Assembly (NCBI RefSeq): GCF_007556815.1
Contig: NZ_CP041743.1
Span: 2,515,001 to 2,579,000, forward strand
Direction: 5' to 3'
DNA: 64,000 bases
Source: Paraburkholderia megapolitana
Lineage (GTDB): Bacteria; Pseudomonadota; Gammaproteobacteria; Burkholderiales; Burkholderiaceae
Shown in pieces: positions 1-64,000 of this stretch (the stretch's first letter is position 1; the number at the start of each line of letters is the position of its first letter). The notes beneath the pieces were generated by a model. The model was not told the origin of the DNA. It made no database searches and saw only the letters and a list, made by a program, of their open reading frames with translations. The translations under genes and the position numbers were made by a program.

Positions 1-1
1 G

Positions 2-1162
2 GTCGGCGACTGCATCGCGTGCCATTCGGCGCCGCGCGGCAAGCCGTTCGCCGGCGGCCTGCCGATGACGACGCCGATGGGCGCGATCTACACGACCAAC
101 ATCACGCCGGACCCGGAGACCGGTATCGGCAAGTACACGGAGGAAGATTTCTCGCGCTCGCTGCGTGAGGGCGTCGCGAAGGACGGCCACAACCTGTATC
201 CGGCAATGCCTTATCCGTCGTACGCAAAGGTCAACGACGACGACACGCGCGCGCTCTATGCGTACTTCATGCACGGCGTCGCACCGGTGAAGCAGGCGAA
301 CCGCGAATCGGACATCAAGTGGCCGCTCAATATGCGCTGGCCGCTCATGTTCTGGAACATGGTGTTCCTCGACAAGGGCGTCTACCAGGACAAGACCGGC
401 AAGGACGTCGCGTGGAATCGTGGGGCGTACCTGATCCAGGGGCTCGGCCATTGCGGTTCGTGTCATACGCCGCGCGGCGTCGCGTTCCAGGAGAAGGCGC
501 TCGACGAAACCGGCAGCGTGTATCTGAGCGGCGGTGTACTCGACGGCTGGTTCGCGGCGAACCTGACCGGCGAGCATAACGTCGGGCTCGGCAGGTGGTC
601 GGAACAGGACGTCGCGCAGTTCCTGAAGACGGGCGCGAACCAGCATGCGTCGGCGTTCGGTTCGATGACGAGTGTGATCAACAACAGCACGCAGGCGATG
701 GCCGATCCCGATGTCACTGCGATGGCGCGTTACCTGAAGTCGCTGCCGCCGGCGGGCGGCAATGGCGCTGCGCCGTATACGTATGACGCACAGGCGACGA
801 AGGTGGCGCTTGCGCGCCCTGCGAACGATGCGGGCGCACGCGTGTACACCGCGTACTGCATGCATTGTCATGGCGTGGACGGACGTGCGTTCGCACCGCT
901 GCTAGCGCCGCTGGCGGGCAATCCGAACGTGCTGGAAGCGGATGCGTCGTCGCTCGTCAACGTCACGCTGAACGGCACGGGTGACCTGGTGATTCAAGGC
1001 ATTCCGGCGGCGTATCCGATGCCGAAGTTTGCGCCGGTGCTCAACGATCAGCAGATCGCGGACGTGCTGACCTTCGTGCGCGCCGGGTGGAATAATCACG
1101 CGCCGGCTGTCACGGCTGCGGAGGTGGCGAAGTTGCGCAAGTCGACGCAGGCTGCGCGCTAA
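2..1162 (+). CDS. Triheme cytochrome c subunit of a membrane dehydrogenase, 5' end missing
   Basis: The reading frame is already open at base 2, so the gene starts outside the window and its signal peptide is missing. Three CxxCH haem c sites are visible at about residues 4-8 (CIACH), 151-155 (CGSCH) and 286-290 (CMHCH) of the visible 386 residues. Three haems at this spacing match the cytochrome subunit of periplasmic alcohol, gluconate or aldehyde dehydrogenases, which passes electrons from a catalytic partner to ubiquinone or a terminal oxidase. The catalytic subunit would be expected upstream, outside the window, so the substrate cannot be named. The gene ends at a TAA followed by a short gap before convergent ABC permease genes. 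Confidence 0.85.
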   Translation, partial: VGDCIACHSAPRGKPFAGGLPMTTPMGAIYTTNITPDPETGIGKYTEEDFSRSLREGVAKDGHNLYPAMPYPSYAKVNDDDTRALYAYFMHGVAPVKQANRESDIKWPLNMRWPLMFWNMVFLDKGVYQDKTGKDVAWNRGAYLIQGLGHCGSCHTPRGVAFQEKALDETGSVYLSGGVLDGWFAANLTGEHNVGLGRWSEQDVAQFLKTGANQHASAFGSMTSVINNSTQAMADPDVTAMARYLKSLPPAGGNGAAPYTYDAQATKVALARPANDAGARVYTAYCMHCHGVDGRAFAPLLAPLAGNPNVLEADASSLVNVTLNGTGDLVIQGIPAAYPMPKFAPVLNDQQIADVLTFVRAGWNNHAPAVTAAEVAKLRKSTQAAR

Positions 1163-1247
1163 CGGCACGTAGCAGTGAGCGGTACTGGCCGGCCGCCGCC
1201 GCGTTGTAGGGCGGCCGGTCGTCGCTGCATAACAGGCAACACCGATG

Positions 1248-1904
1248 TTACCGGTGCTGCCCGATCTTCTGACGCTTCTCGAGCACCCGGGCATACCAGG
1301 TCAACGGAAAACACATCGCGAAGTACAACACCGCGACCATGCCGTAAATCGGAAATGGACGGAACGCGGCGTTAGTAATCATCGTGCCGGTTTTCGTGAG
1401 CTCGGTGAAACCGATGATCGACGTGAGCGCCGTGCTTTTCACTACCTGCACGAGAAAACCCACGGTCGGCGCGACGGCGATTTTTCGCGCCTGCGGCCAC
1501 ACGATGTAACGCAACTGCTGGCCGAACGTCATGCCGAGACTCGCTCCCGCGGCCCACTGGCCGCGCGGTACCGCCTCGACGCAGCCGCGCCAGATATCGA
1601 CGAGATACGCGCTCGTGTAGAGCGTGAGCGTGACGGTTGCGGCGACCCATGGCGACACCTCGATGCCGAGCAGCGGCAGACCGAAGAAGGCCAGGAACAA
1701 CTGCATCAAGAGCGGTGTGCCCTGGAATAGCTCGACATACAGCACGACCGCGCGCCGCAGCCACGCGAACGGTGACACGCGCGCTGCGAGCAGTGCGAGA
1801 CCAACCGCACCGCCGCCGACGAATGCGATCAGCGAAAGCAGGATGGTCCAGCGTGCGGCGAGCAACAGGTTGCGGGCGATGTCCCACAGCGTAAATTCGA
1901 TCAT
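1248..1904 (-). CDS. Amino acid ABC transporter permease (second of pair)
   Basis: A 218-residue inner-membrane permease of the His/Glu/Gln/Arg type. It has several hydrophobic helices, the conserved ELFQGTPLL segment near residue 60, and an EAA-like loop (residues about 115-135, GASLGMTFGQQ) that contacts the ATPase. The start ATG at 1904 overlaps the stop of the upstream permease by 4 bp, so the two are translationally coupled and probably form a heterodimeric channel. No ATPase or solute-binding protein gene is next to them; these must be supplied from elsewhere. Substrate is unknown, with a polar or acidic amino acid most likely from the family. Confidence 0.88.
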   Translation of the reverse strand: MIEFTLWDIARNLLLAARWTILLSLIAFVGGGAVGLALLAARVSPFAWLRRAVVLYVELFQGTPLLMQLFLAFFGLPLLGIEVSPWVAATVTLTLYTSAYLVDIWRGCVEAVPRGQWAAGASLGMTFGQQLRYIVWPQARKIAVAPTVGFLVQVVKSTALTSIIGFTELTKTGTMITNAAFRPFPIYGMVAVLYFAMCFPLTWYARVLEKRQKIGQHR

Positions 1905-2668
1905 CGGGCACGCTCCGTCGGCAGCGCGCGCGACGTATGCGCACGGCTGTTGCGCCACCTGAACCACGTATGCAGGCGAGCCGTTGTACCGGAGGCAGTG
2001 CGTGGCGCGCGCCCTGCAAAGAGCCCGCCACCAAGCCGGCTCAGCACCTGCCGCAACACGATCGACAGCGCCAGATAGACCACGGTGATGATCACGTAGC
2101 TCTCGAACGAACGGAAGTTGCGCGACTGGATGAAATTGGCCGCGTAGGTCAGATCGGGCACGGAGATCTGCGACACGACCGCCGAGCCGAGCATCACGAT
2201 CAGCACCTGGCTCAGCAGCGCCGGGAACACATTGGCGAGCGCCTGCGGCAACACGACATGGCGAAACACCTGGCGACCATGCAGTCCGAGCGCGTGTGCG
2301 GCCTGCACCTGGCCGCGCGGAATCGACTCGATGCCGGCGCGGACAATTTCGATTGCGTAGGCGCCGAGGTTGACGGTCATCGCGAGGATGGCGGCCTGGA
2401 TTTCGTCGATGTGAATGCCGAGGCTCGGCAGGCCGAAGAACACGAAGAACAGCTGCACGAGAAACGGCGTGTTGCGGATCGTCTCGACGTACGCAGCGAT
2501 CAGTGTGCGGGCCCAGCGCGGCCCGGACACCGCGACGCTTGCGCCCGCCACGCCGACAAATCCGCCCAGCACCGTCGATACCGCGGTCAGGCCGAGCGTA
2601 ACCCCCGCGCCGCGCACGAGCATGCCGGCATACAGGCCGAAGCCGCTGAAATCGAATGCATAGGTCAT
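1901..2668 (-). CDS. Amino acid ABC transporter permease (first of pair)
   Basis: A 255-residue permease of the same His/Glu/Gln/Arg family, with the paired signature ETIRNTPFL near residue 70 and the EAA-like stretch HALGLHGRQVF. I take the ATG at 2668, which gives an N-terminus (MTYAFDFSG) leading straight into the first helix; the frame stays open further upstream, but that extension does not look like family sequence. The C-terminal 40 residues are Arg-rich and poorly conserved. The gene is first in a two-gene unit whose promoter must lie between 2669 and the divergent toxin-antitoxin promoter. Confidence 0.85.
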   Translation of the reverse strand: MTYAFDFSGFGLYAGMLVRGAGVTLGLTAVSTVLGGFVGVAGASVAVSGPRWARTLIAAYVETIRNTPFLVQLFFVFFGLPSLGIHIDEIQAAILAMTVNLGAYAIEIVRAGIESIPRGQVQAAHALGLHGRQVFRHVVLPQALANVFPALLSQVLIVMLGSAVVSQISVPDLTYAANFIQSRNFRSFESYVIITVVYLALSIVLRQVLSRLGGGLFAGRAPRTASGTTARLHTWFRWRNSRAHTSRALPTERAR

Positions 2669-2777
2669 CGTGGAATAGTCGTCGTGAGGCGAGCCACTGT
2701 ACTCGACCAGAAAGATTTGCAGAAATAGCGGTGCGCGGACGTCGCAGCACTTGATCGCGACATCCGACGGCAAGAAA

Positions 2778-2851
2778 TTCTCATTTGGGAATTCGTTGAC
2801 TTCCATTTGAGAAATTTCTAGAATGAGAATCACAAAACACCCAAATGAGAA
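2778..2851 (+). promoter_or_regulatory. Promoter and palindromic operator of the RES/Xre toxin-antitoxin operon
   Basis: A near-consensus sigma70 promoter is visible: TTGACT at 2796-2801, a 17-bp spacer, TAGAAT at 2819-2824. It is framed by a perfect 12-bp inverted repeat, TTCTCATTTGGG at 2778-2789 and CCCAAATGAGAA at 2840-2851. The core AATGAGAA recurs at 2822-2829, and CATTTGAGAA lies at 2804-2813; AGAAATTTCT at 2810-2819 is itself palindromic. The right arm overlaps the first codons of the antitoxin gene. Xre-type antitoxins usually repress their own operon, so these repeats are the likely operator (inference). The divergent permease genes may share the control. Confidence 0.6.
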
Positions 2852-3360
2852 AAACCTCCATGACTGCGCAACCACACTTGGCGCTTGCTTCGGCAAAGCA
2901 TGCAGCGTCCCGTGCCCGCAAGGCATTGGTCGGCTCGGGTGCGCTCGGCTCGCAGCCGCACGACTTCGAAACGTTCAGGAAGATGGATCCGCTGGAGCAA
3001 CGTCTTACGATCCGGGAGGGCATGGACGCCATCATCGTGGAGCGGATTGCAAAGGAACTGCTCCATATCCCGTTGCAGACGGTACTCGCTGGTCTCGGAC
3101 TGCCGAGCTCGACGATCTTGCGGAAGATTTCGAAGGAAGAGCGGCTGTCAGGCGCCGAATCGGATCGGGTCGCGCGCGTGCTTTACGTGCTTGAGGAAGC
3201 GACGCAGGTGTTCGAGGACGATGCGCTGGCTGCCGAGTGGTTGCAACGGCCGCATGCCGAGCTGGGTGGGCTGAGGCCGCTCGAAGTGCTCGATTCGCAA
3301 CCGGGCTACGACCGGGTGCGCGACCTGTTGATGCGCATCACCTTCGGTGTCTCTGCATGA
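2845..3360 (+). CDS. Antitoxin, Xre/MbcA/ParS type with DUF2384 toxin-binding domain
   Basis: A 171-residue protein with an N-terminal helix-turn-helix-like half (around residues 50-100) and a C-terminal segment typical of Xre/MbcA/ParS antitoxins (ATQVFEDDALAAEWLQRPH, then GGLRPLEVLDSQPGYDRVRDLL). This domain blocks the RES toxin encoded immediately downstream; the stop overlaps the toxin start by 4 bp. The ATG at 2845 has no Shine-Dalgarno sequence and would lie only about 14 nt from the predicted transcription start; the ATG at 2860 (MTAQPHLALA) is an alternative start with a weak GAGA ahead of it. Self-repression through the palindromes upstream is likely. Confidence 0.88.
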   Translation: MRKTSMTAQPHLALASAKHAASRARKALVGSGALGSQPHDFETFRKMDPLEQRLTIREGMDAIIVERIAKELLHIPLQTVLAGLGLPSSTILRKISKEERLSGAESDRVARVLYVLEEATQVFEDDALAAEWLQRPHAELGGLRPLEVLDSQPGYDRVRDLLMRITFGVSA

Positions 3361-3827
3361 GGGTGTACCGGCTCGCGAAGGAGCGTCCCGGGCGTTACCT
3401 CGCGGACGATATCAGCGGAAATGGCGCGGCAATTGCCGGTGGGCGCTGGAATCCGCGCGGCATGCGTGTGCTGTACACCTGCTGTCACGCTTCAACCTCG
3501 CTGCTCGAGGCACTCGTCCATCTGGCGGGTCTTCTGCCTGCCGGTGGCTATTTTCTGGTCACGCTCGAGGTTCCGGACGGCGCGTACGATAACGCGTACA
3601 TTCCCGAATTGCCGGAGGGTTGGGCGGAACTCACGCGCGATCCGCTGTCGACGGTGGAGATCGGGCGGCGCTGGCTCGAGGGCGGACAACAGCTTGCGAT
3701 GCGCGTGCCGTCGGTGGTGTGCCCGACCGATTTCAATCTCCTGCTGAACCCGATGCATGCCGATATGAAGGGTGTTAGCGTCGTCAGCAAAGAACTGTTT
3801 TCGCTGGACCCTCGTCTGTTCGGTTGA
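3357..3827 (+). CDS. RES-domain toxin
   Basis: A 156-residue RES family protein. The features that define the family are present: an early Arg-Tyr (MRVYRLAKE), the G-GGRWNPRG segment around residues 25-35, the SLLEALVHL segment with the conserved Glu, and a C-terminal Ser/Asn block (PTDFNLLLNPMH). Characterised relatives such as MbcT and the Xre-RES toxins destroy NAD+, stopping growth unless bound by the antitoxin. The start is fixed by ATGA overlap with the antitoxin stop. Length matches the family and no key residue is obviously lost, so the module looks intact. Confidence 0.88.
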   Translation: MRVYRLAKERPGRYLADDISGNGAAIAGGRWNPRGMRVLYTCCHASTSLLEALVHLAGLLPAGGYFLVTLEVPDGAYDNAYIPELPEGWAELTRDPLSTVEIGRRWLEGGQQLAMRVPSVVCPTDFNLLLNPMHADMKGVSVVSKELFSLDPRLFG

Positions 3828-3883
3828 GATGACGAAGATCGTTGCTGCATGATTTTTCCTGACCCGTGATGCGTTCGCCACCC

Positions 3884-4759
3884 ATGCGCCGACTTCCCCC
3901 ACTCAACGCGCTGCAGATCTTCGAAACGGTCGCCCGCCACCGCAGCTTCACGCGCGCCGCGGAGCATCTGTGCCTGACGCAAGGGGCAGTCAGCCGGCAG
4001 ATCCTCGCGCTCGAGGATTACTACGGCTTCCCGCTCTTCAAACGCCACGCGAAGGGACTCACGCTGACCGCCGAAGGCGAACTGCTGCTGCCCGCGGTCA
4101 AGGAGAGCTTTGCGCGCATCGAGGAAATCTCGTTGCGCCTCACGCGCCAGCGCACCGATCTCGCGCTGAAGATGCCGACCTGTGTGATGCGCTGGATGCT
4201 GCCGAAGATCACGCAGTTCCAGGCCGAGTATCCCGACCTGCATGTGCAGATCACGACGACATGGCAGCACGACATCGACTTTCAGGCGGAGCCGTTCGAT
4301 GCGGCGATCATCTACGGTACGTCGCCGGGTGTCGACGTTCAGGCCGTGCCGCTATTCGAGGAGCGCCTGACGCCGGTGTGCGCGCCCGAGCTGCTGCGCG
4401 ACCGGCCGCTCGCCGTGCTTGCCGACCTCGCGAGCCACACGCTGCTGCATCCGACGCGCGATCATCGCGACTGGAAAATGTGGCTCGATTATGTGGATGC
4501 CCGCGATATCGACGCGGCGCTCGGTCCAAGTTTCGACACGCTCGATCTCGCGACTAACGCCGCCTTGCAGGGCTTCGGCGTGGCGATCAGCGATCTCGCG
4601 CTGATCGAAGAAGACGTCACGGCGAAGCGTCTGCTGCGACCATTCGATGCGGTGCTGACAACCGGCGCCCGCTATTACTTTGTCTATCCGGACGCCGTCG
4701 CGCATCAGCAGAAACTGAAGCTCTTTCACGACTGGATCGCGGCGCACTGGGCGACGTAG
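3884..4759 (+). CDS. LysR-family regulator, GcvA/AmpR-like
   Basis: A 291-residue LysR regulator. The N-terminus PPLNALQIFETVARHRSF and the helix-turn-helix segment TRAAEHLCLTQGAVSRQI are typical of the GcvA branch, followed by a periplasmic-binding-protein-like effector domain. In-frame GTG and ATG codons at 3866 and 3869 are possible earlier starts; I chose 3884 because family members start two to three residues before PPLNAL. It follows the toxin gene by about 55 bp and faces a convergent antiporter gene, so its target is not obvious from context. Confidence 0.85.
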   Translation: MRRLPPLNALQIFETVARHRSFTRAAEHLCLTQGAVSRQILALEDYYGFPLFKRHAKGLTLTAEGELLLPAVKESFARIEEISLRLTRQRTDLALKMPTCVMRWMLPKITQFQAEYPDLHVQITTTWQHDIDFQAEPFDAAIIYGTSPGVDVQAVPLFEERLTPVCAPELLRDRPLAVLADLASHTLLHPTRDHRDWKMWLDYVDARDIDAALGPSFDTLDLATNAALQGFGVAISDLALIEEDVTAKRLLRPFDAVLTTGARYYFVYPDAVAHQQKLKLFHDWIAAHWAT

Positions 4760-4783
4760 CCGCACGACACGTAACACGCAGCG

Positions 4784-5875
4784 CTAAGGCGCAACCGACA
4801 GAAACAGATAAGCCGCGAACAGCGACAAATGCACCGCGCCCTGGAGGATATTGGTGCGTCCGGTGCTAAGCGTGAACGTACTGATCAGCAGCGTGAGAAA
4901 CAGCAGCACCGTTTCCTTGCCACCGAGGCCAAGCGCGAGCGGCTGGCCGGTCCACAGGAACACAACGGCGACGGTCGGAATGGTGAGCCCGATACTGGCG
5001 AGCGCAGAGCCAAGCGCGAGGTTGAGACTGGTCTGCAGCCGGTCGGCGCGCGCCGCGCGTACGGCGGCGAGCCCCTCGGGCAGCAGAACCAGCGCAGCGA
5101 TCACGATACCGACCACGGCCTCCGGCGCGCCCGCCCCGAGCACCGCGCGCTCGACCACCGGCGACAGCAGCTTGGCGAGCAACACCACGGCAACGAGACA
5201 GACCAGCAGCAGCGCACCGCTCAACGCGGCGACGCCGACAGTGGGCGGCGCGGCGTGCACGTTTTCATCGGCGACGTTGGTGCTGTCCGCGAGGAAGTAG
5301 TCGCGATGGCGCACGGTCTGCACGAACACGAAAACCCCATACAGCACCAGCGACGAGATACCCGCGAAGGCCAGCCCCGAGGGGCTCAGTACCGGGCCGA
5401 GTTCGGTGCTCGTATAGTTGGGCATGACGAGCGTCAGCACCGACAGCGATGCCAGCACGGCGAGCGCCGCATTCGCGCCACGAATCTGAAAGTCCTGCTC
5501 GCGATGCCGCAAGCCACCCACCAGCAGACAGATCCCTACAATGCCGTTGCAGACGATCATCACCGCAGCGAACACAGTGTCGCGCGCGAGACCCGCTTTT
5601 TCGGGGCCCGCGCTCAGCATCACCGATACGATCAGCGCGACTTCGATCACGGTGACGGCGATCGCGAGGACGAGCGTGCCGAACGGCTCGCCGACCCGAT
5701 GGGCGACGACTTCGGCGTGATGGACGGCCGCGAACACCGACCCCGCGAGCGCGACGCCGATGAGCACAAGCAGCCAGCCGTTGCCGGGCGCGGCAAGCGA
5801 CGCCGCAAGGACGATCCATGCGGCGATCGGCACGCCGATCGTCCAGCGGGGCAGCATGGTGGAGGTCGTTGTCAT
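4784..5875 (-). CDS. ChaA-type calcium (sodium)/proton antiporter
   Basis: A 363-residue integral membrane protein with about eleven hydrophobic segments. The two inverted halves of the Ca2+/cation antiporter superfamily are visible: the first alpha-repeat near residues 70-100 (GTLVLAIAVTVIEVALI) and the second near residues 240-270 (EAVVGIVIAALVLLPEGLAA), each carrying the conserved ion-binding Glu. Length equals E. coli ChaA. It should exchange cytoplasmic Ca2+ or Na+ for protons. The start at 5875 gives MTTTSTMLPRW; upstream in-frame codons extend into an AT-rich region and are unlikely to be translated. Convergent with the LysR gene. Confidence 0.87.
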   Translation of the reverse strand: MTTTSTMLPRWTIGVPIAAWIVLAASLAAPGNGWLLVLIGVALAGSVFAAVHHAEVVAHRVGEPFGTLVLAIAVTVIEVALIVSVMLSAGPEKAGLARDTVFAAVMIVCNGIVGICLLVGGLRHREQDFQIRGANAALAVLASLSVLTLVMPNYTSTELGPVLSPSGLAFAGISSLVLYGVFVFVQTVRHRDYFLADSTNVADENVHAAPPTVGVAALSGALLLVCLVAVVLLAKLLSPVVERAVLGAGAPEAVVGIVIAALVLLPEGLAAVRAARADRLQTSLNLALGSALASIGLTIPTVAVVFLWTGQPLALGLGGKETVLLFLTLLISTFTLSTGRTNILQGAVHLSLFAAYLFLSVAP

Positions 5876-6061
5876 GCGAAGTGTCCTGGTCGGTAAGCGA
5901 GAATGCGGGGAAAGCTTGCCATACGCGGTGTACGGGAACGCGGCGGCCAATGCTCAACCATTATGTCAAGAAAGTTGCGTATCGTATTAAAATAAAACAG
6001 ATATTTCGTTTTTCATCCTTGTATTTGCATACCCCTTAAAGCAGGTCCTGAAGGAGCCATT

Positions 6062-7216
<1,155 letters not shown>

Positions 7217-7238
7217 CTGCCGCCGACCGTTGTGAAAT

Positions 7239-7263
7239 GCCGCCCTTCATGACGAAGGGCGGC
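7239..7263. terminator. Hairpin between convergent genes, probable bidirectional terminator
   Basis: A perfect 10-bp GC-rich stem, GCCGCCCTTC at 7239-7248 and GAAGGGCGGC at 7254-7263, with a 5-nt loop. It sits between the acyl-CoA dehydrogenase stop and the convergent BON gene stop. There is no clear T-run on either side, so it may be rho-assisted or only block exonucleases. Confidence 0.5.
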
Positions 7264-7292
7264 TGCCGCCATCGTACGGCGGGGCTTGCTGC

Positions 7293-7682
7293 TTACTGAC
7301 CTTCCGGACGGATCGACAGCGCGTTCTTCACCGACGTTACGCCAGCTACGCCCTGGGCAGTCTGCGTGGCCGTGTCGCTCTGCGCCTGCTCGGGCACCGA
7401 GCCTTGCAGGACGACGTCGCCGCCGCGTGCGCGCACCGTGATGTTCGCCATCGAGATGCCGCCTGCCTTGGTCAGTGCATTACGTACCTTGCGTTGCAGT
7501 GCGCGGTTGGCGGTTCTGACTGCTTTCTTCTCGGCCTTCGTTGCGCCGGGTGCGGCCGTCGTAGCCGGTGCGGCCATCGTGCCCGCCGGGGCGGTCGCGT
7601 CGCTCGATTGCGCATACGCATTCAGCGAAGCCAGTACGACGAGTGCGCTGCCGACGATCTTGATTGCCTGAGTTGCCTTCAT
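7293..7682 (-). CDS. Exported BON-domain protein
   Basis: A 129-residue protein with a signal peptide (about residues 1-24, ending LNAYAQ), an Ala/Thr/Pro-rich linker, and one BON domain over roughly the last 70 residues (KVRNALTKAGG, VRARGGDVVLQGSVPEQ, GVAGVTSVKNAL). BON proteins of this size, such as the OsmY group, act in the periplasm in envelope stress. The start at 7682 is preceded by AGGAGAG at a good distance; an upstream in-frame ATG (7706) is less likely. Confidence 0.85.
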   Translation of the reverse strand: MKATQAIKIVGSALVVLASLNAYAQSSDATAPAGTMAAPATTAAPGATKAEKKAVRTANRALQRKVRNALTKAGGISMANITVRARGGDVVLQGSVPEQAQSDTATQTAQGVAGVTSVKNALSIRPEGQ

Positions 7683-8004
7683 TTGCTCTCTCCTGTTGTC
7701 ATGCATGGCGATGGCCCCCGTTCGGGCCGGTGCACTACACTGCTGGAAAACCGCGGATCAAACCGTTGACGGGACTCTACTGCGGGTCCTGCGATGATGC
7801 GCTGCGGATACTCACGCGGCGCGGTGCGCCTGCGTGCCGGTCGGGCTGTATTGTTTGCCGACGACGGCTGGAAGTAAAGATACTCCAATTGATGCGACGA
7901 TGAGTTGAAGTTGCGCTGCACTACGTGTTTTCGCAAAACCGACGGTGCGCGCCGTGCCGCGTTGCCTTCACCGGTTCATTCATCCCGTTCCTCTCACGCT
8001 CCGT
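7683..8004. other. Intergenic region with divergent promoters, no gene seen
   Basis: The 320 bp between the BON gene and the glycosylase gene carry only short, overlapping open frames without ribosome sites. The middle (7860-7930) is AT-richer than the flanks and is the likely place for both divergent promoters; I could not identify convincing -35/-10 pairs. Confidence 0.4.
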
Positions 8005-8655
8005 ATGACTGTTGCCTCGCTTCCTCTGGTCGCACTGACCCGCGACGACCTGCCCATCGATACCGTCGAACTCGCTCGCTTCATGGTGGGCAAGTACCTC
8101 GTGCACGATCTGCCCGAGGGTCGGCTGAGCGGACGGATTGTCGAGACCGAGGCATACCCGCTTGGCGACTCGACCAGTCACGCGTTTGCCGGTCGTCGCC
8201 CGCACAACGGCTCGATGTTTCTCGCGCGCGGCCATGCGTACGTGCGGCTGACCTACGGGCTTTCATACATGCTCAATATGTCGAGCGAGCTGGAGGACAT
8301 CGGGGCCGGCATTCTGATCCGCGCGGTCGAACCGCTCGAAGGGGTCTCCGCGATGCAGGCACGCCGACCCGGCATCAAACTGCTCGATCTCGCACGTGGT
8401 CCAGGCCGTTTGACGATGGCGTTTGCGATCGGTCCGTCGTTCGACGGTGTCGATCTCTGCACGGGGCGCGGACTCTGGATCGGCACGACGCGGACGGACA
8501 AGGCGCAGCAACGCGAGGTCGCGGCGACGAAGCGGATCGGTTTGTCGCGGGAAATGCACCGGCTGCTGCGTTTTTACGAAGCGGGTAGCCCGTTTGTCAG
8601 CGGACCGCGCAAGCTGTTGACGGGGTTCGTTGCTGGCGACGATGCGGGTAAGTGA
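8005..8655 (+). CDS. DNA-3-methyladenine glycosylase, AAG/MPG type
   Basis: A 216-residue member of the alkyladenine DNA glycosylase (3mg) family, which removes 3-methyladenine, hypoxanthine and similar lesions in base excision repair. Visible family blocks are [19 protein letters not shown] (containing the catalytic Glu) near residues 44-62, the [22 protein letters not shown] region, and the GPGRLTMAF block near residue 133. The start ATG at 8005 gives a normal N-terminus; in-frame codons upstream from 7945 encode Arg-rich sequence unlike the family. Single gene, divergent from the BON gene. Confidence 0.92.
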
Positions 8656-8905
8656 AGGACTGATGCATTCGATGCGGCGAGGCATGAGCACTGCCGCGAG
8701 CGCTTTTCGATCTCCCTGCAATTATTACGGAACCCAGTCTTTCGATCGGACTGGATTACTCATGCGTCGAGCATTCTTCCAGATTCTGCAACTATGTTTC
8801 TTCCATTTAAGGGTTTTCCCTTGATGATGAGCCTCCTACACTGAACTCACTGGCTTCACACATGGTGTGGGGAGCACAGCAAAAAAACATCTGGAGGTAA
8901 TCATC

Positions 8906-9244
8906 ATGAAGACGTTCATCAAGGCAGCATTGATCGCCAGCGTTCTCGCCGTACCGGTCGCTTCGTTCGCCCAGGAAGTCGATCAACCGGTGTCGCGCTC
9001 CCAGGTCCGCGCGGAACTGCTGCAACTGGAACAGGCCGGCTATAACCCGGCGCAATCGAGCGACGCCCAGTACCCCGCCAATATTCAGGCTGCCGAACAT
9101 CGCATCGCTGAATCAAACGGCACGGCACAGGCAGGCGCGAGCGTGGCCGATACAAGCGGTTACGGTGCATCGACCAACGGTTCGTCGCAGTCCGGCGCTG
9201 TAGCACCGACGACGCCGCAACGCTCGATCTACTTCGGTAACTGA
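8906..9244 (+). CDS. Small exported DUF4148 protein
   Basis: A 112-residue protein with a clear signal peptide (residues 1-22, cleavage after SFAQ) and the DUF4148 pattern SRSQVRAELLQLEQAGYNP just after it. The remainder is Ala/Ser/Gly/Gln-rich and probably disordered. Function is unknown; the family is abundant in Burkholderiales, often in many copies. The start is well supported by GGAGG at 8892-8896. The 250 bp upstream hold no gene. Confidence 0.85.
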   Translation: MKTFIKAALIASVLAVPVASFAQEVDQPVSRSQVRAELLQLEQAGYNPAQSSDAQYPANIQAAEHRIAESNGTAQAGASVADTSGYGASTNGSSQSGAVAPTTPQRSIYFGN

Positions 9245-9319
9245 TCGGGGTAGTCGCGGCTAGCGTGCATTACATGCGGGCCGCGGCCTGGCGGATAAAG
9301 GCAGCACCCGCCGACAGAC

Positions 9320-9498
9320 GAGGCACCGGTTGACCGGTGTCTCGAGCGGCGGGGCGATGCGCGAAGCATGCGCGCCAACCCAACATGCACGGCAGCGGAT
9401 TCGTTCGCCATAACGAACGAGTCCGCTGCGGATACAAGCTCAAGAACCTCCGCTGCCGCAAGGTAGCTTCGCCCAACCTCACGGCTTGGGCTTTTTTT
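9320..9498 (+). ncRNA. Candidate structured RNA or structured 3' UTR ending in a terminator
   Basis: Three stems follow one another on the plus strand: a 10-bp stem at 9320-9343 (4-nt loop, one G-U), a 16-bp stem at 9392-9407/9414-9429 (6-nt loop, one G-U pair), and an intrinsic terminator at 9471-9498. No open frame with a ribosome site covers the block. It could be an independent small RNA or the long 3' UTR of the DUF4148 gene; I did not find a convincing promoter directly ahead of it. Confidence 0.3.
9471..9498 (+). terminator. Rho-independent terminator
   Basis: GCCCAA at 9471-9476 pairs with TTGGGC at 9486-9491 and is followed by a run of seven T at 9492-9498. It ends plus-strand transcription coming from the DUF4148 gene or from a small RNA gene in between. 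Confidence 0.75.
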
Positions 9499-9552
9499 GC
9501 GGCGTGTCGCGCAGACAGGCGATGGCGATATCGACGGTGCGCTCAGGTATGT

Positions 9553-9993
9553 TCAGGTGTGTTCGCCCGAAATGTACTGCTCGAGCTGCTGGATCGTGAA
9601 GCGCTGGTCAGCGATGATGTTTTTCACCAGATCGCCGATCGACACCATACCCACCAGTTTGTCCTGATCGATGACCGGCAGATGGCGCATGCGGTGATCG
9701 GTCATCAGCGCCATGCATTCGTCGGTGGACTGGTCGAGACGCACGAAGCGTACCGCTTTGCTCATGATCTCGCGCACCAGCGTTTCCTTCGACGAGCGCT
9801 CCATCAGCACGACCTTGCGGGCGTAATCGCGCTCAGTGACGATGCCGGCGATCGCGTCGCCGTCGGTGACGACCAGCGCGCCGATCTGCTTGTCCGCCAT
9901 CAGTTTGATGGCGTTGTAGACGGAATCCGACGCGGAGATCGTGAAGACGCTATTGTCCTGCTTCGACTTGAGTACCTGGGCAACGCTAGACAT
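9553..9993 (-). CDS. Stand-alone CBS-domain-pair protein
   Basis: A 146-residue protein made of two tandem CBS motifs (about residues 10-65 and 75-130; GALVVTDGDAIAGIVTERDYARK and RHLPVIDQDKLVGMVSIGDL). Such Bateman modules bind adenosine nucleotides or NADH and act as energy-state regulators of other proteins; the partner is unknown. The ATG at 9993 is chosen because family proteins start MSxVAQVLK; the frame runs further upstream through basic sequence that does not resemble the family. Confidence 0.88.
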   Translation of the reverse strand: MSSVAQVLKSKQDNSVFTISASDSVYNAIKLMADKQIGALVVTDGDAIAGIVTERDYARKVVLMERSSKETLVREIMSKAVRFVRLDQSTDECMALMTDHRMRHLPVIDQDKLVGMVSIGDLVKNIIADQRFTIQQLEQYISGEHT

Positions 9994-10163
9994 GGGGCGG
10001 CTCCGTTTCGCAGTGCAGCACGCCAGCGTGTGACGCGCCGTTGTGAGGGACAGACAGATCCAGTATAAGCGGGAGCGGCGCGCGCGTCGCGCGCCATCCG
10101 ATGCGTGATGCCGATTAGCGGTAAACTCCACTTCCCAACTTTACCCCGGTGGTTCACGGGCTT

Positions 10164-10832
10164 ATGTCAGTACCACAGCACAACGCCATGCCCACGCCTC
10201 ACACACCGCCGCCCGTCGACTGCCCAGACGGAGAATGCGTCGTTCTCGACGCTACCGCCACGCTTCCCACGCGCTACGGCACGTTCAGGTCGTATGTGTT
10301 TCGCGTCAAGGATAGCGGCGAGGAACATCTCGCGCTCGTCATGGGCGACGTCGAGAGCGAGCAGCCGGTGCTGACACGGCTGCATTCGGAATGTCTGACT
10401 GGCGACGTGCTCGGCTCGTACCGCTGCGACTGCGGTGAACAACTCGATCTCGCGTTGCGCTATATCGCCGCCGAGGGTCGCGGCGTGTTGCTCTATCTGC
10501 GTGGTCACGAAGGGCGCGGCATTGGTCTGAGCAACAAGATCCGTGCTTATGCGCTGCAGGAGCAAGGGCGCGATACGGTCGAGGCGAACCTCGATCTCGG
10601 TTTGCCCGACGATTCCCGCGAATACGATTCGGCGGCTGGCATCCTGCGCCTGCTGAAAGTGACGTCCGTGCGCTTGATGAGCAACAACCCGAAGAAATTC
10701 GATTCGCTGTCGGCGCATGGCATTCCGGTTTGCGAACGGGTCGCGCTCGCGATCCCGATGCGCGAGGAAAACGAGCGGTATATCCGCACGAAGCAAGCCA
10801 AGTTTGGGCATTACTTCGACGAGAACGAGTGA
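10164..10832 (+). CDS. ribA: GTP cyclohydrolase II
   Basis: A 222-residue protein that would convert GTP to 2,5-diamino-6-ribosylamino-4(3H)-pyrimidinone 5'-phosphate, formate and pyrophosphate, the first step of riboflavin synthesis. The zinc ligands Cys77, Cys88 and Cys90 ([20 protein letters not shown]) and the catalytic [13 protein letters not shown] block are intact. It is a monofunctional RibA without the RibB domain. A GTG at 10149 and an ATG at 10188 are alternative starts. No other riboflavin gene adjoins it and I saw no FMN riboswitch ahead of it. Confidence 0.92.
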
Positions 10833-11235
10833 TCCAGAACTGCTGAAGAGTAGGCTGGGCCTGAACTCAGCCGCGTACGGAACCTGCGGGACCAGCGGGA
10901 CCACACGCGCGGAGTTCAAGCTCGCGCGTCGCTCGCGTGCGCAACTTTGCCTGTGCCACAGCCGCACACGGCCTTTCTCTCACGATCGTCCCTGCGCGAT
11001 TGACGATCGATTCCCCCCGACGACCTTCCTGTAACTAGGCGAACTCCGTCTGTGTAGCTTCCTATAAGCGTATCCGCCACTGGATTGCAAATAAGAATCG
11101 TTTACAAATCGGCAACAAAACCCTACATTATTCCTTTCATTTTGATTGCGAGTGATCGGCCGGGACGATCGTTTGTCTCAAAAAATACGGATTCCTACAG
11201 ATTGTCACGTGAGTCAGAAGAACTGGAGTTGTTTG
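10833..11235. other. Intergenic region upstream of the siderophore receptor
   Basis: About 400 bp without a gene. The first half is GC-rich with an imperfect direct repeat (GGGACCAGC / GGGACCACA near 10889-10907). The second half, from 11060, is AT-rich and contains a candidate Fur box (listed separately) and the ribosome site of the receptor gene (GGAG at 11225-11228). Confidence 0.4.
11087..11105 (+). promoter_or_regulatory. Candidate Fur box
   Basis: The 19-bp GCAAATAAGAATCGTTTAC agrees with the E. coli Fur consensus at 12 of 19 positions by my count and lies about 130 bp upstream of a TonB-dependent receptor gene, where Fur control is expected. The match is moderate, so this is a proposal rather than an identification. 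Confidence 0.4.
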
Positions 11236-13578
11236 ATGAAGCAGAAAGTCATTTCGTTCGCGATTCGCCGGATCGTTTCCGGAGCCGCCACTGCAGGGGT
11301 CGCACTGACGCTTGCGTCGACGCCCCAAACGGCGTTCGCACAGGAGCGGGTCTCCGATGATGAGGACTCCAGAAACGGGCGGGCAAAGACGCAGGGCAGC
11401 GGGCAGAAGGCGGCTCATTCCAACGTGGCTCCCGACGCGTCAGAACGCGGTGCGCTTCCCGCTATCTCGATTACGGCGAAGACGCCAGCTAATACAAACG
11501 AATTTTCTACCGGCATTGCACGTCTCGCGGATACGGTCAAGGAGATGCCACAGACCGTTAACGTCATCCCGCACGAACTGATCGAGCAGCAGAAAGCCAC
11601 TTCGCTCGAGCAGATCCTTAAGAACGTGCCCGGGATCACGATCGCAACCGGGGAAGGCAACGGCGGCCAGAATGGCGACCAGTTCAAGATTCGTGGTCTG
11701 TCGGCCAAGGGCGATATCTATATCGACGGTCTGCGCGATTTCGGGGCGTACAGGCGCGACAGCTTCGACACCGAGAGCGTGCAGGTCATCAAGGGGCCGT
11801 CGGGGGACAGCTTCGGTGTGGGCAGCATCGGCGGCCTGATCAACCAGACCTCGAAGCAGGCCAGGCTCAAGAGTGCGACAAGCATCGAACAAAGCGGCGG
11901 CTCGGGCTCGACTTACCGTACGACCGTCGACAGCAACATCAAACTAGGCGACACGACCGCCGTGCGCGTGAACGGTATGTACCAGAACGGCAATACGCCC
12001 GATCGCGACAACGTGAAGGACAATCGCGCCGGCGTGGCAATCGATTTCGGCACGGGCATCGGCACTCATACCGAGTGGCATCTCGGCTATTCGTATCTGC
12101 GCCGCGACGGCGTGCCGGACTACGGAATGCCGACCGCCCAGGGCGCCGACGGCTTCTACCGGCCGATACTCGAATACAACGTTCCGGGGCTCGATTCCTC
12201 GACGTCGTATGTCCGCAATACCGATCGCGACAAGAGCGACACACATATCGTTTCCTCGTTGTTCACAAAGAAGCTCGATAACGGCATCCAGATCGACAAC
12301 GACACGCGTTTCACATTCTACGAGCGCGACTTTTCGTCGACGCATCCGGCGGCGGTCAGTTCTTCCAACCTCAAGAAACTGCTGGCTGGCCAGAATCTCG
12401 CGCTTCCCTATGGTGCCGACGGCGGCGTGGTGTATCTTCAGCGCGGCCTCGGCGTGCAGAACGTGACCACCGCGAAAGGCGAATTCAATCTTGGAGCGTT
12501 GCGCAATCGCGCCGTTTTCGGGCTCGATATGAATTATCAACGTGACCATCGCGACCAGGGCACGTGGACGGGGCGCGTGAACAATCAGACGGTGGTCAAT
12601 CCGCAATATCAGATGCCGCCCGGATGGTCGCTCAGTTATGGCAATACGACGCGCGACGCGCAATCTTCGGATATCGGCGTATTTGCCAACGATCGCATCT
12701 GGCTCACGCAGCAGTTCTCGCTGCTCGGCAATCTGCGCTGGGACTATTTTCGCAGCAAGTACTGGACGAGCGCTGCATCCTTGACGGGCGGTACAGCCAG
12801 CTCCAGCAAGGTCAGTCCGGGTATTTCGGCGATCTGGGAACCGACGAAAGACGCTATGTTCTATACGTCGTTCTCGCGTACTTATCGCCCGATCGGCACC
12901 GACATTGCGCTCGCTGTGGGCGGCAGGCAGTCGGAAGTGCCGACAAATGGTGTCGACAGCGTGCCGGAGCGTTCGGACACCGTCGAAGTAGGCACGAAGC
13001 TCGACTTCCTCAACAAGCGTCTTGGCGTGACGGCAGCCTTGTTCCAGACGCGCAAGTCGCGCTCGTACGCGATCGAGCCGGACACGGGCGAGCTCAGTCC
13101 AGGCTTTTCGGACAATGGCGAAGGCTATCGGATTCGCGGTGTCGAGCTGGGGCTGTCGGGCCGGATCACGGAAAACTGGTCGGCAAACATCGCTTATGCG
13201 TACCTCAACGGTATCGTCAACGAAGCGAGCGCCGCGACGTCGATCGGCAAGACGGCGCCGGGCGTATCGAACAACAACATGACGGTGTGGACGAGCTACC
13301 TCGTGCCGCATTTGCTGGTGCCGCTGCCGGGCAAACTCACGGTAGGCGGTGGCCTGCAGTATGCATCGGGATATTGGGTGAATTCTGCGAATACGGCGCG
13401 TGTGCCCGAGAATTTCTCGCTCGACGGCATGGTCGGCTATGAGCAGGGACCGTATCGCATCTCGCTCAACCTGTACAACCTGACTGATCACCTGAACTAT
13501 CAGTCGGCGTTCAGTACGTCGCGCGCTGTGCCGGCTTCGCGACGCACATTCCTGCTAAGCGCAGGCGCAAAGTTCTGA
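11236..13578 (+). CDS. TonB-dependent siderophore receptor
   Basis: A 780-residue outer-membrane receptor. A long signal peptide (residues 1-35, ending TAFAQ) is followed by a variable linker, a TonB-box/plug start (PAISITAKTPANTNEFSTG), the plug domain with GITIATGEGNG and DIYIDGLRDFG, and a 22-strand barrel ending in the terminal aromatic RTFLLSAGAKF. The plug resembles catecholate receptors of the Fiu type. The start at 11236 has GGAG upstream. It is followed after 111 bp by a PiuC-like hydroxylase gene, the usual pairing for iron receptors. Imported siderophore cannot be told from sequence alone. Iron repression through Fur is likely. Confidence 0.92.
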   Translation: MKQKVISFAIRRIVSGAATAGVALTLASTPQTAFAQERVSDDEDSRNGRAKTQGSGQKAAHSNVAPDASERGALPAISITAKTPANTNEFSTGIARLADTVKEMPQTVNVIPHELIEQQKATSLEQILKNVPGITIATGEGNGGQNGDQFKIRGLSAKGDIYIDGLRDFGAYRRDSFDTESVQVIKGPSGDSFGVGSIGGLINQTSKQARLKSATSIEQSGGSGSTYRTTVDSNIKLGDTTAVRVNGMYQNGNTPDRDNVKDNRAGVAIDFGTGIGTHTEWHLGYSYLRRDGVPDYGMPTAQGADGFYRPILEYNVPGLDSSTSYVRNTDRDKSDTHIVSSLFTKKLDNGIQIDNDTRFTFYERDFSSTHPAAVSSSNLKKLLAGQNLALPYGADGGVVYLQRGLGVQNVTTAKGEFNLGALRNRAVFGLDMNYQRDHRDQGTWTGRVNNQTVVNPQYQMPPGWSLSYGNTTRDAQSSDIGVFANDRIWLTQQFSLLGNLRWDYFRSKYWTSAASLTGGTASSSKVSPGISAIWEPTKDAMFYTSFSRTYRPIGTDIALAVGGRQSEVPTNGVDSVPERSDTVEVGTKLDFLNKRLGVTAALFQTRKSRSYAIEPDTGELSPGFSDNGEGYRIRGVELGLSGRITENWSANIAYAYLNGIVNEASAATSIGKTAPGVSNNNMTVWTSYLVPHLLVPLPGKLTVGGGLQYASGYWVNSANTARVPENFSLDGMVGYEQGPYRISLNLYNLTDHLNYQSAFSTSRAVPASRRTFLLSAGAKF

Positions 13579-13689
13579 TCGTTGGGCAAGCGCGACGCGG
13601 CAGCATTTTTGCTTGAGCAACAACGCGGGGAACGGCGCACACGGTCTGCGCATGGTGTACGCATGCGCGTCTTTACAAGGGCTCCATTC

Positions 13690-14376
13690 ATGTTCATCCA
13701 GATCCCCGATGTGCTCACGTCTGCCCAGGTCAGGCATTGCCGCCAGGTGCTCGAAGCGTCGCAGTGGGTCGATGGCCGTCTGACTGCCGGCGACCTCGCG
13801 GCGAAATTCAAGAACAATCTGCAGATTCCGTCCGAAAGTATGGAGGCGCGCGAGCTGGGCGAGCTGATTCTGAACGCGTTGGGCGGCAATGCGACTTATC
13901 ACTCGGCGGCGCTTCCGTTGCGCGTACTGCCGCCACGCTTTAACCGCTACGACGTGGGCATGACGTTCGGAATGCACGTCGACAATGCCATTCAGTCGGT
14001 ACCTGGCACGGGTGGCGCGCGCATGCGCGCGGACGTATCGAGCACGATCTTTCTCTCAGAACCAGACGAATACGAGGGCGGTGAACTCGTGGTCGACGAT
14101 GCGCACGGCGAGCGCTCGATCAAGCTGCCGGCCGGCCACATGATCGTCTATCCGGCTTCGACACTGCATCGTGTGACGCCAGTGACGCGCGGCAGCCGGT
14201 GGGCCTCGTTCTTCTGGGCGCAATCGCTGGTGAAGGACGAGACGAGCCGCACGATGCTGTATGAGCTCGACTGCGCGATCATGGCGATCCGCAGCGAGAT
14301 GGGCGATGAGCACCCCGCGGTGCATCGGCTCGTGAATCACTATCACAACCTGTTGCGCCGCTGGTCGGAACTGTGA
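13690..14376 (+). CDS. PKHD-type Fe(II)/2-oxoglutarate hydroxylase, PiuC-like
   Basis: A 228-residue dioxygenase of the PiuC/YbiX family. Iron ligands are His96 and Asp98 (GMHVDNAI) and His160 (STLHRV), and the 2-oxoglutarate-binding Arg is Arg170. Family length is about 226 residues and all ligands are present. Members sit beside TonB receptors and are iron-regulated; they are thought to modify a siderophore or iron-uptake component, although the natural substrate is not established. Start is ATG at 13690 (MFIQIPDVL), identical in style to homologues. Confidence 0.92.
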   Translation: MFIQIPDVLTSAQVRHCRQVLEASQWVDGRLTAGDLAAKFKNNLQIPSESMEARELGELILNALGGNATYHSAALPLRVLPPRFNRYDVGMTFGMHVDNAIQSVPGTGGARMRADVSSTIFLSEPDEYEGGELVVDDAHGERSIKLPAGHMIVYPASTLHRVTPVTRGSRWASFFWAQSLVKDETSRTMLYELDCAIMAIRSEMGDEHPAVHRLVNHYHNLLRRWSEL

Positions 14377-14415
14377 GCCGCGTCATGCACATTCTCCCGG
14401 TCCATTGGTCCCCGG

Positions 14416-15309
14416 CTAAGCCTTGTCCTGCTGGCTAGCGGCGAAAACCTGCGCGAGTTCCGTTGCACCGAAGCGCTGTTCGCCCACCCCGGCTTCGATA
14501 TCGATGTGCCCCGCGTTGTGCGCGTCGTACAGATCGACGATCAGTTGCGCGTGCCCGTCGCTGAGTCCCCCACGCAACAGGGTGGCGGTCCATGCGTCGC
14601 GTGGTAGTTCACGTGCTGCAACCGGACGGCCGCTGACATCGCTCAATACGCTCGCAACGCCATATGCATTGACGCGTCGCGGACCTTCTACACTGACGAT
14701 ACGCAACGGCGCTGCTGCTGCGTTTTCCTCAAGCAGAAGTTCCGCCGCGAGCTCGCCAACGTCCTGGGCCGCGACAGTCGGAAAGCGCTTGTCGAGCGGA
14801 TGATGCAGACTCGGCAACTGACCGGTTGCCAGCGCCACAGGCATCACGCGATTCCAGTTGTGCATATGCTCGGCCGCCCGCAGCAGGATGAGCCGTGTCC
14901 TCGATCCAGCGAGCGGTTTCAGTTGCGTTTCGAGGTAGTGAAACAGCGTCGTGATGCCGGTGCCTTGTTCGATCTGCGCGCCGTAGTCGGATAGCGCGAG
15001 CAGAACCGCTGGCGGGTGCGCACGCAGTGCAATCGCAGCAGCGTCGATCATGCCGCGCATCGTGCGTTCGGGATGAGGGTCGCCCTGCGGCACCGGGCAC
15101 AGCATCTGTACCGCTGTCGCTCCTTCCAGTGCCTGCGCGATCGAAGCGCTGTCGCCAAGGTCCGCGAACGCGACACTGCAGCCGAGCTGCGCGAACGGTT
15201 CGCCTTGCTGCGCGTGACGCACAACAGCCCGAACCGGTTTGCCTGCACGTCGCAGCGCGGCAATGCTGGCGCGTCCCACGTTACCTGAAGCTCCAAAGAT
15301 CACATACAC
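14416..15309 (-). CDS. NmrA-like NAD(P)-binding oxidoreductase
   Basis: A 297-residue atypical short-chain dehydrogenase with the Rossmann glycine motif GASGNVGRAS at residues 5-14 and the NmrA/HSCARG-type fold; the usual YxxxK catalytic pair is not evident, so a redox-sensing or quinone-reductase role (QorB-like) is possible. The start is GTG at 15309, chosen because AAGGAG lies at the right distance upstream. It is divergently paired with an AraC-family regulator that probably controls it. Convergent with the PiuC-like gene. Confidence 0.82.
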   Translation of the reverse strand: MYVIFGASGNVGRASIAALRRAGKPVRAVVRHAQQGEPFAQLGCSVAFADLGDSASIAQALEGATAVQMLCPVPQGDPHPERTMRGMIDAAAIALRAHPPAVLLALSDYGAQIEQGTGITTLFHYLETQLKPLAGSRTRLILLRAAEHMHNWNRVMPVALATGQLPSLHHPLDKRFPTVAAQDVGELAAELLLEENAAAAPLRIVSVEGPRRVNAYGVASVLSDVSGRPVAARELPRDAWTATLLRGGLSDGHAQLIVDLYDAHNAGHIDIEAGVGEQRFGATELAQVFAASQQDKA

Positions 15310-15505
15310 GGTCTGCTCCTTGTCTGTCTGACGATGAAGCGATCGTAGACACGGTAGCCGCACACCGCGCGCAGACGTGGATCGCAATGCGCAGATCCGG
15401 ATGACGATTTTCGCGGGCGTGGATCGCGCAAAACGGCGGCGTCATGCAAAACGACTCGAAACGCAGCACGATGGCCGCAGACCTGCTCCTGCGCAAGGAC
15501 CTGCG

Positions 15506-16444
15506 ATGACCTCCGCTACGCCACACCCGTTACCCCATTCGAACCCGCAAGCGAGCCTGCGCTCCAGTTCCGGCCGTGGCTGGAAGGGCTTCGGCGCGGA
15601 ACTGGTCGCCGTTCCAGCCGGCCTGCACCGGGTCCCGCCGAGCTTGCATCATCGTGTGGGTGTGCACGTCGGTGCGCCGGTCAAGGCTCGTTGTAGGTGC
15701 GACGGTCGACGCTCGTCGCGCATCCAGGCGCACGGCGACGCCGACGTGATTCCGGCCGGACTCGACGGCGAGTGGACCGATGAAGCCGATTGCACGATTC
15801 TGCGGATATGGATCGGCAGCGAGTTTGCGCGCACGACGTTCGAACAACTCGGTGTGCCCGCGTCGAGCGCACAGATCGAGCCGCGTTTCCAGATGCGCGA
15901 TCCGCGCTTCCAGCATCTCGCGTGGGCGCTGCGCGCGGAGCTCGAAGCCGACGACAGATCCGACCCGCTGTACGCGGAAAGCCTTTGCACTGCGATGCTC
16001 GTGCGTTTGACGCACGGGGCACCGGCACTCGTCGAACGGCGTCGCACGCTGGCACCGCGCACGGCGGCACGGCTGATCGACTACATCGAAAGCCACCTCG
16101 ATCAGCGCCTTACGTTGACCGAACTGGCTGCGCTCGCCGAACTCAGCGTGCCGCATTTCAAGGTGCTATTTCGCGAGACGCTCGGTATGCCGGTGCATCG
16201 CTATGTCGTGCAACGGCGTGTCGAACGGGCCCGCATGCTGTTGTTGCAAGGCAAGCTGTCTGCAAGCCAGGTCGCGCTCGACACCGGCTTCGCGCATCAG
16301 AGCCACATGGCGCACTGGATGATGCGCCTGCTCAACGTGACACCGCGTGAGCTCGTCAAATCGACGAAACATGCGATGCGCATTGCAGAACGTTCGAACG
16401 ACGGTGAGCGCGTCGCAACGACGTCTTTGCTGCAGTCGCGTTAA
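15506..16444 (+). CDS. AraC-family transcriptional regulator
   Basis: A 312-residue regulator with an N-terminal cupin-like sensor half and two C-terminal helix-turn-helix motifs (LTLTELAALAELSVPHFKVLF around residues 200-220 and SASQVALDTGFAHQSHMAHWM around residues 250-270). Start ATG at 15506 is preceded by AAGGAC. It reads away from the NmrA-like gene across a 196-bp shared promoter region, the standard arrangement for a local regulator. The inducer is unknown. Confidence 0.87.
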   Translation: MTSATPHPLPHSNPQASLRSSSGRGWKGFGAELVAVPAGLHRVPPSLHHRVGVHVGAPVKARCRCDGRRSSRIQAHGDADVIPAGLDGEWTDEADCTILRIWIGSEFARTTFEQLGVPASSAQIEPRFQMRDPRFQHLAWALRAELEADDRSDPLYAESLCTAMLVRLTHGAPALVERRRTLAPRTAARLIDYIESHLDQRLTLTELAALAELSVPHFKVLFRETLGMPVHRYVVQRRVERARMLLLQGKLSASQVALDTGFAHQSHMAHWMMRLLNVTPRELVKSTKHAMRIAERSNDGERVATTSLLQSR

Positions 16445-16520
16445 GCAGTTTGCGTGCGGGGCAGCGCGAACTGGCGTGGAGTTCGCACACTATTGCTCAT
16501 GTGATCGCTTCGAGTGCTAA

Positions 16521-17642
<1,122 letters not shown>

Positions 17643-17645
17643 TCG

Positions 17646-18698
17646 ATGGCGCTCGCGCATGAGCGACGCGTCCGCACGCGCAGGACATGGTTCGTTGTCG
17701 CCGCGCTCGCGGCGTCAGCGGCTGCGGCGTTCTGGCTCGATTCGACAACACATCGCGGGCATCGCGCGCGTGACGCGACGCTTGCGGACCAGTCTCGTGC
17801 GACGCAATTCGCCGCTGTCGATCCGGCTGCTGCGGCGGCGCAGTCGACGCTGAATGCGTTGCCGGATTCACTGCAAGGATCGTCGCCGCCGCGTTTGCCG
17901 CTCGAAGCCGGTGGCCATCTGGCGCATAGCCGTGCGGTCCGCGACTTCTTCGATTACTTTCTGAGCGCGACCAGCGAGCGTTCCGCCCAGGCGCTCGATG
18001 CACTCGTACGCCGCTACATCAAGATTCAGCTGGAAGGCACACCCGCCGCCGACGAAGCCGTGGACGCGTGGCAGCGCTACACCGCATACCGCATCGCACT
18101 CGATCAACTGCCGCAACCGGCCGCAACGCCGGGCGGCAAGCTGGATCTCGACGCGATGCAGCTCGTACTCGACGAACGTTCGTTGCTTGCCTCACGTGTA
18201 TTGGGCGAATGGAGTGCGCCGTTCTTCGGTACCGAGTTACAGCGGCAGCGCAACGATCTTGCGCGTCTGCGGATCGCATCGGACCCGTCGCTGAGCGCTG
18301 CCGATAAAGCCGCTCGACTTGCCGCGCTCGACGCCGCGCTTAATGCCGCGTTACCGCCGGCCGAACGCGCGATGCGCGAGCGCGTGCAGCAACAACAGTC
18401 ATCGATCGATGCGATCGCGCAGATGCAGAAGCAGGGCACCTCACTCGATGCGATGCGCGCACAGGTCACGCAGACGCTCGGCCCGCAGGCGGCCGCACGC
18501 GTGGTGCAGATGGAGCAGGACGAGCAGGCATGGCAGACGCGCTACGCCGACTATGCGGTGCAGCGGGCGCAGATCGATCAGCGGGGGCTTGCGCCGCAGG
18601 ATCGCGATGCGCAGATCGCTCAACTACGGCAGCGGTTTTTCACGCGGCCTGGCGATGCATTGCGCGCGGCATCGCTGGATCGGGGCGCAGGCGGCTGA
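17646..18698 (+). CDS. lifO: Lipase-specific foldase (steric chaperone)
   Basis: A 350-residue inner-membrane-anchored chaperone. A single N-terminal transmembrane helix (about residues 15-32) is followed by an Ala/Pro-rich linker and then the foldase domain with the defining RxxFDYxLSA motif (VRDFFDYFLSA, near residue 98). The rest is helical and Gln/Ala/Arg-rich, as in the extended helices that embrace the lipase. It starts 3 bp after the lipase stop, so the two are co-translated. Length matches B. cepacia/glumae Lif proteins. Confidence 0.93.
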   Translation: MALAHERRVRTRRTWFVVAALAASAAAAFWLDSTTHRGHRARDATLADQSRATQFAAVDPAAAAAQSTLNALPDSLQGSSPPRLPLEAGGHLAHSRAVRDFFDYFLSATSERSAQALDALVRRYIKIQLEGTPAADEAVDAWQRYTAYRIALDQLPQPAATPGGKLDLDAMQLVLDERSLLASRVLGEWSAPFFGTELQRQRNDLARLRIASDPSLSAADKAARLAALDAALNAALPPAERAMRERVQQQQSSIDAIAQMQKQGTSLDAMRAQVTQTLGPQAAARVVQMEQDEQAWQTRYADYAVQRAQIDQRGLAPQDRDAQIAQLRQRFFTRPGDALRAASLDRGAGG

Positions 18699-19804
18699 GC
18701 GCTAGCGGCTCGACTCTTCACTCAATTTCCCGCATTGACCATCGATTTTCGAGCCGTGCACTAGCCCGCTCGAGAGCCACCCATGGCTTAACACCTCAAT
18801 CCATGCCCCACAACGGGCCATTCCCGGCGTTTTAACTTTGCTTAACATTTAAAAAGCCGAAATTTAACAATCCATGACAGTAGTTTTTCCGAGATATCTC
18901 GAAAATACATTCACACGCTGCGGTACTGAATGACGTGTGTGGTAATCGATCGATTTAGCACACGGGCCAGAGTCGGAACAGCGGTACCAGCAACGGACAA
19001 TCGCTACGGGGCGAAAGCTGACGCTCGCAAGAGAAGTCGGCGCTCAGGGAGAACAAGAGCGGAGAGGAAGTTCGCCAGGCTTTTGGGGAGGCGGGACGGC
19101 TGTGCAAAAGATCCCGATTGCGGCGACGGCGACAACGGCAGGTGCGTAGTCGGCGGGCATGAGCAACGTCCGGGCGGACGTCATAGTCGATGGGGTGCGC
19201 GTGATCTACGAGGGGAGATCATGCAGCGTCACCGTCCAGCTCAGCCACGATGGCAGCGCGCAGGCACGCGTTGGGTGCGACACCGGAAATCCGGGCGCGA
19301 CGCCCGATGCAGCGAAAGTGCCTGACAGGTTGTCGCCGTCGCATTTTTGCGAGGTTGCAGGAAGACGTCGGCAGGACACAAGAACATAGCAGTTGCGAGC
19401 AGCACCAGAATACTCGGACGAGGCGGCGGGGCCATCCGGCGAACAGACCGGCATGAAGCAAGGGAAGGGGCGCCCGCGCAAAAGCGGGCGCACGATCAAA
19501 GCGGCGCGCTCCATCGCGCGCCCCGCGGCGGGACCGCGCGAAGAGACCAACCAGACAGTACCGGCACGACAGGAATCCGCCGTAGCGACATCGAACGCGA
19601 TGCCGCTACGGCGATACCTGTGCGCAGGTTTAATCCGTCATCTGACAATCCTTAAACGATTTAATCCAGGGCCCTTCTTATACTCGTCGATTGTTAAAAG
19701 TTTTCACGATTGCGCGCATATCGCTGTGACGACGGCACGTGAAACCTACAAGCGAAGCAGGCAACGACAGGAAGAAGGGATGTTGTCCTTACGCAGGGAA
19801 AGGG
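18699..19804. other. 1.1-kb gene-poor region
   Basis: No strongly supported gene. The region opens with a GC-rich tail, then an AT-rich stretch at 18830-18930 with a perfect 12-bp palindrome CGAGATATCTCG at 18890-18901, then mixed sequence with several overlapping short frames in all three plus-strand phases. Base composition is lower in GC than the neighbouring genes. A weak candidate small gene lies at 19159-19389 (separate entry). No transposase remnant or terminal repeat was recognised. Confidence 0.4.
19159..19389 (+). CDS. Possible small hypothetical protein
   Basis: A 76-codon frame starting MSNVRADVIVDGVRVIYEG. Its first half reads like an ordinary beta-strand-rich protein with GC-ending codons, the second half less so, and it has only a weak ribosome site. 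A competing frame (18930-19325) overlaps it. I list it because it is the best coding candidate in this stretch, not because it is convincing. No family recognised. Confidence 0.25.
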   Translation: MSNVRADVIVDGVRVIYEGRSCSVTVQLSHDGSAQARVGCDTGNPGATPDAAKVPDRLSPSHFCEVAGRRRQDTRT

Positions 19805-20266
19805 ATGCTTTTTAGACCTGGCACGACCCGTCTTCCGCTCAGGGCAAGCGAGCGGTCGCGCAAGACCGAACGCCGCCTGCAGCGCGTCGAACTGGATCCA
19901 TCGACCGATGCTCACGCGCGTGCCGCAATCGAGGCATACGCGGATTCGTGCGCGAACGACATGCCGTGGCTTGCGGAGCTGCTGCGTGCATCGGCGGTGC
20001 CTGAAGCGGACGCGCTGACACACTGCGCCGCGACCACGCAGCGCGTTTTCGCGCTTGCGCAGCAATGGGCCGCGCAGCAACCCGACTACGCGCACGCCGC
20101 CTGGGAGCACGTACGCATCCACCTGGACGCGGCACTGCAGGTCAGGACGCCCGCCAGCGATGTACCGAATTCGACGGCCGCGTCGGGTGTCTCCGACCCG
20201 GACCAGCGTCTGCAGCTTGAAAGAGAGAGCCCGGCTACGCCCGGGCCGGAACCTGAGAGAGAGTAG
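19805..20266 (+). CDS. Hypothetical protein
   Basis: A 153-residue soluble, Ala-rich helical protein (MLFRPGTTRL start) with a basic N-terminal patch and an acidic, Pro-rich tail. The middle (about residues 35-110, DAHARAAIEAYADS to HVRIHLDAAL) has the codon bias of a real gene. A GTG at 19739 would add 22 residues; the ATG at 19805 has an AGGGAAAGGG purine stretch ahead of it. No domain recognised. It sits alone ahead of the two-component operon, separated by hairpins. Confidence 0.5.
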   Translation: MLFRPGTTRLPLRASERSRKTERRLQRVELDPSTDAHARAAIEAYADSCANDMPWLAELLRASAVPEADALTHCAATTQRVFALAQQWAAQQPDYAHAAWEHVRIHLDAALQVRTPASDVPNSTAASGVSDPDQRLQLERESPATPGPEPERE

Positions 20267-20557
20267 GCGGCTCGCCCGCGAGCCGGAAAGCCACAAAGCC
20301 GGATGCGAATACAGCGCATCCGTAAGGGGATGGCTGTTTTTCGATTATGATGAAAGCCCCGATCGCAAACGCAGGGCGACATGGCTGACATGTCGCCCTG
20401 CGTGCACGATGGACTGGATACCTCGCTGTACGGAATCATCTTGAGGTGTCCGGCGCTTTGTCGATGATCGATCAATAGCGTTGCTTCTGGTGCATATCGC
20501 ATCGGCCGGCAACGAAGCTATCCAGATCCGACGAACATTGTTGCGCTGCGGGGTTTT
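20267..20557. other. Hairpin-rich leader upstream of the two-component operon
   Basis: The 290 bp carry a self-complementary GC element right after the hypothetical gene (CGGCTCGCCCGCGAGCCG at about 20267-20284), a second small hairpin (GATGCG/CGCATC around 20303-20321) followed closely by CTGTTTTT, and a 15-bp perfect stem at 20369-20403 (separate entry). The first two may end transcription of the upstream gene. The promoter of the response regulator must lie in the last 150 bp; no clear consensus was seen. Confidence 0.45.
20369..20403. repeat. Perfect 15-bp inverted repeat
   Basis: ACGCAGGGCGACATG at 20369-20383 and CATGTCGCCCTGCGT at 20389-20403 are perfect reverse complements around a 5-nt centre (GCTGA). 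No T-run follows. It lies about 155 bp before the response regulator start, where an operator or RNA processing hairpin could sit. Confidence 0.65.
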
Positions 20558-21256
20558 ATGAGAATTGCAGTTCTGGATGATGATCCGGCCCAGGCCGATT
20601 TTGTGTGCGCGACGTTGTCGGCGGCGGGGCACATTTGCCATGCGTTTGCCGAAGGGCGAGCGCTCGTGAAGCAGTTGCGCCGCCAGACCTTCGACTTGCT
20701 GGTGCTCGACTGGAACGTGCCCGACATGTCCGGCGACGAAGTCCTGCGCTGGGTCCGGCAAAGTCTGTCGGAGCGTTTGCCGGTGCTGTTCATGACGAGT
20801 CGCAGCCGCGAAACCGACATTACGTCGATGCTCAACACGGGTGCCGACGACTACGTCGTGAAGCCGGTGCCGGCAGGTGTGCTGCTAGCGCGTGTCGGCT
20901 CGCTGCTGCGGCGCGCGTATCACCTGAACTCGGTGGCGGCCAAAGAGGTATTCGGCGAGTACGAATTCGATGCGAGCGCGAAACAGGTGCAGGTGAAAGG
21001 CACATCGGTCGCGCTGACGGCGAAGGAGTTCGATCTGGCGCTGCTGTTGTTCCAGCATCTGAGCCGGCCGCTGTCGCGTGCACATATTCTCGACGTGATC
21101 TGGAAGCAGGCTACCGAGATTCCGTCGCGCACGATGGACACGCACGTGTCGATGCTGCGCGCGAAGCTCGGGTTGCGTCCGGAGAATGGCTATCGGCTCA
21201 CACCGATTTACGGTTATGGTTACCGCCTGGAGCGGATAGAGAAGGGGGATGCGTGA
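20558..21256 (+). CDS. OmpR-family response regulator
   Basis: A 232-residue response regulator. The receiver domain (1-120) has the acidic pocket DDD at 7-9, the phosphoacceptor Asp51 (LVLDWNVPDMSG), the switch Thr/Ser (FMTSR) and the Lys in DDYVVKP. The C-terminal winged helix (about 130-230) ends with the typical GYRLTPIYGYGYRLE. It should respond to the CHASE2 kinase encoded two genes downstream; its stop overlaps the next gene's GTG start. Autoregulation is plausible given the inverted repeats upstream. Confidence 0.9.
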   Translation: MRIAVLDDDPAQADFVCATLSAAGHICHAFAEGRALVKQLRRQTFDLLVLDWNVPDMSGDEVLRWVRQSLSERLPVLFMTSRSRETDITSMLNTGADDYVVKPVPAGVLLARVGSLLRRAYHLNSVAAKEVFGEYEFDASAKQVQVKGTSVALTAKEFDLALLLFQHLSRPLSRAHILDVIWKQATEIPSRTMDTHVSMLRAKLGLRPENGYRLTPIYGYGYRLERIEKGDA

Positions 21257-22683
21257 CTAGTGCGTCAGCCGTGACTTCAATCACACCGGTAGTGCCGCCG
21301 TTGCGGCTGCGCCGGCGGGCGTTGCCGTTTGCGCTCGCGTGTTTGGTTGCCACGTCCGGGTTGCTGTCGGAACCCGCCGCCGCACAAAAGCCGAAGCCTT
21401 CCACGGCCCAGGCCACGACCCCTTACGTCACGAAAGCCGGCGATACGCTGTATGAAATCGCCGCGCGCTATCTACGCGATCCAGGCGACTGGAAAGCATT
21501 GACCCGCCTGAACCATGTGCCCGCGCCGCGTCGTTTGCCGGCGGGGATGCAGTTGCGTCTGCCGGTCGCGTTGCTCAAGCAGGAGCGCATGTCGGCCCGC
21601 GTGATTGCGACGAGCGGCCCCGCCGAGCATGCGTCCGGCAACAGTCCCTACACGCCGCTTGCCACCGACATGACGCTCGGCGAGGGCGATCACCTGCGCA
21701 CCGGCCCGAACGGCTTCGCCACGCTCGAACTGGCCGACGGCTCGCATCTGTCGGTGCCGCAGAACAGCCAGATCGATATTGGCTCGCTGCGCCAGACCGT
21801 GCTGACCGGCGTCAACGATCGTGTCATCGATCTCCGGCATGGCGAAGTCGACAGCGAGGTGACACACGCGGTCAAGAAAGACGATCGCTTCCAGATCCGC
21901 TCGCCTTCGGTGGTGGCCGGTGTGCGCGGGACGGTGTTTCGCGTGAGTTACGATCGCGCCGATCAATCGACGGCGGTCGAAGTGCTCGACGGCGCGGTTG
22001 GCGTCGATTCCGCGGCAACTGCGCCGCGCGCGCCGGGCGTTCCACTCAACGCCTCCTCGCAACTCGTGCCCGCGCACTTCGGTAGCGTCACGCATGCGAG
22101 CGGTGCCGTAGGCGGTCCGGTCGAGTTGCTGCCACCGCCGGCTGTTGCCGATCCCGGCAAGATCCAGGATGCCAAAGACGTCGTGTTCGACGTCGTGCCG
22201 TCGGCCAGCGCCCGCGGCTACCGCGTACAGATCGCGCGTGATGCCGATCTGCTCGACATGATCCGCGACCAGCGCGTAGGCGAACCGAAGGCATCGTTTG
22301 GCGACGTGCCGGATGGCACGTACTTCGTACGCGTATCGAGTATCGACGTCAACGGTCTGCAGGGCCTGCCGCAGGTCTATGCGTTCGAGCGCCGCCAGCT
22401 CGGGCTGACCGCATCCGCCGCGCAACGCGCCGGCACACACGATTACGAATTCCGCTGGTTCGTCGGCCGCCAGGGTGTGCCGACCCGGTTCCGCTTCGTG
22501 CTAGCCGGTTCCGCCGATCTGCACGATCCGATCATCGACCGCCCCGATCTGACGAACGGCCAGATCGTGATCAGCGACCTGCCGAAGGGCGTCTACTACT
22601 GGACCGTGATCGCCGAGCAGTTCGAGAGCGGCAAGTTCTATGCAAAGGGCAGCTCGGTCCGCTCGTTCACACTCGCCCGCTGA
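21253..22683 (+). CDS. Exported LysM and FecR domain protein
   Basis: A 476-residue envelope protein. A cleavable or anchoring hydrophobic segment (about residues 22-45) is followed by a LysM peptidoglycan-binding domain at about 57-105 (VTKAGDTLYEIAARYLRDP...LPAGMQLRLP), then a FecR domain at about 140-250 (EGDHLRTGPNGFATLELADG, QIRSPSVVAGVRGTVFRV) and C-terminal beta-sandwich-like repeats. The start is GTG at 21253, inside the regulator's stop, with a good AGGGGGA site. Between a response regulator and a CHASE2 kinase it is probably the periplasmic sensor partner (inference). Confidence 0.85.
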   Translation: MTSASAVTSITPVVPPLRLRRRALPFALACLVATSGLLSEPAAAQKPKPSTAQATTPYVTKAGDTLYEIAARYLRDPGDWKALTRLNHVPAPRRLPAGMQLRLPVALLKQERMSARVIATSGPAEHASGNSPYTPLATDMTLGEGDHLRTGPNGFATLELADGSHLSVPQNSQIDIGSLRQTVLTGVNDRVIDLRHGEVDSEVTHAVKKDDRFQIRSPSVVAGVRGTVFRVSYDRADQSTAVEVLDGAVGVDSAATAPRAPGVPLNASSQLVPAHFGSVTHASGAVGGPVELLPPPAVADPGKIQDAKDVVFDVVPSASARGYRVQIARDADLLDMIRDQRVGEPKASFGDVPDGTYFVRVSSIDVNGLQGLPQVYAFERRQLGLTASAAQRAGTHDYEFRWFVGRQGVPTRFRFVLAGSADLHDPIIDRPDLTNGQIVISDLPKGVYYWTVIAEQFESGKFYAKGSSVRSFTLAR

Positions 22684-22705
22684 TGCCGGCACGGGAGGCT
22701 CGCGC

Positions 22706-25174
22706 ATGAGTCTCGATCCGCGGGCGCGCCTCGGGCGTCCAGTCGGGCGCCGGTTCCTTTTTGAGTGGGCGGGCATCGGCTGCTTCGGCCTCATCGTGAT
22801 TCTGCTCGGCGCGCTGGGGCGCCTCACCACCGGCGTCGACCATCTGGTCTACGACCGCCTGCTGGCCTTTCATCCGGTACCGGTACTCGACAAGCTGGTC
22901 GTGGTCGAGATCGACAATGCGAGCATCGCGCAGATCGGCCGCTGGCCGTGGTCGCGTAACGTTCACGCGCAACTGCTGGCACGGCTCGCGGCAGCGCAGC
23001 CGGCCGCGGTCATCTACGACGTGCTCTTCACCGAAACATCGTCTGACGATAGTTCGTTTGCCCGCGCAATCGCTGCTAACCGGACCTACCTGCCGGTGCT
23101 GCTGAGCCCGGAAGGCGCCGATGGCAACCGCGATATCGTCAAGCCGGTCGACCCGCTCGCGCAGGCTGCGGCGGGCCTCGGTCACATCAATCTCGAAGTG
23201 GACGGCGATGGAATCGTGCGTAGTGTCGCGCTGTTCGAAGGCGACGCGCGCTCGCACTGGCCACAACTCACGGTGCCGTTGTGGCGCGCGATTCGCGCCG
23301 GCAAGGTGCCGCTCGCGTCGCCGTCGGGTGGCGCGTGGCATGCGCCTGGTCCGCAGTTCGACGGCAATAGCGAGTCGCGCTTCCTCATCCCGTTTAGTCC
23401 GCTCGCCGAAAGCTATCGCAAGGTGTCGTTTGCCAGCGTGCTGAACGGCGAGGTGCCGCCCGACGTCCTGCGCGGGCACATCGTGTTGATCGGCGCGACC
23501 GCGTCGGGCCTCTACGACCGGTTTGCCACGCCGGTGTCGGGCGAGCTCGGTCTGCTGCCCGGTGTCTACATTCACGCGAACGTGCTCGACGCACTGCTTA
23601 CCGGCCGCACGATCGAGCCGACTCAGGGCTGGCAGGTCTTCATCGTCTCGCTGATACCGCTCGCAGTGTTGCTGGCCGGTTTTCTCGTGTTGTCGCCATG
23701 GCGCTCGCTGCTACTTACGGCGGGTTTGTGCGCGGCGATGGCTGCGGGCAGCGCCGCGCTGCTATACGGTGCGCGGATCTGGATGTCGCCGATGCCGGCA
23801 ATCGTCGGATTGATCGCGGTCTATCCGATCTGGAACTGGCGCCGCCTCGAAATGACGATGTCGTATCTGCGCAAGGAACTGCAGCGTCTTGCCGACGAAC
23901 CGTACCTGTTGCCAGGTACGCCGCGCCAGCGTGCCGACTTCGGCGGCGATGCGCTCGAAAAACACATGGCGCTGATGGCGCAGGCGGCGCAGCGCGTACA
24001 GGACATGAAGCGCTTCGTGTGGGACAGCCTCGACAGCGTGCCTGAACCGATTCTCGTGAGCGATGTTCAGGGTGTGGTGCTGATTGCGAACCAGGCGGCG
24101 AAGGCGCACTTCGCGCGGCTCGGTGCGCCGACGCCGGAAGGCAAGCCGATCCGCGAGGTGTTCGGCGATCTGACGTACGTGAAGTCGATCGATGAGAACG
24201 CGGACGGCGACGGTTTTGCACGCACGCACTGGCCCGCGCTGCTCGACCCGGCGCGCTCCGAGTTCGCGGCGCTGATGGAGCGCGGCATCGAAGTGCAGGA
24301 TCGCGACGCGCGCGATCATCTGCTGCGCTATGCAAAGTGCGCGAATGCACAGGGCGAGGCGACCGGTTGGATCGCGGGTCTCGTCGACGTGACCGCATTG
24401 CATGAGGCCGAGCGGCATCGCGAAGATGCTTTGCGGCTGTTGTCGCACGACATGCGCTCGCCGCAGGCGTCGATTCTCGCGCTGGTCGAGATCGAGCGCT
24501 CGCGTATCGAATCGGGCCGCATGCAGGAACTGCTCGAACGGATCGAGCGTTATGCGCAGCGTGCGCTAACGCTGGCCGACGATTTCGTGCAACTGGCCCG
24601 CGCGGAATCGCAGACCTATGTGCTGGAGCCGGTCAATTTCGCCGAACTCCTGATCGATGCGAGCGACGAGGTCTGGCCGCAGGCCCATGCGAAGCAGATT
24701 CGCCTCGAAACGCCGCTGCCTGGCGCGGATACCGACGCAAGCGATGCCGGCGACGCCGAAGCAACTGCCGTAGACGACACCTACTGGATCTGCGCGGACC
24801 GCTCGCTGATCACGCGTGCGCTCGTCAACATCCTGAACAACGCGGTCAAATATAGCCCGCCCGATACGCGCATCGTCTGTACGATTGAGCGCGTCGAGGG
24901 CACGCCGGCCCATGTGCAATGTACGATTCGGGACGAGGGCTACGGCATTCCAACCGAGCAGCAGGCGAAGCTGTTCGAACGTTTCCGGCGTTTTCACGAG
25001 TCGGAGCGGCCCGAAGTGGGCGGCGCCGGGCTCGGCATGGCGTTCGTCAAGACCGTGGTGACGCGGCATGGCGGCGACGTCCACGTCGACAGCGAGCCCG
25101 GTAAGGGCACGGCGTTTACCGTGTCGCTGCCGGCACTCGACGAGACCGACGCGCAGCCGTTCGAGGTGGACTGA
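22706..25174 (+). CDS. CHASE2-domain sensor histidine kinase
   Basis: An 822-residue membrane kinase. One helix near residues 20-40, a large periplasmic CHASE2 domain (about 45-305; VVVEIDNASIAQIGRWPWSR, HIVLIGATASGLYD), three more helices (about 315-390), a PAS-like segment (about 450-560), then HisKA with His581 (LSHDMRSPQ) and an ATPase domain with the N, G1 and G2 boxes (NILNNAVKYS, DEGYGIP, GAGLGMAF). The ATG at 22706 follows GGGAGG. It should sense an envelope signal, perhaps with the LysM-FecR protein, and phosphorylate the regulator encoded at 20558. Confidence 0.9.
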   Translation: MSLDPRARLGRPVGRRFLFEWAGIGCFGLIVILLGALGRLTTGVDHLVYDRLLAFHPVPVLDKLVVVEIDNASIAQIGRWPWSRNVHAQLLARLAAAQPAAVIYDVLFTETSSDDSSFARAIAANRTYLPVLLSPEGADGNRDIVKPVDPLAQAAAGLGHINLEVDGDGIVRSVALFEGDARSHWPQLTVPLWRAIRAGKVPLASPSGGAWHAPGPQFDGNSESRFLIPFSPLAESYRKVSFASVLNGEVPPDVLRGHIVLIGATASGLYDRFATPVSGELGLLPGVYIHANVLDALLTGRTIEPTQGWQVFIVSLIPLAVLLAGFLVLSPWRSLLLTAGLCAAMAAGSAALLYGARIWMSPMPAIVGLIAVYPIWNWRRLEMTMSYLRKELQRLADEPYLLPGTPRQRADFGGDALEKHMALMAQAAQRVQDMKRFVWDSLDSVPEPILVSDVQGVVLIANQAAKAHFARLGAPTPEGKPIREVFGDLTYVKSIDENADGDGFARTHWPALLDPARSEFAALMERGIEVQDRDARDHLLRYAKCANAQGEATGWIAGLVDVTALHEAERHREDALRLLSHDMRSPQASILALVEIERSRIESGRMQELLERIERYAQRALTLADDFVQLARAESQTYVLEPVNFAELLIDASDEVWPQAHAKQIRLETPLPGADTDASDAGDAEATAVDDTYWICADRSLITRALVNILNNAVKYSPPDTRIVCTIERVEGTPAHVQCTIRDEGYGIPTEQQAKLFERFRRFHESERPEVGGAGLGMAFVKTVVTRHGGDVHVDSEPGKGTAFTVSLPALDETDAQPFEVD

Positions 25175-25232
25175 TGAACACGGACACGGATACGGACACA
25201 CACGCGGACCGCACTCTTATCGGAGCACGAAC

Positions 25233-25859
25233 ATGATGAAACTGAGGTCGATCCGCACCGCGCTCGCTGCGACAAGCTTCGCGGTAGCGCTCGCGGGATG
25301 CGCCGGCGTGAAGACCGACGTGCATACGTCGGCGCCGGCTGCTCCGCTGCAAGGCAAGACCTATACGGTGACGCGCCTGCCGTCGCAGGATTCGAATCCC
25401 GCCTATGCGCAGTACGAGACGCTAGTGCAGAGCGAGCTCGCAAAGTATGGCTTCAGCGCAGCAAACGATGGCCATACGCGCTATCTGCTTTCGCTGGCCT
25501 ATGAGACGCGACCCGCGACGGTCGGTTTTGCAGCGGGCGACTGCGCGGCAGCGGCGAGCGCCGCCACTGCAAACTGCCGCAGCCCCGGTGAAACCTCCGC
25601 GTCCTTTTTCGGCCGTCGCGCGTATCGCCATACGCTGACGCTGCGCTTCCTTGAGCGTGCGTCCGGCGAGGAGGCCTACAAGGTCAGCGCGACGAGCCGC
25701 GATCACGACGCGGACCCGCTGCACGCGATTCCTTACCTGGTGAAGAGCGCACTCGCGCAGTTTCCGTACTCGGGGCATACGGACTGGCAGGTGAAACTGC
25801 AAGCGAAGGACGAGGCTAGCGTACCGGACGTCGTCTCGGTTAAACCGGTCGAGCCCTGA
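25233..25859 (+). CDS. Lipoprotein, DUF4136-like
   Basis: A 208-residue lipoprotein: signal peptide with lipobox VALAGC and acylated Cys23, then a domain that resembles DUF4136 (TYTVTRLPSQDSNPAYAQYETLVQ, HTRYLLSLAYETRP). It is the last gene of the two-component operon, 58 bp after the kinase, and may be an output or accessory factor of this envelope sensor. Function of the family is unknown. Confidence 0.78.
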   Translation: MMKLRSIRTALAATSFAVALAGCAGVKTDVHTSAPAAPLQGKTYTVTRLPSQDSNPAYAQYETLVQSELAKYGFSAANDGHTRYLLSLAYETRPATVGFAAGDCAAAASAATANCRSPGETSASFFGRRAYRHTLTLRFLERASGEEAYKVSATSRDHDADPLHAIPYLVKSALAQFPYSGHTDWQVKLQAKDEASVPDVVSVKPVEP

Positions 25860-25957
25860 AGCGTCTTCGTGCGGTTGGTTTTCGTCGAGTGAGGACCGCG
25901 CGTCGTCGCGCCGTCGCATCGCGATCGGCGCAAACCCGTTATTGACGTGAGCGCGCT

Positions 25958-26617
25958 CTAGCTCGATGACGGTTCGCTTTCAGGCCAGCCGTTCTCGAAC
26001 ACACAGCCCGTGAGCGGCATGCGCGTCGCCCAGCCTTCCTTTTCGAGCATCGGTTCGTCGTAGAACTGAGCCACATGGCCGACGCACAGGATCGCCACCG
26101 GCCGCGCGCCGGCGGGCATATGCAGCAGCGCGGCGACTTCGTCGACGTCGAAGATCGACACCCAGCCCAGCCCCAGTCCTTCCGCGCGTGCGGCGAGCCA
26201 CATGTTCTGGATCGCGCACGCCACCGATGCGAGATCCATCTCCGGCAGTGTGCGTCGTCCGAACACATGCTTCTCGCGACCGTCCATCAAACCGACGACC
26301 AGCAGCTCGGCGCAATCGAGCATGCCCTCGACTTTCAGCTTCATGAACTCGTCGCGCCGCTTGCCGAGCGCATCGGCGGTTTTCAGGCGTTCGCGCTCGA
26401 CGATCGCATGCAGCGCGTGACGCAGTGCGCCATCGGTAATGCGCGTGATGCGCCAGGGCTGCATATAGCCGACGCTCGGCGCGTGATGTGCGGCGTCGAG
26501 CAGACGTTGCAGGGTGGCTGGATCGATCGGATCGCGCACGAAATGGCGCATGTCGCGCCGTTCGTAGATCGCGCGATAGACCGCCGCGCGTTCGCTGTCG
26601 TCAAAGGGTTTCGCCAT
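25958..26617 (-). CDS. bluB: 5,6-dimethylbenzimidazole synthase BluB
   Basis: A 219-residue nitroreductase-fold enzyme that fragments reduced FMN with oxygen to give dimethylbenzimidazole, the lower ligand of B12. The RRDMRHFVRDPID N-terminus, HAPSVGYMQPWR active-site lid and GLGWVSIFDVDEV segment match BluB rather than generic nitroreductases. It overlaps the cobB stop by 17 bp and is last in the riboswitch-controlled cobE-cobO-cobB-bluB unit. Oxygen use fits the aerobic branch implied by CobG elsewhere in the cluster. Confidence 0.93.
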   Translation of the reverse strand: MAKPFDDSERAAVYRAIYERRDMRHFVRDPIDPATLQRLLDAAHHAPSVGYMQPWRITRITDGALRHALHAIVERERLKTADALGKRRDEFMKLKVEGMLDCAELLVVGLMDGREKHVFGRRTLPEMDLASVACAIQNMWLAARAEGLGLGWVSIFDVDEVAALLHMPAGARPVAILCVGHVAQFYDEPMLEKEGWATRMPLTGCVFENGWPESEPSSS

Positions 26618-27920
26618 GGAACAGGGCGGCCGTGAAAGCCGGATTGGACGGCCAGTAGCCGTGCATATAGGTCGCGACGATCGAACCCGAGCGGTATACG
26701 GACTCGCCGCCCGCGGCCGGCCCCATGGCGTGCGGCCGGGTGGCGGTCAGTACGGGGTCGAGCGGGGTGGTCATCTGCGTGTAGTGAAACGTATGGCCTC
26801 TCAGTGTGCCGTGTCGCCCGTCCAGTTGTTGCATGCCGAGCGCCGCGAGCCGCGCCTGCATCGTTGCGCGGCCGGGTAGCAGTCCGAGCATCGGTGTCTG
26901 CGTGCCGTCGCTGTCCGTCAGGCTGTCGAGCAGGTAGAGCATACCGCCACATTCCGCGACGATGGTTTTTTTCGCTGCTGCATGTGCGTGAAGCGAAGCT
27001 GCCGTGCAAGTGCTACGTGCGAGCGTGGCGGCGTGTAGCTCAGGGTAACCACCTGGCAGGTAAAGCGCGTGAGCGTCGGTTGGCACGGCTTCGTCGGCGA
27101 GCGGCGAGAAGAACGCGAGCGTTGCGCCGAGCGTTTCGAGTAGCGCGAGATTCGCCGGATAGATAAAGGAGAACGCGGCATCGCGTGCGACGGCAATCCG
27201 CATTCCGTCGAGCAGCCGCGGGAGCCGGGTGCTTCCATGCGCAGCGGATGCGGGGGTGAAATCGACGATGGGCGGCAGGGTGGCGAGCGCGGTTGCGGCG
27301 AGTGCATCCGCTACACGGTCGAGTCGCGCATCGAGATCGTCGATTTCGTCGGCGTGCCGTAGGCCCAGGTGGCGGTCGGGGAGTTCGATGGCGGCTTCGC
27401 TTGCCATGTGACCGGTCCACGCGATGTCCTGCGGCAAGGCTTCCTGCAGCAGTTGCGCGTGGCGAGCCGAGCCCACGCGATTGGCGAATACGCCATGAAA
27501 CGGGACCTGCGGGCGGAATTTTGCGAGTCCAAAGGCGATCGCGCCAAATGTCTGCGCCATCGCTTTCGCCGAAATGACCGCGACGACCGGCACGCCGAAC
27601 GTTGCGGCGAGATCGGCGCTGCTCGGTGTGCCGTCGAAGAGACCCATCACCCCTTCGATCAGGATCAGATCCGCCTGCGCCGCAGCCTCGGCGAGCAGGC
27701 GGCGACACGCGTCCTCACCGACCATCCACAGGTCGAGCGATTCGACCGGCGTGCCGCTTGCACGCTCGAGGATGGTGGGGTCGAGAAAGTCGGGGCCGGT
27801 CTTGAAGACCCGCACGCGTCGCCCAAGCCGCCGATGATAACGAGCGAGCCCTGCCGTGACCGTCGTCTTGCCCTGACCCGATGCAGGCGCGCTGATGAAC
27901 ACTGCGGGACATGCCGGCAT
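26601..27920 (-). CDS. cobB: Cobyrinate / hydrogenobyrinate a,c-diamide synthase
   Basis: A 439-residue glutamine-dependent amidotransferase that amidates the a and c side chains of the corrin ring using ATP. The N-terminal dethiobiotin-synthetase-like domain carries the P-loop APASGQGKTTVT at residues 11-22; the C-terminal class I glutaminase domain has the nucleophile Cys in VAECGGMLYL (about residue 332) and the PGGYPELHA motif. In the aerobic route the product is the substrate of the CobN chelatase encoded divergently. It begins 3 bp after the cobO stop. Confidence 0.93.
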   Translation of the reverse strand: MPACPAVFISAPASGQGKTTVTAGLARYHRRLGRRVRVFKTGPDFLDPTILERASGTPVESLDLWMVGEDACRRLLAEAAAQADLILIEGVMGLFDGTPSSADLAATFGVPVVAVISAKAMAQTFGAIAFGLAKFRPQVPFHGVFANRVGSARHAQLLQEALPQDIAWTGHMASEAAIELPDRHLGLRHADEIDDLDARLDRVADALAATALATLPPIVDFTPASAAHGSTRLPRLLDGMRIAVARDAAFSFIYPANLALLETLGATLAFFSPLADEAVPTDAHALYLPGGYPELHAATLARSTCTAASLHAHAAAKKTIVAECGGMLYLLDSLTDSDGTQTPMLGLLPGRATMQARLAALGMQQLDGRHGTLRGHTFHYTQMTTPLDPVLTATRPHAMGPAAGGESVYRSGSIVATYMHGYWPSNPAFTAALFHGETL

Positions 27921-27923
27921 CGC

Positions 27924-28526
27924 TCAGAACTCCACGCCGCGTTGCGCCTTCACGTGCTGCTCGCGATACGGATGCTTGACGAGGCGCATTTCGGTGACGA
28001 GATCGGCGGCTTCGATCAGCGCATCGGGTGCGTGGCGGCCGGTCACGACGACGTGCAGCGCGGCAGGCCGGGCGGTTAGCACCGCGAGCACTTCATCGAG
28101 CGGCAGGTATTCGTATTTCAGCACCGTGTTGAGTTCGTCGAGGATCACCATCTGGTAGTCGCCGCTGTCGATCATGCGGCGTGCCTCGTCCCAGCCTTTG
28201 CGCGCGGTGGCGATGTCGGCGTCGCGGTCCTGCGTGTTCCACGTATAGCCGTCGCCCATCGTGACGAAATCGCAGTGCGCCTGGGCGCCGAGAAAATCGC
28301 GTTCCGAGGTATGCAGCGCGCCCTTAATGAACTGCACGACGCCAAGCCGCATGCCATGACCGAGTATGCGCACGGCCATGCCGAACGCGGCCGTGCTCTT
28401 GCCTTTGCCGTTACCTGTGTTGACGATCAGCAGCCCTTTTTCGACGGTGGCGGTAGCCTGCTTCTTTTCGTGTCCTTCGCGACGCCGTTGCGTCATGCGT
28501 TGATGCGATTCGGGATCGGTTTTCAT
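27924..28526 (-). CDS. cobO: Cob(I)yrinic acid a,c-diamide adenosyltransferase
   Basis: A 200-residue CobA/CobO/BtuR-type enzyme that attaches the 5'-deoxyadenosyl ligand of ATP to reduced cobalt corrinoid. The P-loop variant NTGNGKGKSTAAF at about residues 36-48 and the VVQFIKG and VILDELN motifs are present. Start ATG at 28526 overlaps the cobE stop by 4 bp; an upstream open stretch is not needed. The basic N-terminal tail is usual for the family. Confidence 0.94.
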   Translation of the reverse strand: MKTDPESHQRMTQRRREGHEKKQATATVEKGLLIVNTGNGKGKSTAAFGMAVRILGHGMRLGVVQFIKGALHTSERDFLGAQAHCDFVTMGDGYTWNTQDRDADIATARKGWDEARRMIDSGDYQMVILDELNTVLKYEYLPLDEVLAVLTARPAALHVVVTGRHAPDALIEAADLVTEMRLVKHPYREQHVKAQRGVEF

Positions 28527-28948
28527 CGGTCGAGGTCCTGGTCGGTGGAAGCGGAGAGAGTGGAGTGAACGAGTGGATCGGCAACGAGTGCGACGGTGAC
28601 GCCGTCGTGCACCGTCTTGCCGACGATCAGATAACCGTGAGGTGCCGCGAGTCGCGCGCAGGGTTCGCACACACCGTCGATGCCCAGATGCACTCGCGCG
28701 GCCGCCGAACGTGCAGGCGGTGCGAGCGGTATAGCGGCGATCTGCATGGGCGTGAAAAGACGCAGTGGCAACGCATGACGTGCGCAGAATTCGAGCAGGC
28801 CGGGTTCGTTCGCTTTGGTATCGACGGTAGCGATTTCCCGGATCTCGGCGAGCGAGTGCGTACCGAGCGCGGCACGCAGCGCGGCATCGATCTGATCGGC
28901 CGACACATTGCGTCGACAGCCGATGCCGGCGATCAGGGTCTTCATCAT
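28523..28948 (-). CDS. cobE: CobE, CbiG C-terminal-like cobalamin protein
   Basis: A 141-residue protein matching the CbiG C-terminal domain family (LIAGIGCRRNVSADQIDAAL, EIATVDTKANEPGLLEF, VCEPCARLAA). CobE is required for aerobic B12 synthesis, though its exact reaction is unsettled. Two adjacent ATG codons (28948 and 28945) are possible starts; no Shine-Dalgarno sequence is visible. It is the first gene behind the minus-strand cobalamin riboswitch. A second copy of the same domain is fused to CobJ downstream in the cluster. Confidence 0.85.
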   Translation of the reverse strand: MMKTLIAGIGCRRNVSADQIDAALRAALGTHSLAEIREIATVDTKANEPGLLEFCARHALPLRLFTPMQIAAIPLAPPARSAAARVHLGIDGVCEPCARLAAPHGYLIVGKTVHDGVTVALVADPLVHSTLSASTDQDLDR

Positions 28949-29058
28949 AGGTGGATTTCGGATGTGGCGATGCGTGTCGGCAGCTCGACAGCGCAATAGC
29001 GATCGCTTATTACCTGGGCGCCGTGTGTCTGTCCCCCGCAGACCTGGCGTTCGGCGTC

Positions 29059-29082
29059 GTCATCGTCGAGTTCGACGATGAC
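29059..29082 (-). promoter_or_regulatory. Hairpin in the expression platform of the cobE riboswitch
   Basis: An 11-bp inverted repeat (29059-29069 with 29072-29082) lies just past the B12-box end of the riboswitch in the transcript running toward cobE. Its position fits a switching helix, terminator or antiterminator stem; without a T-run a rho-dependent or translational mechanism is more likely. Confidence 0.4.
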
Positions 29083-29092
29083 GTTCGCCCCC

Positions 29093-29290
29093 TCGTCTGG
29101 CCGGTATCCGGGCTGGCGGCCTCATGTCGTTGCCTTCCCATCCGCACGCGGCGGACAGTGGCTTCGAACGACATGTGCGGCTCGAAGGCCGCGGGCCGTT
29201 TACCGTTGCGGGGACAGCACAGGTTGAGCGCAATGCGCGCTTTCTGTTTCCCGTTTAACTGCACACGCGAGCGCGCGTGCGGGCACCAAA
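29093..29290 (-). promoter_or_regulatory. Cobalamin riboswitch upstream of cobE-cobO-cobB-bluB
   Basis: Read on the minus strand, the element runs from the A-box GGTGC (plus coordinates 29283-29287) through GTTAAACGGGAAACAG, the core CTGTCCCCGCAACGGTAA and the terminal CCCGGATACCGGCCAGAC. These are the conserved blocks of the AdoCbl riboswitch in their usual order. It should shut off cobE-cobO-cobB-bluB when B12 is plentiful. Confidence 0.88.
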
Positions 29291-29329
29291 CGAGCGCATA
29301 CGATATCACAGGGCAACACAGTGCCTTCC

Positions 29330-29358
29330 TTGACGCAGCAAGGCCGGCGGCCTACACT
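29330..29358 (+). promoter_or_regulatory. Sigma70 promoter for cobW-cobN-chlID
   Basis: TTGACG at 29330-29335, a 17-bp spacer and TACACT at 29353-29358. Transcription would start near 29365, only a few bases before the riboswitch A-box at 29371, which is where a riboswitch promoter should be. Confidence 0.6.
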
Positions 29359-29368
29359 CGCACGCACT

Positions 29369-29608
29369 CTGGTGCTCGCGTGCGCGCCTCCCGCGCACGC
29401 AGTTAAACGGGAAACAGGGCGTCCTCCCACCGCGGAACGGACCAACCTGTGCTGCCCCCGCAACGGTAAGCGAAAGCAGCGCGCAAGCGCTGCAAGACCG
29501 GCTTCGCTGCATGCACATCAACTCGCATGCAATCGACCACTGCGCGACATGAGCGTCGCGTGGGAAGGTGAAGCGGTTCATTCGTTAGCCCGGATACCGG
29601 CCAGACAA
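29369..29608 (+). promoter_or_regulatory. Cobalamin riboswitch upstream of cobW
   Basis: Plus-strand AdoCbl riboswitch: A-box GGTGC at 29371-29375, GTTAAACGGGAAACAG near 29402, core CTGCCCCCGCAACGGTAA near 29452-29469, GGGAAGGTGAAG near 29571, and CCCGGATACCGGCCAGAC ending at 29606. Core blocks are almost identical to those of the divergent switch 80 bp away, suggesting duplication by inversion or strong co-evolution. The following 235 nt up to cobW (29609-29844) hold the expression platform and no gene I can support. Confidence 0.9.
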
Positions 29609-29844
29609 AATGGGTTCGCGCCGCGGGGATGCGGCGTGTCGTCCACGATTTCCTTGTGTTTCCATTCGCGCCGTACTCCGCGTCATCGTCCCCGCGTTTC
29701 GTCTTCTACTGGCCTGTCACGGCGGCGTTCTGTCGTATGGACGAGCAGTTGAACGACGTATCGCGAAGCACGTGGCGGAGCCCTCCGGTGGCGTGGACAC
29801 ACGCGGGTTGTCGGCGAATCCCTCACCGCCACCACGGAGCAGCG

Positions 29845-30948
29845 ATGCAGACACAGATGCGCAAGATTCCCGCCACGATCGTCACGGGCTTTCTCGGCAG
29901 CGGCAAGACGACGTTGCTGCGACACATTCTTCAACATGCAGGCGGCCTGCGCATCGCGGTGATCGTCAACGAGTTCGGCGAACTCGGCATCGACGGGGAA
30001 ATTCTCAAGGGCTGCGGTATCGGTTGCGATGAAGACGGTCGCGAAACGGCGGGCCAGGTCTACGAACTCGCGAACGGATGTCTGTGTTGTACCGTTCAGG
30101 AAGAATTTCTCCCGGTCATGGAGCAGCTTCTCGAACGGCGCGAGCAGATCGATCACGTGTTGATCGAGACCTCCGGGCTCGCGTTGCCGAAGCCGCTCGT
30201 GCAGGCATTCAACTGGCCGACGATCAAGAACAGCTTCACCGTCGATGCTGTCGTCACGGTGGTCGATGGGCCGGCTGCCGCGAGCGGCCAGTTCGCGGAC
30301 AATCCGGTCGCCGTCGATGCGCAGCGCAAGGCCGATCCGAATCTCGATCACGAATCGCCGCTGCACGAACTGTTCGAAGACCAGCTTGCTTCTGCCGATC
30401 TTGTGATTCTCAACAAGACCGACCTGCTCGACGACACGCAGCAGGCCGCTGTCGAAGCGCTGCTCCGCGAAGAGATTCCTGCGCAGGTGAAGGTCGTCCG
30501 CGCGCAGAATGGTCAACTCGACCTGCACGCGTTGCTCGGGCTCGAGGCGGCGTCGGAAACCACGATTCATCTGCGGCACGATCACCACGGTTCCGCCGAC
30601 GATCCCGATCATCATCACGACGACTTCGATTCGGTGGTGGTGGAATGTACGGCGCTATCGCGCGAGGCGACGATCGTCGCGTTGCAGCAGCTCGTCGAGA
30701 CGCACACGATCTATCGTGTGAAAGGTTTCGCGGCATTGCCGGGCGCACCGATGCGGCTTGTAGTGCAGGGTGTGGGAGGGCGTTTCGACAGTTACTTCGA
30801 TCGGCGCTGGAGAGCGGACGAACAAGCGGCCGAGCCGCAGAAGAGCCGCTTCGTGCTGATCGGCGAAGATCTCGACCAGGCCGCGCTGCAGCGCGCATTC
30901 AATGCCGCGTTGAATTCTGCGGTACACGCCGAAGCACAGCGGGCCTGA
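29845..30948 (+). CDS. cobW: CobW, cobalamin-associated metallochaperone GTPase
   Basis: A 367-residue COG0523 GTPase. The P-loop GFLGSGKTT (about residues 14-22), the metal-binding CLCC motif (NGCLCCTV), and the NKTD guanine motif are present, along with a His/Asp-rich loop (HDHHGSADDPDHHHDD) that would bind metal. CobW is thought to deliver cobalt to the CobN chelatase, encoded 6 bp downstream. The ATG at 29845 (MQTQMRKIP) is chosen; the open frame continues upstream into the riboswitch leader but that part is not expected to be translated. Confidence 0.93.
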   Translation: MQTQMRKIPATIVTGFLGSGKTTLLRHILQHAGGLRIAVIVNEFGELGIDGEILKGCGIGCDEDGRETAGQVYELANGCLCCTVQEEFLPVMEQLLERREQIDHVLIETSGLALPKPLVQAFNWPTIKNSFTVDAVVTVVDGPAAASGQFADNPVAVDAQRKADPNLDHESPLHELFEDQLASADLVILNKTDLLDDTQQAAVEALLREEIPAQVKVVRAQNGQLDLHALLGLEAASETTIHLRHDHHGSADDPDHHHDDFDSVVVECTALSREATIVALQQLVETHTIYRVKGFAALPGAPMRLVVQGVGGRFDSYFDRRWRADEQAAEPQKSRFVLIGEDLDQAALQRAFNAALNSAVHAEAQRA

Positions 30949-30954
30949 CGCGCC

Positions 30955-33900
30955 ATGCATCTGCTGCGTACCACGCCGGGTGGCTTCGTCGATGACACAG
31001 CGGGTGTCGTCCGGATCGATCAGCAGCCTGCGGACATCGTGGTGCTCAGCTCGGCCGATACCACGCTGTCGTTGCTCGCGAGCGTCGTAACGCGGCTCGG
31101 TCCAGACTTCCCGAGCGTGCGGCTCGCCAACGTGACTTATCTGCGCCAACCCGCGTCGGTCGACTTCTATGTCGACGACGTGCTGCAACATGCGCGCGTC
31201 ATCGTGGTCGACCATCTGGGCGGTGAAGCCTACTGGCCGTACGGCATCGAACAGATGGTCGCGCTTGCCGCGAGGCGTGGGCAGATGCTGGCGATGTTTT
31301 CCGGCGATCTCCAGGAAGACCCGAACCTGGTCGCCAAAAGTACCGCCGATGCCGCGCTATGCGAGCGGCTATGGCGCTATCTGCGCGAAGGCGGTCCGCA
31401 GAATGCCGAGGCGTTTTTGCGCTGCATCGCCTGGCAGGCGTTCGGCTGGGGTAGCGAGCCCGCATTACCGCGACCGCTGCCGGCTGCGGCGCTGTATCAC
31501 CCGCAACATGACCTGCCGACTATCGAAGCGTGGCAAACACGCTGGCGGACGCACACTGCTGTTGATCACGCGCCGGTCGTCGCAATCCTGTTCTATCGCG
31601 CGCATCTGCAGGCGGCCAATACGGCGGTCTTCGACGCGCTGATCGAAGCGCTCGAAGCACGTCAAATGAATCCGCTGCCTATCGCGATCACTTCGCTGAA
31701 AGATGCCGTGAGTCGCGACGTAGTCCAGCAACTGTGCGAGCGCCACAACGTTGCGCTAGTGCTGAACACGACTGCGTTCGCCGCCAGCGCAATCGATGAT
31801 CCCGAACCGCTCGCGCTAGCCGGCGACGCGCCGGTAATGCAGGTCATCCTGAGCGGCGGCAACCGCGACGACTGGGTGAAGGACAACCAGGGCCTCAATT
31901 CGCGCGACATCGCGATGCACGTCGCGCTGCCCGAAGTAGACGGGCGGATCATTACGCGGGCGATCAGTTTCAAGGGGCTCGCGTATCGCTGTGCGCATAC
32001 CGAAGTGGATGTGGTCCGTTATCGGCCGGATGCGGAGCGCGTTGCGTTCGTCGCTGAATTGAGTCGACGCTGGTGCCGGCTGCGCCAGTTGCGTAACGAC
32101 GAGAAACGGCTCGCGCTGATTCTCGCCAATTACCCGCAGAGCGAAGGGCGCATCGGCAACGGTGTTGGTCTCGATACGCCGGCGTCGGTGGTCGGCATTC
32201 TTGCGATGCTGCGCGACGAAGGCTATCGCGTGAGCGACCTGCCCGTCGATGGCGCCGGGTTGATGCAACGGCTCACGCAGGGCGTTACCAACGATCCGGC
32301 CATGCGCGATCTGCGGCCCGCGTTGCAGAGTCTCGCGCTCGACGACTATCTCGCCCACTTCGCGCAACTGCCCGATGAAGTGCGCCATGCGTTGAACGCT
32401 CGCTGGGGACCGCCGGAAAGCGATCCGACGTTGCGTCGTGGGCGCTTCATGATTGCTGGCTGGCGCTGCGGGAATGTGTTCGTCGGTATCCAGCCGTCGC
32501 GCTCGCGCGGCGAAGGTGACTACGCGAGCTATCACGATGCGGACCTCGTGCCGCCGCATGCGTATCTCGCGTTCTATGTCTGGTTGCGCGCGCATTTCGG
32601 CATCGATGCGGTCGTGCACGTCGGCAAGCACGGCAACCTCGAATGGTTGCCGGGCAAGAGCGTCGCGCTGAGCGATACGTGCTGGCCCGACCTCGTGCTT
32701 GGGCCGTTGCCGCATCTGTATCCGTTCATCGTCAACGATCCGGGCGAGGGTAGCCAGGCGAAGCGACGTGCGCAGGCGGTCATCATCGATCATCTGATGC
32801 CGCCGCTCACGCGCGCGGAAAACTATGGACCGCTGCAGGATCTCGAACGGCAGGTCGACGAGTACTACGATGCGCTGATGGTCGATGCGCGGCGCGCAAA
32901 GCTGCTGCGACGCACGATACTTGCGACCATCGTCGAGCATCGGTTGCACGAGGAACTGAGCCTCGCGGAGCCGGTCGGGCAGGATGCCGAAGACGCAGTG
33001 CTGACGCGCGTCGATGCGTGGCTGTGCGAGTTGAAGGAAGCGCAGATTCGCGATGGTCTGCATACGTTCGGGCAATCGCCGGAAGGTGTGCAACGCCGCG
33101 ACACGCTGCTCGCGCTTGGGCGCTTTCCGGTCGGCGATGGGCAGGGTGCGAATGCTGGTTTGATCGATGCGCTTGCGCGCGACCTGCAGATCGATCATCT
33201 GTTCGATCCGTTAACGGCGGACTGGTCGGCGCCGTGGAGCGGGCCGCGTCCCGCGCTGCTCGAGCAGGTCAGCGATGCGCCGTGGCGGCATAACGGCGAT
33301 GCGCGTGAGCGGCTTGAGGGGCTGGCGGCTGCTTTGCTAGTGGCGTTGTGCGATGACGCAGGTGTCGGTGTAGACGCACACGCAGCTGCACCGTCCTGGC
33401 TACCGGCACCGGCCGAATTACCCCACGCCGAGCGCGTCCTCACGCGCTTGCGCAACAGCGTGCTACCGAACCTCGACGCATGCGGCGAACAGGAAATGCG
33501 TCACCTGCGGCGCGGCCTTGAAGGCCGCTTCGTGCCACCAGGCCCGAGCGGTTCGCCTTCGCGCGGCCGCCCCGATGTACTGCCCACCGGCCGCAACTTC
33601 TACTCGGTCGACACGCGCGCAGTGCCGACCCAGGCCGCGTGGTCGCTCGGGCTCAAGTCCGCGCAGCAACTGATCGAGCGGCATCTGCAGGAACACGGCG
33701 ACTATCCACGCGCGATCGGTCTCTCCGTATGGGGCACAGCGACGATGCGCACCGGCGGCGACGATATCGCCCAGGCCATGGCGCTGATCGGCGTGCGGCC
33801 GAAATGGGCCGCCGGCAGCCATCGCGTGACCGATTTCGAAATCATGCCGATCGAAGCGTTCGACCGGCCGCGCATCGACGTGACGCTGCGCGTATCGGGA

Positions 33901-34797
33901 TTCTTCCGCGATGCGTTCGCGAACGTGATGCATCTGTTCGACGCCGCGGTACAGGCCGTGGCGGAACTGGACGAACCACCCGAACTGAACCCGATCCGCG
34001 CACGCGTGATGGCCGAGCGCGACGCATGGATTGCGCGCGGGCTCGATCCAGCAACGGCGCGTCAGCGCGCCGGTTGGCGTGTGTTCAGCTCGCGTCCTGG
34101 CGCATACGGTGCGGGTTTGCAGCAGATGATCGACTCTCGTCAATGGCAGACCGACGCGGATCTCGCGAATGCTTACCAGGCGTGGGGTGGCTACGCGTAT
34201 GCGCAGAAGAGTGCCGGCGACGAAGCGCACGACGTTTTCGGCACGCGGCTCGCCGCGCTCGACGTCGTGCTGCAGAACCAGGACAACCGCGAACACGACG
34301 TGCTCGATTCGAACGACTACTACCAGTTCCAGGGCGGCATGGCCGCGGCCGTTCGACATCTGGCCGGCGTGCAGCCGCATATCTATCACGCGGATCACAG
34401 CAATCCGGCGGCACCGCGCGTGCGCACGCTGCATGAGGAGATTGCGCGCGTGATCCGCTCGCGCGTCGTGAACCCGAAGTGGCTGGACGGTGTAAAGCGC
34501 CACGGCTACAAGGGCGCGGCAGAAATCGCCGCGACCGTCGACTATCTGTACGGCTACGATGCGACGGCCCGCGTCGTCGCTGATCATCAGTACGCGCTCG
34601 TCGCCGATGCCTATCTGAACGACGCCGACACGCGCACGTTTCTCGAACAGCACAATCCACACGCACTGCATGCGATCTGCGAGCGACTGCTCGAAGCGAT
34701 GCAGCGCGGACTGTGGCAACAGCCCGGTGCGTATCGTGCGCATCTTGAAGATCATCTGCTGGCAAGCGAGCAACATATCGAAGGAATACGGTCATGA
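30955..34797 (+). CDS. cobN: Cobaltochelatase large subunit CobN
   Basis: A 1280-residue large subunit that binds hydrogenobyrinic acid a,c-diamide and cobalt. The family core HVGKHGNLEWLPGKS (about residue 560), the EGDYASYHDADLVPPH segment before it, and the C-terminal GYKGAAEIAATVDYLYGYDA block are present. Insertion needs an AAA+ ATPase pair; here that is supplied by the chlI/chlD gene whose start overlaps the cobN stop by 4 bp, not by CobS/CobT. Length is normal for CobN. Confidence 0.95.
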   Translation: MHLLRTTPGGFVDDTAGVVRIDQQPADIVVLSSADTTLSLLASVVTRLGPDFPSVRLANVTYLRQPASVDFYVDDVLQHARVIVVDHLGGEAYWPYGIEQMVALAARRGQMLAMFSGDLQEDPNLVAKSTADAALCERLWRYLREGGPQNAEAFLRCIAWQAFGWGSEPALPRPLPAAALYHPQHDLPTIEAWQTRWRTHTAVDHAPVVAILFYRAHLQAANTAVFDALIEALEARQMNPLPIAITSLKDAVSRDVVQQLCERHNVALVLNTTAFAASAIDDPEPLALAGDAPVMQVILSGGNRDDWVKDNQGLNSRDIAMHVALPEVDGRIITRAISFKGLAYRCAHTEVDVVRYRPDAERVAFVAELSRRWCRLRQLRNDEKRLALILANYPQSEGRIGNGVGLDTPASVVGILAMLRDEGYRVSDLPVDGAGLMQRLTQGVTNDPAMRDLRPALQSLALDDYLAHFAQLPDEVRHALNARWGPPESDPTLRRGRFMIAGWRCGNVFVGIQPSRSRGEGDYASYHDADLVPPHAYLAFYVWLRAHFGIDAVVHVGKHGNLEWLPGKSVALSDTCWPDLVLGPLPHLYPFIVNDPGEGSQAKRRAQAVIIDHLMPPLTRAENYGPLQDLERQVDEYYDALMVDARRAKLLRRTILATIVEHRLHEELSLAEPVGQDAEDAVLTRVDAWLCELKEAQIRDGLHTFGQSPEGVQRRDTLLALGRFPVGDGQGANAGLIDALARDLQIDHLFDPLTADWSAPWSGPRPALLEQVSDAPWRHNGDARERLEGLAAALLVALCDDAGVGVDAHAAAPSWLPAPAELPHAERVLTRLRNSVLPNLDACGEQEMRHLRRGLEGRFVPPGPSGSPSRGRPDVLPTGRNFYSVDTRAVPTQAAWSLGLKSAQQLIERHLQEHGDYPRAIGLSVWGTATMRTGGDDIAQAMALIGVRPKWAAGSHRVTDFEIMPIEAFDRPRIDVTLRVSGFFRDAFANVMHLFDAAVQAVAELDEPPELNPIRARVMAERDAWIARGLDPATARQRAGWRVFSSRPGAYGAGLQQMIDSRQWQTDADLANAYQAWGGYAYAQKSAGDEAHDVFGTRLAALDVVLQNQDNREHDVLDSNDYYQFQGGMAAAVRHLAGVQPHIYHADHSNPAAPRVRTLHEEIARVIRSRVVNPKWLDGVKRHGYKGAAEIAATVDYLYGYDATARVVADHQYALVADAYLNDADTRTFLEQHNPHALHAICERLLEAMQRGLWQQPGAYRAHLEDHLLASEQHIEGIRS

Positions 34798-35855
34798 ATG
34801 GGTCCCTGCCTGCCTTTCCGTTCACCGCGTTGATCGATCAGCAGCCGCTGCAACAGGCGCTGCTGATCGCAGCCGTCGATCCCGGCATCGGCGGTGTGCT
34901 GGTTAGCGGGCCACGCGGCACGGCGAAATCGACTGCTGCGCGCGCGCTTGCCGAATTGCTGCCCGAAGGCCAGTTCGTCACACTGCCGCTCGGCGCGAGC
35001 GAAGAGCGTCTGATCGGCACGCTCGATCTCGACGCGGTGTTGCGCGATGGTGCCGTGAAATTTTCGCCGGGGTTGCTCGCCCAGGCGCATCGCGGCGTGC
35101 TGTATGTCGACGAAATCAACCTGTTGCCCGATACGCTCGTCGACGCGTTGCTCGATGCCGCTGCGAGCGGTGTGAACACCGTCGAACGCGATGGCGTGTC
35201 GCACAGTCACGATGCGCGTTTCGTGCTGGTGGGCACGATGAATCCGGAAGAGGGCGAGTTGCGACCGCAACTGCTCGATCGTTTCGGCCTGGTGGTGGAG
35301 CTGGAGAACTGTTTCGATCCGGCCGTGCGGCAGCGCATCGTCAAGGCAAGGCTCGCCTTCGATCTCGATCCGCGGGGTTTTCACCGTGCTTATGCAACGC
35401 AGCAGTCGGATGTCGTGCAACGGATTCGCGCTGCGCGTGCTGCGTTGTCCGCACTGTCCTTCGACGATGCCGTACATGCGCTGGTAAGCCGACTCTGTAT
35501 CGAGGCGGCCGTCGATGGTCTGCGCGCCGATCTCGTGATGCTGCGCGCTGCACGCGCGCTGGCAGCGCTCGACGGTGCCGATGCGGTGACCGTGGCACAT
35601 GTCGAGCGGGTCGCGGCCTCGGTGTTGTTGCATCGACGGCATGCGGACGATGCGTCGGCAGAGGCCGGCACGTCAGAGCGAGAACCGCAAGAAGCGGCAA
35701 CCGCAAGCGCCGATCAGAAGACCGAAAACGGTCAACACAATCGGTCGCAGGCAAAATCCGATGGATCGGCTGGCGACTGGGGTTATCTACCGCCGCAGCC
35801 GGCCGGCATTGCGAACGTCAAAACCGTCGTTCCGCTCGCCGCAAAAAAACGCTAA
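34794..35855 (+). CDS. ChlI-like AAA+ ATPase, zero-frame product (cobaltochelatase small subunit)
   Basis: A 353-residue Mg-chelatase-type AAA+ ATPase. Walker A is SGPRGTAKST at residues 38-47, Walker B is VLYVDEINLL around 102-111, and sensor 1 GTMNPEEGE follows. The C-terminal 60 residues are a low-complexity Glu/Gln/Asn-rich linker, normally found between the ATPase and VWA halves of ChlD, then the protein stops at KKR just after an A7 run. The VWA half continues in the -1 frame (35850-36532). So this looks like the short product of a chlD gene: it would act as the small subunit and, after frameshifting, as the ATPase half of the medium subunit working with CobN. Confidence 0.9.
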   Translation: MNGSLPAFPFTALIDQQPLQQALLIAAVDPGIGGVLVSGPRGTAKSTAARALAELLPEGQFVTLPLGASEERLIGTLDLDAVLRDGAVKFSPGLLAQAHRGVLYVDEINLLPDTLVDALLDAAASGVNTVERDGVSHSHDARFVLVGTMNPEEGELRPQLLDRFGLVVELENCFDPAVRQRIVKARLAFDLDPRGFHRAYATQQSDVVQRIRAARAALSALSFDDAVHALVSRLCIEAAVDGLRADLVMLRAARALAALDGADAVTVAHVERVAASVLLHRRHADDASAEAGTSEREPQEAATASADQKTENGQHNRSQAKSDGSAGDWGYLPPQPAGIANVKTVVPLAAKKR

Positions 35856-35902
35856 GCCACCGGAACGGTGCCGCCGCTGATCAGTCCAGCGGTTTCCGGT
35901 GG
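35843..35902 (+). promoter_or_regulatory. Predicted -1 programmed ribosomal frameshift signal
   Basis: The heptamer A-AAA-AAA occupies 35843-35849 in the correct phase for tandem -1 slippage (zero-frame codons GCA AAA AAA CGC TAA). After a 7-nt spacer (35850-35856, containing the zero-frame stop) comes a 9-bp stem CCACCGGAA (35857-35865) with TTCCGGTGG (35894-35902), and inside it a 6-bp stem CCGCTG (35874-35879) with CAGCGG (35887-35892). The -1 frame is open from the slip through to 36532. The joined protein would be 579 residues, a normal ChlD length. Confidence 0.75.
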
Positions 35903-36532
35903 TTGCAAGGCACCCGCAGCCGCACGCGTACCCGTACTGTCGACGGCGCACCCGGCACACGCATCGCATGGCCTGCCACGCTCGCGGCGAAACGTCACAC
36001 GCCGCTGCGTGCCGACCATCTGCGCTTCGTGCGCGAAGCATCGCGAAGTGGCGAACTGCATTGCTTCGCGCTCGATTGCTCCGCTTCGATGCTTGCCGGT
36101 GCGCAACTTGCGCTTGCGAAGGGCCTACTGGTCGCGCTATTCAACCGCGCCGCACGCGAACGCGCGGAAGCGGCACTGATCTGTTTCGGTGGCACACGTG
36201 CAGATTTACGGTTCGGGCCCGCGGTGCCGCGCTGGTGGAACGAGCGCTGGCTGAAGCCGATCGGCGGCGCGGGAGGCACACCGCTCGCACTCGGTGTGCG
36301 GCGCGCGGCGCATCTGCTCGAACGCGCGGCGCGTCGCAAGCCCGCGCAGCAGCGCTGGCTCTGGGTGTTATCGGATGGCCGCAGTCGCGACTGGCCGGTG
36401 CGGCCTGCTGCCGCAGACCGGATCGTGTTCGTCGATTTCGAACACGCGGGAGTGAAGCTCGGGCGATGCGCGCAGCTCGCGCATGCCTGGGGTGCGTTAC
36501 ATCGCGTGCCCGAAGATTTGATAGAGCGCTGA
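35903..36532 (+). CDS. VWA (ChlD C-terminal) module, reached by -1 frameshift from the ChlI frame
   Basis: A von Willebrand A domain with the MIDAS motif DCSAS (ALDCSASMLAG), the PRWWNERWLKPIGGAGGTPLALG block and the LSDGRS motif, as in the C-terminal third of ChlD/BchD-type chelatase subunits. The frame is open upstream to the A7 run at 35843. The only start near its beginning is a TTG at 35903 without a clear ribosome site, and the first ATG lies inside the MIDAS motif, so independent translation would lose the domain's N-terminus. I therefore read it as the distal part of a frameshifted 579-residue medium subunit; the coordinates give the part from the TTG. Confidence 0.82.
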   Translation: MQGTRSRTRTRTVDGAPGTRIAWPATLAAKRHTPLRADHLRFVREASRSGELHCFALDCSASMLAGAQLALAKGLLVALFNRAARERAEAALICFGGTRADLRFGPAVPRWWNERWLKPIGGAGGTPLALGVRRAAHLLERAARRKPAQQRWLWVLSDGRSRDWPVRPAAADRIVFVDFEHAGVKLGRCAQLAHAWGALHRVPEDLIER

Positions 36533-36546
36533 GGTTTCGGCCCGGC

Positions 36547-37461
36547 TTACTCAGGGCTAGAGTCCCAGGGCGGTTCATCGCCAAACGCTTCGGTAAGGTA
36601 ATCGACGAACCGGCGCACTTTAAGCGGTATGCGTCGCGCGCCCGGATAAACCGCCTGGATCACCAGATCGGTGGCGCGGTACGCCGGCAGTAGCGCCACA
36701 AGGTCGCCGCGCCGCAGGTGCTCGCCAAAGACGAAGGTCGGGCCGTACACGATGCCGGCGCCGGCGAGTGCGACGGACAGAAGCATCTGCGTGTTGTTAG
36801 CAGCGATCCGCGCGGGTCCGTCGACGACATGCGCGCGGTTCTTCGAATCGAACAACGTCCAGTCTCCGGCGGACACGGCCTCGCTGAAGGCGAGCCGCGG
36901 CGCGTCGCTCAGCTCGCGTGGCGTGCGCGGCGTTCCATGTCGCTCGAGATAGGCGGGTGCCGCACATACGACCATTCGACACGGCGCAATCCGGCGTGTA
37001 ACGAGTGCTGGATCGCGCAGCCGCCCAATCCGGATCGCCACGTCGATACCGGCATCGAGCAGGTCGACATAGCGGTCGCCGAGCACCACCTCCATGTTCA
37101 CCTGCGGATGGTCCTCGAGATAGCGTGCCGTCACTTTGCCTAAATGCATCGAGCCGAACGTGACCGGTGCGGCGACGCGCAGAACGCCGCGCGCCGTACT
37201 TTGCGAATCGCTCGCTTCCCGGTTGGTGTCGTCGAACGCTTCGAGAATCTGCTTGCTGCGCTCGTAGTACGTCTGGCCCGCATCGGTCAGACTGAGGCGC
37301 CGCGTGGTTCGTTGTAGCAGCCGCGCATTCAGCTGAGCTTCGATTGCATCGACATGTTTGCCGGCCATCGCCGGCGACAGCCCGAAACGCCGCGCAGCCG
37401 CAGCAAGGCTGCCTTCCTCCACCGCGGCGACGAACACGCCAAGACTGGTCAGTCGGTCCAT
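36547..37461 (-). CDS. LysR-family regulator
   Basis: A 304-residue LysR protein of the large CrgA/DmlR-like group: helix-turn-helix SLAAAARRFGLSPAMAGKHVDAIE at about residues 18-41, then an effector domain (GVLRVAAPVTFGSMHLG, DAGIDVAIRIG). It is divergent from an alpha/beta hydrolase gene across a 111-bp gap that should hold both promoters. Neither gene has an obvious role in B12 synthesis, yet the pair sits inside the cobalamin cluster. Confidence 0.88.
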   Translation of the reverse strand: MDRLTSLGVFVAAVEEGSLAAAARRFGLSPAMAGKHVDAIEAQLNARLLQRTTRRLSLTDAGQTYYERSKQILEAFDDTNREASDSQSTARGVLRVAAPVTFGSMHLGKVTARYLEDHPQVNMEVVLGDRYVDLLDAGIDVAIRIGRLRDPALVTRRIAPCRMVVCAAPAYLERHGTPRTPRELSDAPRLAFSEAVSAGDWTLFDSKNRAHVVDGPARIAANNTQMLLSVALAGAGIVYGPTFVFGEHLRRGDLVALLPAYRATDLVIQAVYPGARRIPLKVRRFVDYLTEAFGDEPPWDSSPE

Positions 37462-37572
37462 TGCCCCTCCTATTCGATAACTGGATTATCGACTGTCGCC
37501 ATCGAGCCGGCAATTATCAAACACGAGACTCGAATCTACGATAGCGGCACTTAACCGGGATAGAGGACTCAA

Positions 37573-38358
37573 GTGGACATTGAAACGAACGGCACACGGA
37601 TTCACCTGACACAGCAAGGTAGCAGGGCGGTGGCGCTGGTACTGCTGCATTATTACGGCGGCTCATCGCGCACGTGGGATGCAGTAGCCGGTGAGTTGTC
37701 GGACCGGTATAGGATCGTTGCCACCGATCATCGAGGCTGGGGCGATTCCGGCGCCCCCGCGGATGGTTACCGTATCGCCGATCTCGCCGCCGACGCTGAA
37801 GGCGTGATCGAGACGTTGGGCTTGCGGCGCTATGTACTCGTCGGTCATTCGATGGGTGGCAAGGTCGCGCAGCTCATCGCATCCCGCCGGCCAGGTGGGC
37901 TCGAAGGCCTCGTGCTGGTTGCACCGTCGCCACCATCGCCGATGCTGCTCTCCGAAGAACAACGCGCGACTCTGGCCAGCGCGTATGGGTCGCGTGAGTC
38001 GATCGAATTCGTCATCGATCACGTTCTCACCGCAAGGAAACTCGACGCCGCGTATCGCGAGCAGATCGTCGAGGACAGTCTCAAAGGCGCGCCGCAGGCG
38101 AAGGCGGCGTGGCCGAACGTGGCCATGCGCGAAGACATTACCGCCGCGGTGGCGTCAATCGATGTACCGACCATTGTCGTTTCCGGCGAACTCGATCAGG
38201 TGGATCGCATTGCTACGCTGGAGACGGAACTGCTGCCCCGCATTCCGCAAGCGGTCATGCATATCGTGCCGGGGGCCGGACATCTGTTGCCGCTCGAGGC
38301 ACCGGCGGAGCTTGCGCGGATCATCGGGCGATTCGTCGCGGCGCTTGAGGCACGGTGA
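37573..38358 (+). CDS. Alpha/beta hydrolase
   Basis: A 261-residue alpha/beta hydrolase with the nucleophile elbow GHSMGG (Ser near residue 94), the oxyanion HYYGGSS region, the acid in SGELDQVDR and the terminal His in GAGHLLPLEAP. Typical of esterases, haloperoxidase-like and C-C hydrolases; substrate unknown. The start is GTG at 37573 with AGAGGA upstream. Probably controlled by the divergent LysR regulator. Confidence 0.85.
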   Translation: MDIETNGTRIHLTQQGSRAVALVLLHYYGGSSRTWDAVAGELSDRYRIVATDHRGWGDSGAPADGYRIADLAADAEGVIETLGLRRYVLVGHSMGGKVAQLIASRRPGGLEGLVLVAPSPPSPMLLSEEQRATLASAYGSRESIEFVIDHVLTARKLDAAYREQIVEDSLKGAPQAKAAWPNVAMREDITAAVASIDVPTIVVSGELDQVDRIATLETELLPRIPQAVMHIVPGAGHLLPLEAPAELARIIGRFVAALEAR

Positions 38359-38382
38359 TTACTGGCTGATGCGATCGAGCGA

Positions 38383-40116
38383 CTACGGTTGGCCGTACCA
38401 GCGCGGCGTATAGACCCACTCGCGTTCGCCATCGCGAGCAAAACCACGTGTCGTCGACGATCCGACAATCACCATCGTGCGCATATCCACGTCCGATGCG
38501 CGCAGTTTCCCGAGCGTGGTGGTAGTGAGCGCACCGCCCGGTCTGCCGATATCGCGCCCAAGCACGACACGTGTAGCGGGCGCGCGATAGGCACGCACGA
38601 TATCGAGCGCGCGGTCGAGTTGCCAGGGGCGCGCATGCGAGGTCGGGTTATAGAACGCCATCACGAGGTCAGCCTCGGCCGCATGCCGCAGACGTGCCTC
38701 GATGATCGACCACGGCTTCAGGTTGTCCGATAGGGACAGCATGCAGAAGTCGTGACCGAGCGGCGCACCCGCCTGCGCGGCGGTCGCCATCGCCGCCGAT
38801 ACGCCGGGCACGATGTTGAGTTCGACCGCTGCCCAGCGTGGGTTACCGGAGGTTTCGAGCGCTTCGAGGACCGCGGCGGCCATTGCAAACACGCCCGGGT
38901 CGCCGGACGAAACGACGACGGCCGCACGACCCGCGCTCGCCAGTTCGAACGCGTGGCGCGCGCGCTGCAGTTCCTCGCGATTGTCGCTGCGATGCACCTG
39001 CTGATCGTCGCGGAACGGGCCGGCCATCTTCACGTAGGTTGCGTAGCCGAGGATGTCGGTGGCTTCGGCGAGTGCATCGCGGGCCGCGGGCACCATCAGT
39101 TCGGCACAACCTGGACCGATGCCGATCACAGTGAGCCGGCCGCGTGCCTGACCGATGTGGGCGGTGTCGACCGGTGCGGCGGCGACCGCCAGCGCGATCG
39201 GCGAACCGGAGTGGTGCAGCACATCGTGTGGAACATGCAGCGCTGTAGCGAGCAGGCGATGATGTATTTCTTCGCTTTCGTCAGTTGATCCGCTAGTACC
39301 GGGTTCAGCGAATCGCAGCGGCACATCGAGCGTGCGCGCAGCATCGGCAAACGCAGCGTCGCCGATACGATCGAGCGGTGCGAGCAGCATGGCGAGCGAC
39401 GAGCGGGCAAGCTTGTGTGCCTCAAGCGCACTAACGATGTGTTCCGCAATCGTGGCGCCGGCTGCAACATCGCTCGCTGTACCGACTGCGGCAACGACGC
39501 TGCGCGGATGAATCAACAGATCGTCAGGCCCGCCGACAGTGATAAAAGGTGTCACGCGGATCGCAAGACGCGCCGACTGCGCGCGCGGCAACGATGCATC
39601 GTCGAGCCACGATGCATTGCCTTCGATGCGCGTCGCTTCGCCCGCCAGCAGATCCGAAACGAAGCGCTTGCCCTGAGCAAGATCTGCAAGCGCGTACCCA
39701 TGTGGCGGATTTAACACGCAGGTGCCGAAGCGCAATTCGCCGCTGGTCGTGATCGCGGGGGCGATGTCGAGCATCGTCGCTATTTCGCGCGCCATCGCAT
39801 TGACGCCAGCGAGACCGCCGAGCAACGGCACGACGGCACTCCCGTCTTCCGCCAATGCGAGCACCGGCGGTTCGACGCCCTTGTTCGCGAGCAGCGGCGC
39901 CACACAGCGGATCACGATACCGGCTGCACACAGCGCAACGATCGGCGTACCGCGTGCATACAGTTCGCGCAGATGCACACCGAGCTCGGTGTAGCGGACG
40001 TCGGCCTCAACGCGCTCCGCGAGGCCATGCACCTGCGAGCCTGGATAACGAGCCTGCACGCGCCGCGCAAGCGCAAGGGCGCTCGCACCGAGTATCACGA
40101 TGGCCGGCGATGTCAT
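38383..40116 (-). CDS. cobJ: CbiG-CobJ fusion (precorrin-3B C17-methyltransferase)
   Basis: A 577-residue fusion. The first half is CbiG-like: N-terminal domain (about 1-130, [32 protein letters not shown]) and CbiG C-terminal domain (about 200-320). The second half, from [14 protein letters not shown] near residue 325, is a SAM-dependent tetrapyrrole methylase with the [13 protein letters not shown] motif, assigned to the ring-contracting C17 methylation. The ATG at 40116 overlaps the cobI stop by 4 bp and is preferred over 40125. CbiG opens the lactone in the anaerobic route, so its fusion here beside an oxygen-dependent CobG is noteworthy. Confidence 0.92.
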
Positions 40117-40844
40117 GCTTGCCATTTCTTCCCCGGCACGACGAGTAACGAGAAATACGGCGATGCCATCGGGTCGACCTCGGCGAGCGGCACGATCCGC
40201 TGATTCGCCATCGTTGCGCGTTCGACGTACAGCGCGCGCTGCGCGAGCCCAAGTTCGTCGAGAATGCGCCGCACCTTGTCGAAATTACGACCGAGCTTCA
40301 TGACGACAGCTGCATCCGCATCTGCGAGCCGCCGCCGCAATTCGTGTTCGGGCAACACACCTGACAGCACCGCCAGCGACTGGTTGCGATAGACGAGCGG
40401 CGCGCCGAGCACCGCCGCACCGCCAAGCATCGAGCAGACGCCCGGCACGACTTCGGTATCGAAGCGCGCGGCGAGCCGGTCGTGCAGATACATATACGAG
40501 CCATAAAAGAACGGATCGCCTTCGCAGATCACCGCCACGTCGCGCCCCGACTGCAGATGCGCGGCGATCACACCGGCCGCCGTGTCGTAGAAGTCCGCAA
40601 TGACCGCTTCGTACGACAGCGGCGGCTCGAGCGCTTCCGTCGTGACCGGATAGACGAGCGGCAGATGCAGTTGCGTGTCGTCGAGATGCGCTTCGACGAT
40701 TCCGTATGCGTTGCCTTTCTTGCCCTTGGCAACGAAGTACGCGACCACCGGTGCAGCCTTCAGCAGACGCAGTGCTTTCAGCGTCAATAGTTCGGGGTCG
40801 CCGGGACCGACGCCGATGCCGAAGAGACGTCCTGGCTGCGCCAT
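40113..40844 (-). CDS. cobI: Precorrin-2 C20-methyltransferase
   Basis: A 243-residue SAM-dependent methylase that adds the C20 methyl group to precorrin-2. N-terminal [16 protein letters not shown], the [20 protein letters not shown] motif near residue 105 and [13 protein letters not shown] identify CobI/CbiL. Starts directly after the cobH stop (0-bp gap) and overlaps cobJ by 4 bp. Confidence 0.94.
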
Positions 40845-41471
40845 TTATTCGTCCTCCGAGGCGAGCGCGTTGACCGCGGCAGCGGCCATCGCGCTGCCGC
40901 CACGGCGACCTGCGACGATCACCCATGGCACATCGTTGCCGCGCGCGGCGAGTGCCGCCTTCGATTCGGCGGCGCCGACAAAGCCGACTGGAAAGCCGAG
41001 AATCAGCGCGGGCCGCGGAGCACCTGCGTCGAGCATATCGAGCAGGTGAAACAGCGCGGTCGGCGCGTTGCCGATCACGACGATGCTGCCTGCGAGATGC
41101 GGGCGCCACAATTCGAGCGCGGCCGCCGAACGGGTATTGCCGAGTTGTCGCGCGAGTTCAGGCACCGCAGGTTCGCCCAACGTGCAAAGCACGGGGTTAC
41201 GCGCGGGCAACCGTGCGCGCGTAATGCCTTCTGCAACCATGCGTGCATCGCAGAGTATCGGGGCGCCGGCGGCGAGCGCCGTACGTCCGGCGTGACCCGC
41301 GCTCGCCGAGAAACGCAGGTCGTCGACGATGTCGGTCATCCCGCATGCGTGGATCACACGCACGGCGAGTTTTTCGAGGTCCGCGGGGATGTGCGACAGG
41401 TTGGCTTCCGCACGGATCGTCGCGAACGACTGACGGTAGATCTGTTGACCGTCGCGAAGGTAGTCATGCAT
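40845..41471 (-). CDS. cobH: Precorrin-8X methylmutase
   Basis: A 208-residue CobH/CbiC enzyme that moves the C11 methyl to C12 giving hydrogenobyrinate. The catalytic His sits in VRVIHACGM near residue 40, followed by DLRFSASAGHAG and the GAPILCDARMVAEGI block; GFPVGFVGAAESKAAL and the C-terminal RRGGSAMAAAAVNAL complete the signature. Overlaps the cobG stop by 8 bp. Confidence 0.95.
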   Translation of the reverse strand: MHDYLRDGQQIYRQSFATIRAEANLSHIPADLEKLAVRVIHACGMTDIVDDLRFSASAGHAGRTALAAGAPILCDARMVAEGITRARLPARNPVLCTLGEPAVPELARQLGNTRSAAALELWRPHLAGSIVVIGNAPTALFHLLDMLDAGAPRPALILGFPVGFVGAAESKAALAARGNDVPWVIVAGRRGGSAMAAAAVNALASEDE

Positions 41472-42891
41472 CGGGTGATTTCCGGGCTGGGCGGTTCAGT
41501 TGCGCGGCGGCTTGTTCGATAGTCAGGTGGTGTGCGATGCACACACCGAAGCGGCCTTCACTGGACGTGTCCGCGCGCTGGTAAAGGTCGTAGCGGCCAG
41601 CTGCGACTGCGAGCAGCGTATGCGGCGCGCAGTGGGCGGCCGCGCAGGAGCGCGTGCAACCGGTCAAATGAACGGCAGACGAAGTGGTCCTATCGTGGGT
41701 CAGTAGTGCAGCGAGTCGTTGAGCATCCGCTTTGGTATCGGCGGCGCTTTTCGCACAACCCGTCGAACCGGAGCACGCGACGATTGCCGCATACGGATGC
41801 GCTGGATCGCACGCGAAGCCAAGCGCATGCAGGCCCGATAACGCGGCTTCGACAGAGTTCGCAGTGAGGTTCGGTAGCAGCACGCTTTGCCACGGCGTCA
41901 CGCGCAGCGAGCCGTCGCCATGTCGCGCGGACAGTGCGCCGAGTTCGCGCAGTGTCGCGGCATCGATCCGTCCGGCGAGCGGTTGACCGCCTGCGTACCA
42001 TCGTTGTGGATCGCCTTGCGGGTGTGCGCCGAGTCGCTTCGTTGGATCGGTAGGCGCGCGGCGCCACGCATCGATCTGCGAGCCGTGTTGCAGAGCGATG
42101 CCGACGCGATCAGCGGCACGTTGCAGCAACACGTGTGCATCGTGGGCGACGAGCAGGTTGCGCATGCGCGTGTCGTCGGTGCCGGCGAGATCGATAAAGG
42201 TGTGCAGCAACGCATCGAGCAACGCCGGCACGTCCGCTTGCACAACCGCAGCGAGCGCGCTGCCTGCTTCGAGCGACGGACATCCTGCGAATCCGACCGC
42301 GAAGCGCGGCTCGTCGTAATCGGCTGGCATCGCAGCGAGCCAGATGTCGTGCGGATGATCGATCGCCATCAGCTGTTCGCCGCCGTCGAGCAGCAGCGCG
42401 AATTTCGGCGACAGCGTCGCGAAACGCGGCTCGCTTTGCAGCAGCGCGAGAATCGGCGCCGCCAGCGCGCGGGTGTCGCAAAGCGCCTGCGGATCGTGGC
42501 CTGCGAGCGGGCTGATCATCAGATTACGGATGCCGTCGATTGCCTCGATGGTGTGCGGAGTGTCGGCCGGCATCTGCGGCCCGAGGCCCGCTTGCAGAAG
42601 CCGTGCGGTCAGTGCGGCTTCGTGTCCGGAGCGCACGCCACGCAGTTGCAGATTCGCGCGATTGGTCAACTCGATCACACCCGACGCGTGCAGCGTTGCG
42701 GCCTCGGCGATGGCCGCTGCTTCGTGCGCGTGCAGCACGCCGCCGGGCAATCTGATCCGGCACAGCCCGCCGTCGCGCGCAGCGACGATGCGCGTGAGCG
42801 CGGGACACGCCGACACGCGGCGGTGTGCCGACGACGCAGGCGACGCGCCAGACGAATCGATAGATAAAGCAGCGGACGGAACGTGGTTCAA
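41464..42891 (-). CDS. cobG: Precorrin-3B synthase (oxygen-dependent monooxygenase)
   Basis: A 475-residue sulfite/nitrite-reductase-fold protein. Cluster-binding cysteines lie in CSGSTGCAKS and HLTGCTRSCAAAHC near residues 375-425. CobG uses O2 to hydroxylate C20 of precorrin-3A and form the lactone, so its presence marks the aerobic pathway. It is first in the cobG-cobH-cobI-cobJ unit, about 95 bp behind the third cobalamin riboswitch. Confidence 0.9.
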   Translation of the reverse strand: MNHVPSAALSIDSSGASPASSAHRRVSACPALTRIVAARDGGLCRIRLPGGVLHAHEAAAIAEAATLHASGVIELTNRANLQLRGVRSGHEAALTARLLQAGLGPQMPADTPHTIEAIDGIRNLMISPLAGHDPQALCDTRALAAPILALLQSEPRFATLSPKFALLLDGGEQLMAIDHPHDIWLAAMPADYDEPRFAVGFAGCPSLEAGSALAAVVQADVPALLDALLHTFIDLAGTDDTRMRNLLVAHDAHVLLQRAADRVGIALQHGSQIDAWRRAPTDPTKRLGAHPQGDPQRWYAGGQPLAGRIDAATLRELGALSARHGDGSLRVTPWQSVLLPNLTANSVEAALSGLHALGFACDPAHPYAAIVACSGSTGCAKSAADTKADAQRLAALLTHDRTTSSAVHLTGCTRSCAAAHCAPHTLLAVAAGRYDLYQRADTSSEGRFGVCIAHHLTIEQAAAQLNRPARKSPDA

Positions 42892-42987
42892 GCGATTACC
42901 GGGTTGGCGTCGCGCGACGGCCCGGTTTGTACCTCAAGGAGGCAAACGCGGCATCGGTACACCCCGCCCGATGATGGCTGGCGCGAA

Positions 42988-43143
42988 CAGTCTGGCCGGC
43001 AGGTCTCCTGGCTAGCAGGTCGTCGTCCGCACCGGCCTTCCCGGTTGATCCAGTGGCGTGTGGAGCGCGGACTCGCTGCATACAGTTGCGGGGGCAGCCA
43101 CAGTGTCGCTGTGTTCCCTGTTCGGCCCCGAAGGGCACCGGCG
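42988..43143 (-). promoter_or_regulatory. Cobalamin riboswitch upstream of cobG-cobH-cobI-cobJ
   Basis: On the minus strand: A-box GGTGC (plus 43135-43139), GAACAGGGAACACAG, core GGCTGCCCCCGCAACTGTA, and the classic B12 box AGCCAGGAGACCTGCC followed by GGCCAGACT (plus 42989-43016). More consensus-like than the twin switches. A candidate -10 (CATAAT, plus 43151-43156) lies just upstream; no matching -35 was found. Confidence 0.92.
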
Positions 43144-43241
43144 AGGCTGTATTATGCCTTCTTTCCATAGCGCCACGATGGGCCGCCCTTATGCGGCGTG
43201 CCATGGCGAGCAAGCGAGAGAACGACGATGAGGATGGCGGG

Positions 43242-44501
43242 ATGCCTGCGTGGTTGACGGTGGTGGGCATCGGTGAAGAGGGTTTCGCCGGTCTGGGGCG
43301 CGCGGCGCGGCGTGCGTTGCTCGATGCTTCGGTGGTGGTAGGCGGCGAGCGCCATCTCGCGATGTTGCCCGCGCGTTTGCGCGCACGTCGCGAGTCCTGG
43401 CCGCGACCCTTCGATCTCGCGCCGTTGCTCGCACATCGACACACACCGGTATGCGTACTGGCGAGCGGCGATCCGATGCTGTTCGGTGTCGGCGCGACGC
43501 TCGCACGCGAGCTTCCCGCCGACGAACTGCGTGTGCTGCCCGCACCGTCTTCGCTGTCGCTGGCCGCGGCGCGCGTCGGCTGGCCGTTGCAGGATGTGAC
43601 GGTGCTGTCGCTGGTCGGCCGGCCGCTTGCCGCGGTGCATGCGCATCTGCACGACGGCGCGCGTCTGCTGGTGCTGAGCAGCGACGGCGCATCCCCGGCG
43701 GCGCTTGCGGCGCTACTCGACGCACGCGGTTTCGGTGCCACGCGGATGATCGTGCTCGAACACCTGGGCGGCCCGCTCGAGCGCCGTATCGATGCGCGCG
43801 CCGATGCCTGGCAGGCCGGCGAGGTCGCGGCGCTGAATCTCGTCGCACTCGAATGCCGCGCAAGCGTCGGCGCAACCATATGGCCGCTCACGCCAGGTCT
43901 GCCCGACGACGCCTATCTCAACGACGGGCAACTGACAAAGCGCGACATCCGTGCGCTGGCGCTTGCGCATCTTGTGCCCGTGCCTGGCGAACTGCTGTGG
44001 GATGTCGGTGCGGGCGCGGGTTCGATCGGGATCGAATGGATGCGCGCGCATCCATCGTGCCGTGCGATTGCGATCGAGGCCGATTCGCAGCGGCAGAATT
44101 TCATCGCGCACAATCGCAATGCGCTCGGCGTGCCTGGCCTGCAACTCGTCGCAGGTAGCGCGCCAGCCGCACTAGAGGGGCTGCCTGCGCCGGACGCGAT
44201 TTTTATCGGCGGCGGGGTGACGACGGCGGGTGTGCTCGATGCGTGCTGGGCTCGCCTGCGGCCCGGTGGCCGGCTGGTCGCGAATGCAGTGACGGTGCAG
44301 GGCGAGGCGAGGCTCGTCGCGTGGCGCGGCGCGCATGGCGGCACGCTGACGCGTATCGCGCTCGCACATGTGCAGCCGCTCGGCGGTTTCGATACGTGGC
44401 GACCGACGCTGCCGGTCACGCTGCTCGATAGCCGCAAGCCTTTCGATGAACCTTCAGAGTCGAGCACTGCGGCGGTTGTCGGCACCGCACCGCCTCGATG
44501 A
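43242..44501 (+). CDS. cobL: Precorrin-6Y C5,15-methyltransferase (decarboxylating)
   Basis: A 419-residue two-domain enzyme. The N-terminal half (CbiE-like methylase, [16 protein letters not shown] start, [13 protein letters not shown]) methylates C5; the C-terminal half (CbiT-like, [22 protein letters not shown] site near residue 255) decarboxylates and methylates C15. I use the ATG at 43242 because homologues begin just before WLTVVGIG and a GAGG precedes it; ATG codons at 43191 and 43203 are alternatives. Divergent from the cobG riboswitch. Confidence 0.93.
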
Positions 44502-45238
44502 CACGCATCCTGCTACTCGGCGGCACGGGCGACGCGCTGCGTATCGCGCGTGCGTTGCCTTCGACCGGCACATCCGATGGCCCGCACGTCTACAGCCTCG
44601 CCGGCCTCGGCAAGGTACCCGACGATCTCGCAAGCGCGGTGCGCACCGGCGGCTTCGGCGGCGCGGCCGGGCTTACGCGCTATCTGCTGGACGAACGGAT
44701 CGGGTTAGTGGTCGATGCAACCCATCCGTACGCCGCGCAGATCAGCGCAAATGCAGCGACAGCGAGCCGTTCGGCGAACCTGCCTTACTGGGCCCTGCGG
44801 CGCGCGGCCTGGCAGCCGCGGGCCGGCGACGACTGGCGCTGGTGTGACGACTGGTACGGCATCGTCAGCCTGCTCGAACCGTTTGCGCGCCCGCTCTTCA
44901 CGCTGGGACGCGAACCGCTTGCCCATCTCGACGCGATTCCCGCGCATCAGCAGTGGACCATCCGCTGTCTCGACGCGCATCCGGGCAATGCCCGCGCCCG
45001 TGTGCTCGATGCGCGCGGACCGTTTTCGCACGAAGGCGAGCGCACATTGTTCGACAGACATGCATTCGACGTCGTAATCAGCAAGAATAGCGGGGGCAGT
45101 GCGACCTCGGCAAAACTCGACGTCGCACGCGAACGGAGCGTGCCGGTGATCATCCTGCGGCGCCCCACGTTGCCCGCGGCCGATCGCGAGTTCGACGATC
45201 CGGCCGACCTGCTGCACGCGCTGCGGACCATACCCTGA
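44498..45238 (+). CDS. cobK: Precorrin-6A reductase
   Basis: A 246-residue NADPH-dependent reductase of precorrin-6A to 6B. N-terminal [32 protein letters not shown] near residue 72, [10 protein letters not shown] and [19 protein letters not shown] are all CobK/CbiJ signatures. The ATG overlaps the cobL stop by 4 bp. Confidence 0.94.
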
Positions 45239-45330
45239 TACGACGTGCGTGCGACATCGAGCAGCGCTCGACGAGCGCTGCCTCATCGCAGCTTCCCATT
45301 CATTCTTTCTTTCTGATCACGGAGTGTGGC

Positions 45331-46074
45331 ATGACGGTGTTTTTTATCGGCGCAGGGCCGGGCGATCCCGAACTGATCACCGTAAAGGGGCAGCGTCTCG
45401 TGCGCACCTGCCCGGTGATTCTGTATGCCGGCTCGCTGGTGCCGTCTGCCGTGCTCGACGGGCACGCGGCGGAGCGCGTGGTGAACACCGCGGATCTCGA
45501 TCTCGACACGATCGTCGCGCTGCTGGTCGAGGCACACCGCAAAGGCCAGGACGTCGCACGCGTACATTCCGGCGACCCGTCTCTGTACGGCGCGATCGGC
45601 GAGCAGATCCGGCGTCTGCGTGAACAGGGCGTGCCTTACGAGATCGTGCCGGGCGTCACCGCAGTCGCGGCGGTGGCTGCGACGCTCGGTTGCGAACTGA
45701 CGCTGCCGGATGTCTCGCAGACCGTGATTCTGACGCGCTTCGCGCGCAAGACGAACATGCCGCCCGGCGAACAGCTGGGCGACCTCGCGCGGCATCGCGC
45801 GACGATGGCGATCCATCTCGGCGTGCGGCATCTGGCGCACATCGTCGACGAACTGATGCCGCATTACGGCGCGACGTGTCCGGTGGCCGTGGTCTATCGC
45901 GCGAGCTGGCCCGATGAAGAGCGCGTGTCAGGCACGCTCGCCGATATCGTCGCGAAGGTGAAAGCAACCGACATCGAGCGGACGGCGCTGATCCTGGTCG
46001 GCCGGGTGCTGACGGTGGAGAAGTTTTCGGACTCGACGCTGTATGCGAAGGATGCGGGGCGGTCGGCAAGTTGA
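45331..46074 (+). CDS. cobM: Precorrin-4 C11-methyltransferase
   Basis: A 247-residue SAM-dependent methylase. FFIGAGPGDPELITVKG, VARVHSGDPSLYGAIGEQI and VPGVTAVAAVAATLGCELT identify CobM/CbiF. It follows cobK after a 92-bp gap that contains no recognisable C1-methyltransferase gene. Ends at a long hairpin shared with the convergent symporter gene. Confidence 0.94.
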   Translation: MTVFFIGAGPGDPELITVKGQRLVRTCPVILYAGSLVPSAVLDGHAAERVVNTADLDLDTIVALLVEAHRKGQDVARVHSGDPSLYGAIGEQIRRLREQGVPYEIVPGVTAVAAVAATLGCELTLPDVSQTVILTRFARKTNMPPGEQLGDLARHRATMAIHLGVRHLAHIVDELMPHYGATCPVAVVYRASWPDEERVSGTLADIVAKVKATDIERTALILVGRVLTVEKFSDSTLYAKDAGRSAS

Positions 46075-46100
46075 GTGTAAGCGTGAATTCCGGGTGCGAT

Positions 46101-46146
46101 GCGCAATGAGCCGCACGCCGTGTTCATGGCATGCGGCTCATTGCGC
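46101..46146. terminator. Long hairpin between convergent cobM and symporter genes
   Basis: A perfect 15-bp stem, GCGCAATGAGCCGCA (46101-46115) with TGCGGCTCATTGCGC (46132-46146). The 16-nt loop can form a further stem, GCCGTG with CATGGC (one G-U). It lies 27 bp after cobM and 42 bp after the convergent symporter stop. No T-run; probably a bidirectional terminator or mRNA end stabiliser. Confidence 0.5.
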
Positions 46147-46187
46147 TAACAACGCACAGTTACCAACGACTCACGACGAACGGCTCA

Positions 46188-47669
46188 CTACGCCCGCGTC
46201 TGCGCAGCGGTTTCCCCAGACTGCACGCGCGGCTGCGTCAGCGCGCTCACCACGACGAACACGATGATGTTCAACGCGAGCGCGATGAAGCCGATGTTCA
46301 TGTCCTTCAGCGGCTCCGGCAGGAACGGCAGCAACTGGCCGACGCTCAGGTGCATCAGCGTCGTCACCGCAACCACCGCGACGCCGACCACGATCCCGCA
46401 GAACGCACCTTGCTTCGTCGCGCGGTTACGCGGCGCGAGGCTGCAGATCAGCGCCGGGAACAGCTGCGTGACGAAGCTGTAACCCATCAGCAGCAGGGCG
46501 ACGATTGTTTCGCCGCCGTGCAGCGTGAACGCCACCGCGACCAGCGCAACGACCGGCACGAGCACGCGTGCAATCTTCGTGACGGTCGCGTCGGACGCAC
46601 TGCGCTGTAGGCCGCCGCGATACACGTCGTTGGCGAGCAGCGTCGACGCGGTCGTCAGGATCATCGAACCCGGCACCAGCGCGGTCAGCACGCCGGCCGC
46701 GCCGACCACGCCGACGAACCACGGGTCGAACGTCTGGATCGTCAGGCGGAACAGCGACAGATCGATGTCGCCGCCTTTCAGGCCCGGTATTTTCAACGTC
46801 GCCGCGAAGCCGACGAAGAACACGAACAGCAGGATCAACTGGTAGAGCGGCAGGACGGCTGCGTTGCGGCGGAAGATGCGCTCGTCTTTCGCGGTGAAGA
46901 CCGAGCCGAACGTATGCGGCCACATGAAGAAGCCGAGTGCCGTGAGCAGCACGGTCGACTGGAACCAGATCACGCTCGAGCCTTTGGCAGGGAAGCTCAG
47001 GAAGCCGGGCCGCGCGGTATCGATCGCATGGAACATGTCGCCGAGGCCGCCGTAGTAGTGGATCGGCAGATAGATGCCGAGAAACAGCACGATCGCGAGG
47101 ATCAGTGTGTCCTTGACCACCGAATTCCATGCGGAGCCGCGTACGCCCGAGACGATCACGTAGGCGGTGACGACGACCGCGCCGATCCATACCGCGGCGC
47201 TCGACGAAATCGCGCCATACGATGTAATGGCAACGATGATGCCGAGCCCTTTTAGCTGCAGCACCAGGTACGGAATCAGCGCAGCGACCCCGACGAGCGC
47301 CACCAGCACGCCGAGCGCCGGGCTCGCGTATTTGCGCGTGAAGAAATGCGGCTGCGACACGAGCCGGTTTGCTTTTGCGTAGCGCCAGACGGGCGGCAGC
47401 ATCCAGTACGACAGGATGTACGCGAGCGTGGCATACGCGAGGATGTAGTAAACCGGTGCGCCTTTGCCGTAGGCGAAACCACTGCCGCCGAGGAACGTGA
47501 AGGTCGTGTAGATCTCGCCGGCCATCAGCAGGAACACGAAGGCCGTGCCGAAGCTGCGTCCGCCCACGGTCCACTGTTCGAGGTTCATGTCGTGCCCGCG
47601 CCGGGCGCGTACGCCGAGATACAGCGCGAACAGCGTGACGGCCGCAATGATGACGAGAGCGCTGCTCAT
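46188..47669 (-). CDS. Sodium:solute symporter (SSS family)
   Basis: A 493-residue membrane protein with about 13 helices. The GGRSFGTAFVFLLMAGEIYTTFTFLGGSGFAYGKG N-terminal region and VPGSMILTTASTLLANDVYRG block are typical of the SSS family, nearest in style to the pantothenate/monocarboxylate-like group that pairs with a DUF3311 subunit. The ATG at 47669 overlaps the DUF3311 gene stop by 4 bp. The same frame stays open far upstream but that part is antisense to marC and not coding. Substrate unknown; a carboxylate is likely. Confidence 0.88.
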   Translation of the reverse strand: MSSALVIIAAVTLFALYLGVRARRGHDMNLEQWTVGGRSFGTAFVFLLMAGEIYTTFTFLGGSGFAYGKGAPVYYILAYATLAYILSYWMLPPVWRYAKANRLVSQPHFFTRKYASPALGVLVALVGVAALIPYLVLQLKGLGIIVAITSYGAISSSAAVWIGAVVVTAYVIVSGVRGSAWNSVVKDTLILAIVLFLGIYLPIHYYGGLGDMFHAIDTARPGFLSFPAKGSSVIWFQSTVLLTALGFFMWPHTFGSVFTAKDERIFRRNAAVLPLYQLILLFVFFVGFAATLKIPGLKGGDIDLSLFRLTIQTFDPWFVGVVGAAGVLTALVPGSMILTTASTLLANDVYRGGLQRSASDATVTKIARVLVPVVALVAVAFTLHGGETIVALLLMGYSFVTQLFPALICSLAPRNRATKQGAFCGIVVGVAVVAVTTLMHLSVGQLLPFLPEPLKDMNIGFIALALNIIVFVVVSALTQPRVQSGETAAQTRA

Positions 47670-47881
47670 GAGCGGACCTCGGCGGCTGCGTCGGCGGCTT
47701 GCCGGTTGACGGGATCGAAACGGTAGACGATGGCCATGATGACTGCGCTCAGCACGACCCAGAGCACGATCCAGGCGAGCACGAGCGGCATGCCGAACAC
47801 CAGCGGCTCGACGCGGTTGACGAACGGAACGCCGAGCAGGATGCCGATAAACGGCAGCGCGGCGAGCAGGCGAAGGAACAT
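47666..47881 (-). CDS. DUF3311 small membrane protein, symporter partner
   Basis: A 71-residue protein with two transmembrane helices (about residues 4-22 and 32-55; PFVNRVEPLVFGMPLVLAWIVLW). DUF3311 proteins occur directly upstream of SSS symporters and are presumed accessory subunits. The ATG at 47881 is preceded by CAGGAG; a GTG at 47890 is possible. Confidence 0.85.
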   Translation of the reverse strand: MFLRLLAALPFIGILLGVPFVNRVEPLVFGMPLVLAWIVLWVVLSAVIMAIVYRFDPVNRQAADAAAEVRS

Positions 47882-48192
47882 GGGGACCACTCCTGGAACC
47901 GGGTTGAGCGTCGTATGGACGAGCGGGGCTTCGGCCCCGACTGTATGCCGGATGGTTCTGCGCCGTAAAGGTTGTCAAAAATGTGAAGGGCGGGTGAAAG
48001 ATGTCGTGCGGTCGGCCGTGACCATCCATAGCGAGCGTTGCGGCATGCTGCGGACGATTCGTTGCGGTTACACTGAGCGGCGCGTCGCATCGGGCAGCAG
48101 CATGTTGCGACGCAAGAAAAAACGGCTGGCCGGCATCCCGACGATAGCGACGATGCAGGCCAGCGGTCAGCCGATGTGGACTCGACACCGAC
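47882..48192. other. Intergenic region between DUF3311 and marC
   Basis: 310 bp separating divergent genes. Short open frames exist but none has a ribosome site or recognisable product. A run GTTGTCAAAAATGTGAAGG near 47970-47990 is locally AT-rich and may belong to the symporter promoter. Nothing else seen. Confidence 0.4.
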
Positions 48193-48864
48193 ATGATCAA
48201 TAGCCTGATTCCAGACATTCTGTTCGGCTTCACCGGACTGATCAGCATCATCAACCCGGTGGGCGTTGCCTTTGTTTTTCTCGACCGCGCCGAATCGCTG
48301 AGCAGCGTAGAGCGGACCGCTCTCGCACGGCGTGTGGCGATCAACTCGTTCTTCGTGCTGCTGGTGGCGTTCTTCGTCGGCACACCGATCCTGCATTTCT
48401 TCGGTATTTCGATGGAGGCGCTGCGCATCGGCGGCGGTCTCGCGGTGGCGGTGAGCGGCTGGAAAATGCTCAACGCTCCCGACCGGCGCCCCGACGAAGC
48501 AGCGGTCCAGCAACTGAGCGCGGACGACGTGAAATCGAAAGCGTTCTTTCCACTGACGATGCCGCTTACCACCGGCCCCGGCACCATCGCCACCGCGATC
48601 GCGCTGAACGCGAACCGCACGCACAAGCTCTCGGAGTTCGTCATGTCGGCGGTTGCATCGGTGTCGATCAGCGTGCTGGTGATGTTCGCGATCTATCTGA
48701 CCTACAGCCGCGCCGAGGTGTTTGCGCGCTACCTCGGTGTGGACGGGACGAAGGTCGCGCTGCGTGTGTCGGCGTTTCTGCTGCTGTGCATCGGCGTGCA
48801 GATCATTCTGACCGGGGTTTCGGAATTTCTCGCGCCGCTTGCCGGCGTGCGCGGAGCCAACTGA
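48193..48864 (+). CDS. MarC-family integral membrane protein
   Basis: A 223-residue protein with six hydrophobic helices. The NPVGVAFVFL N-terminal and PLTMPLTTGPGTIATAIAL central motifs (each ending in the conserved Pro/Gly pair) define the MarC/YhgN family. Function unresolved: it was once thought to be part of multiple antibiotic resistance and is sometimes called an antibiotic resistance or NAAT-type transporter. Followed after 13 bp by the glutamine amidotransferase gene. Confidence 0.88.
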   Translation: MINSLIPDILFGFTGLISIINPVGVAFVFLDRAESLSSVERTALARRVAINSFFVLLVAFFVGTPILHFFGISMEALRIGGGLAVAVSGWKMLNAPDRRPDEAAVQQLSADDVKSKAFFPLTMPLTTGPGTIATAIALNANRTHKLSEFVMSAVASVSISVLVMFAIYLTYSRAEVFARYLGVDGTKVALRVSAFLLLCIGVQIILTGVSEFLAPLAGVRGAN

Positions 48865-48877
48865 AGGGAGACCGACC

Positions 48878-49711
48878 ATGTGCCGCTGGCTTGCCTACAC
48901 GGGGAATCCGATCCAGCTCGAGACCGTGCTGTTCAGGGCGCAACATTCGCTAATCGACCAGAGCCTGCATGCGCGCCTCGGCGCGACGACCACCAACGGC
49001 GACGGCTTCGGCGTCGGCTGGTACGGACATCCAACCGACATTCCGTTTCGTTATCGTTGCGTGCAACCGGCGTGGAGCGATCGCAACCTGCGCGAGGCTG
49101 CGCGCGCGGTGCGTGCGGGACGGTTCGTCGCACATATCCGCGCGGCAACCGACACACCGGTGCAGGAAACCAATTGCCATCCGTTCCGTCACGGGCGCTG
49201 GCTCTTCGTGCACAACGGCTCGATCCGTAATTTCCCGGCGGTGCGGCGCGACCTGATACTCGCCGTCGCGCCCGAGTTGTTCATGGGCATGGAAGGCTCG
49301 ACCGATTCGGAACTGATGTTCTTTCTCGCGCTGACGTTCGGGCTCGAGCAGGAACCGGTCCGTGCGCTCGAACGGATGGTGGGCTTCGTCGAGGAAACCG
49401 GCAGGCGGCACGGTGTCGAGCATCCGATCACCATGACCGTGTGCGCGATGGACGGCGAGCGAGTCATCGCAGTCCGCTATTCGAGCGAGACCGATTCCAG
49501 GTCGCTGTTTCATAGCACGTCGTTCAGGCATCTGCACGAGCTGTATCCGGAGGACCCGCGTATCAAGGCGGTGGGCGACGATGCGTACCTCGTGTTGTCC
49601 GAACCGCTCGTCGATTTGCCGGGCGTGTGGGAAGAGGTGCCCGAAGCGACGGCGATCGTTGCGCGCGGCGAGGATATCCAGCAACGCATATTTCGGCCAC
49701 AGGCGGGTTAG
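48878..49711 (+). CDS. Class II glutamine amidotransferase
   Basis: A 277-residue Ntn-hydrolase with the nucleophile Cys2 exposed after Met removal (MCRWLAYTG), the NGDGFGVGWYG and HIRAATDTPVQETNCHPF substrate pocket segments, and the LFVHNGSI motif. It lacks a synthetase domain, like YafJ/EgtC proteins, so it probably deaminates or hydrolyses a gamma-glutamyl compound. The ATG at 48878 is the only start that exposes Cys2; GGGAG precedes it. Confidence 0.9.
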   Translation: MCRWLAYTGNPIQLETVLFRAQHSLIDQSLHARLGATTTNGDGFGVGWYGHPTDIPFRYRCVQPAWSDRNLREAARAVRAGRFVAHIRAATDTPVQETNCHPFRHGRWLFVHNGSIRNFPAVRRDLILAVAPELFMGMEGSTDSELMFFLALTFGLEQEPVRALERMVGFVEETGRRHGVEHPITMTVCAMDGERVIAVRYSSETDSRSLFHSTSFRHLHELYPEDPRIKAVGDDAYLVLSEPLVDLPGVWEEVPEATAIVARGEDIQQRIFRPQAG

Positions 49712-49759
49712 GCACGCGGGCGTGCGGGCAACTACGTGCGTCAATCGATGTATCCGTGA

Positions 49760-50248
49760 ATGGGTGAACTCATGACGCAGGACTTCGCAAAGACACTCCA
49801 GACGGAGGCGCCCGGACACCGATCGATCGCTGTCAGCGCGGCGATTGTCGTGCTGATACTCGCGGGCGTGCTCGGCTTCGAGGTCTACACATGGCACGCG
49901 GCCTGGAGCGACCCAGGGAGGACGACCCGCACTATCGGCGCTCACCTCTACGGAGAGTTACAGGCCGTGGAATTCGATGTTCTTTCGGGCAAAATCAAGG
50001 ACGCGAATGATCCACGACTCGCCGCTATCGGGGACGAAATTTCAGCGTACGAAAATACCCGTCAGAACCGGAGTTTCGACGACACGATGTTGTTCGAAGG
50101 ACTGCATGAATACGCGGCGGAGTTAGGCGCGATCGCGGGGGACGATGTTGCCCGTTTGCAGCCGCTGGCTCGTGAAGACGATCTGATGCCACTCAGGCAG
50201 CGCAAGGCGGAGATCGAGAAATACCTGAACCAGACTAAAGCCCCCTGA
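49760..50248 (+). CDS. Hypothetical membrane-anchored protein
   Basis: A 162-residue protein with one N-terminal transmembrane helix (about residues 23-42, SAAIVVLILAGVLGFEVY) and a hydrophilic, probably helical periplasmic or cytoplasmic part rich in Asp/Glu/Leu. No family recognised. Start is ATG at 49760 or, with a better-placed purine stretch, ATG at 49772. Co-directional with a second membrane protein 13 bp downstream and dihydrofolate reductase after it, so the three may be one unit. Confidence 0.65.
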   Translation: MGELMTQDFAKTLQTEAPGHRSIAVSAAIVVLILAGVLGFEVYTWHAAWSDPGRTTRTIGAHLYGELQAVEFDVLSGKIKDANDPRLAAIGDEISAYENTRQNRSFDDTMLFEGLHEYAAELGAIAGDDVARLQPLAREDDLMPLRQRKAEIEKYLNQTKAP

Positions 50249-50261
50249 ACGCAGGAGCACC

Positions 50262-50888
50262 ATGAAAATACGTGCAGGTCTCGTTGTCGAACTGGTGTGC
50301 AATCTGCTGCTGCCGTGGCTCGCGTACCGCGCGGCGCTACCGCTTTGGGGAGATGTCGGGGCGCTCTATGCATCGGGGGTTCCGCCCATCGTGTGGAGCG
50401 TGGTCCAGTTCGCGAGATCGCGCCGGGTCGATGCGTTGAGTGCGCTGGTTCTGCTCGGTATTGTGCTGTCGCTGCTGATGATGGCGTTGGGTGGGAGTCC
50501 ACGCCTGCTGCTGATACGCGAGTCGCTGGTGACGGGAGCGATAGGCGCGGTGTTCCTGTTGTCGCTGATGTTCACCAAGCCGGCGATCTTCTATCTTGCA
50601 CGCGCCACGGTGGCGAGGGAGCGCGAAAACGGCGACGCGGATTTCGAGGCTGGATGGCATAAATGGCCGAAGATGCGCGCGTCGATCCGCCTGATGACCT
50701 GGGTATGGGGTATTGGACTTGTCGGGGAATGCGCGTTACGTTGCTGGCTCGTCTGGCAATGGTCGGTCGAGCGATATCTGGTTGTGTCGCCGGTTATCGG
50801 CTATGGCATTTTCGGTGGCTTGACGTTGTGGACGATGTGGTACGCACGACAGATGCGGCAGCGAGCGAGACTGGCCGCGGCCGGCTAA
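50262..50888 (+). CDS. VC0807-like polytopic membrane protein
   Basis: A 208-residue protein with about six transmembrane helices. Pattern (LPWLAYRAALPLWGDVGALYASGVPPIVWS, FTKPAIFYLARATVARER, WVWGIGLVGECALR) resembles the VC0807 family, whose function is unknown. GCAGGAG lies ahead of the start. The gene is followed 17 bp later by the reductase gene. Confidence 0.78.
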   Translation: MKIRAGLVVELVCNLLLPWLAYRAALPLWGDVGALYASGVPPIVWSVVQFARSRRVDALSALVLLGIVLSLLMMALGGSPRLLLIRESLVTGAIGAVFLLSLMFTKPAIFYLARATVARERENGDADFEAGWHKWPKMRASIRLMTWVWGIGLVGECALRCWLVWQWSVERYLVVSPVIGYGIFGGLTLWTMWYARQMRQRARLAAAG

Positions 50889-50905
50889 CCGAAACAAGAC
50901 AGACG

Positions 50906-51406
50906 ATGCTAAACGGTAAACGGGTTTCGATGGTGGCGGCAATGGGCCGCAACCGGGTGATCGGGATGGGCAACGACATTCCGTGGAAGATTCCCGGCGA
51001 GCAGCGGCACTTTCGTCAATTGACCGAAGGGCAGCTCGTCGTGATGGGGCGGCGTACCTATGAATCGATCGGACGACCGCTGCCGGATCGCGACTTGCTC
51101 GTCGTCGGCTCGGTGCCTGTCATCGCACCGCGCACGATGACGTGTACTTCCATGGAACAGGTGACGAATGCAATTGCCCGTGACGCTCGCGACGAAGTGT
51201 TCATCGCGGGTGGCGAGCAGATCTACCGCCTGTTTCTTCCGTATGCCGACACGGTCTATCTCACCGAAGTAGACCTCGCGCCCGCTGGAGACGCACGGTT
51301 TCCAGAGCTGCCGGCTTCCTTTGTCTGCGTCGACGAAGAGATCGTAGAGGGTCCGGTCAACTATGTGCGCCGGACTCTCACCAACGGCTTTTCTCGCGGC
51401 ACGTAA
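50906..51406 (+). CDS. Dihydrofolate reductase, DfrA-like
   Basis: A 166-residue dihydrofolate reductase. Trp27, Glu32 and Phe36 correspond to E. coli Trp22, Asp27 and Phe31, and the NADPH-binding MGRRTYESIG is intact. The active-site stretch DIPWKIPGEQRHF, with Gly-Glu-Gln replacing the Ala/Glu-Asp-Leu of housekeeping FolA, resembles the integron-borne DfrA1 group. It may be a second, less trimethoprim-sensitive enzyme beside the normal folA elsewhere (inference). No thyA is adjacent. An ATG at 50930 is an alternative start. Confidence 0.88.
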   Translation: MLNGKRVSMVAAMGRNRVIGMGNDIPWKIPGEQRHFRQLTEGQLVVMGRRTYESIGRPLPDRDLLVVGSVPVIAPRTMTCTSMEQVTNAIARDARDEVFIAGGEQIYRLFLPYADTVYLTEVDLAPAGDARFPELPASFVCVDEEIVEGPVNYVRRTLTNGFSRGT

Positions 51407-51433
51407 CCGAAAGCGAAACCAGAGTCCGACCCA

Positions 51434-53350
51434 TCACGGCGTCCAGCGATGAACGATGATGCTGGAGTTGTTGTAGTTATCCTTCGTGATCAGATACTGC
51501 CCGGTCGACTGCAGGTAGGCCCTGAGGCCATACATCGAATCGACATCGTTACCGACGCTCACGGTGCTGGTGTCGGCGTTGATCAGCGTGGTGTCCAGGT
51601 TGCCGGTGGTGAGATTGAACACGTCGATGTTGGGTACGGTGTGGACGTATCCGGCGAACAGGTAATTGCCGGCCGCTGTGATCGACTTGGGGTTGCTGAC
51701 GGTGAACACAGGATTGGGGTGGGTCATGTTGCCCGCAGCCCAGCCGTGATACACCTCGATCCGCGTGCCAATCGACGTCCAGTCAACGCTGCCGATAATG
51801 CCTTGCGCGAGGATCATCGTATCGCTGTCCGCGAGGTAGAGGATGCGCGTGAGCGGTTGAACGCTGGCCGGAATGGGCAGGGCAATCGCGGGGCCCCATG
51901 ACGGCTTGCCGCTCGCGTCGAAGCCTGCCAACGGATAGTGATAGATCTGGTTCGTCTGATCGAGACCGGCCCAGACATCTCCTTTGCTATCGAGAGAAAA
52001 TTCTGCCGTGACTGGTGCGGTCGTATTGAACGCCGTACCCGGAAGCGACGCATCCGGTATTGCGATGTAGCCGTTCGCGGCGTTGAAGTGGAACAGGTAG
52101 AAGATCGCCGGGTTCTGTCCGGATGCGACCAGAATTCGATTGCCGTCTACCGAGACGAGCTGGCCGAAATGTTCATCGCGCTGCGTGTCGTTGATGTTGA
52201 TGCGCGGATCGGACGGATAGTCGATCGGGTTGACGGTGTTCGCGACGAAGGTTCCGCCCGCGGTGCCGCTATAGATGTTGGTGCCGCTATAGAACAAGGC
52301 GCCGTCCGTACCCGGATCAGGCGCGGCGACGCCCTCGAAGTTCAGTGACTGCAGTTTCCACTGCAGGGTGCCCTGATTGTTATAGGCGTGAATGTCGGTG
52401 CCACCGTTGCGGCCGAGATCCCAGCCTCCGCCCCACGGGTTGTTCAGCACATAGAGGTTGCCCGCGGTGTCTTTGCCGATGCCCGCAACGCGTGTGAAGC
52501 GCTTGTCGCCGACCTGACCTTTGGTCCCAGACGTGTTGTCGAGATATCCGCCCTGAATGCCAAACGTGCTTGCCAGCGACGGGGTGCCCGCTATGGAGTA
52601 GAGCTTGATGTTCATGTCAGGCCCTTCATCGCCGACCATCAGCAGCCCCGTCGACGCATCGAAGTACAGCGCCGATGGTTGCGAACCAGTGGGCATCTGG
52701 ATGGTATTGCGCTGCGCGCCGGTCGAACTGAATTCGGCGATCGTGCCCGCGCTTTTCTGGGCGACCCAGAGATTGCCGGAGCCGTCGATAGCGAGGGCGC
52801 CTGGGCCCGTCACGTTGATGTCCTGCTGCCAGACGCCGGCCGTTGTATAGACGCGAACCCGGTTGCCAGGAAGGTCGCTCGCGTAAAGCAACGAGCCCGA
52901 CGTGGCGAGCCCGGTGATCACATCGGCACGTTTCTCGGTCGTATCGGCGCTGACGTTGATGAGCAGATCGCGTGTTTGCGTGCTGCGGTTGTAGCGTCCC
53001 ACCGCGCCGCTTCCGTACACCCGGCTGGACTGCAAGGCGACGAAGATCGACGTGGCATTGCCGGTAATGGCGCTGCCCTGGAACTCGTTGTGCAGGCCAA
53101 ACGAACCGATGCTCTTGCCGCTCTGGTAGAGCGCAACGCCGCCTTCGTTTTCGTCCCAGAACGACGCCGTGTAAATGACACCTTCGGGTGCGACCCAGAT
53201 CGAACGCGCGGCACTACCTACATAAGTGGTGCTGGTCCCAAACGTGTTCGCGATCCACTCGGTGGTGTATTGCTGAGCCTGAGACGCCGGCGAAATCGTA
53301 GCGATCAGCATTGCGACAAGAAATGCGCAATGGATGCGTGGCTTGATCAT
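51434..53350 (-). CDS. Secreted beta-propeller-like protein of unknown function
   Basis: A 638-residue protein with a signal peptide (residues 1-25, ending SQAQ) and repeated four-strand blades of the NHL/SMP-30 type: recurring SGNLWVA, TGLLMVG, AGNLYVLNNP, KGDVWAG and DTMILAQG segments. Residues are rich in Gly, Asn, Thr and Ser and poor in charge, typical of extracellular scaffold or binding propellers. No catalytic motif recognised. The ATG at 53350 has AGGAG at a good distance. It stands alone; the next gene is an OafA-like acyltransferase. Confidence 0.82.
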   Translation of the reverse strand: MIKPRIHCAFLVAMLIATISPASQAQQYTTEWIANTFGTSTTYVGSAARSIWVAPEGVIYTASFWDENEGGVALYQSGKSIGSFGLHNEFQGSAITGNATSIFVALQSSRVYGSGAVGRYNRSTQTRDLLINVSADTTEKRADVITGLATSGSLLYASDLPGNRVRVYTTAGVWQQDINVTGPGALAIDGSGNLWVAQKSAGTIAEFSSTGAQRNTIQMPTGSQPSALYFDASTGLLMVGDEGPDMNIKLYSIAGTPSLASTFGIQGGYLDNTSGTKGQVGDKRFTRVAGIGKDTAGNLYVLNNPWGGGWDLGRNGGTDIHAYNNQGTLQWKLQSLNFEGVAAPDPGTDGALFYSGTNIYSGTAGGTFVANTVNPIDYPSDPRININDTQRDEHFGQLVSVDGNRILVASGQNPAIFYLFHFNAANGYIAIPDASLPGTAFNTTAPVTAEFSLDSKGDVWAGLDQTNQIYHYPLAGFDASGKPSWGPAIALPIPASVQPLTRILYLADSDTMILAQGIIGSVDWTSIGTRIEVYHGWAAGNMTHPNPVFTVSNPKSITAAGNYLFAGYVHTVPNIDVFNLTTGNLDTTLINADTSTVSVGNDVDSMYGLRAYLQSTGQYLITKDNYNNSSIIVHRWTP

Positions 53351-53639
53351 GATCGATGATCTCCTGACTGTAGCGCCTCGATAACATCGATCGCAGGGTG
53401 CGATCACGTTGGGGCTTCGCGACCGGGAAGAGCCGAGATGAAAATCTCACACGGTGCTCAAGATGGGCGGCAGCGCGTACTGAGTATCGGAGAAAAAAAT
53501 ATTCGTCTGACAATAAAAAAATTCGCGCCCGTGACAAACCGGGACACGGAGGCGAATTCGAAAAACTGCCGCTACAGGAACGCGGATTGCTACCTGGCGG
53601 CGGCAGGTAGCGGGGTCAACTTCGGCATCAACTTCGGGG
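53351..53639. other. Intergenic region with short tandem repeats
   Basis: Contains an A/T-rich tract (53489-53525) that probably holds the promoter of the propeller gene on the minus strand. Near the acyltransferase stop are imperfect 12-bp tandem copies (GTCAACTTCGGC at 53615-53626, ATCAACTTCGGG at 53627-53638, GTCAACTCG after it) and a small hairpin TACCTG/CAGGTA at 53591-53609. Confidence 0.5.
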
Positions 53640-54779
53640 TCAACTCGTGGGTGCGGCGCCTTGCGCGCTGCGTCTCGTCAGCGCTTTCCCGAGAATCATC
53701 GATGGGCGTTCTATCAGGTGGTACGTGACAGCCGCGACTGGAATGACCAGCGCAGCGGCGAGACCGAGCGCTACCCATGCGGTATCGGCGGAGGGCATCA
53801 AATGGATGATCGACAGCAGCACGACCGTGTGCGTGAGATAGAGGCTATATGAGAGCGAGCCTAGATACATGACAGGCCTAAGCTCAAGCAACGATGTGAT
53901 GCGGCTCGATGCGATCGAGGTGCACATGATTCCCGCAGCGCCTGCCGCGCATCCCCAGTCAAAGAGAAAATCTCCGACCCCATCGGGCGCGATGCCGGGT
54001 AGGGCCCTCGACATAAAGTAAAGCGCGAGCGATACAACGAGGACCGCCGTCTTGCGGGCGCGACTGGACAGCCATGCTTGCCAGCGCGCGCGGTGAATGG
54101 CCAGCACGGCGCCGACGATGAAGATGCTCGCGTAATGAGCTGTCAAGGTCCAGGCGACCCTTAAGTTCGCATTTGACGGTTCGGCGCTCCGCGCGACCAG
54201 GAGCACGTAGGCACCGGCGGATATCAGCATGGCCGTTGCAAGCGACCCACGCGGCTGCGCGCGTGCGGCTACATACACTACCAGCGGAAAGAACAGCGAG
54301 ATCCGCATTTCGTAAATCAATGTCCAGATCACCGGGATGACATGATCGGCGTGGTATTTGCCGATGAAGGTGACATGGCTCAGGACATCGTCTTTCGAAA
54401 ATGAACCGTCCCACGCACTGTTGGCCCATCCACCTGCCCACGGAACGGGGCCGTGAAACACGACGCTGATCACGCCATATGTAAAAACCAGCACCACGAT
54501 ATAGGGCAGGTAAATCCGGCAGATGCGTTTGATCAGGTATTGGCCGAAGGTCGGCCCTCGCCGCGAAGTCAGTTGCAGGGTCAGCACGAACCCGCTGATG
54601 ATAAAGAACAGAATGACAGCGTCATGACCTGTCAGAAGAAAACGCAACGGCGTGTTCCAGACCCAATGCAGCGGCGTGAGGATCGAGAGGTGATTGAATA
54701 CGATGGTCAGCGCGGCGATGCCGCGTAACGCGTCGAGTTGCTTGAAGTACGAGCTTCTGGGCCGGGCACCGTCGTTCAT
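53640..54779 (-). CDS. OafA/YrhL-type membrane acyltransferase
   Basis: A 379-residue protein with about ten helices. The conserved LRGIAALTIVFNH (with catalytic His near residue 30) and the IISGFVLTL and SYSLYLTH motifs define the acyltransferase 3 family, which O-acetylates polysaccharides, lipopolysaccharide or antibiotics. No sugar genes are near, so the acceptor is unknown. ATG at 54779 is preferred over a TTG one codon upstream. Tandem 12-bp repeats abut its 3' end. Confidence 0.87.
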   Translation of the reverse strand: MNDGARPRSSYFKQLDALRGIAALTIVFNHLSILTPLHWVWNTPLRFLLTGHDAVILFFIISGFVLTLQLTSRRGPTFGQYLIKRICRIYLPYIVVLVFTYGVISVVFHGPVPWAGGWANSAWDGSFSKDDVLSHVTFIGKYHADHVIPVIWTLIYEMRISLFFPLVVYVAARAQPRGSLATAMLISAGAYVLLVARSAEPSNANLRVAWTLTAHYASIFIVGAVLAIHRARWQAWLSSRARKTAVLVVSLALYFMSRALPGIAPDGVGDFLFDWGCAAGAAGIMCTSIASSRITSLLELRPVMYLGSLSYSLYLTHTVVLLSIIHLMPSADTAWVALGLAAALVIPVAAVTYHLIERPSMILGKALTRRSAQGAAPTS

Positions 54780-55128
54780 CAAAGGATCAACCTCTCGAAC
54801 AACGCGCGTAACGTGTTTGCCTGGCGGGTAGGGTCGAACTGAAGAAAAGCGCCAAAAGATTTTTTACCGGAACGAGGAGAGGCCCGTGAGGGACGACACG
54901 GGCGGAGGTGAGCAAACCTTGTTCCTCGATTGGCTCGTCACGCGATGTCGGTGTGACGCACCGTTGCTTCAACGTCTTTCAGCGCAGGCCGATGCGCGAG
55001 ACCTCACCGATCCACGTGTCTTTCGTTCATGCCGATGTAGATTTTGCTGGCCGCGAGCGCGCGTTTTACATGCAGTCGTCGCCCGTCGGCGGCATGCGAT
55101 AGCGCATGCTGTCGGCGGGCGATGGGTT
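54780..55128. other. Intergenic region with an 18-bp hairpin
   Basis: 350 bp without a supported gene. Most striking is an inverted repeat at 55081-55098 / 55103-55120 (18-bp stem with three G-U pairs on the plus strand, loop ATAG), only 8 bp past the S9 peptidase stop. It may protect or terminate the peptidase mRNA, though folding is better in plus-strand RNA. Confidence 0.45.
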
Positions 55129-57741
55129 TTATTGCGCGTGGGGCGTTGCGATCGTTGCAGCGGTTGAATCCGATGCCCCCGATGCCGCAGCAGCCGCCCG
55201 CGGCGGTGCATTTTTCACATAGCGGTCGAACCAGCGCTCCATCTCGTACACGAGTTGCTCATTCGATTCGAGTGCCGAGTACCAGTGCGGCTCGTGCGGC
55301 AGCATCACGAGCCGTGTGGTCCCGCCGTTGCCGCGCAGTGCTTCGTACAGCAGCGTCGACTGCAGCGGCGTGGTCCCGGGATTCGCATCGTCCATGCCGT
55401 GCACGATCAGCAAGGGCGTCTTCAACTGATCGGCGTAGAAGAACGGCGACACCTTCAGATAAACGTCCTGCGCCTGCCACACCGAACGTCGCTCGTTCTG
55501 GAAGCCGAACGGCGTGAGCGTCTTGTTGTATGAGCCGCTCGTTGCCACACCGGCACGGAACAGACTGGAATGTGCCAGCAGATTGGCGGTCATCAGCGCG
55601 CCGTGGCTATGACCGGTTACGCCGATGCGGTCCGGGTCGACAACGCCAAGCCGCACCGCTTCGTCGACCGCGGCCTGCGCATCGGCGACGAGTTGTTCGT
55701 TGTAGGTGTCGTAGGCATGCTTCGGGTCGCCGATCACCGGGAACGACACGTTATCGATAATCGCGTAGCCGGCCAGCAGCATCAGCCGGTAATTCTTCAG
55801 ACGCGTGAACGTCTGCTCGGAACCGCTCACTTGGCCGGCCGTCGCCGCATCGGCATAGTCGAGCGGATAGGCATACAGGATCGCGGGAACGCGCGTGCCT
55901 TCCCGATAGCCCGGCGGCGTGTACAGCGTGAACGACAGGTCGAGTCCATCGGCGCGCTTGTACTTGACCAGACGCTTCTTGATCTGACGTACCACCGGCG
56001 TCGGATCGACGAGATGGGTGACGGCAGTCTCGCTCGACGCGTAGCGCGCTTCACCGGCCGGCGCGTCGACCGGGGTGCCGAGCGTGCGCTGGAACAGATT
56101 CGGCGGATCGAGCGGCGTCTGGCGCCAGGTCAGGAACGACTGGGTGCCCGAGCCCGTGAACGCAACGAACGACTCAAGAGCCGTCTTGTCGCTGCGGAAC
56201 AGGCGCTCGGTTTTGAGTGTCGCGAGATCGAGCCGGTCGAGGAACGGCCGGTTGCCGGCGGGCGATGCGCCTTGCCCGTTGAGGAACATCGCACCGTCGT
56301 CGATGCGGATCACGCGAAAGCCGTTCGGCTGAATGCGCGTGACCGGTGCGCCGGGGTCCGCATATTGTTCGTCGCTCGACAGATCCCACAGCACGCGTTG
56401 CGTGACCTGCGGAGCGTCGACGTCGACCATGAAGGTGCGCTGCCAGTGACGGTTGTTGTCGTACTCGGAGAGCAGCGCGAGATCCGCTTGCGAGGTCCAG
56501 CCGAAGCCTGCGTAACGTTGGTGCAGACGCGTCAGTTCGCGCGGCGCTTCGTTAAACGGAGCCTTCAGCATCATGACCTTGTCGCGCTCAGGCACATCGA
56601 CGTTCCAGTCGCCGCCGTCGAGCGCCTCGGCCCATACGAGCGTAGCCGGTTCGGTTGCCCGCCATGAGAAATCGCGCGGCCCGAGCGGCACGCCGGAGAC
56701 CGGCACGCGGTCGGCAAGCGGACGCGACACGATCAGGTGGGTTGCGATCTGCGTGCGGTTCGCAATGTCCCACACCGTGTAATCGTGCGGGAAGCGCTCG
56801 GCGGTCGTCACGTAGGAATACGGCCGCTGGATCGTGGACACCAGCACGTGCTGCCCATCCGGCGCCGGTGCGATGCCGTCGAACAACGCGGGTGCACCGA
56901 GCGGTGTGACGGCGAGCGTGCGTGTGTCGATCCGCGCGAGCTGCGAGGTGCCGTAATAGTCGAATAGCGCTTCGTCGTGGACGTTCCTGAGCGTGTCGCG
57001 CGCTTCGTACGTGCTGCTCTGGCCGCGCCGGCCGTCGGATTCCTGAATGCCTGGGCCGACCGACTCGTCGGTGGCAACCGGCGGTGGGCCCTGGTGCGTC
57101 GGAATCATCTTCACGAGCAGCGAGGTCTGATCGGGCATCCACGTCAGATCGTCGCCGAGCATCGGATTCAACTGCACGCCCGGAATACGGCGCACTGCGC
57201 CTGTTTCACCGTCGCCGATCCACAGGTCGACGGAATGGGCGGTCACGTTTTCGAATGCGAAGCGCTTGCCGTCGGCACTCCAGCGTGGACGCGTCGCGCA
57301 GACGCCGGGCGGCAACGCTATCGGCCGCGTTGCACCAGTCGCATCGGTCGCGAACGGCACCAGTTCGAAACGGGTCGCGCACGCCGGGATGCCGTAACCG
57401 CCCGGCGTGTCGTGCCGGCTGCGATTGGCGGGTTCGACGCGCACGCCTGCAAGGCGCAGGAACGGCGTCGCCACGCGTGCGATGGACGGATATTCCTGCG
57501 CGCTGACGAGCAGTGCGCGGTCGGCGCCTGGGCTGATGACCGGAACTGGCAGCGGCGCCGCGAGCATCACATCCAGAATCGCTTTAGACGGCTGGTTATA
57601 GGCTGAGGCGGTGGTTTTGGTTGAGGCCGGCGTCGGTGTTGACGATGCTGTGCCGGATTGCTGGGCGAATGCGCTTTGGGCAGCAATCGACACAGCAAAC
57701 GCGGCAACGGCGAGACGGGGTGTAACGAAGCGAGAGATCAT
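55129..57741 (-). CDS. Exported S9-family serine peptidase
   Basis: An 870-residue prolyl-oligopeptidase-type enzyme with a signal peptide (residues 1-26, ending SAFAQ), a long beta-propeller, and a C-terminal alpha/beta hydrolase domain. The nucleophile is the Ser in GVTGHSHGALM near residue 700; Asp is expected in HGMDDANPGT and His in LPHEPHWYSALESNE. The EPHWY arrangement resembles the plant-type glutamyl endopeptidase group (S9D). Start ATG at 57741 gives the signal peptide; further upstream codons do not. Single gene. Confidence 0.9.
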   Translation of the reverse strand: MISRFVTPRLAVAAFAVSIAAQSAFAQQSGTASSTPTPASTKTTASAYNQPSKAILDVMLAAPLPVPVISPGADRALLVSAQEYPSIARVATPFLRLAGVRVEPANRSRHDTPGGYGIPACATRFELVPFATDATGATRPIALPPGVCATRPRWSADGKRFAFENVTAHSVDLWIGDGETGAVRRIPGVQLNPMLGDDLTWMPDQTSLLVKMIPTHQGPPPVATDESVGPGIQESDGRRGQSSTYEARDTLRNVHDEALFDYYGTSQLARIDTRTLAVTPLGAPALFDGIAPAPDGQHVLVSTIQRPYSYVTTAERFPHDYTVWDIANRTQIATHLIVSRPLADRVPVSGVPLGPRDFSWRATEPATLVWAEALDGGDWNVDVPERDKVMMLKAPFNEAPRELTRLHQRYAGFGWTSQADLALLSEYDNNRHWQRTFMVDVDAPQVTQRVLWDLSSDEQYADPGAPVTRIQPNGFRVIRIDDGAMFLNGQGASPAGNRPFLDRLDLATLKTERLFRSDKTALESFVAFTGSGTQSFLTWRQTPLDPPNLFQRTLGTPVDAPAGEARYASSETAVTHLVDPTPVVRQIKKRLVKYKRADGLDLSFTLYTPPGYREGTRVPAILYAYPLDYADAATAGQVSGSEQTFTRLKNYRLMLLAGYAIIDNVSFPVIGDPKHAYDTYNEQLVADAQAAVDEAVRLGVVDPDRIGVTGHSHGALMTANLLAHSSLFRAGVATSGSYNKTLTPFGFQNERRSVWQAQDVYLKVSPFFYADQLKTPLLIVHGMDDANPGTTPLQSTLLYEALRGNGGTTRLVMLPHEPHWYSALESNEQLVYEMERWFDRYVKNAPPRAAAAASGASDSTAATIATPHAQ

Positions 57742-57883
57742 CGTATGCGTGGCAGGTTTTGCGGAGGTCAGGTCTTCGGGCGATGTAACAACGCGCAGTA
57801 TTGCATGTAGCTGGCGCGACGCCGTGAGCAGATTTGTCACATCCGGGCTTGCCGGGAAAACCAGACCTCGTGATGCTACGCGA

Positions 57884-58807
57884 CTAACCCGATACCCCCG
57901 CGGATCTCTTTGTCACTTTCGGGCTGTCGGTGCGCGCCTCGATCGCCGTCAGCACGGCCGCCATGTCAGCGCCCCCATGCCCGAGCGCCAGCGTTTCGCT
58001 GTACAGCGCGTGACACACATCGAGCAACGGCGAAGCGATGCCGGCATCGCGCGCGGCTTCGGCAATCAGCCGATTGTTTTCCAGCACGTTCGAGATCGCA
58101 GCCTGAACCGCGAAGTCGCGACCGATGAGCTTCGGTCCCTTCACACGCGATACATCGCTCGCCATCGGGCCGGCGTCGAGAATCGCGACGAGCTGCGCCG
58201 TATCGAGCCCGTGACGATCGGCAAAATGCACGGCCTCGGCAAGACCCGTCACCATCGAGATCAAATACAGATTGACCGCCAGTTTCATCAGCAGCGCGTT
58301 CGGCACGCTGCCGCAGAGCATCGTTTCGCGGCACATCGGTGCGAGCACCGGACGCACGCGCGCGGTCGTGCCGGCGTCGCCGGCGAGCATCGCGACGAGT
58401 TGGCCCGCTTCGGCGGGTTTGCGCGAGCCCGACACAGGTGCTTCGGCATAGTGCCCGCCCACCGCGCGAATATCGGCTTCGAGCCCGCGCGAATAACTGG
58501 GCGAAGTCGTACCCATGTGCACGACAATCCGGCCTTCGACGCGCGAGGCGAAGTCCGGACCACGGCGGTCGAGTACCGCATCGACCGCAGCGCCGTCGAC
58601 CAGCATCAGGAATACGATGTCCGCGCGCGCGAATACATCGGCGGCACTGTGGGCGATTTGCGCGCCGGCAGCGGCAAGCGGCGCCGTCTTTTGCGGCGAA
58701 CGGTTCCATACCAGCAGCGGCGTGCCGGCTTTCACCAGATTCAGCGCCATGGGTTCGCCCATGGCGCCAAGCCCGATAAAGCCGATCGGTCGTGCGGCGT
58801 CGCTCAT
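57884..58807 (-). CDS. NAD(P)-dependent beta-hydroxyacid dehydrogenase
   Basis: A 307-residue 3-hydroxyisobutyrate dehydrogenase-like enzyme. Rossmann motif [16 protein letters not shown] at 8-23, substrate signature [15 protein letters not shown] near residue 123, and catalytic Lys in [10 protein letters not shown] near residue 174. It lies 67 bp downstream of an MFS transporter gene on the same strand, so the two may handle uptake and oxidation of one hydroxyacid; which one is unknown. Confidence 0.88.
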
Positions 58808-58874
58808 CTGTTTGCTCCGGGTGGTTCAGGTTGAATCGAGGACGCGCGCGGCAAGCGGCGATTTGCTACGCGGT

Positions 58875-60134
58875 TCACGCGCGAGCCGGCGTAACCGGCA
58901 GGCGCGGCGCATGCGCGGTGGTGTCGTCGATAGGGAAGTGCAGCAACGCGGCGAACAGTCCGGCCAGTGCGGTGGCACCCCACACCAGCGAATAGGAACC
59001 GGTCGTATCGAACACGAAGCCACCCGACCACGCACCGAGAAACGAGCCGACCTGATGGCTCAGGAAACACACACCGAACAACGTGCCGAGATGGCGTGTG
59101 CCGAACACCTTGGCGACGAGGCCGCTCGTCAGCGGTACGGTGCCGAGCCACGTGAGGCCCATCACGGCGGCGAAGATCACGACCGACAGAGACGTTTTTG
59201 GCAGCAGAAAGAACGCACCGATGGTGACGCCGCGAATCAGATACAGCCACCCCAGCACGTACTGCTGACGAAAGCGTCCGCCGAGCCATCCGCACGCCCA
59301 GCTACCCAGCATGTTGAACAGGCCGATCAGCATTAACGCAGTCGCGCCGAGGCCGACCGGCATGTGGCAGAGAAACAGATAACCGGGCAGATAAGTCGCG
59401 ATGAATGCGAGCTGGAAGCCGCATGTGAAGAAGCCGAGCGTCAGCAGACGGAAACCGCGATGCCGGCATGCTTGCCCGAGTACCTGGCGCAATGGGGCAG
59501 CGGGCGGCTCGACGCGCGTTGCATCGGCGGCAGAGCGACGGTCGAGTACGATGCCGAGCGGTGCCGCGGCGAGCATCAGTAGTGCGAGCACGAGCAGCGA
59601 TATGGCAATGCCCGAACTTTGCCGGACGTTTTGCGCGAGCGGGATCATCAGGACCTGGCCGAGCGATCCGCCGGCGCTTGCGAGACCCATTGCCAGGCTG
59701 CGTTTTTCCGCGGACGCGGCACGGCCCACCGCGGTCAGCACGATACCGAAGCTCGTGCAACTGATGCCGATGCCGACCAGCAGACCGATACCGACCACGA
59801 GCATCGCACCCGACGGTACGAGTGCCGCGAGCGTGAGACCGGCTGCGAAGACCACCGCGCCGAACGCGACGATGCGCGCGCAGCCGTAACGGTCGGCGGC
59901 TGCACCGGCGAACGGTTGCGCGAAGCCCCAGACCAGGTTGTGCAGGGCGATTGCCAGGGCAATTTGCGTGACGGGAATGCCGCGGTCATAGGAGAACGGG
60001 CCGACGAACAACCCGAAGGTCTGCCGGATACCCATCGCGGCGCTGAGAACGAGCGCCGCGGAAATGACGACGAGTGCGACCTGATACTTCGCGGGAATTG
60101 CCGGGAGAAGGTGTCCTTTCCTCACTGTCGCCAT
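58875..60134 (-). CDS. MFS transporter
   Basis: A 419-residue major facilitator with twelve predicted helices. The loop 2-3 motif (GAAADRYGCARIVAFGA) and the RQTFGLFVGPF helix-1 end match the oxalate/formate and monocarboxylate-like MFS group. Start at 60134 has a very strong AGGAGG. Likely co-transcribed with the dehydrogenase downstream. Substrate probably a small organic anion (inference). Confidence 0.88.
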   Translation of the reverse strand: MATVRKGHLLPAIPAKYQVALVVISAALVLSAAMGIRQTFGLFVGPFSYDRGIPVTQIALAIALHNLVWGFAQPFAGAAADRYGCARIVAFGAVVFAAGLTLAALVPSGAMLVVGIGLLVGIGISCTSFGIVLTAVGRAASAEKRSLAMGLASAGGSLGQVLMIPLAQNVRQSSGIAISLLVLALLMLAAAPLGIVLDRRSAADATRVEPPAAPLRQVLGQACRHRGFRLLTLGFFTCGFQLAFIATYLPGYLFLCHMPVGLGATALMLIGLFNMLGSWACGWLGGRFRQQYVLGWLYLIRGVTIGAFFLLPKTSLSVVIFAAVMGLTWLGTVPLTSGLVAKVFGTRHLGTLFGVCFLSHQVGSFLGAWSGGFVFDTTGSYSLVWGATALAGLFAALLHFPIDDTTAHAPRLPVTPARA

Positions 60135-60260
60135 CGCGCCCTCCTCCTTGGGCCATAGTGGCAGAGGGCAAGCGGGGCGACAAAGGAAAAGATTTTGATG
60201 ACAGGTGAGGGATATTCACCTGTTCGCCTGTGAATCGCGCAGGAACGGACGTTGGTCGCT

Positions 60261-60902
60261 CTAAAGAAGATGACTGAGCCCGGCGAGCACTTGAATACTC
60301 CCAAACATCGCGATTACGACAGCCGACAGGCGAGCGATACCGTGCATGAACGAGGCCGGCATCTTCCTGCGCAGTGCCGTCGTCACACTGCTCAGGCACA
60401 ACCACCAGGCTGCAGAGCCGACAAAGACTCCCGCAACCATCGGCCAGACCGTGAACCACTGCGCGCCCACTGGTGCCGCTTGCCCGACCGGCAGCGGCCC
60501 GAGCGCGGCAAAAACGCCGATGAACGAAAGAATGGTCATCGGGTTGGAGAGCGTTAGACCGAACGTCGTGAGGAAGTCGCGTGCGATCGTGGTGTTCGGC
60601 GTTTCTACCAGCACTGATGGCGCACGCGATGCCTCACGTGCGATCGTCCATGCGAGCCACACGAGAAACACGCCGCCACCGATCTTGAGGGCGATGGTCA
60701 GCGCCGGCAGCGTCGTCGCAATGCCTGCAATACCGAGTGCGCCGAGTAGTCCATAAACCGTATCCGCAGCTGCCGCGCCGATGCCTGTAGCAAAGCCGGA
60801 GCGGAAACCACGGCTCAGGGTTCGCTGGATGCACAGCATGCCAATGGGGCCGACCGGAGCTGCGATGGAGAAACCGATCGCCATAGACCTGACAAACAAC
60901 AT
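60261..60902 (-). CDS. LysE-family amino acid exporter
   Basis: A 213-residue protein with six helices and the N-terminal APVGPIGMLCIQRTLSRGFRSG signature of LysE/RhtB exporters, followed by GAAAADTVYG. The ATG at 60902 has GCAGGAG upstream. It is divergent from an Lrp/AsnC regulator (114-bp gap), the classic arrangement in which the regulator senses the exported amino acid and activates the exporter. Confidence 0.9.
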   Translation of the reverse strand: MLFVRSMAIGFSIAAPVGPIGMLCIQRTLSRGFRSGFATGIGAAAADTVYGLLGALGIAGIATTLPALTIALKIGGGVFLVWLAWTIAREASRAPSVLVETPNTTIARDFLTTFGLTLSNPMTILSFIGVFAALGPLPVGQAAPVGAQWFTVWPMVAGVFVGSAAWWLCLSSVTTALRRKMPASFMHGIARLSAVVIAMFGSIQVLAGLSHLL

Positions 60903-61016
60903 TTTCCTGCTCCTGCGATATGCATTGATATGGAGATGCATCGTAGGCAAAACTTGCGCGCTCTTGAAGATGGTTTTTAAGGGAAAATGGCCTTTTCACC
61001 TTAAAAAATCTCCACC

Positions 61017-61484
61017 ATGGACGACCTCGACTGGAAGGTGCTTTCGCTTCTGCAGCAGAATGCGCGCATAACCTATACGGCACTTGCCCGTCAGGTTCAT
61101 CTGTCGGTGCCGGCAGTGACCGAGCGTGTGAAGCGTCTCGAAGAGGACGGCGTTATCGATGGTTATGTGGCTCGCGTCAATCCAGCCATGGCGGGTTACG
61201 CGGTGAGTGCACTGGTCGGCATCACGGTCCCTCAACCTGCAAAAACGAAGTTTCTTAATTTTCTCGAGACGATTTCCGAGGTGCTCGAATGTCACCACGT
61301 GACCGGAGCCGATTCTTACGTCATGCGACTGGTTGCCACGAATATGGCCGACCTGGAACGGTTGATCGAGAGAATCAATCTGTACGGCGAAACCCGCACT
61401 TCGCTCGTCATGTCGACACCGCTCGCTACTCGTGCCTTGCAACGACCCTCGGTCGCGTCGCGCAGATCGAAGGATGCACGCTGA
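61017..61484 (+). CDS. Lrp/AsnC-family regulator
   Basis: A 155-residue regulator: winged helix with DLDWKVLSLLQQNARITYTALA and the recognition helix SVPAVTERVKRLEEDGVI, then an AsnC ligand-binding (RAM) domain (ALVGITVPQPA, CHHVTGADSYVMRL). Divergently paired with the LysE exporter and likely to regulate it in response to an amino acid. Confidence 0.9.
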   Translation: MDDLDWKVLSLLQQNARITYTALARQVHLSVPAVTERVKRLEEDGVIDGYVARVNPAMAGYAVSALVGITVPQPAKTKFLNFLETISEVLECHHVTGADSYVMRLVATNMADLERLIERINLYGETRTSLVMSTPLATRALQRPSVASRRSKDAR

Positions 61485-61493
61485 ACGAAGCGA

Positions 61494-62444
61494 CTAACGT
61501 ATCGCCGCGCGCGAAGCGGCTGCCGTATCGGACCCGAGCGGGTCGTTTTCGAAACCCTCGGCTTCTGCCAGCAACCATTGACGGAAATCGAGCAGGTCGG
61601 GCCGCCGGTCCGCGTGCTCGGCGCTGACGAGCCAGTAGACGGTGCCTGCGGCAACGGTCAGCGGGCTGGCTTCGACCAGTGCACCGGCTGCGAGATCGCG
61701 ATCGACGAGCGGTCGCCTGCCTAGCGCGACACCCAGCCCCATCATCGCGGCCTCGGTGGCCAGCTGGATCGTGTCGAAACGCAGGCCGCCGGTCGGTTCG
61801 ACGCCCTCGGTGGCGGTCCGCTCGAGCCACGCCTGCCAGTCCTCGCTTGCGGTACTCACGTGTATCAGCGTCGCGCGGCGCAGTTCGACGTTGCCGTGTG
61901 CGTCGACCAGGCTGTCGCGATAGGCGGGGCTGCACACCGGCACCAGCCGCTCGCCGAACAACCGGGTCCACGCAGCGCCCGCAACGGGCACGCGACTCAG
62001 GCGGATGGCGAAATCGAAACCGTCCACAGGGAAGCCGACCTGGCGATGGGACGTGTCGACCGTGACGTCGATATCGGGCCAGCGGCTGCGAAAACCCGGC
62101 AGTCGCGGCAACAGCCAGCGCGACGCAAGAGTCGGCGCACAGCTGACCGCGATCGCGCGATGCGTCCCGCGCGTGGGCAACCGCTGCGTGCCCGCCGCGA
62201 TCAACGAGAACGCTTCCGACACATAAGACAGGTAGTCGGCGCCCGCCGGCGTCAACGACAACCCGCGTGCTTCCCGCACGAACAGCTCTACGCCGAGCGC
62301 CTCTTCCAGTCCAACGATGCCATGGCTCACCGCGCTCGGCGTCACGTTCAGCTCGGCTGCGGCGAGCTTGAAACTCTGATGTCGTCCGGCCGCTTCGAAG
62401 AAACGCAGCGACGACAGGGGGGAAGACGAAGCGGCATCACACAT
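61494..62444 (-). CDS. LysR-family regulator, GcvA-like
   Basis: A 316-residue LysR protein of the GcvA branch (SSLRFFEAAGRHQSFKLAAAELNVTPSAVSHGIVGLEEALG). The ATG at 62444 is chosen because the only more upstream start, a TTG at 62501, would place the N-terminus across a terminator-like hairpin. The gene is divergent from an Rrf2/oxidoreductase pair and may control it. Confidence 0.85.
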   Translation of the reverse strand: MCDAASSSPLSSLRFFEAAGRHQSFKLAAAELNVTPSAVSHGIVGLEEALGVELFVREARGLSLTPAGADYLSYVSEAFSLIAAGTQRLPTRGTHRAIAVSCAPTLASRWLLPRLPGFRSRWPDIDVTVDTSHRQVGFPVDGFDFAIRLSRVPVAGAAWTRLFGERLVPVCSPAYRDSLVDAHGNVELRRATLIHVSTASEDWQAWLERTATEGVEPTGGLRFDTIQLATEAAMMGLGVALGRRPLVDRDLAAGALVEASPLTVAAGTVYWLVSAEHADRRPDLLDFRQWLLAEAEGFENDPLGSDTAAASRAAIR

Positions 62445-62499
62445 CTCCGGCAGCTTGCGCGGTAGCGGTAGCGGTTGCCGCGCAGTTGCCTTGCGGATC

Positions 62500-62525
62500 A
62501 AAAAACGGCGCCGTTGGCGGGCGCC
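62500..62525 (-). terminator. Terminator-like hairpin in the LysR leader
   Basis: On the minus strand GGCGCC (plus 62520-62525), a 7-nt loop, GGCGCC (plus 62507-62512), one base, then T6 (plus 62500-62505). This is a compact intrinsic terminator shape about 55 nt ahead of the LysR start, so it could attenuate that gene. Confidence 0.5.
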
Positions 62526-62618
62526 TCATATGAGCGAACGGCCGGCCAGGGTCGACCGGCGCACGGCTGGAGCATACCCGATCGTCTGTCGGCCATCTCA
62601 TGTATCATTTGGAGTTAT

Positions 62619-63083
62619 ATGAATCGCGACAGCCGACTTTCCTCGATCCTCCACGTTCTGCTCCACATGGCGCACAGCGATGTCCCGCTGACGTCGGACG
62701 AACTGGCCGCCTTTCTCGGTACCCATTCCGCGTTCGTGCGCCGCGAGCTGGCGGGGCTGCGCGAGCTCGGCTATGTGCGCTCGGAGAAGGGGCACGGTGG
62801 TGGCTGGACGGTGTCGTGCGACCTGTCGCGCGTGTCGCTGCGCGACATCTTCGACGCGCTCGGCACACCGCAGATCTTCGCCATCGGCGATCGCAACGAC
62901 GCGCCTACGTGCCTCGTCGAGCAGGCGGTCAACAGTGTGCTCGGCGATGCATTGCGCGACGCCGAAGCGTTGCTGATGGAGCGTCTCGGCCAGGTGATGG
63001 TGGCCGATCTCGCCGCCGAATTCACCCGACGCATGAACACGATCCCTCATTGCTCGAACAGGAATCTCCACGATGAACCCTGA
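62619..63083 (+). CDS. Rrf2-family transcriptional regulator
   Basis: A 154-residue Rrf2 protein with winged helix (LSSILHVLLHMAHSD, TSDELAAFLGTHSAFVRRELAGLRELGYV, SEKGHGGGWTVSCDLSRVSLRDIFDAL). It lacks the three-Cys cluster of IscR and has only one Cys in the expected region (APTCLVEQ) plus one near the C-terminus, so it may sense redox or be non-metal. GGAG at 62611-62614 supports the ATG at 62619. Overlaps the oxidoreductase start by 11 bp. Confidence 0.88.
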   Translation: MNRDSRLSSILHVLLHMAHSDVPLTSDELAAFLGTHSAFVRRELAGLRELGYVRSEKGHGGGWTVSCDLSRVSLRDIFDALGTPQIFAIGDRNDAPTCLVEQAVNSVLGDALRDAEALLMERLGQVMVADLAAEFTRRMNTIPHCSNRNLHDEP

Positions 63084-63966
63084 AACCTACGACGCGGTAA
63101 TCGTGGGCGGTAGTTATGCGGGTATGTCCGCGGCGCTGCCGCTTGCGCGGGCGCGCCGACGCATCCTGGTGATCGATGGCGGCAAGCGCCGCAATCGCTT
63201 CGTCGAAGCGTCGCATGGGTTTCTCGGCCAGGACGGCCGGCATCCTGCCGACATCGCCGCGGACGCGCGCAAGCAACTGCTGCGTTATGCGACCGTGCAG
63301 TGGATCGAAGGCGATGCCGTGCATGCGTCGGGCGAGTTCGACGCGTTTCAGGTCGCACTCGAAGACGGCACGTCGTACGCGGCGCGCCGGCTGATTCTCG
63401 CCACCGGTGTTACCGACGAACTGCCCAATATCGCCGGGCTGGCCGAGCGCTGGGGCAAGAGCGTTTTCATCTGTCCGTACTGCGATGGGTACGAGTTGAA
63501 CGAAGGGCGCATCGGCGTCATCGCGACGGGTCCGATGGGTGTGCATCAGGCGCTGCTGTTACCGGACTGGGGCACGACGACACTGTTCATGAACGGTCAT
63601 GCAATGCCGGAGCAGGCAGAAGTCGATCATCTGACGGCGCGAGGCGTGCGCATCGAAACTGGCGTCGTGTGCCAGATCGACGGACGCGCGACGATCGTGC
63701 TTGAAGATGGACGCCGCTTCGAACAGGACGGCATTTTTACGGGGCCGCGTATGCGTCTTTCGAGTCCACTCGCGGCCCAGCTTGGCTGCGATATCGATGA
63801 CAGTGCGTTTGGCGAAATGATTCGCACCGATGGGATGAAGACGACCAGCGTCAAAGGCGTCTACGCGTGCGGCGACGCTACGCAGGGCGCAAAAAGCGTG
63901 GCGATTGCGGTGGGTGATGGTTATATGACCGGCGCGGTGGCGCACCGGTCGTTGATCTTCGATTGA
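63073..63966 (+). CDS. Thioredoxin-reductase-like NAD(P)/FAD oxidoreductase
   Basis: A 297-residue flavoprotein with the FAD dinucleotide motif GGSYAGMSAA at 12-21, the redox pair CPYC in FICPYCDGYE near residue 137, and the GVYACGDAT FAD-ribityl motif near the C-terminus. The NADPH-binding site is degenerate (GVIATGPMG instead of GGGxxA), a trait of ferredoxin-reductase-like or TrxR-like orphans (GliT group). Co-translated with the Rrf2 regulator. No thioredoxin gene adjoins. Confidence 0.88.
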   Translation: MNPETYDAVIVGGSYAGMSAALPLARARRRILVIDGGKRRNRFVEASHGFLGQDGRHPADIAADARKQLLRYATVQWIEGDAVHASGEFDAFQVALEDGTSYAARRLILATGVTDELPNIAGLAERWGKSVFICPYCDGYELNEGRIGVIATGPMGVHQALLLPDWGTTTLFMNGHAMPEQAEVDHLTARGVRIETGVVCQIDGRATIVLEDGRRFEQDGIFTGPRMRLSSPLAAQLGCDIDDSAFGEMIRTDGMKTTSVKGVYACGDATQGAKSVAIAVGDGYMTGAVAHRSLIFD

Positions 63967-63986
63967 TCTTCGATTGATCTTCGATT
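63954..63986 (+). repeat. Three tandem copies of an 11-bp unit
   Basis: GATCTTCGATT is repeated exactly three times, starting inside the last codons of the oxidoreductase gene and running past its stop; a further GATCGATCAG follows. Because 11 is not a multiple of 3 and the stop lies in the first copy, changes in copy number would leave the protein unchanged. Confidence 0.85.
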
Positions 63987-64000
63987 GATCGATCAGGGCA

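Follow-up and report, generated by a model that had tools for sequence, protein, structure and literature searches.

Predicted -1 frameshifting in chlID, the gene adjoining cobN in Paraburkholderia megapolitana: a very probable source of both AAA+ subunits of an aerobic cobaltochelatase

In Paraburkholderia megapolitana, cobN is followed by an ORF for a ChlI-like ATPase, and a VWA-type sequence is open in the -1 frame from the end of that ORF onwards. The question raised by this locus is whether the two halves are separate genes, the remains of a broken one, or a single gene giving two products. Our comparison of sequences suggests that the locus, here called chlID, is very probably a frameshifted chlD (fs-chlD) which serves an aerobic cobaltochelatase together with CobN by means of a -1 ribosomal slip. 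The ribosomal nature of the slip, its efficiency, the assembly of the products and cobalt as the metal are what we infer from these data.

Organization of the chlID locus

The window, i.e. the whole stretch of 64,000 nucleotides analysed (NZ_CP041743.1, 2,515,001 to 2,579,000), contains the following features.

29629-30948, + strand: cobW, upstream of cobN (TIGR02475, 488 bits, cut-off 332)
30955-34797, + strand: cobN, cobaltochelatase large subunit (TIGR02257, 1596 bits, cut-off 822)
34794-35855, + strand: ATPase ORF (0 frame), 353 aa, C-terminus A-K-K-R
35843-35849, + strand: slippery heptamer A_AAA_AAA, phase GC[A AAA AAA] CGC TAA
35849-36532, + strand: -1 frame with the VWA half, 227 aa past the slip, TGA at 36530-36532
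35853-35855, + strand: 0-frame stop TAA, with the single sense codon CGC between heptamer and stop
35855-35865, + strand: outer helix, 5' arm, pairing with 35894-35904 (folding and covariation)
35873-35879, + strand: inner helix, 5' arm, pairing with 35887-35893 (folding and covariation)
35887-35893, + strand: inner helix, 3' arm (folding and covariation)
35894-35904, + strand: outer helix, 3' arm (folding and covariation)

The bounds of the cobW ORF come from a mechanical listing, and its TIGR02475 match starts at residue 78. The stop of cobN overlaps the start of chlID in an ATGA (34794-34797). In addition, cobG, cobH, cobI, cobJ, cobM, bluB, cobB and a cobA-type adenosyltransferase scored above cut-off in the window.

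The preliminary description of this DNA had the ATPase frame ending just past A-AAA-AAA and the VWA frame open in -1 from the heptamer to 36532, and both statements were confirmed; the 9-bp and 6-bp stems it had proposed proved to be the cores of the outer and inner helices. By its phase, A_AAA_AAA fits a putative -1 slippage with AAA AAA in the P and A sites, directly after which the -1 frame reads ACG CTA AGC. The two halves lie in one gene and are joined only via this shift, the predicted fusion of 579 aa consisting of 352 residues before the slip and 227 after it. A7 words are found six times in the window (63.4% GC, both strands summed), and a covariance model of the slip site had one match in the whole 7.6-Mb genome, the chlID site itself.

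The ATPase half matched three PDB ChlI/BchI sequences with E values of 1e-78 to 1e-82. It carries GPRGTAKS (residue 39), VLYVDE (102) and GTMNP (147), which we take to be Walker A, Walker B and sensor 1, respectively, as well as LDRF (161). The VWA half, with a DCSAS motif at 36074 (presumably MIDAS), scored 22.6 bits against Pfam VWA_2, under the cut-off of 27, and was recognised via BchD (PDB 2x31, E 1.1e-9) and TIGR02442 (77 bits). The latter model, for a putative cobaltochelatase, gave 397 and 77 bits when the halves were scored separately, and neither score reaches its cut-off of 779, which applies to the whole protein. A six-frame search of the organism's own genome with Pfam VWA_2 produced nothing at E<=0.001, so the VWA half itself served as the query in VWA searches. 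The 353-aa product would thus correspond to the small (ChlI/CobS-like) subunit and the 579-aa fusion to the medium (ChlD/CobT-like) one. No CobS or CobT matches were obtained at chlID itself, where the canonical TIGR01650/TIGR01651 cut-offs were not reached.

Conservation of the slip site and the downstream hairpin

Two sets of relatives were compared: a named set of 80 fetched loci, 79 of them usable (a contig end cuts off the remaining one), and a family set of 110 loci; the sets share species, and the P. megapolitana gene belongs to both. An arrangement of the halves in -1 with A_AAA_AAR and a stop one codon on was found in 79/79 named and 109/110 family loci, the exception being L194, which has six As and whose frame is broken a second time. 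With L194 dropped before counting, the heptamer was AAAAAAA in 185 of 189 rows and AAAAAAG in four (L094, L139, L152, L158), and all 189 rows showed the stop one codon past the heptamer and a -1 frame open to the VWA match. The codon containing the first A of the heptamer may specify Ala, Leu, Val, Pro, Ser, Thr, Ile or Glu, and it ended in A in 188/188 rows, where codon usage in these ORFs would predict 12.2. This points to selection on A_AAA_AAR at the frame junction. Scanning 300 genomes at the level of the order gave matches in 10; five of these were new, and one of the new ones is of the frameshift kind (G793, L230). An SD-like core upstream of the heptamer was present in 15 of 189 rows only.

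The hairpin has a minimum free energy of -30.5 kcal/mol (z = -3.24 against 200 shuffles, one of which was equally good). In the first hairpin set of 55 distinct rows, 92.1% of cells were paired, compared with at most 58.3% for slid versions, the inner helix being scored as a prescribed structure. Double-sided changes numbered 108 versus 38.2 in shuffles that do not preserve relatedness (0/500 as high). The second set of 92 distinct rows, which was fitted to the model and is biased towards it, gave 92.6% pairing and 194 double-sided changes versus 59.1. In the first set no excess was seen in pairs with double-sided change (7 versus 6.3 shuffled, 186/500 as high) or in further pair types (25 versus 23.0, 72/500 as high), and RNAalifold, unaided on the first alignment, retained the outer helix and not the inner one.

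All 100 family loci scored, out of 110, had a covariance model match at the site. When eight nucleotides of the outer arm were examined, leaving out one row with Ns, at least seven pairs formed in 184/188 rows and in 69/188 of the shuffled control; L047, L053, L055 and L131 had just 6/8. Three loci taken for stemless (L124, L126, L109) were rejected as such, for their 3' arm sits further downstream past a longer loop. Hence the alignment of homologues suggested in the preliminary description found heptamer and stem kept in relatives, together with compensatory changes; a downstream RNA structure with covariation is present, and its stimulatory role is putative. At a loose threshold, Rfam gave four weak matches far under gathering scores in 34700-36600, with no recoding element among them.

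Other explanations and the linkage to cobN

A run of As could also act at the level of transcription: polymerase would add an A on A7, so that part of the mRNAs encode the fusion in one frame. The A7 run in 185/189 rows suits such a mechanism, yet the four A6G loci interrupt it while keeping A_AAA_AAR, and the hairpin right past the stop is maintained through compensatory changes, whereas an RNA fold downstream of the run has not yet formed while polymerase passes the run. Transcriptional slippage is therefore an improbable source of the fusion, to which it may make a minor contribution. In its favour, the part of Antonov 2013 drawn on here (PMC3711429) shows output from E. coli cassettes increasing with the length of the A-run, to 10, 40 and 63% for 7, 9 and 11 As, respectively. 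The reporter results on relatives in this part speak for the ribosomal slip; the figure of only 10% for the A7 cassette in E. coli counts against it.

The preliminary description considered cobS and cobT absent. This holds in so far as nothing in the genome reaches the curated cut-offs; however, a CobS-like/CobT-like pair lies at C1:929175-932217, scoring 128 (CobS type) and 96 bits (CobT type) in the genome search against cut-offs of 559 and 759. That this pair serves CobN and chlID has another role seems quite improbable. The pair does have CobS- and CobT-type domains (127 and 105 bits), with CobT_C (PF11775) above its cut-off, and across the 299 family genomes those with cobN have a CobT-like match somewhat more often (86/152) than those lacking it (60/147; odds ratio 1.9, Fisher p 0.008). 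Nevertheless, the scores of the pair are far under the curated cut-offs, it sits apart from the cob genes with SDR, LysR, CN-hydrolase and NYN genes around it, 66 cobN genomes have no CobT-like match, and 60 of 147 genomes have one without cobN. The VWA half, by contrast, was not found without cobN: a VWA match at E<=1e-15 was obtained in 144 of the 299 family genomes, and in every one of these cobN was above cut-off. No second strong ChlI-type match was detected beside chlID in the organism's own genome. Of 39 genomes of the genus, 34 gave a ChlI-type match, one strong match each; in all 15 of these 34 that were examined for it, this match adjoins the VWA match. Thus cobN is accompanied by no separate small-subunit gene apart from the CobS-like one under cut-off. 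The cobN linkage and the lack of a second strong ChlI match support the earlier assignment of 353-aa small and 579-aa medium subunits acting with CobN, as far as sequence can indicate.

It is highly improbable that the VWA half is made only as a separate protein, initiated independently or by coupling, and that no fusion exists. Points in favour are the short distance between the stop and the downstream frame, a TTG at 35903 from which a 209-aa ORF could start, and the mention, in the portion of PMC3711429 consulted, of downstream initiation beside frameshifting in some experiments, the cluster being unspecified. Across 187 rows, however, no start codon position is conserved, as expected from the earlier remark that this half has no good start of its own: the commonest position occurs in 34 rows, 16 rows have none in 70 codons, and an SD-like motif precedes the first candidate start in eight. 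Initiation would also leave the fixed A_AAA_AAR unexplained. Finally, a sequencing error or decayed gene is hardly credible, for although homopolymer runs are prone to error, the identical break recurs in 188/189 loci (79/79 named, 109/110 family) and both the third base and the helices are constrained.

Proposed frameshifting at chlID, known systems and significance

Under the favoured reading of a -1 ribosomal slip, translation of chlID is probably coupled to that of cobN by the ATGA overlap. Some ribosomes would stop right past A_AAA_AAA and release the 353-aa ATPase as the small subunit. The remaining ones, held by the hairpin starting at the stop codon, would slip by -1 with two tRNA-Lys(UUU) on A_AAA_AAA and read on through the VWA domain, so that the medium subunit of 579 aa is made. 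As the two products have their AAA+ module in common, with its motifs intact, the efficiency of slippage would set the ratio of small to medium subunits in the motor driving CobN.

The predicted enzyme resembles CobNST in combining large CobN with AAA+ small and VWA-bearing medium subunits; CobNST uses cobS and cobT, whereas here ChlI/ChlD-type small and medium parts come from one gene. In E. coli dnaX (tau/gamma), a -1 slip on A_AAA_AAR likewise yields two subunits with a common AAA+ module. There the slip occurs on A_AAA_AAG, unlike the A_AAA_AAA of 185/189 chlID rows, and is assisted by a downstream hairpin plus an upstream SD-like stimulator, the SD-like core being found in just 15/189 chlID rows. 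The longer product of dnaX is the unshifted one, that of chlID the shifted one. Frameshifted chlD genes of cobalamin producers were reportedly treated by Antonov in 2020.

That one chlD gene can yield two subunits by frameshifting is already known, Burkholderia included. In the parts of the reports available, the -1 cluster of chlD genes includes Burkholderia (Antonov 2013, PMC3711429) and a single chlD gives both Co-chelatase subunits (Kuznetsov 2022, PMC9227772), which bears out the earlier mention of frameshifting in cobalt-chelatase chlD. As portrayed there, the fs-chlD of cobalamin producers share with chlID a ChlI-like ATPase linked to a second half through a -1 shift on a run of As, the downstream structure, and the supply of both Co-chelatase subunits by one chlD; nothing essential differs in the P. 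megapolitana gene. Relative to these same parts, the Burkholderiaceae covariation, the third-base test and the two tRNA-Lys genes are new. According to the section of the Atkins 2016 review used here (PMC5009743), a Mg-chelatase frameshift gene of Pseudomonas protegens also has A_AAA_AAR under purifying selection, and the stretch quoted opens with TAG with a GC-rich stem right behind. The stem sequence is not that of chlID, and the review section describes the structure as not strongly conserved in sequence, with a triplex possible (PMC5009743).

The genome encodes tRNA-Lys(UUU) and tRNA-Lys(CUU), and A7 instead of the E. coli-favoured A_AAA_AAG may be kept in this family because of the second of these, which would take AAG and be unable to re-pair on AAA. 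We put this forward tentatively, as a possibility rather than a probability. If true, the slip element would be tuned to the tRNA set of its host and be misjudged by E. coli assays; with one intact ATPase common to both subunits, the AAA+ ring around CobN would be active throughout, and its composition would depend on how efficiently ribosomes slip.

The chlID gene thus represents a clear and widely conserved case of one bacterial gene from which, very likely, two subunits of an enzyme are made in a set ratio, and of a gene that annotation can split in two. It could account for a complete aerobic cobaltochelatase in cobN species that lack a separate chlI as well as canonical cobS and cobT. Moreover, with its natural A6G variants and two tRNA-Lys genes, it offers a test case for the adaptation of slippery sites to host tRNAs.

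Gene context and the probable frameshift site

In the genome of Paraburkholderia megapolitana (7.6 Mb, three contigs), cobW and cobN (TIGR02257, 1596 bits against a cut-off of 822) lead, within a cobalamin cluster, into the ATPase ORF of chlID (34794-35855), the ATG of which overlaps the cobN stop as ATGA. Nearby lie cobG, cobH, cobI, cobJ, cobM, cobB, bluB and a cobA-type adenosyltransferase gene, each above its curated cut-off; CobG is a marker of the aerobic route. The first ~325 residues of the 580-residue CobJ protein, for which no NCBIfam name was obtained at E<=1e-20, are presumably CbiG-like. The ATPase half of chlID matches three solved ChlI/BchI sequences (E 1e-78 to 1e-82) and carries the Walker A, Walker B, sensor 1 and LDRF motifs. 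The VWA half, in the -1 frame, matches BchD (PDB 2x31, E 1.1e-9) and contains the MIDAS motif DCSAS.

The heptamer A_AAA_AAA (35843-35849) stands in the phase needed for a -1 slip and is followed, after one sense codon, by TAA. At this stop begins a hairpin of two stacked helices (-30.5 kcal/mol, z -3.24), the stem cores of which had been located correctly in the preliminary description, as judged against the predicted fold.

Features of the window
35855-35865 with 35894-35904, + strand: outer helix (predicted fold)
35873-35879 with 35887-35893, + strand: inner helix (predicted fold)
38383-40125, - strand: 580-residue protein with the CobJ methyltransferase as its C-terminal part (NCBIfam)

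The 49 tRNA places detected in this genome include one tRNA-Lys(CUU) and one tRNA-Lys(UUU), the list being incomplete because it holds no tRNA-Ile. Judging from these tRNAs, A_AAA_AAA would be the natural choice of heptamer if tRNA-Lys(CUU) takes AAG.

Conservation of the heptamer, the frames and the fold

Scanning of named genomes matched 101 loci, the best 80 of which were kept; 79 were usable, L067 being left out as it ends at a contig edge. The closest named relative among these best 80 is Paraburkholderia acidicola (93% identity in the VWA half). In all 79, the ATPase lies in the 0 frame and the VWA half in -1, the run is exactly seven As long, and a stop comes one codon on. In the family Burkholderiaceae, a VWA match was found in 155 of 299 genomes, 144 of them at E<=1e-15; the 110 loci analysed, own gene included, come from these 144, the other 34 and the 11 weaker ones lying outside the count. 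The -1 layout with A_AAA_AAR is present in 109 of the 110, with A_AAA_AAG in four (L094, L139, L152 and L158, from genera g1 and g12) and eight As in two. The sole departure, L194 of genome G266, has six As and a second frame break upstream, and reflects either a sequencing error or decay. With L194 left out, the -1 frame is open from the heptamer to the VWA match in all 189 rows of the pooled sets, which share species and both contain the own gene (their 189 stretches of 70 bases comprise 155 distinct sequences).

In counts taken from related, non-independent rows, and hence not to be read as probabilities, the codon giving the heptamer's first A ends in A in 188/188 rows (12.2 expected from the same codon families elsewhere in the same ORFs) and encodes eight different residues among relatives, and AAA serves as the site's second lysine codon in 185 of 189 rows, the lysine codons elsewhere in the ORFs being AAA 365 times versus AAG 488 times (both sets summed). 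Because the residue at the first-A codon varies while the base stays, it is the base that is held and not the amino acid.

Across 55 distinct rows, 92.1% of the cells of the named structure are paired, against at most 58.3% for slid versions, and 108 double-sided changes were counted versus 38.2 in shuffles (0/500 as high). In the same rows, neither the number of pairs with a double-sided change (7 versus 6.3) nor that of further pair types (25 versus 23.0) was outstanding relative to shuffles. The second set, 92 distinct rows fitted to the covariance model of the site, is 92.6% paired with 194 double-sided changes, and gave 12 pairs with such a change versus 8.6 (4/500 shuffles as high) and 35 further pair types versus 26.8 (0/500). 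At least 7 pairs were formed in an 8-nt outer-arm test in 184 of 188 rows, versus 69 of 188 shuffled. Unaided, RNAalifold returned the outer helix only. The model matches the site in all 100 loci searched (100 of the 110), with one additional match on the opposite strand of L154, and matches one place only in the own genome.

The arrangement of A_AAA_AAR, one codon, a stop, an immediate fold and the VWA half in -1 also occurs in L230 (same order) and in L207, L211, L212 and L213 (same class), all from other families and with different stem sequences. Some members of the class, e.g. L204-L206, have both halves in a single frame.

Association with cobN

The VWA half at E<=1e-15 is accompanied by cobN in 144/144 genomes; eight cobN genomes have a weak VWA match only. 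A ChlI-type match was detected in 34 of 39 genus genomes, each with one strong place, which adjoins the VWA match in all 15 of the 34 compared; five of the 34 have a further weak match (E 1.2e-5 to 6.4e-4). The own genome also encodes a pair of a CobS-like AAA protein (with CbbQ_C) and a CobT_C-VWA protein (C1:929175-932217; L085:7176-10218), scoring far below cut-offs and located away from the cobalamin cluster, with SDR, LysR, CN-hydrolase and NYN genes as neighbours. Of the 299 family genomes, 146 have a CobT-like match: 86 of the 152 that carry cobN and 60 of the 147 that lack it. This link with cobN is mild (odds ratio 1.9, p 0.008), in contrast to that of the VWA half; the 152 is a tally of 149 genomes read from rows and three inferred (G017, G038, G053).

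Separately, a near-canonical CobT (716 bits, cut-off 759) was observed in G204 (C2:433382-435148), a family genome without a cobN match. Genomes of genus g3 (e.g. G045, G138, G145) show weak cobN matches (E about 1e-83), perhaps a CobN paralogue; the family genome scans detected in them no cobN above the cut-off and no VWA half. In G273 (C1:804562-808339), the cobN match is split into one piece for query positions 1-717 and another for 713-1225, lying in open frames of 744 and 579 residues.

Rival readings and earlier reports

Polymerase slippage as the main route to the -1 product is opposed both by the A_AAA_AAG rows and by the fold. Independent initiation of the VWA half is disfavoured: no start-codon position in its frame recurs in more than 34 of 187 rows, and 16 of the 187 lack a start codon altogether within 70 codons.

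PMC3711429 describes a -1 frameshift in a cluster of 23 magnesium-chelatase genes drawn from six genera, Burkholderia among them; three of these genes gave 63, 40 and 10% frameshifting in E. coli for 11, 9 and 7 As. PMC8211752 restates archaeal cases. A literature search combining Burkholderia, chlD and frameshift found no papers, and none of the other searches turned up one devoted to this gene. As far as the sequence can tell, the frameshift finding is correct; it is already explained in the literature, and the finer evidence is what the present analysis adds. The four natural A_AAA_AAG loci help to tell ribosomal from transcriptional slippage.
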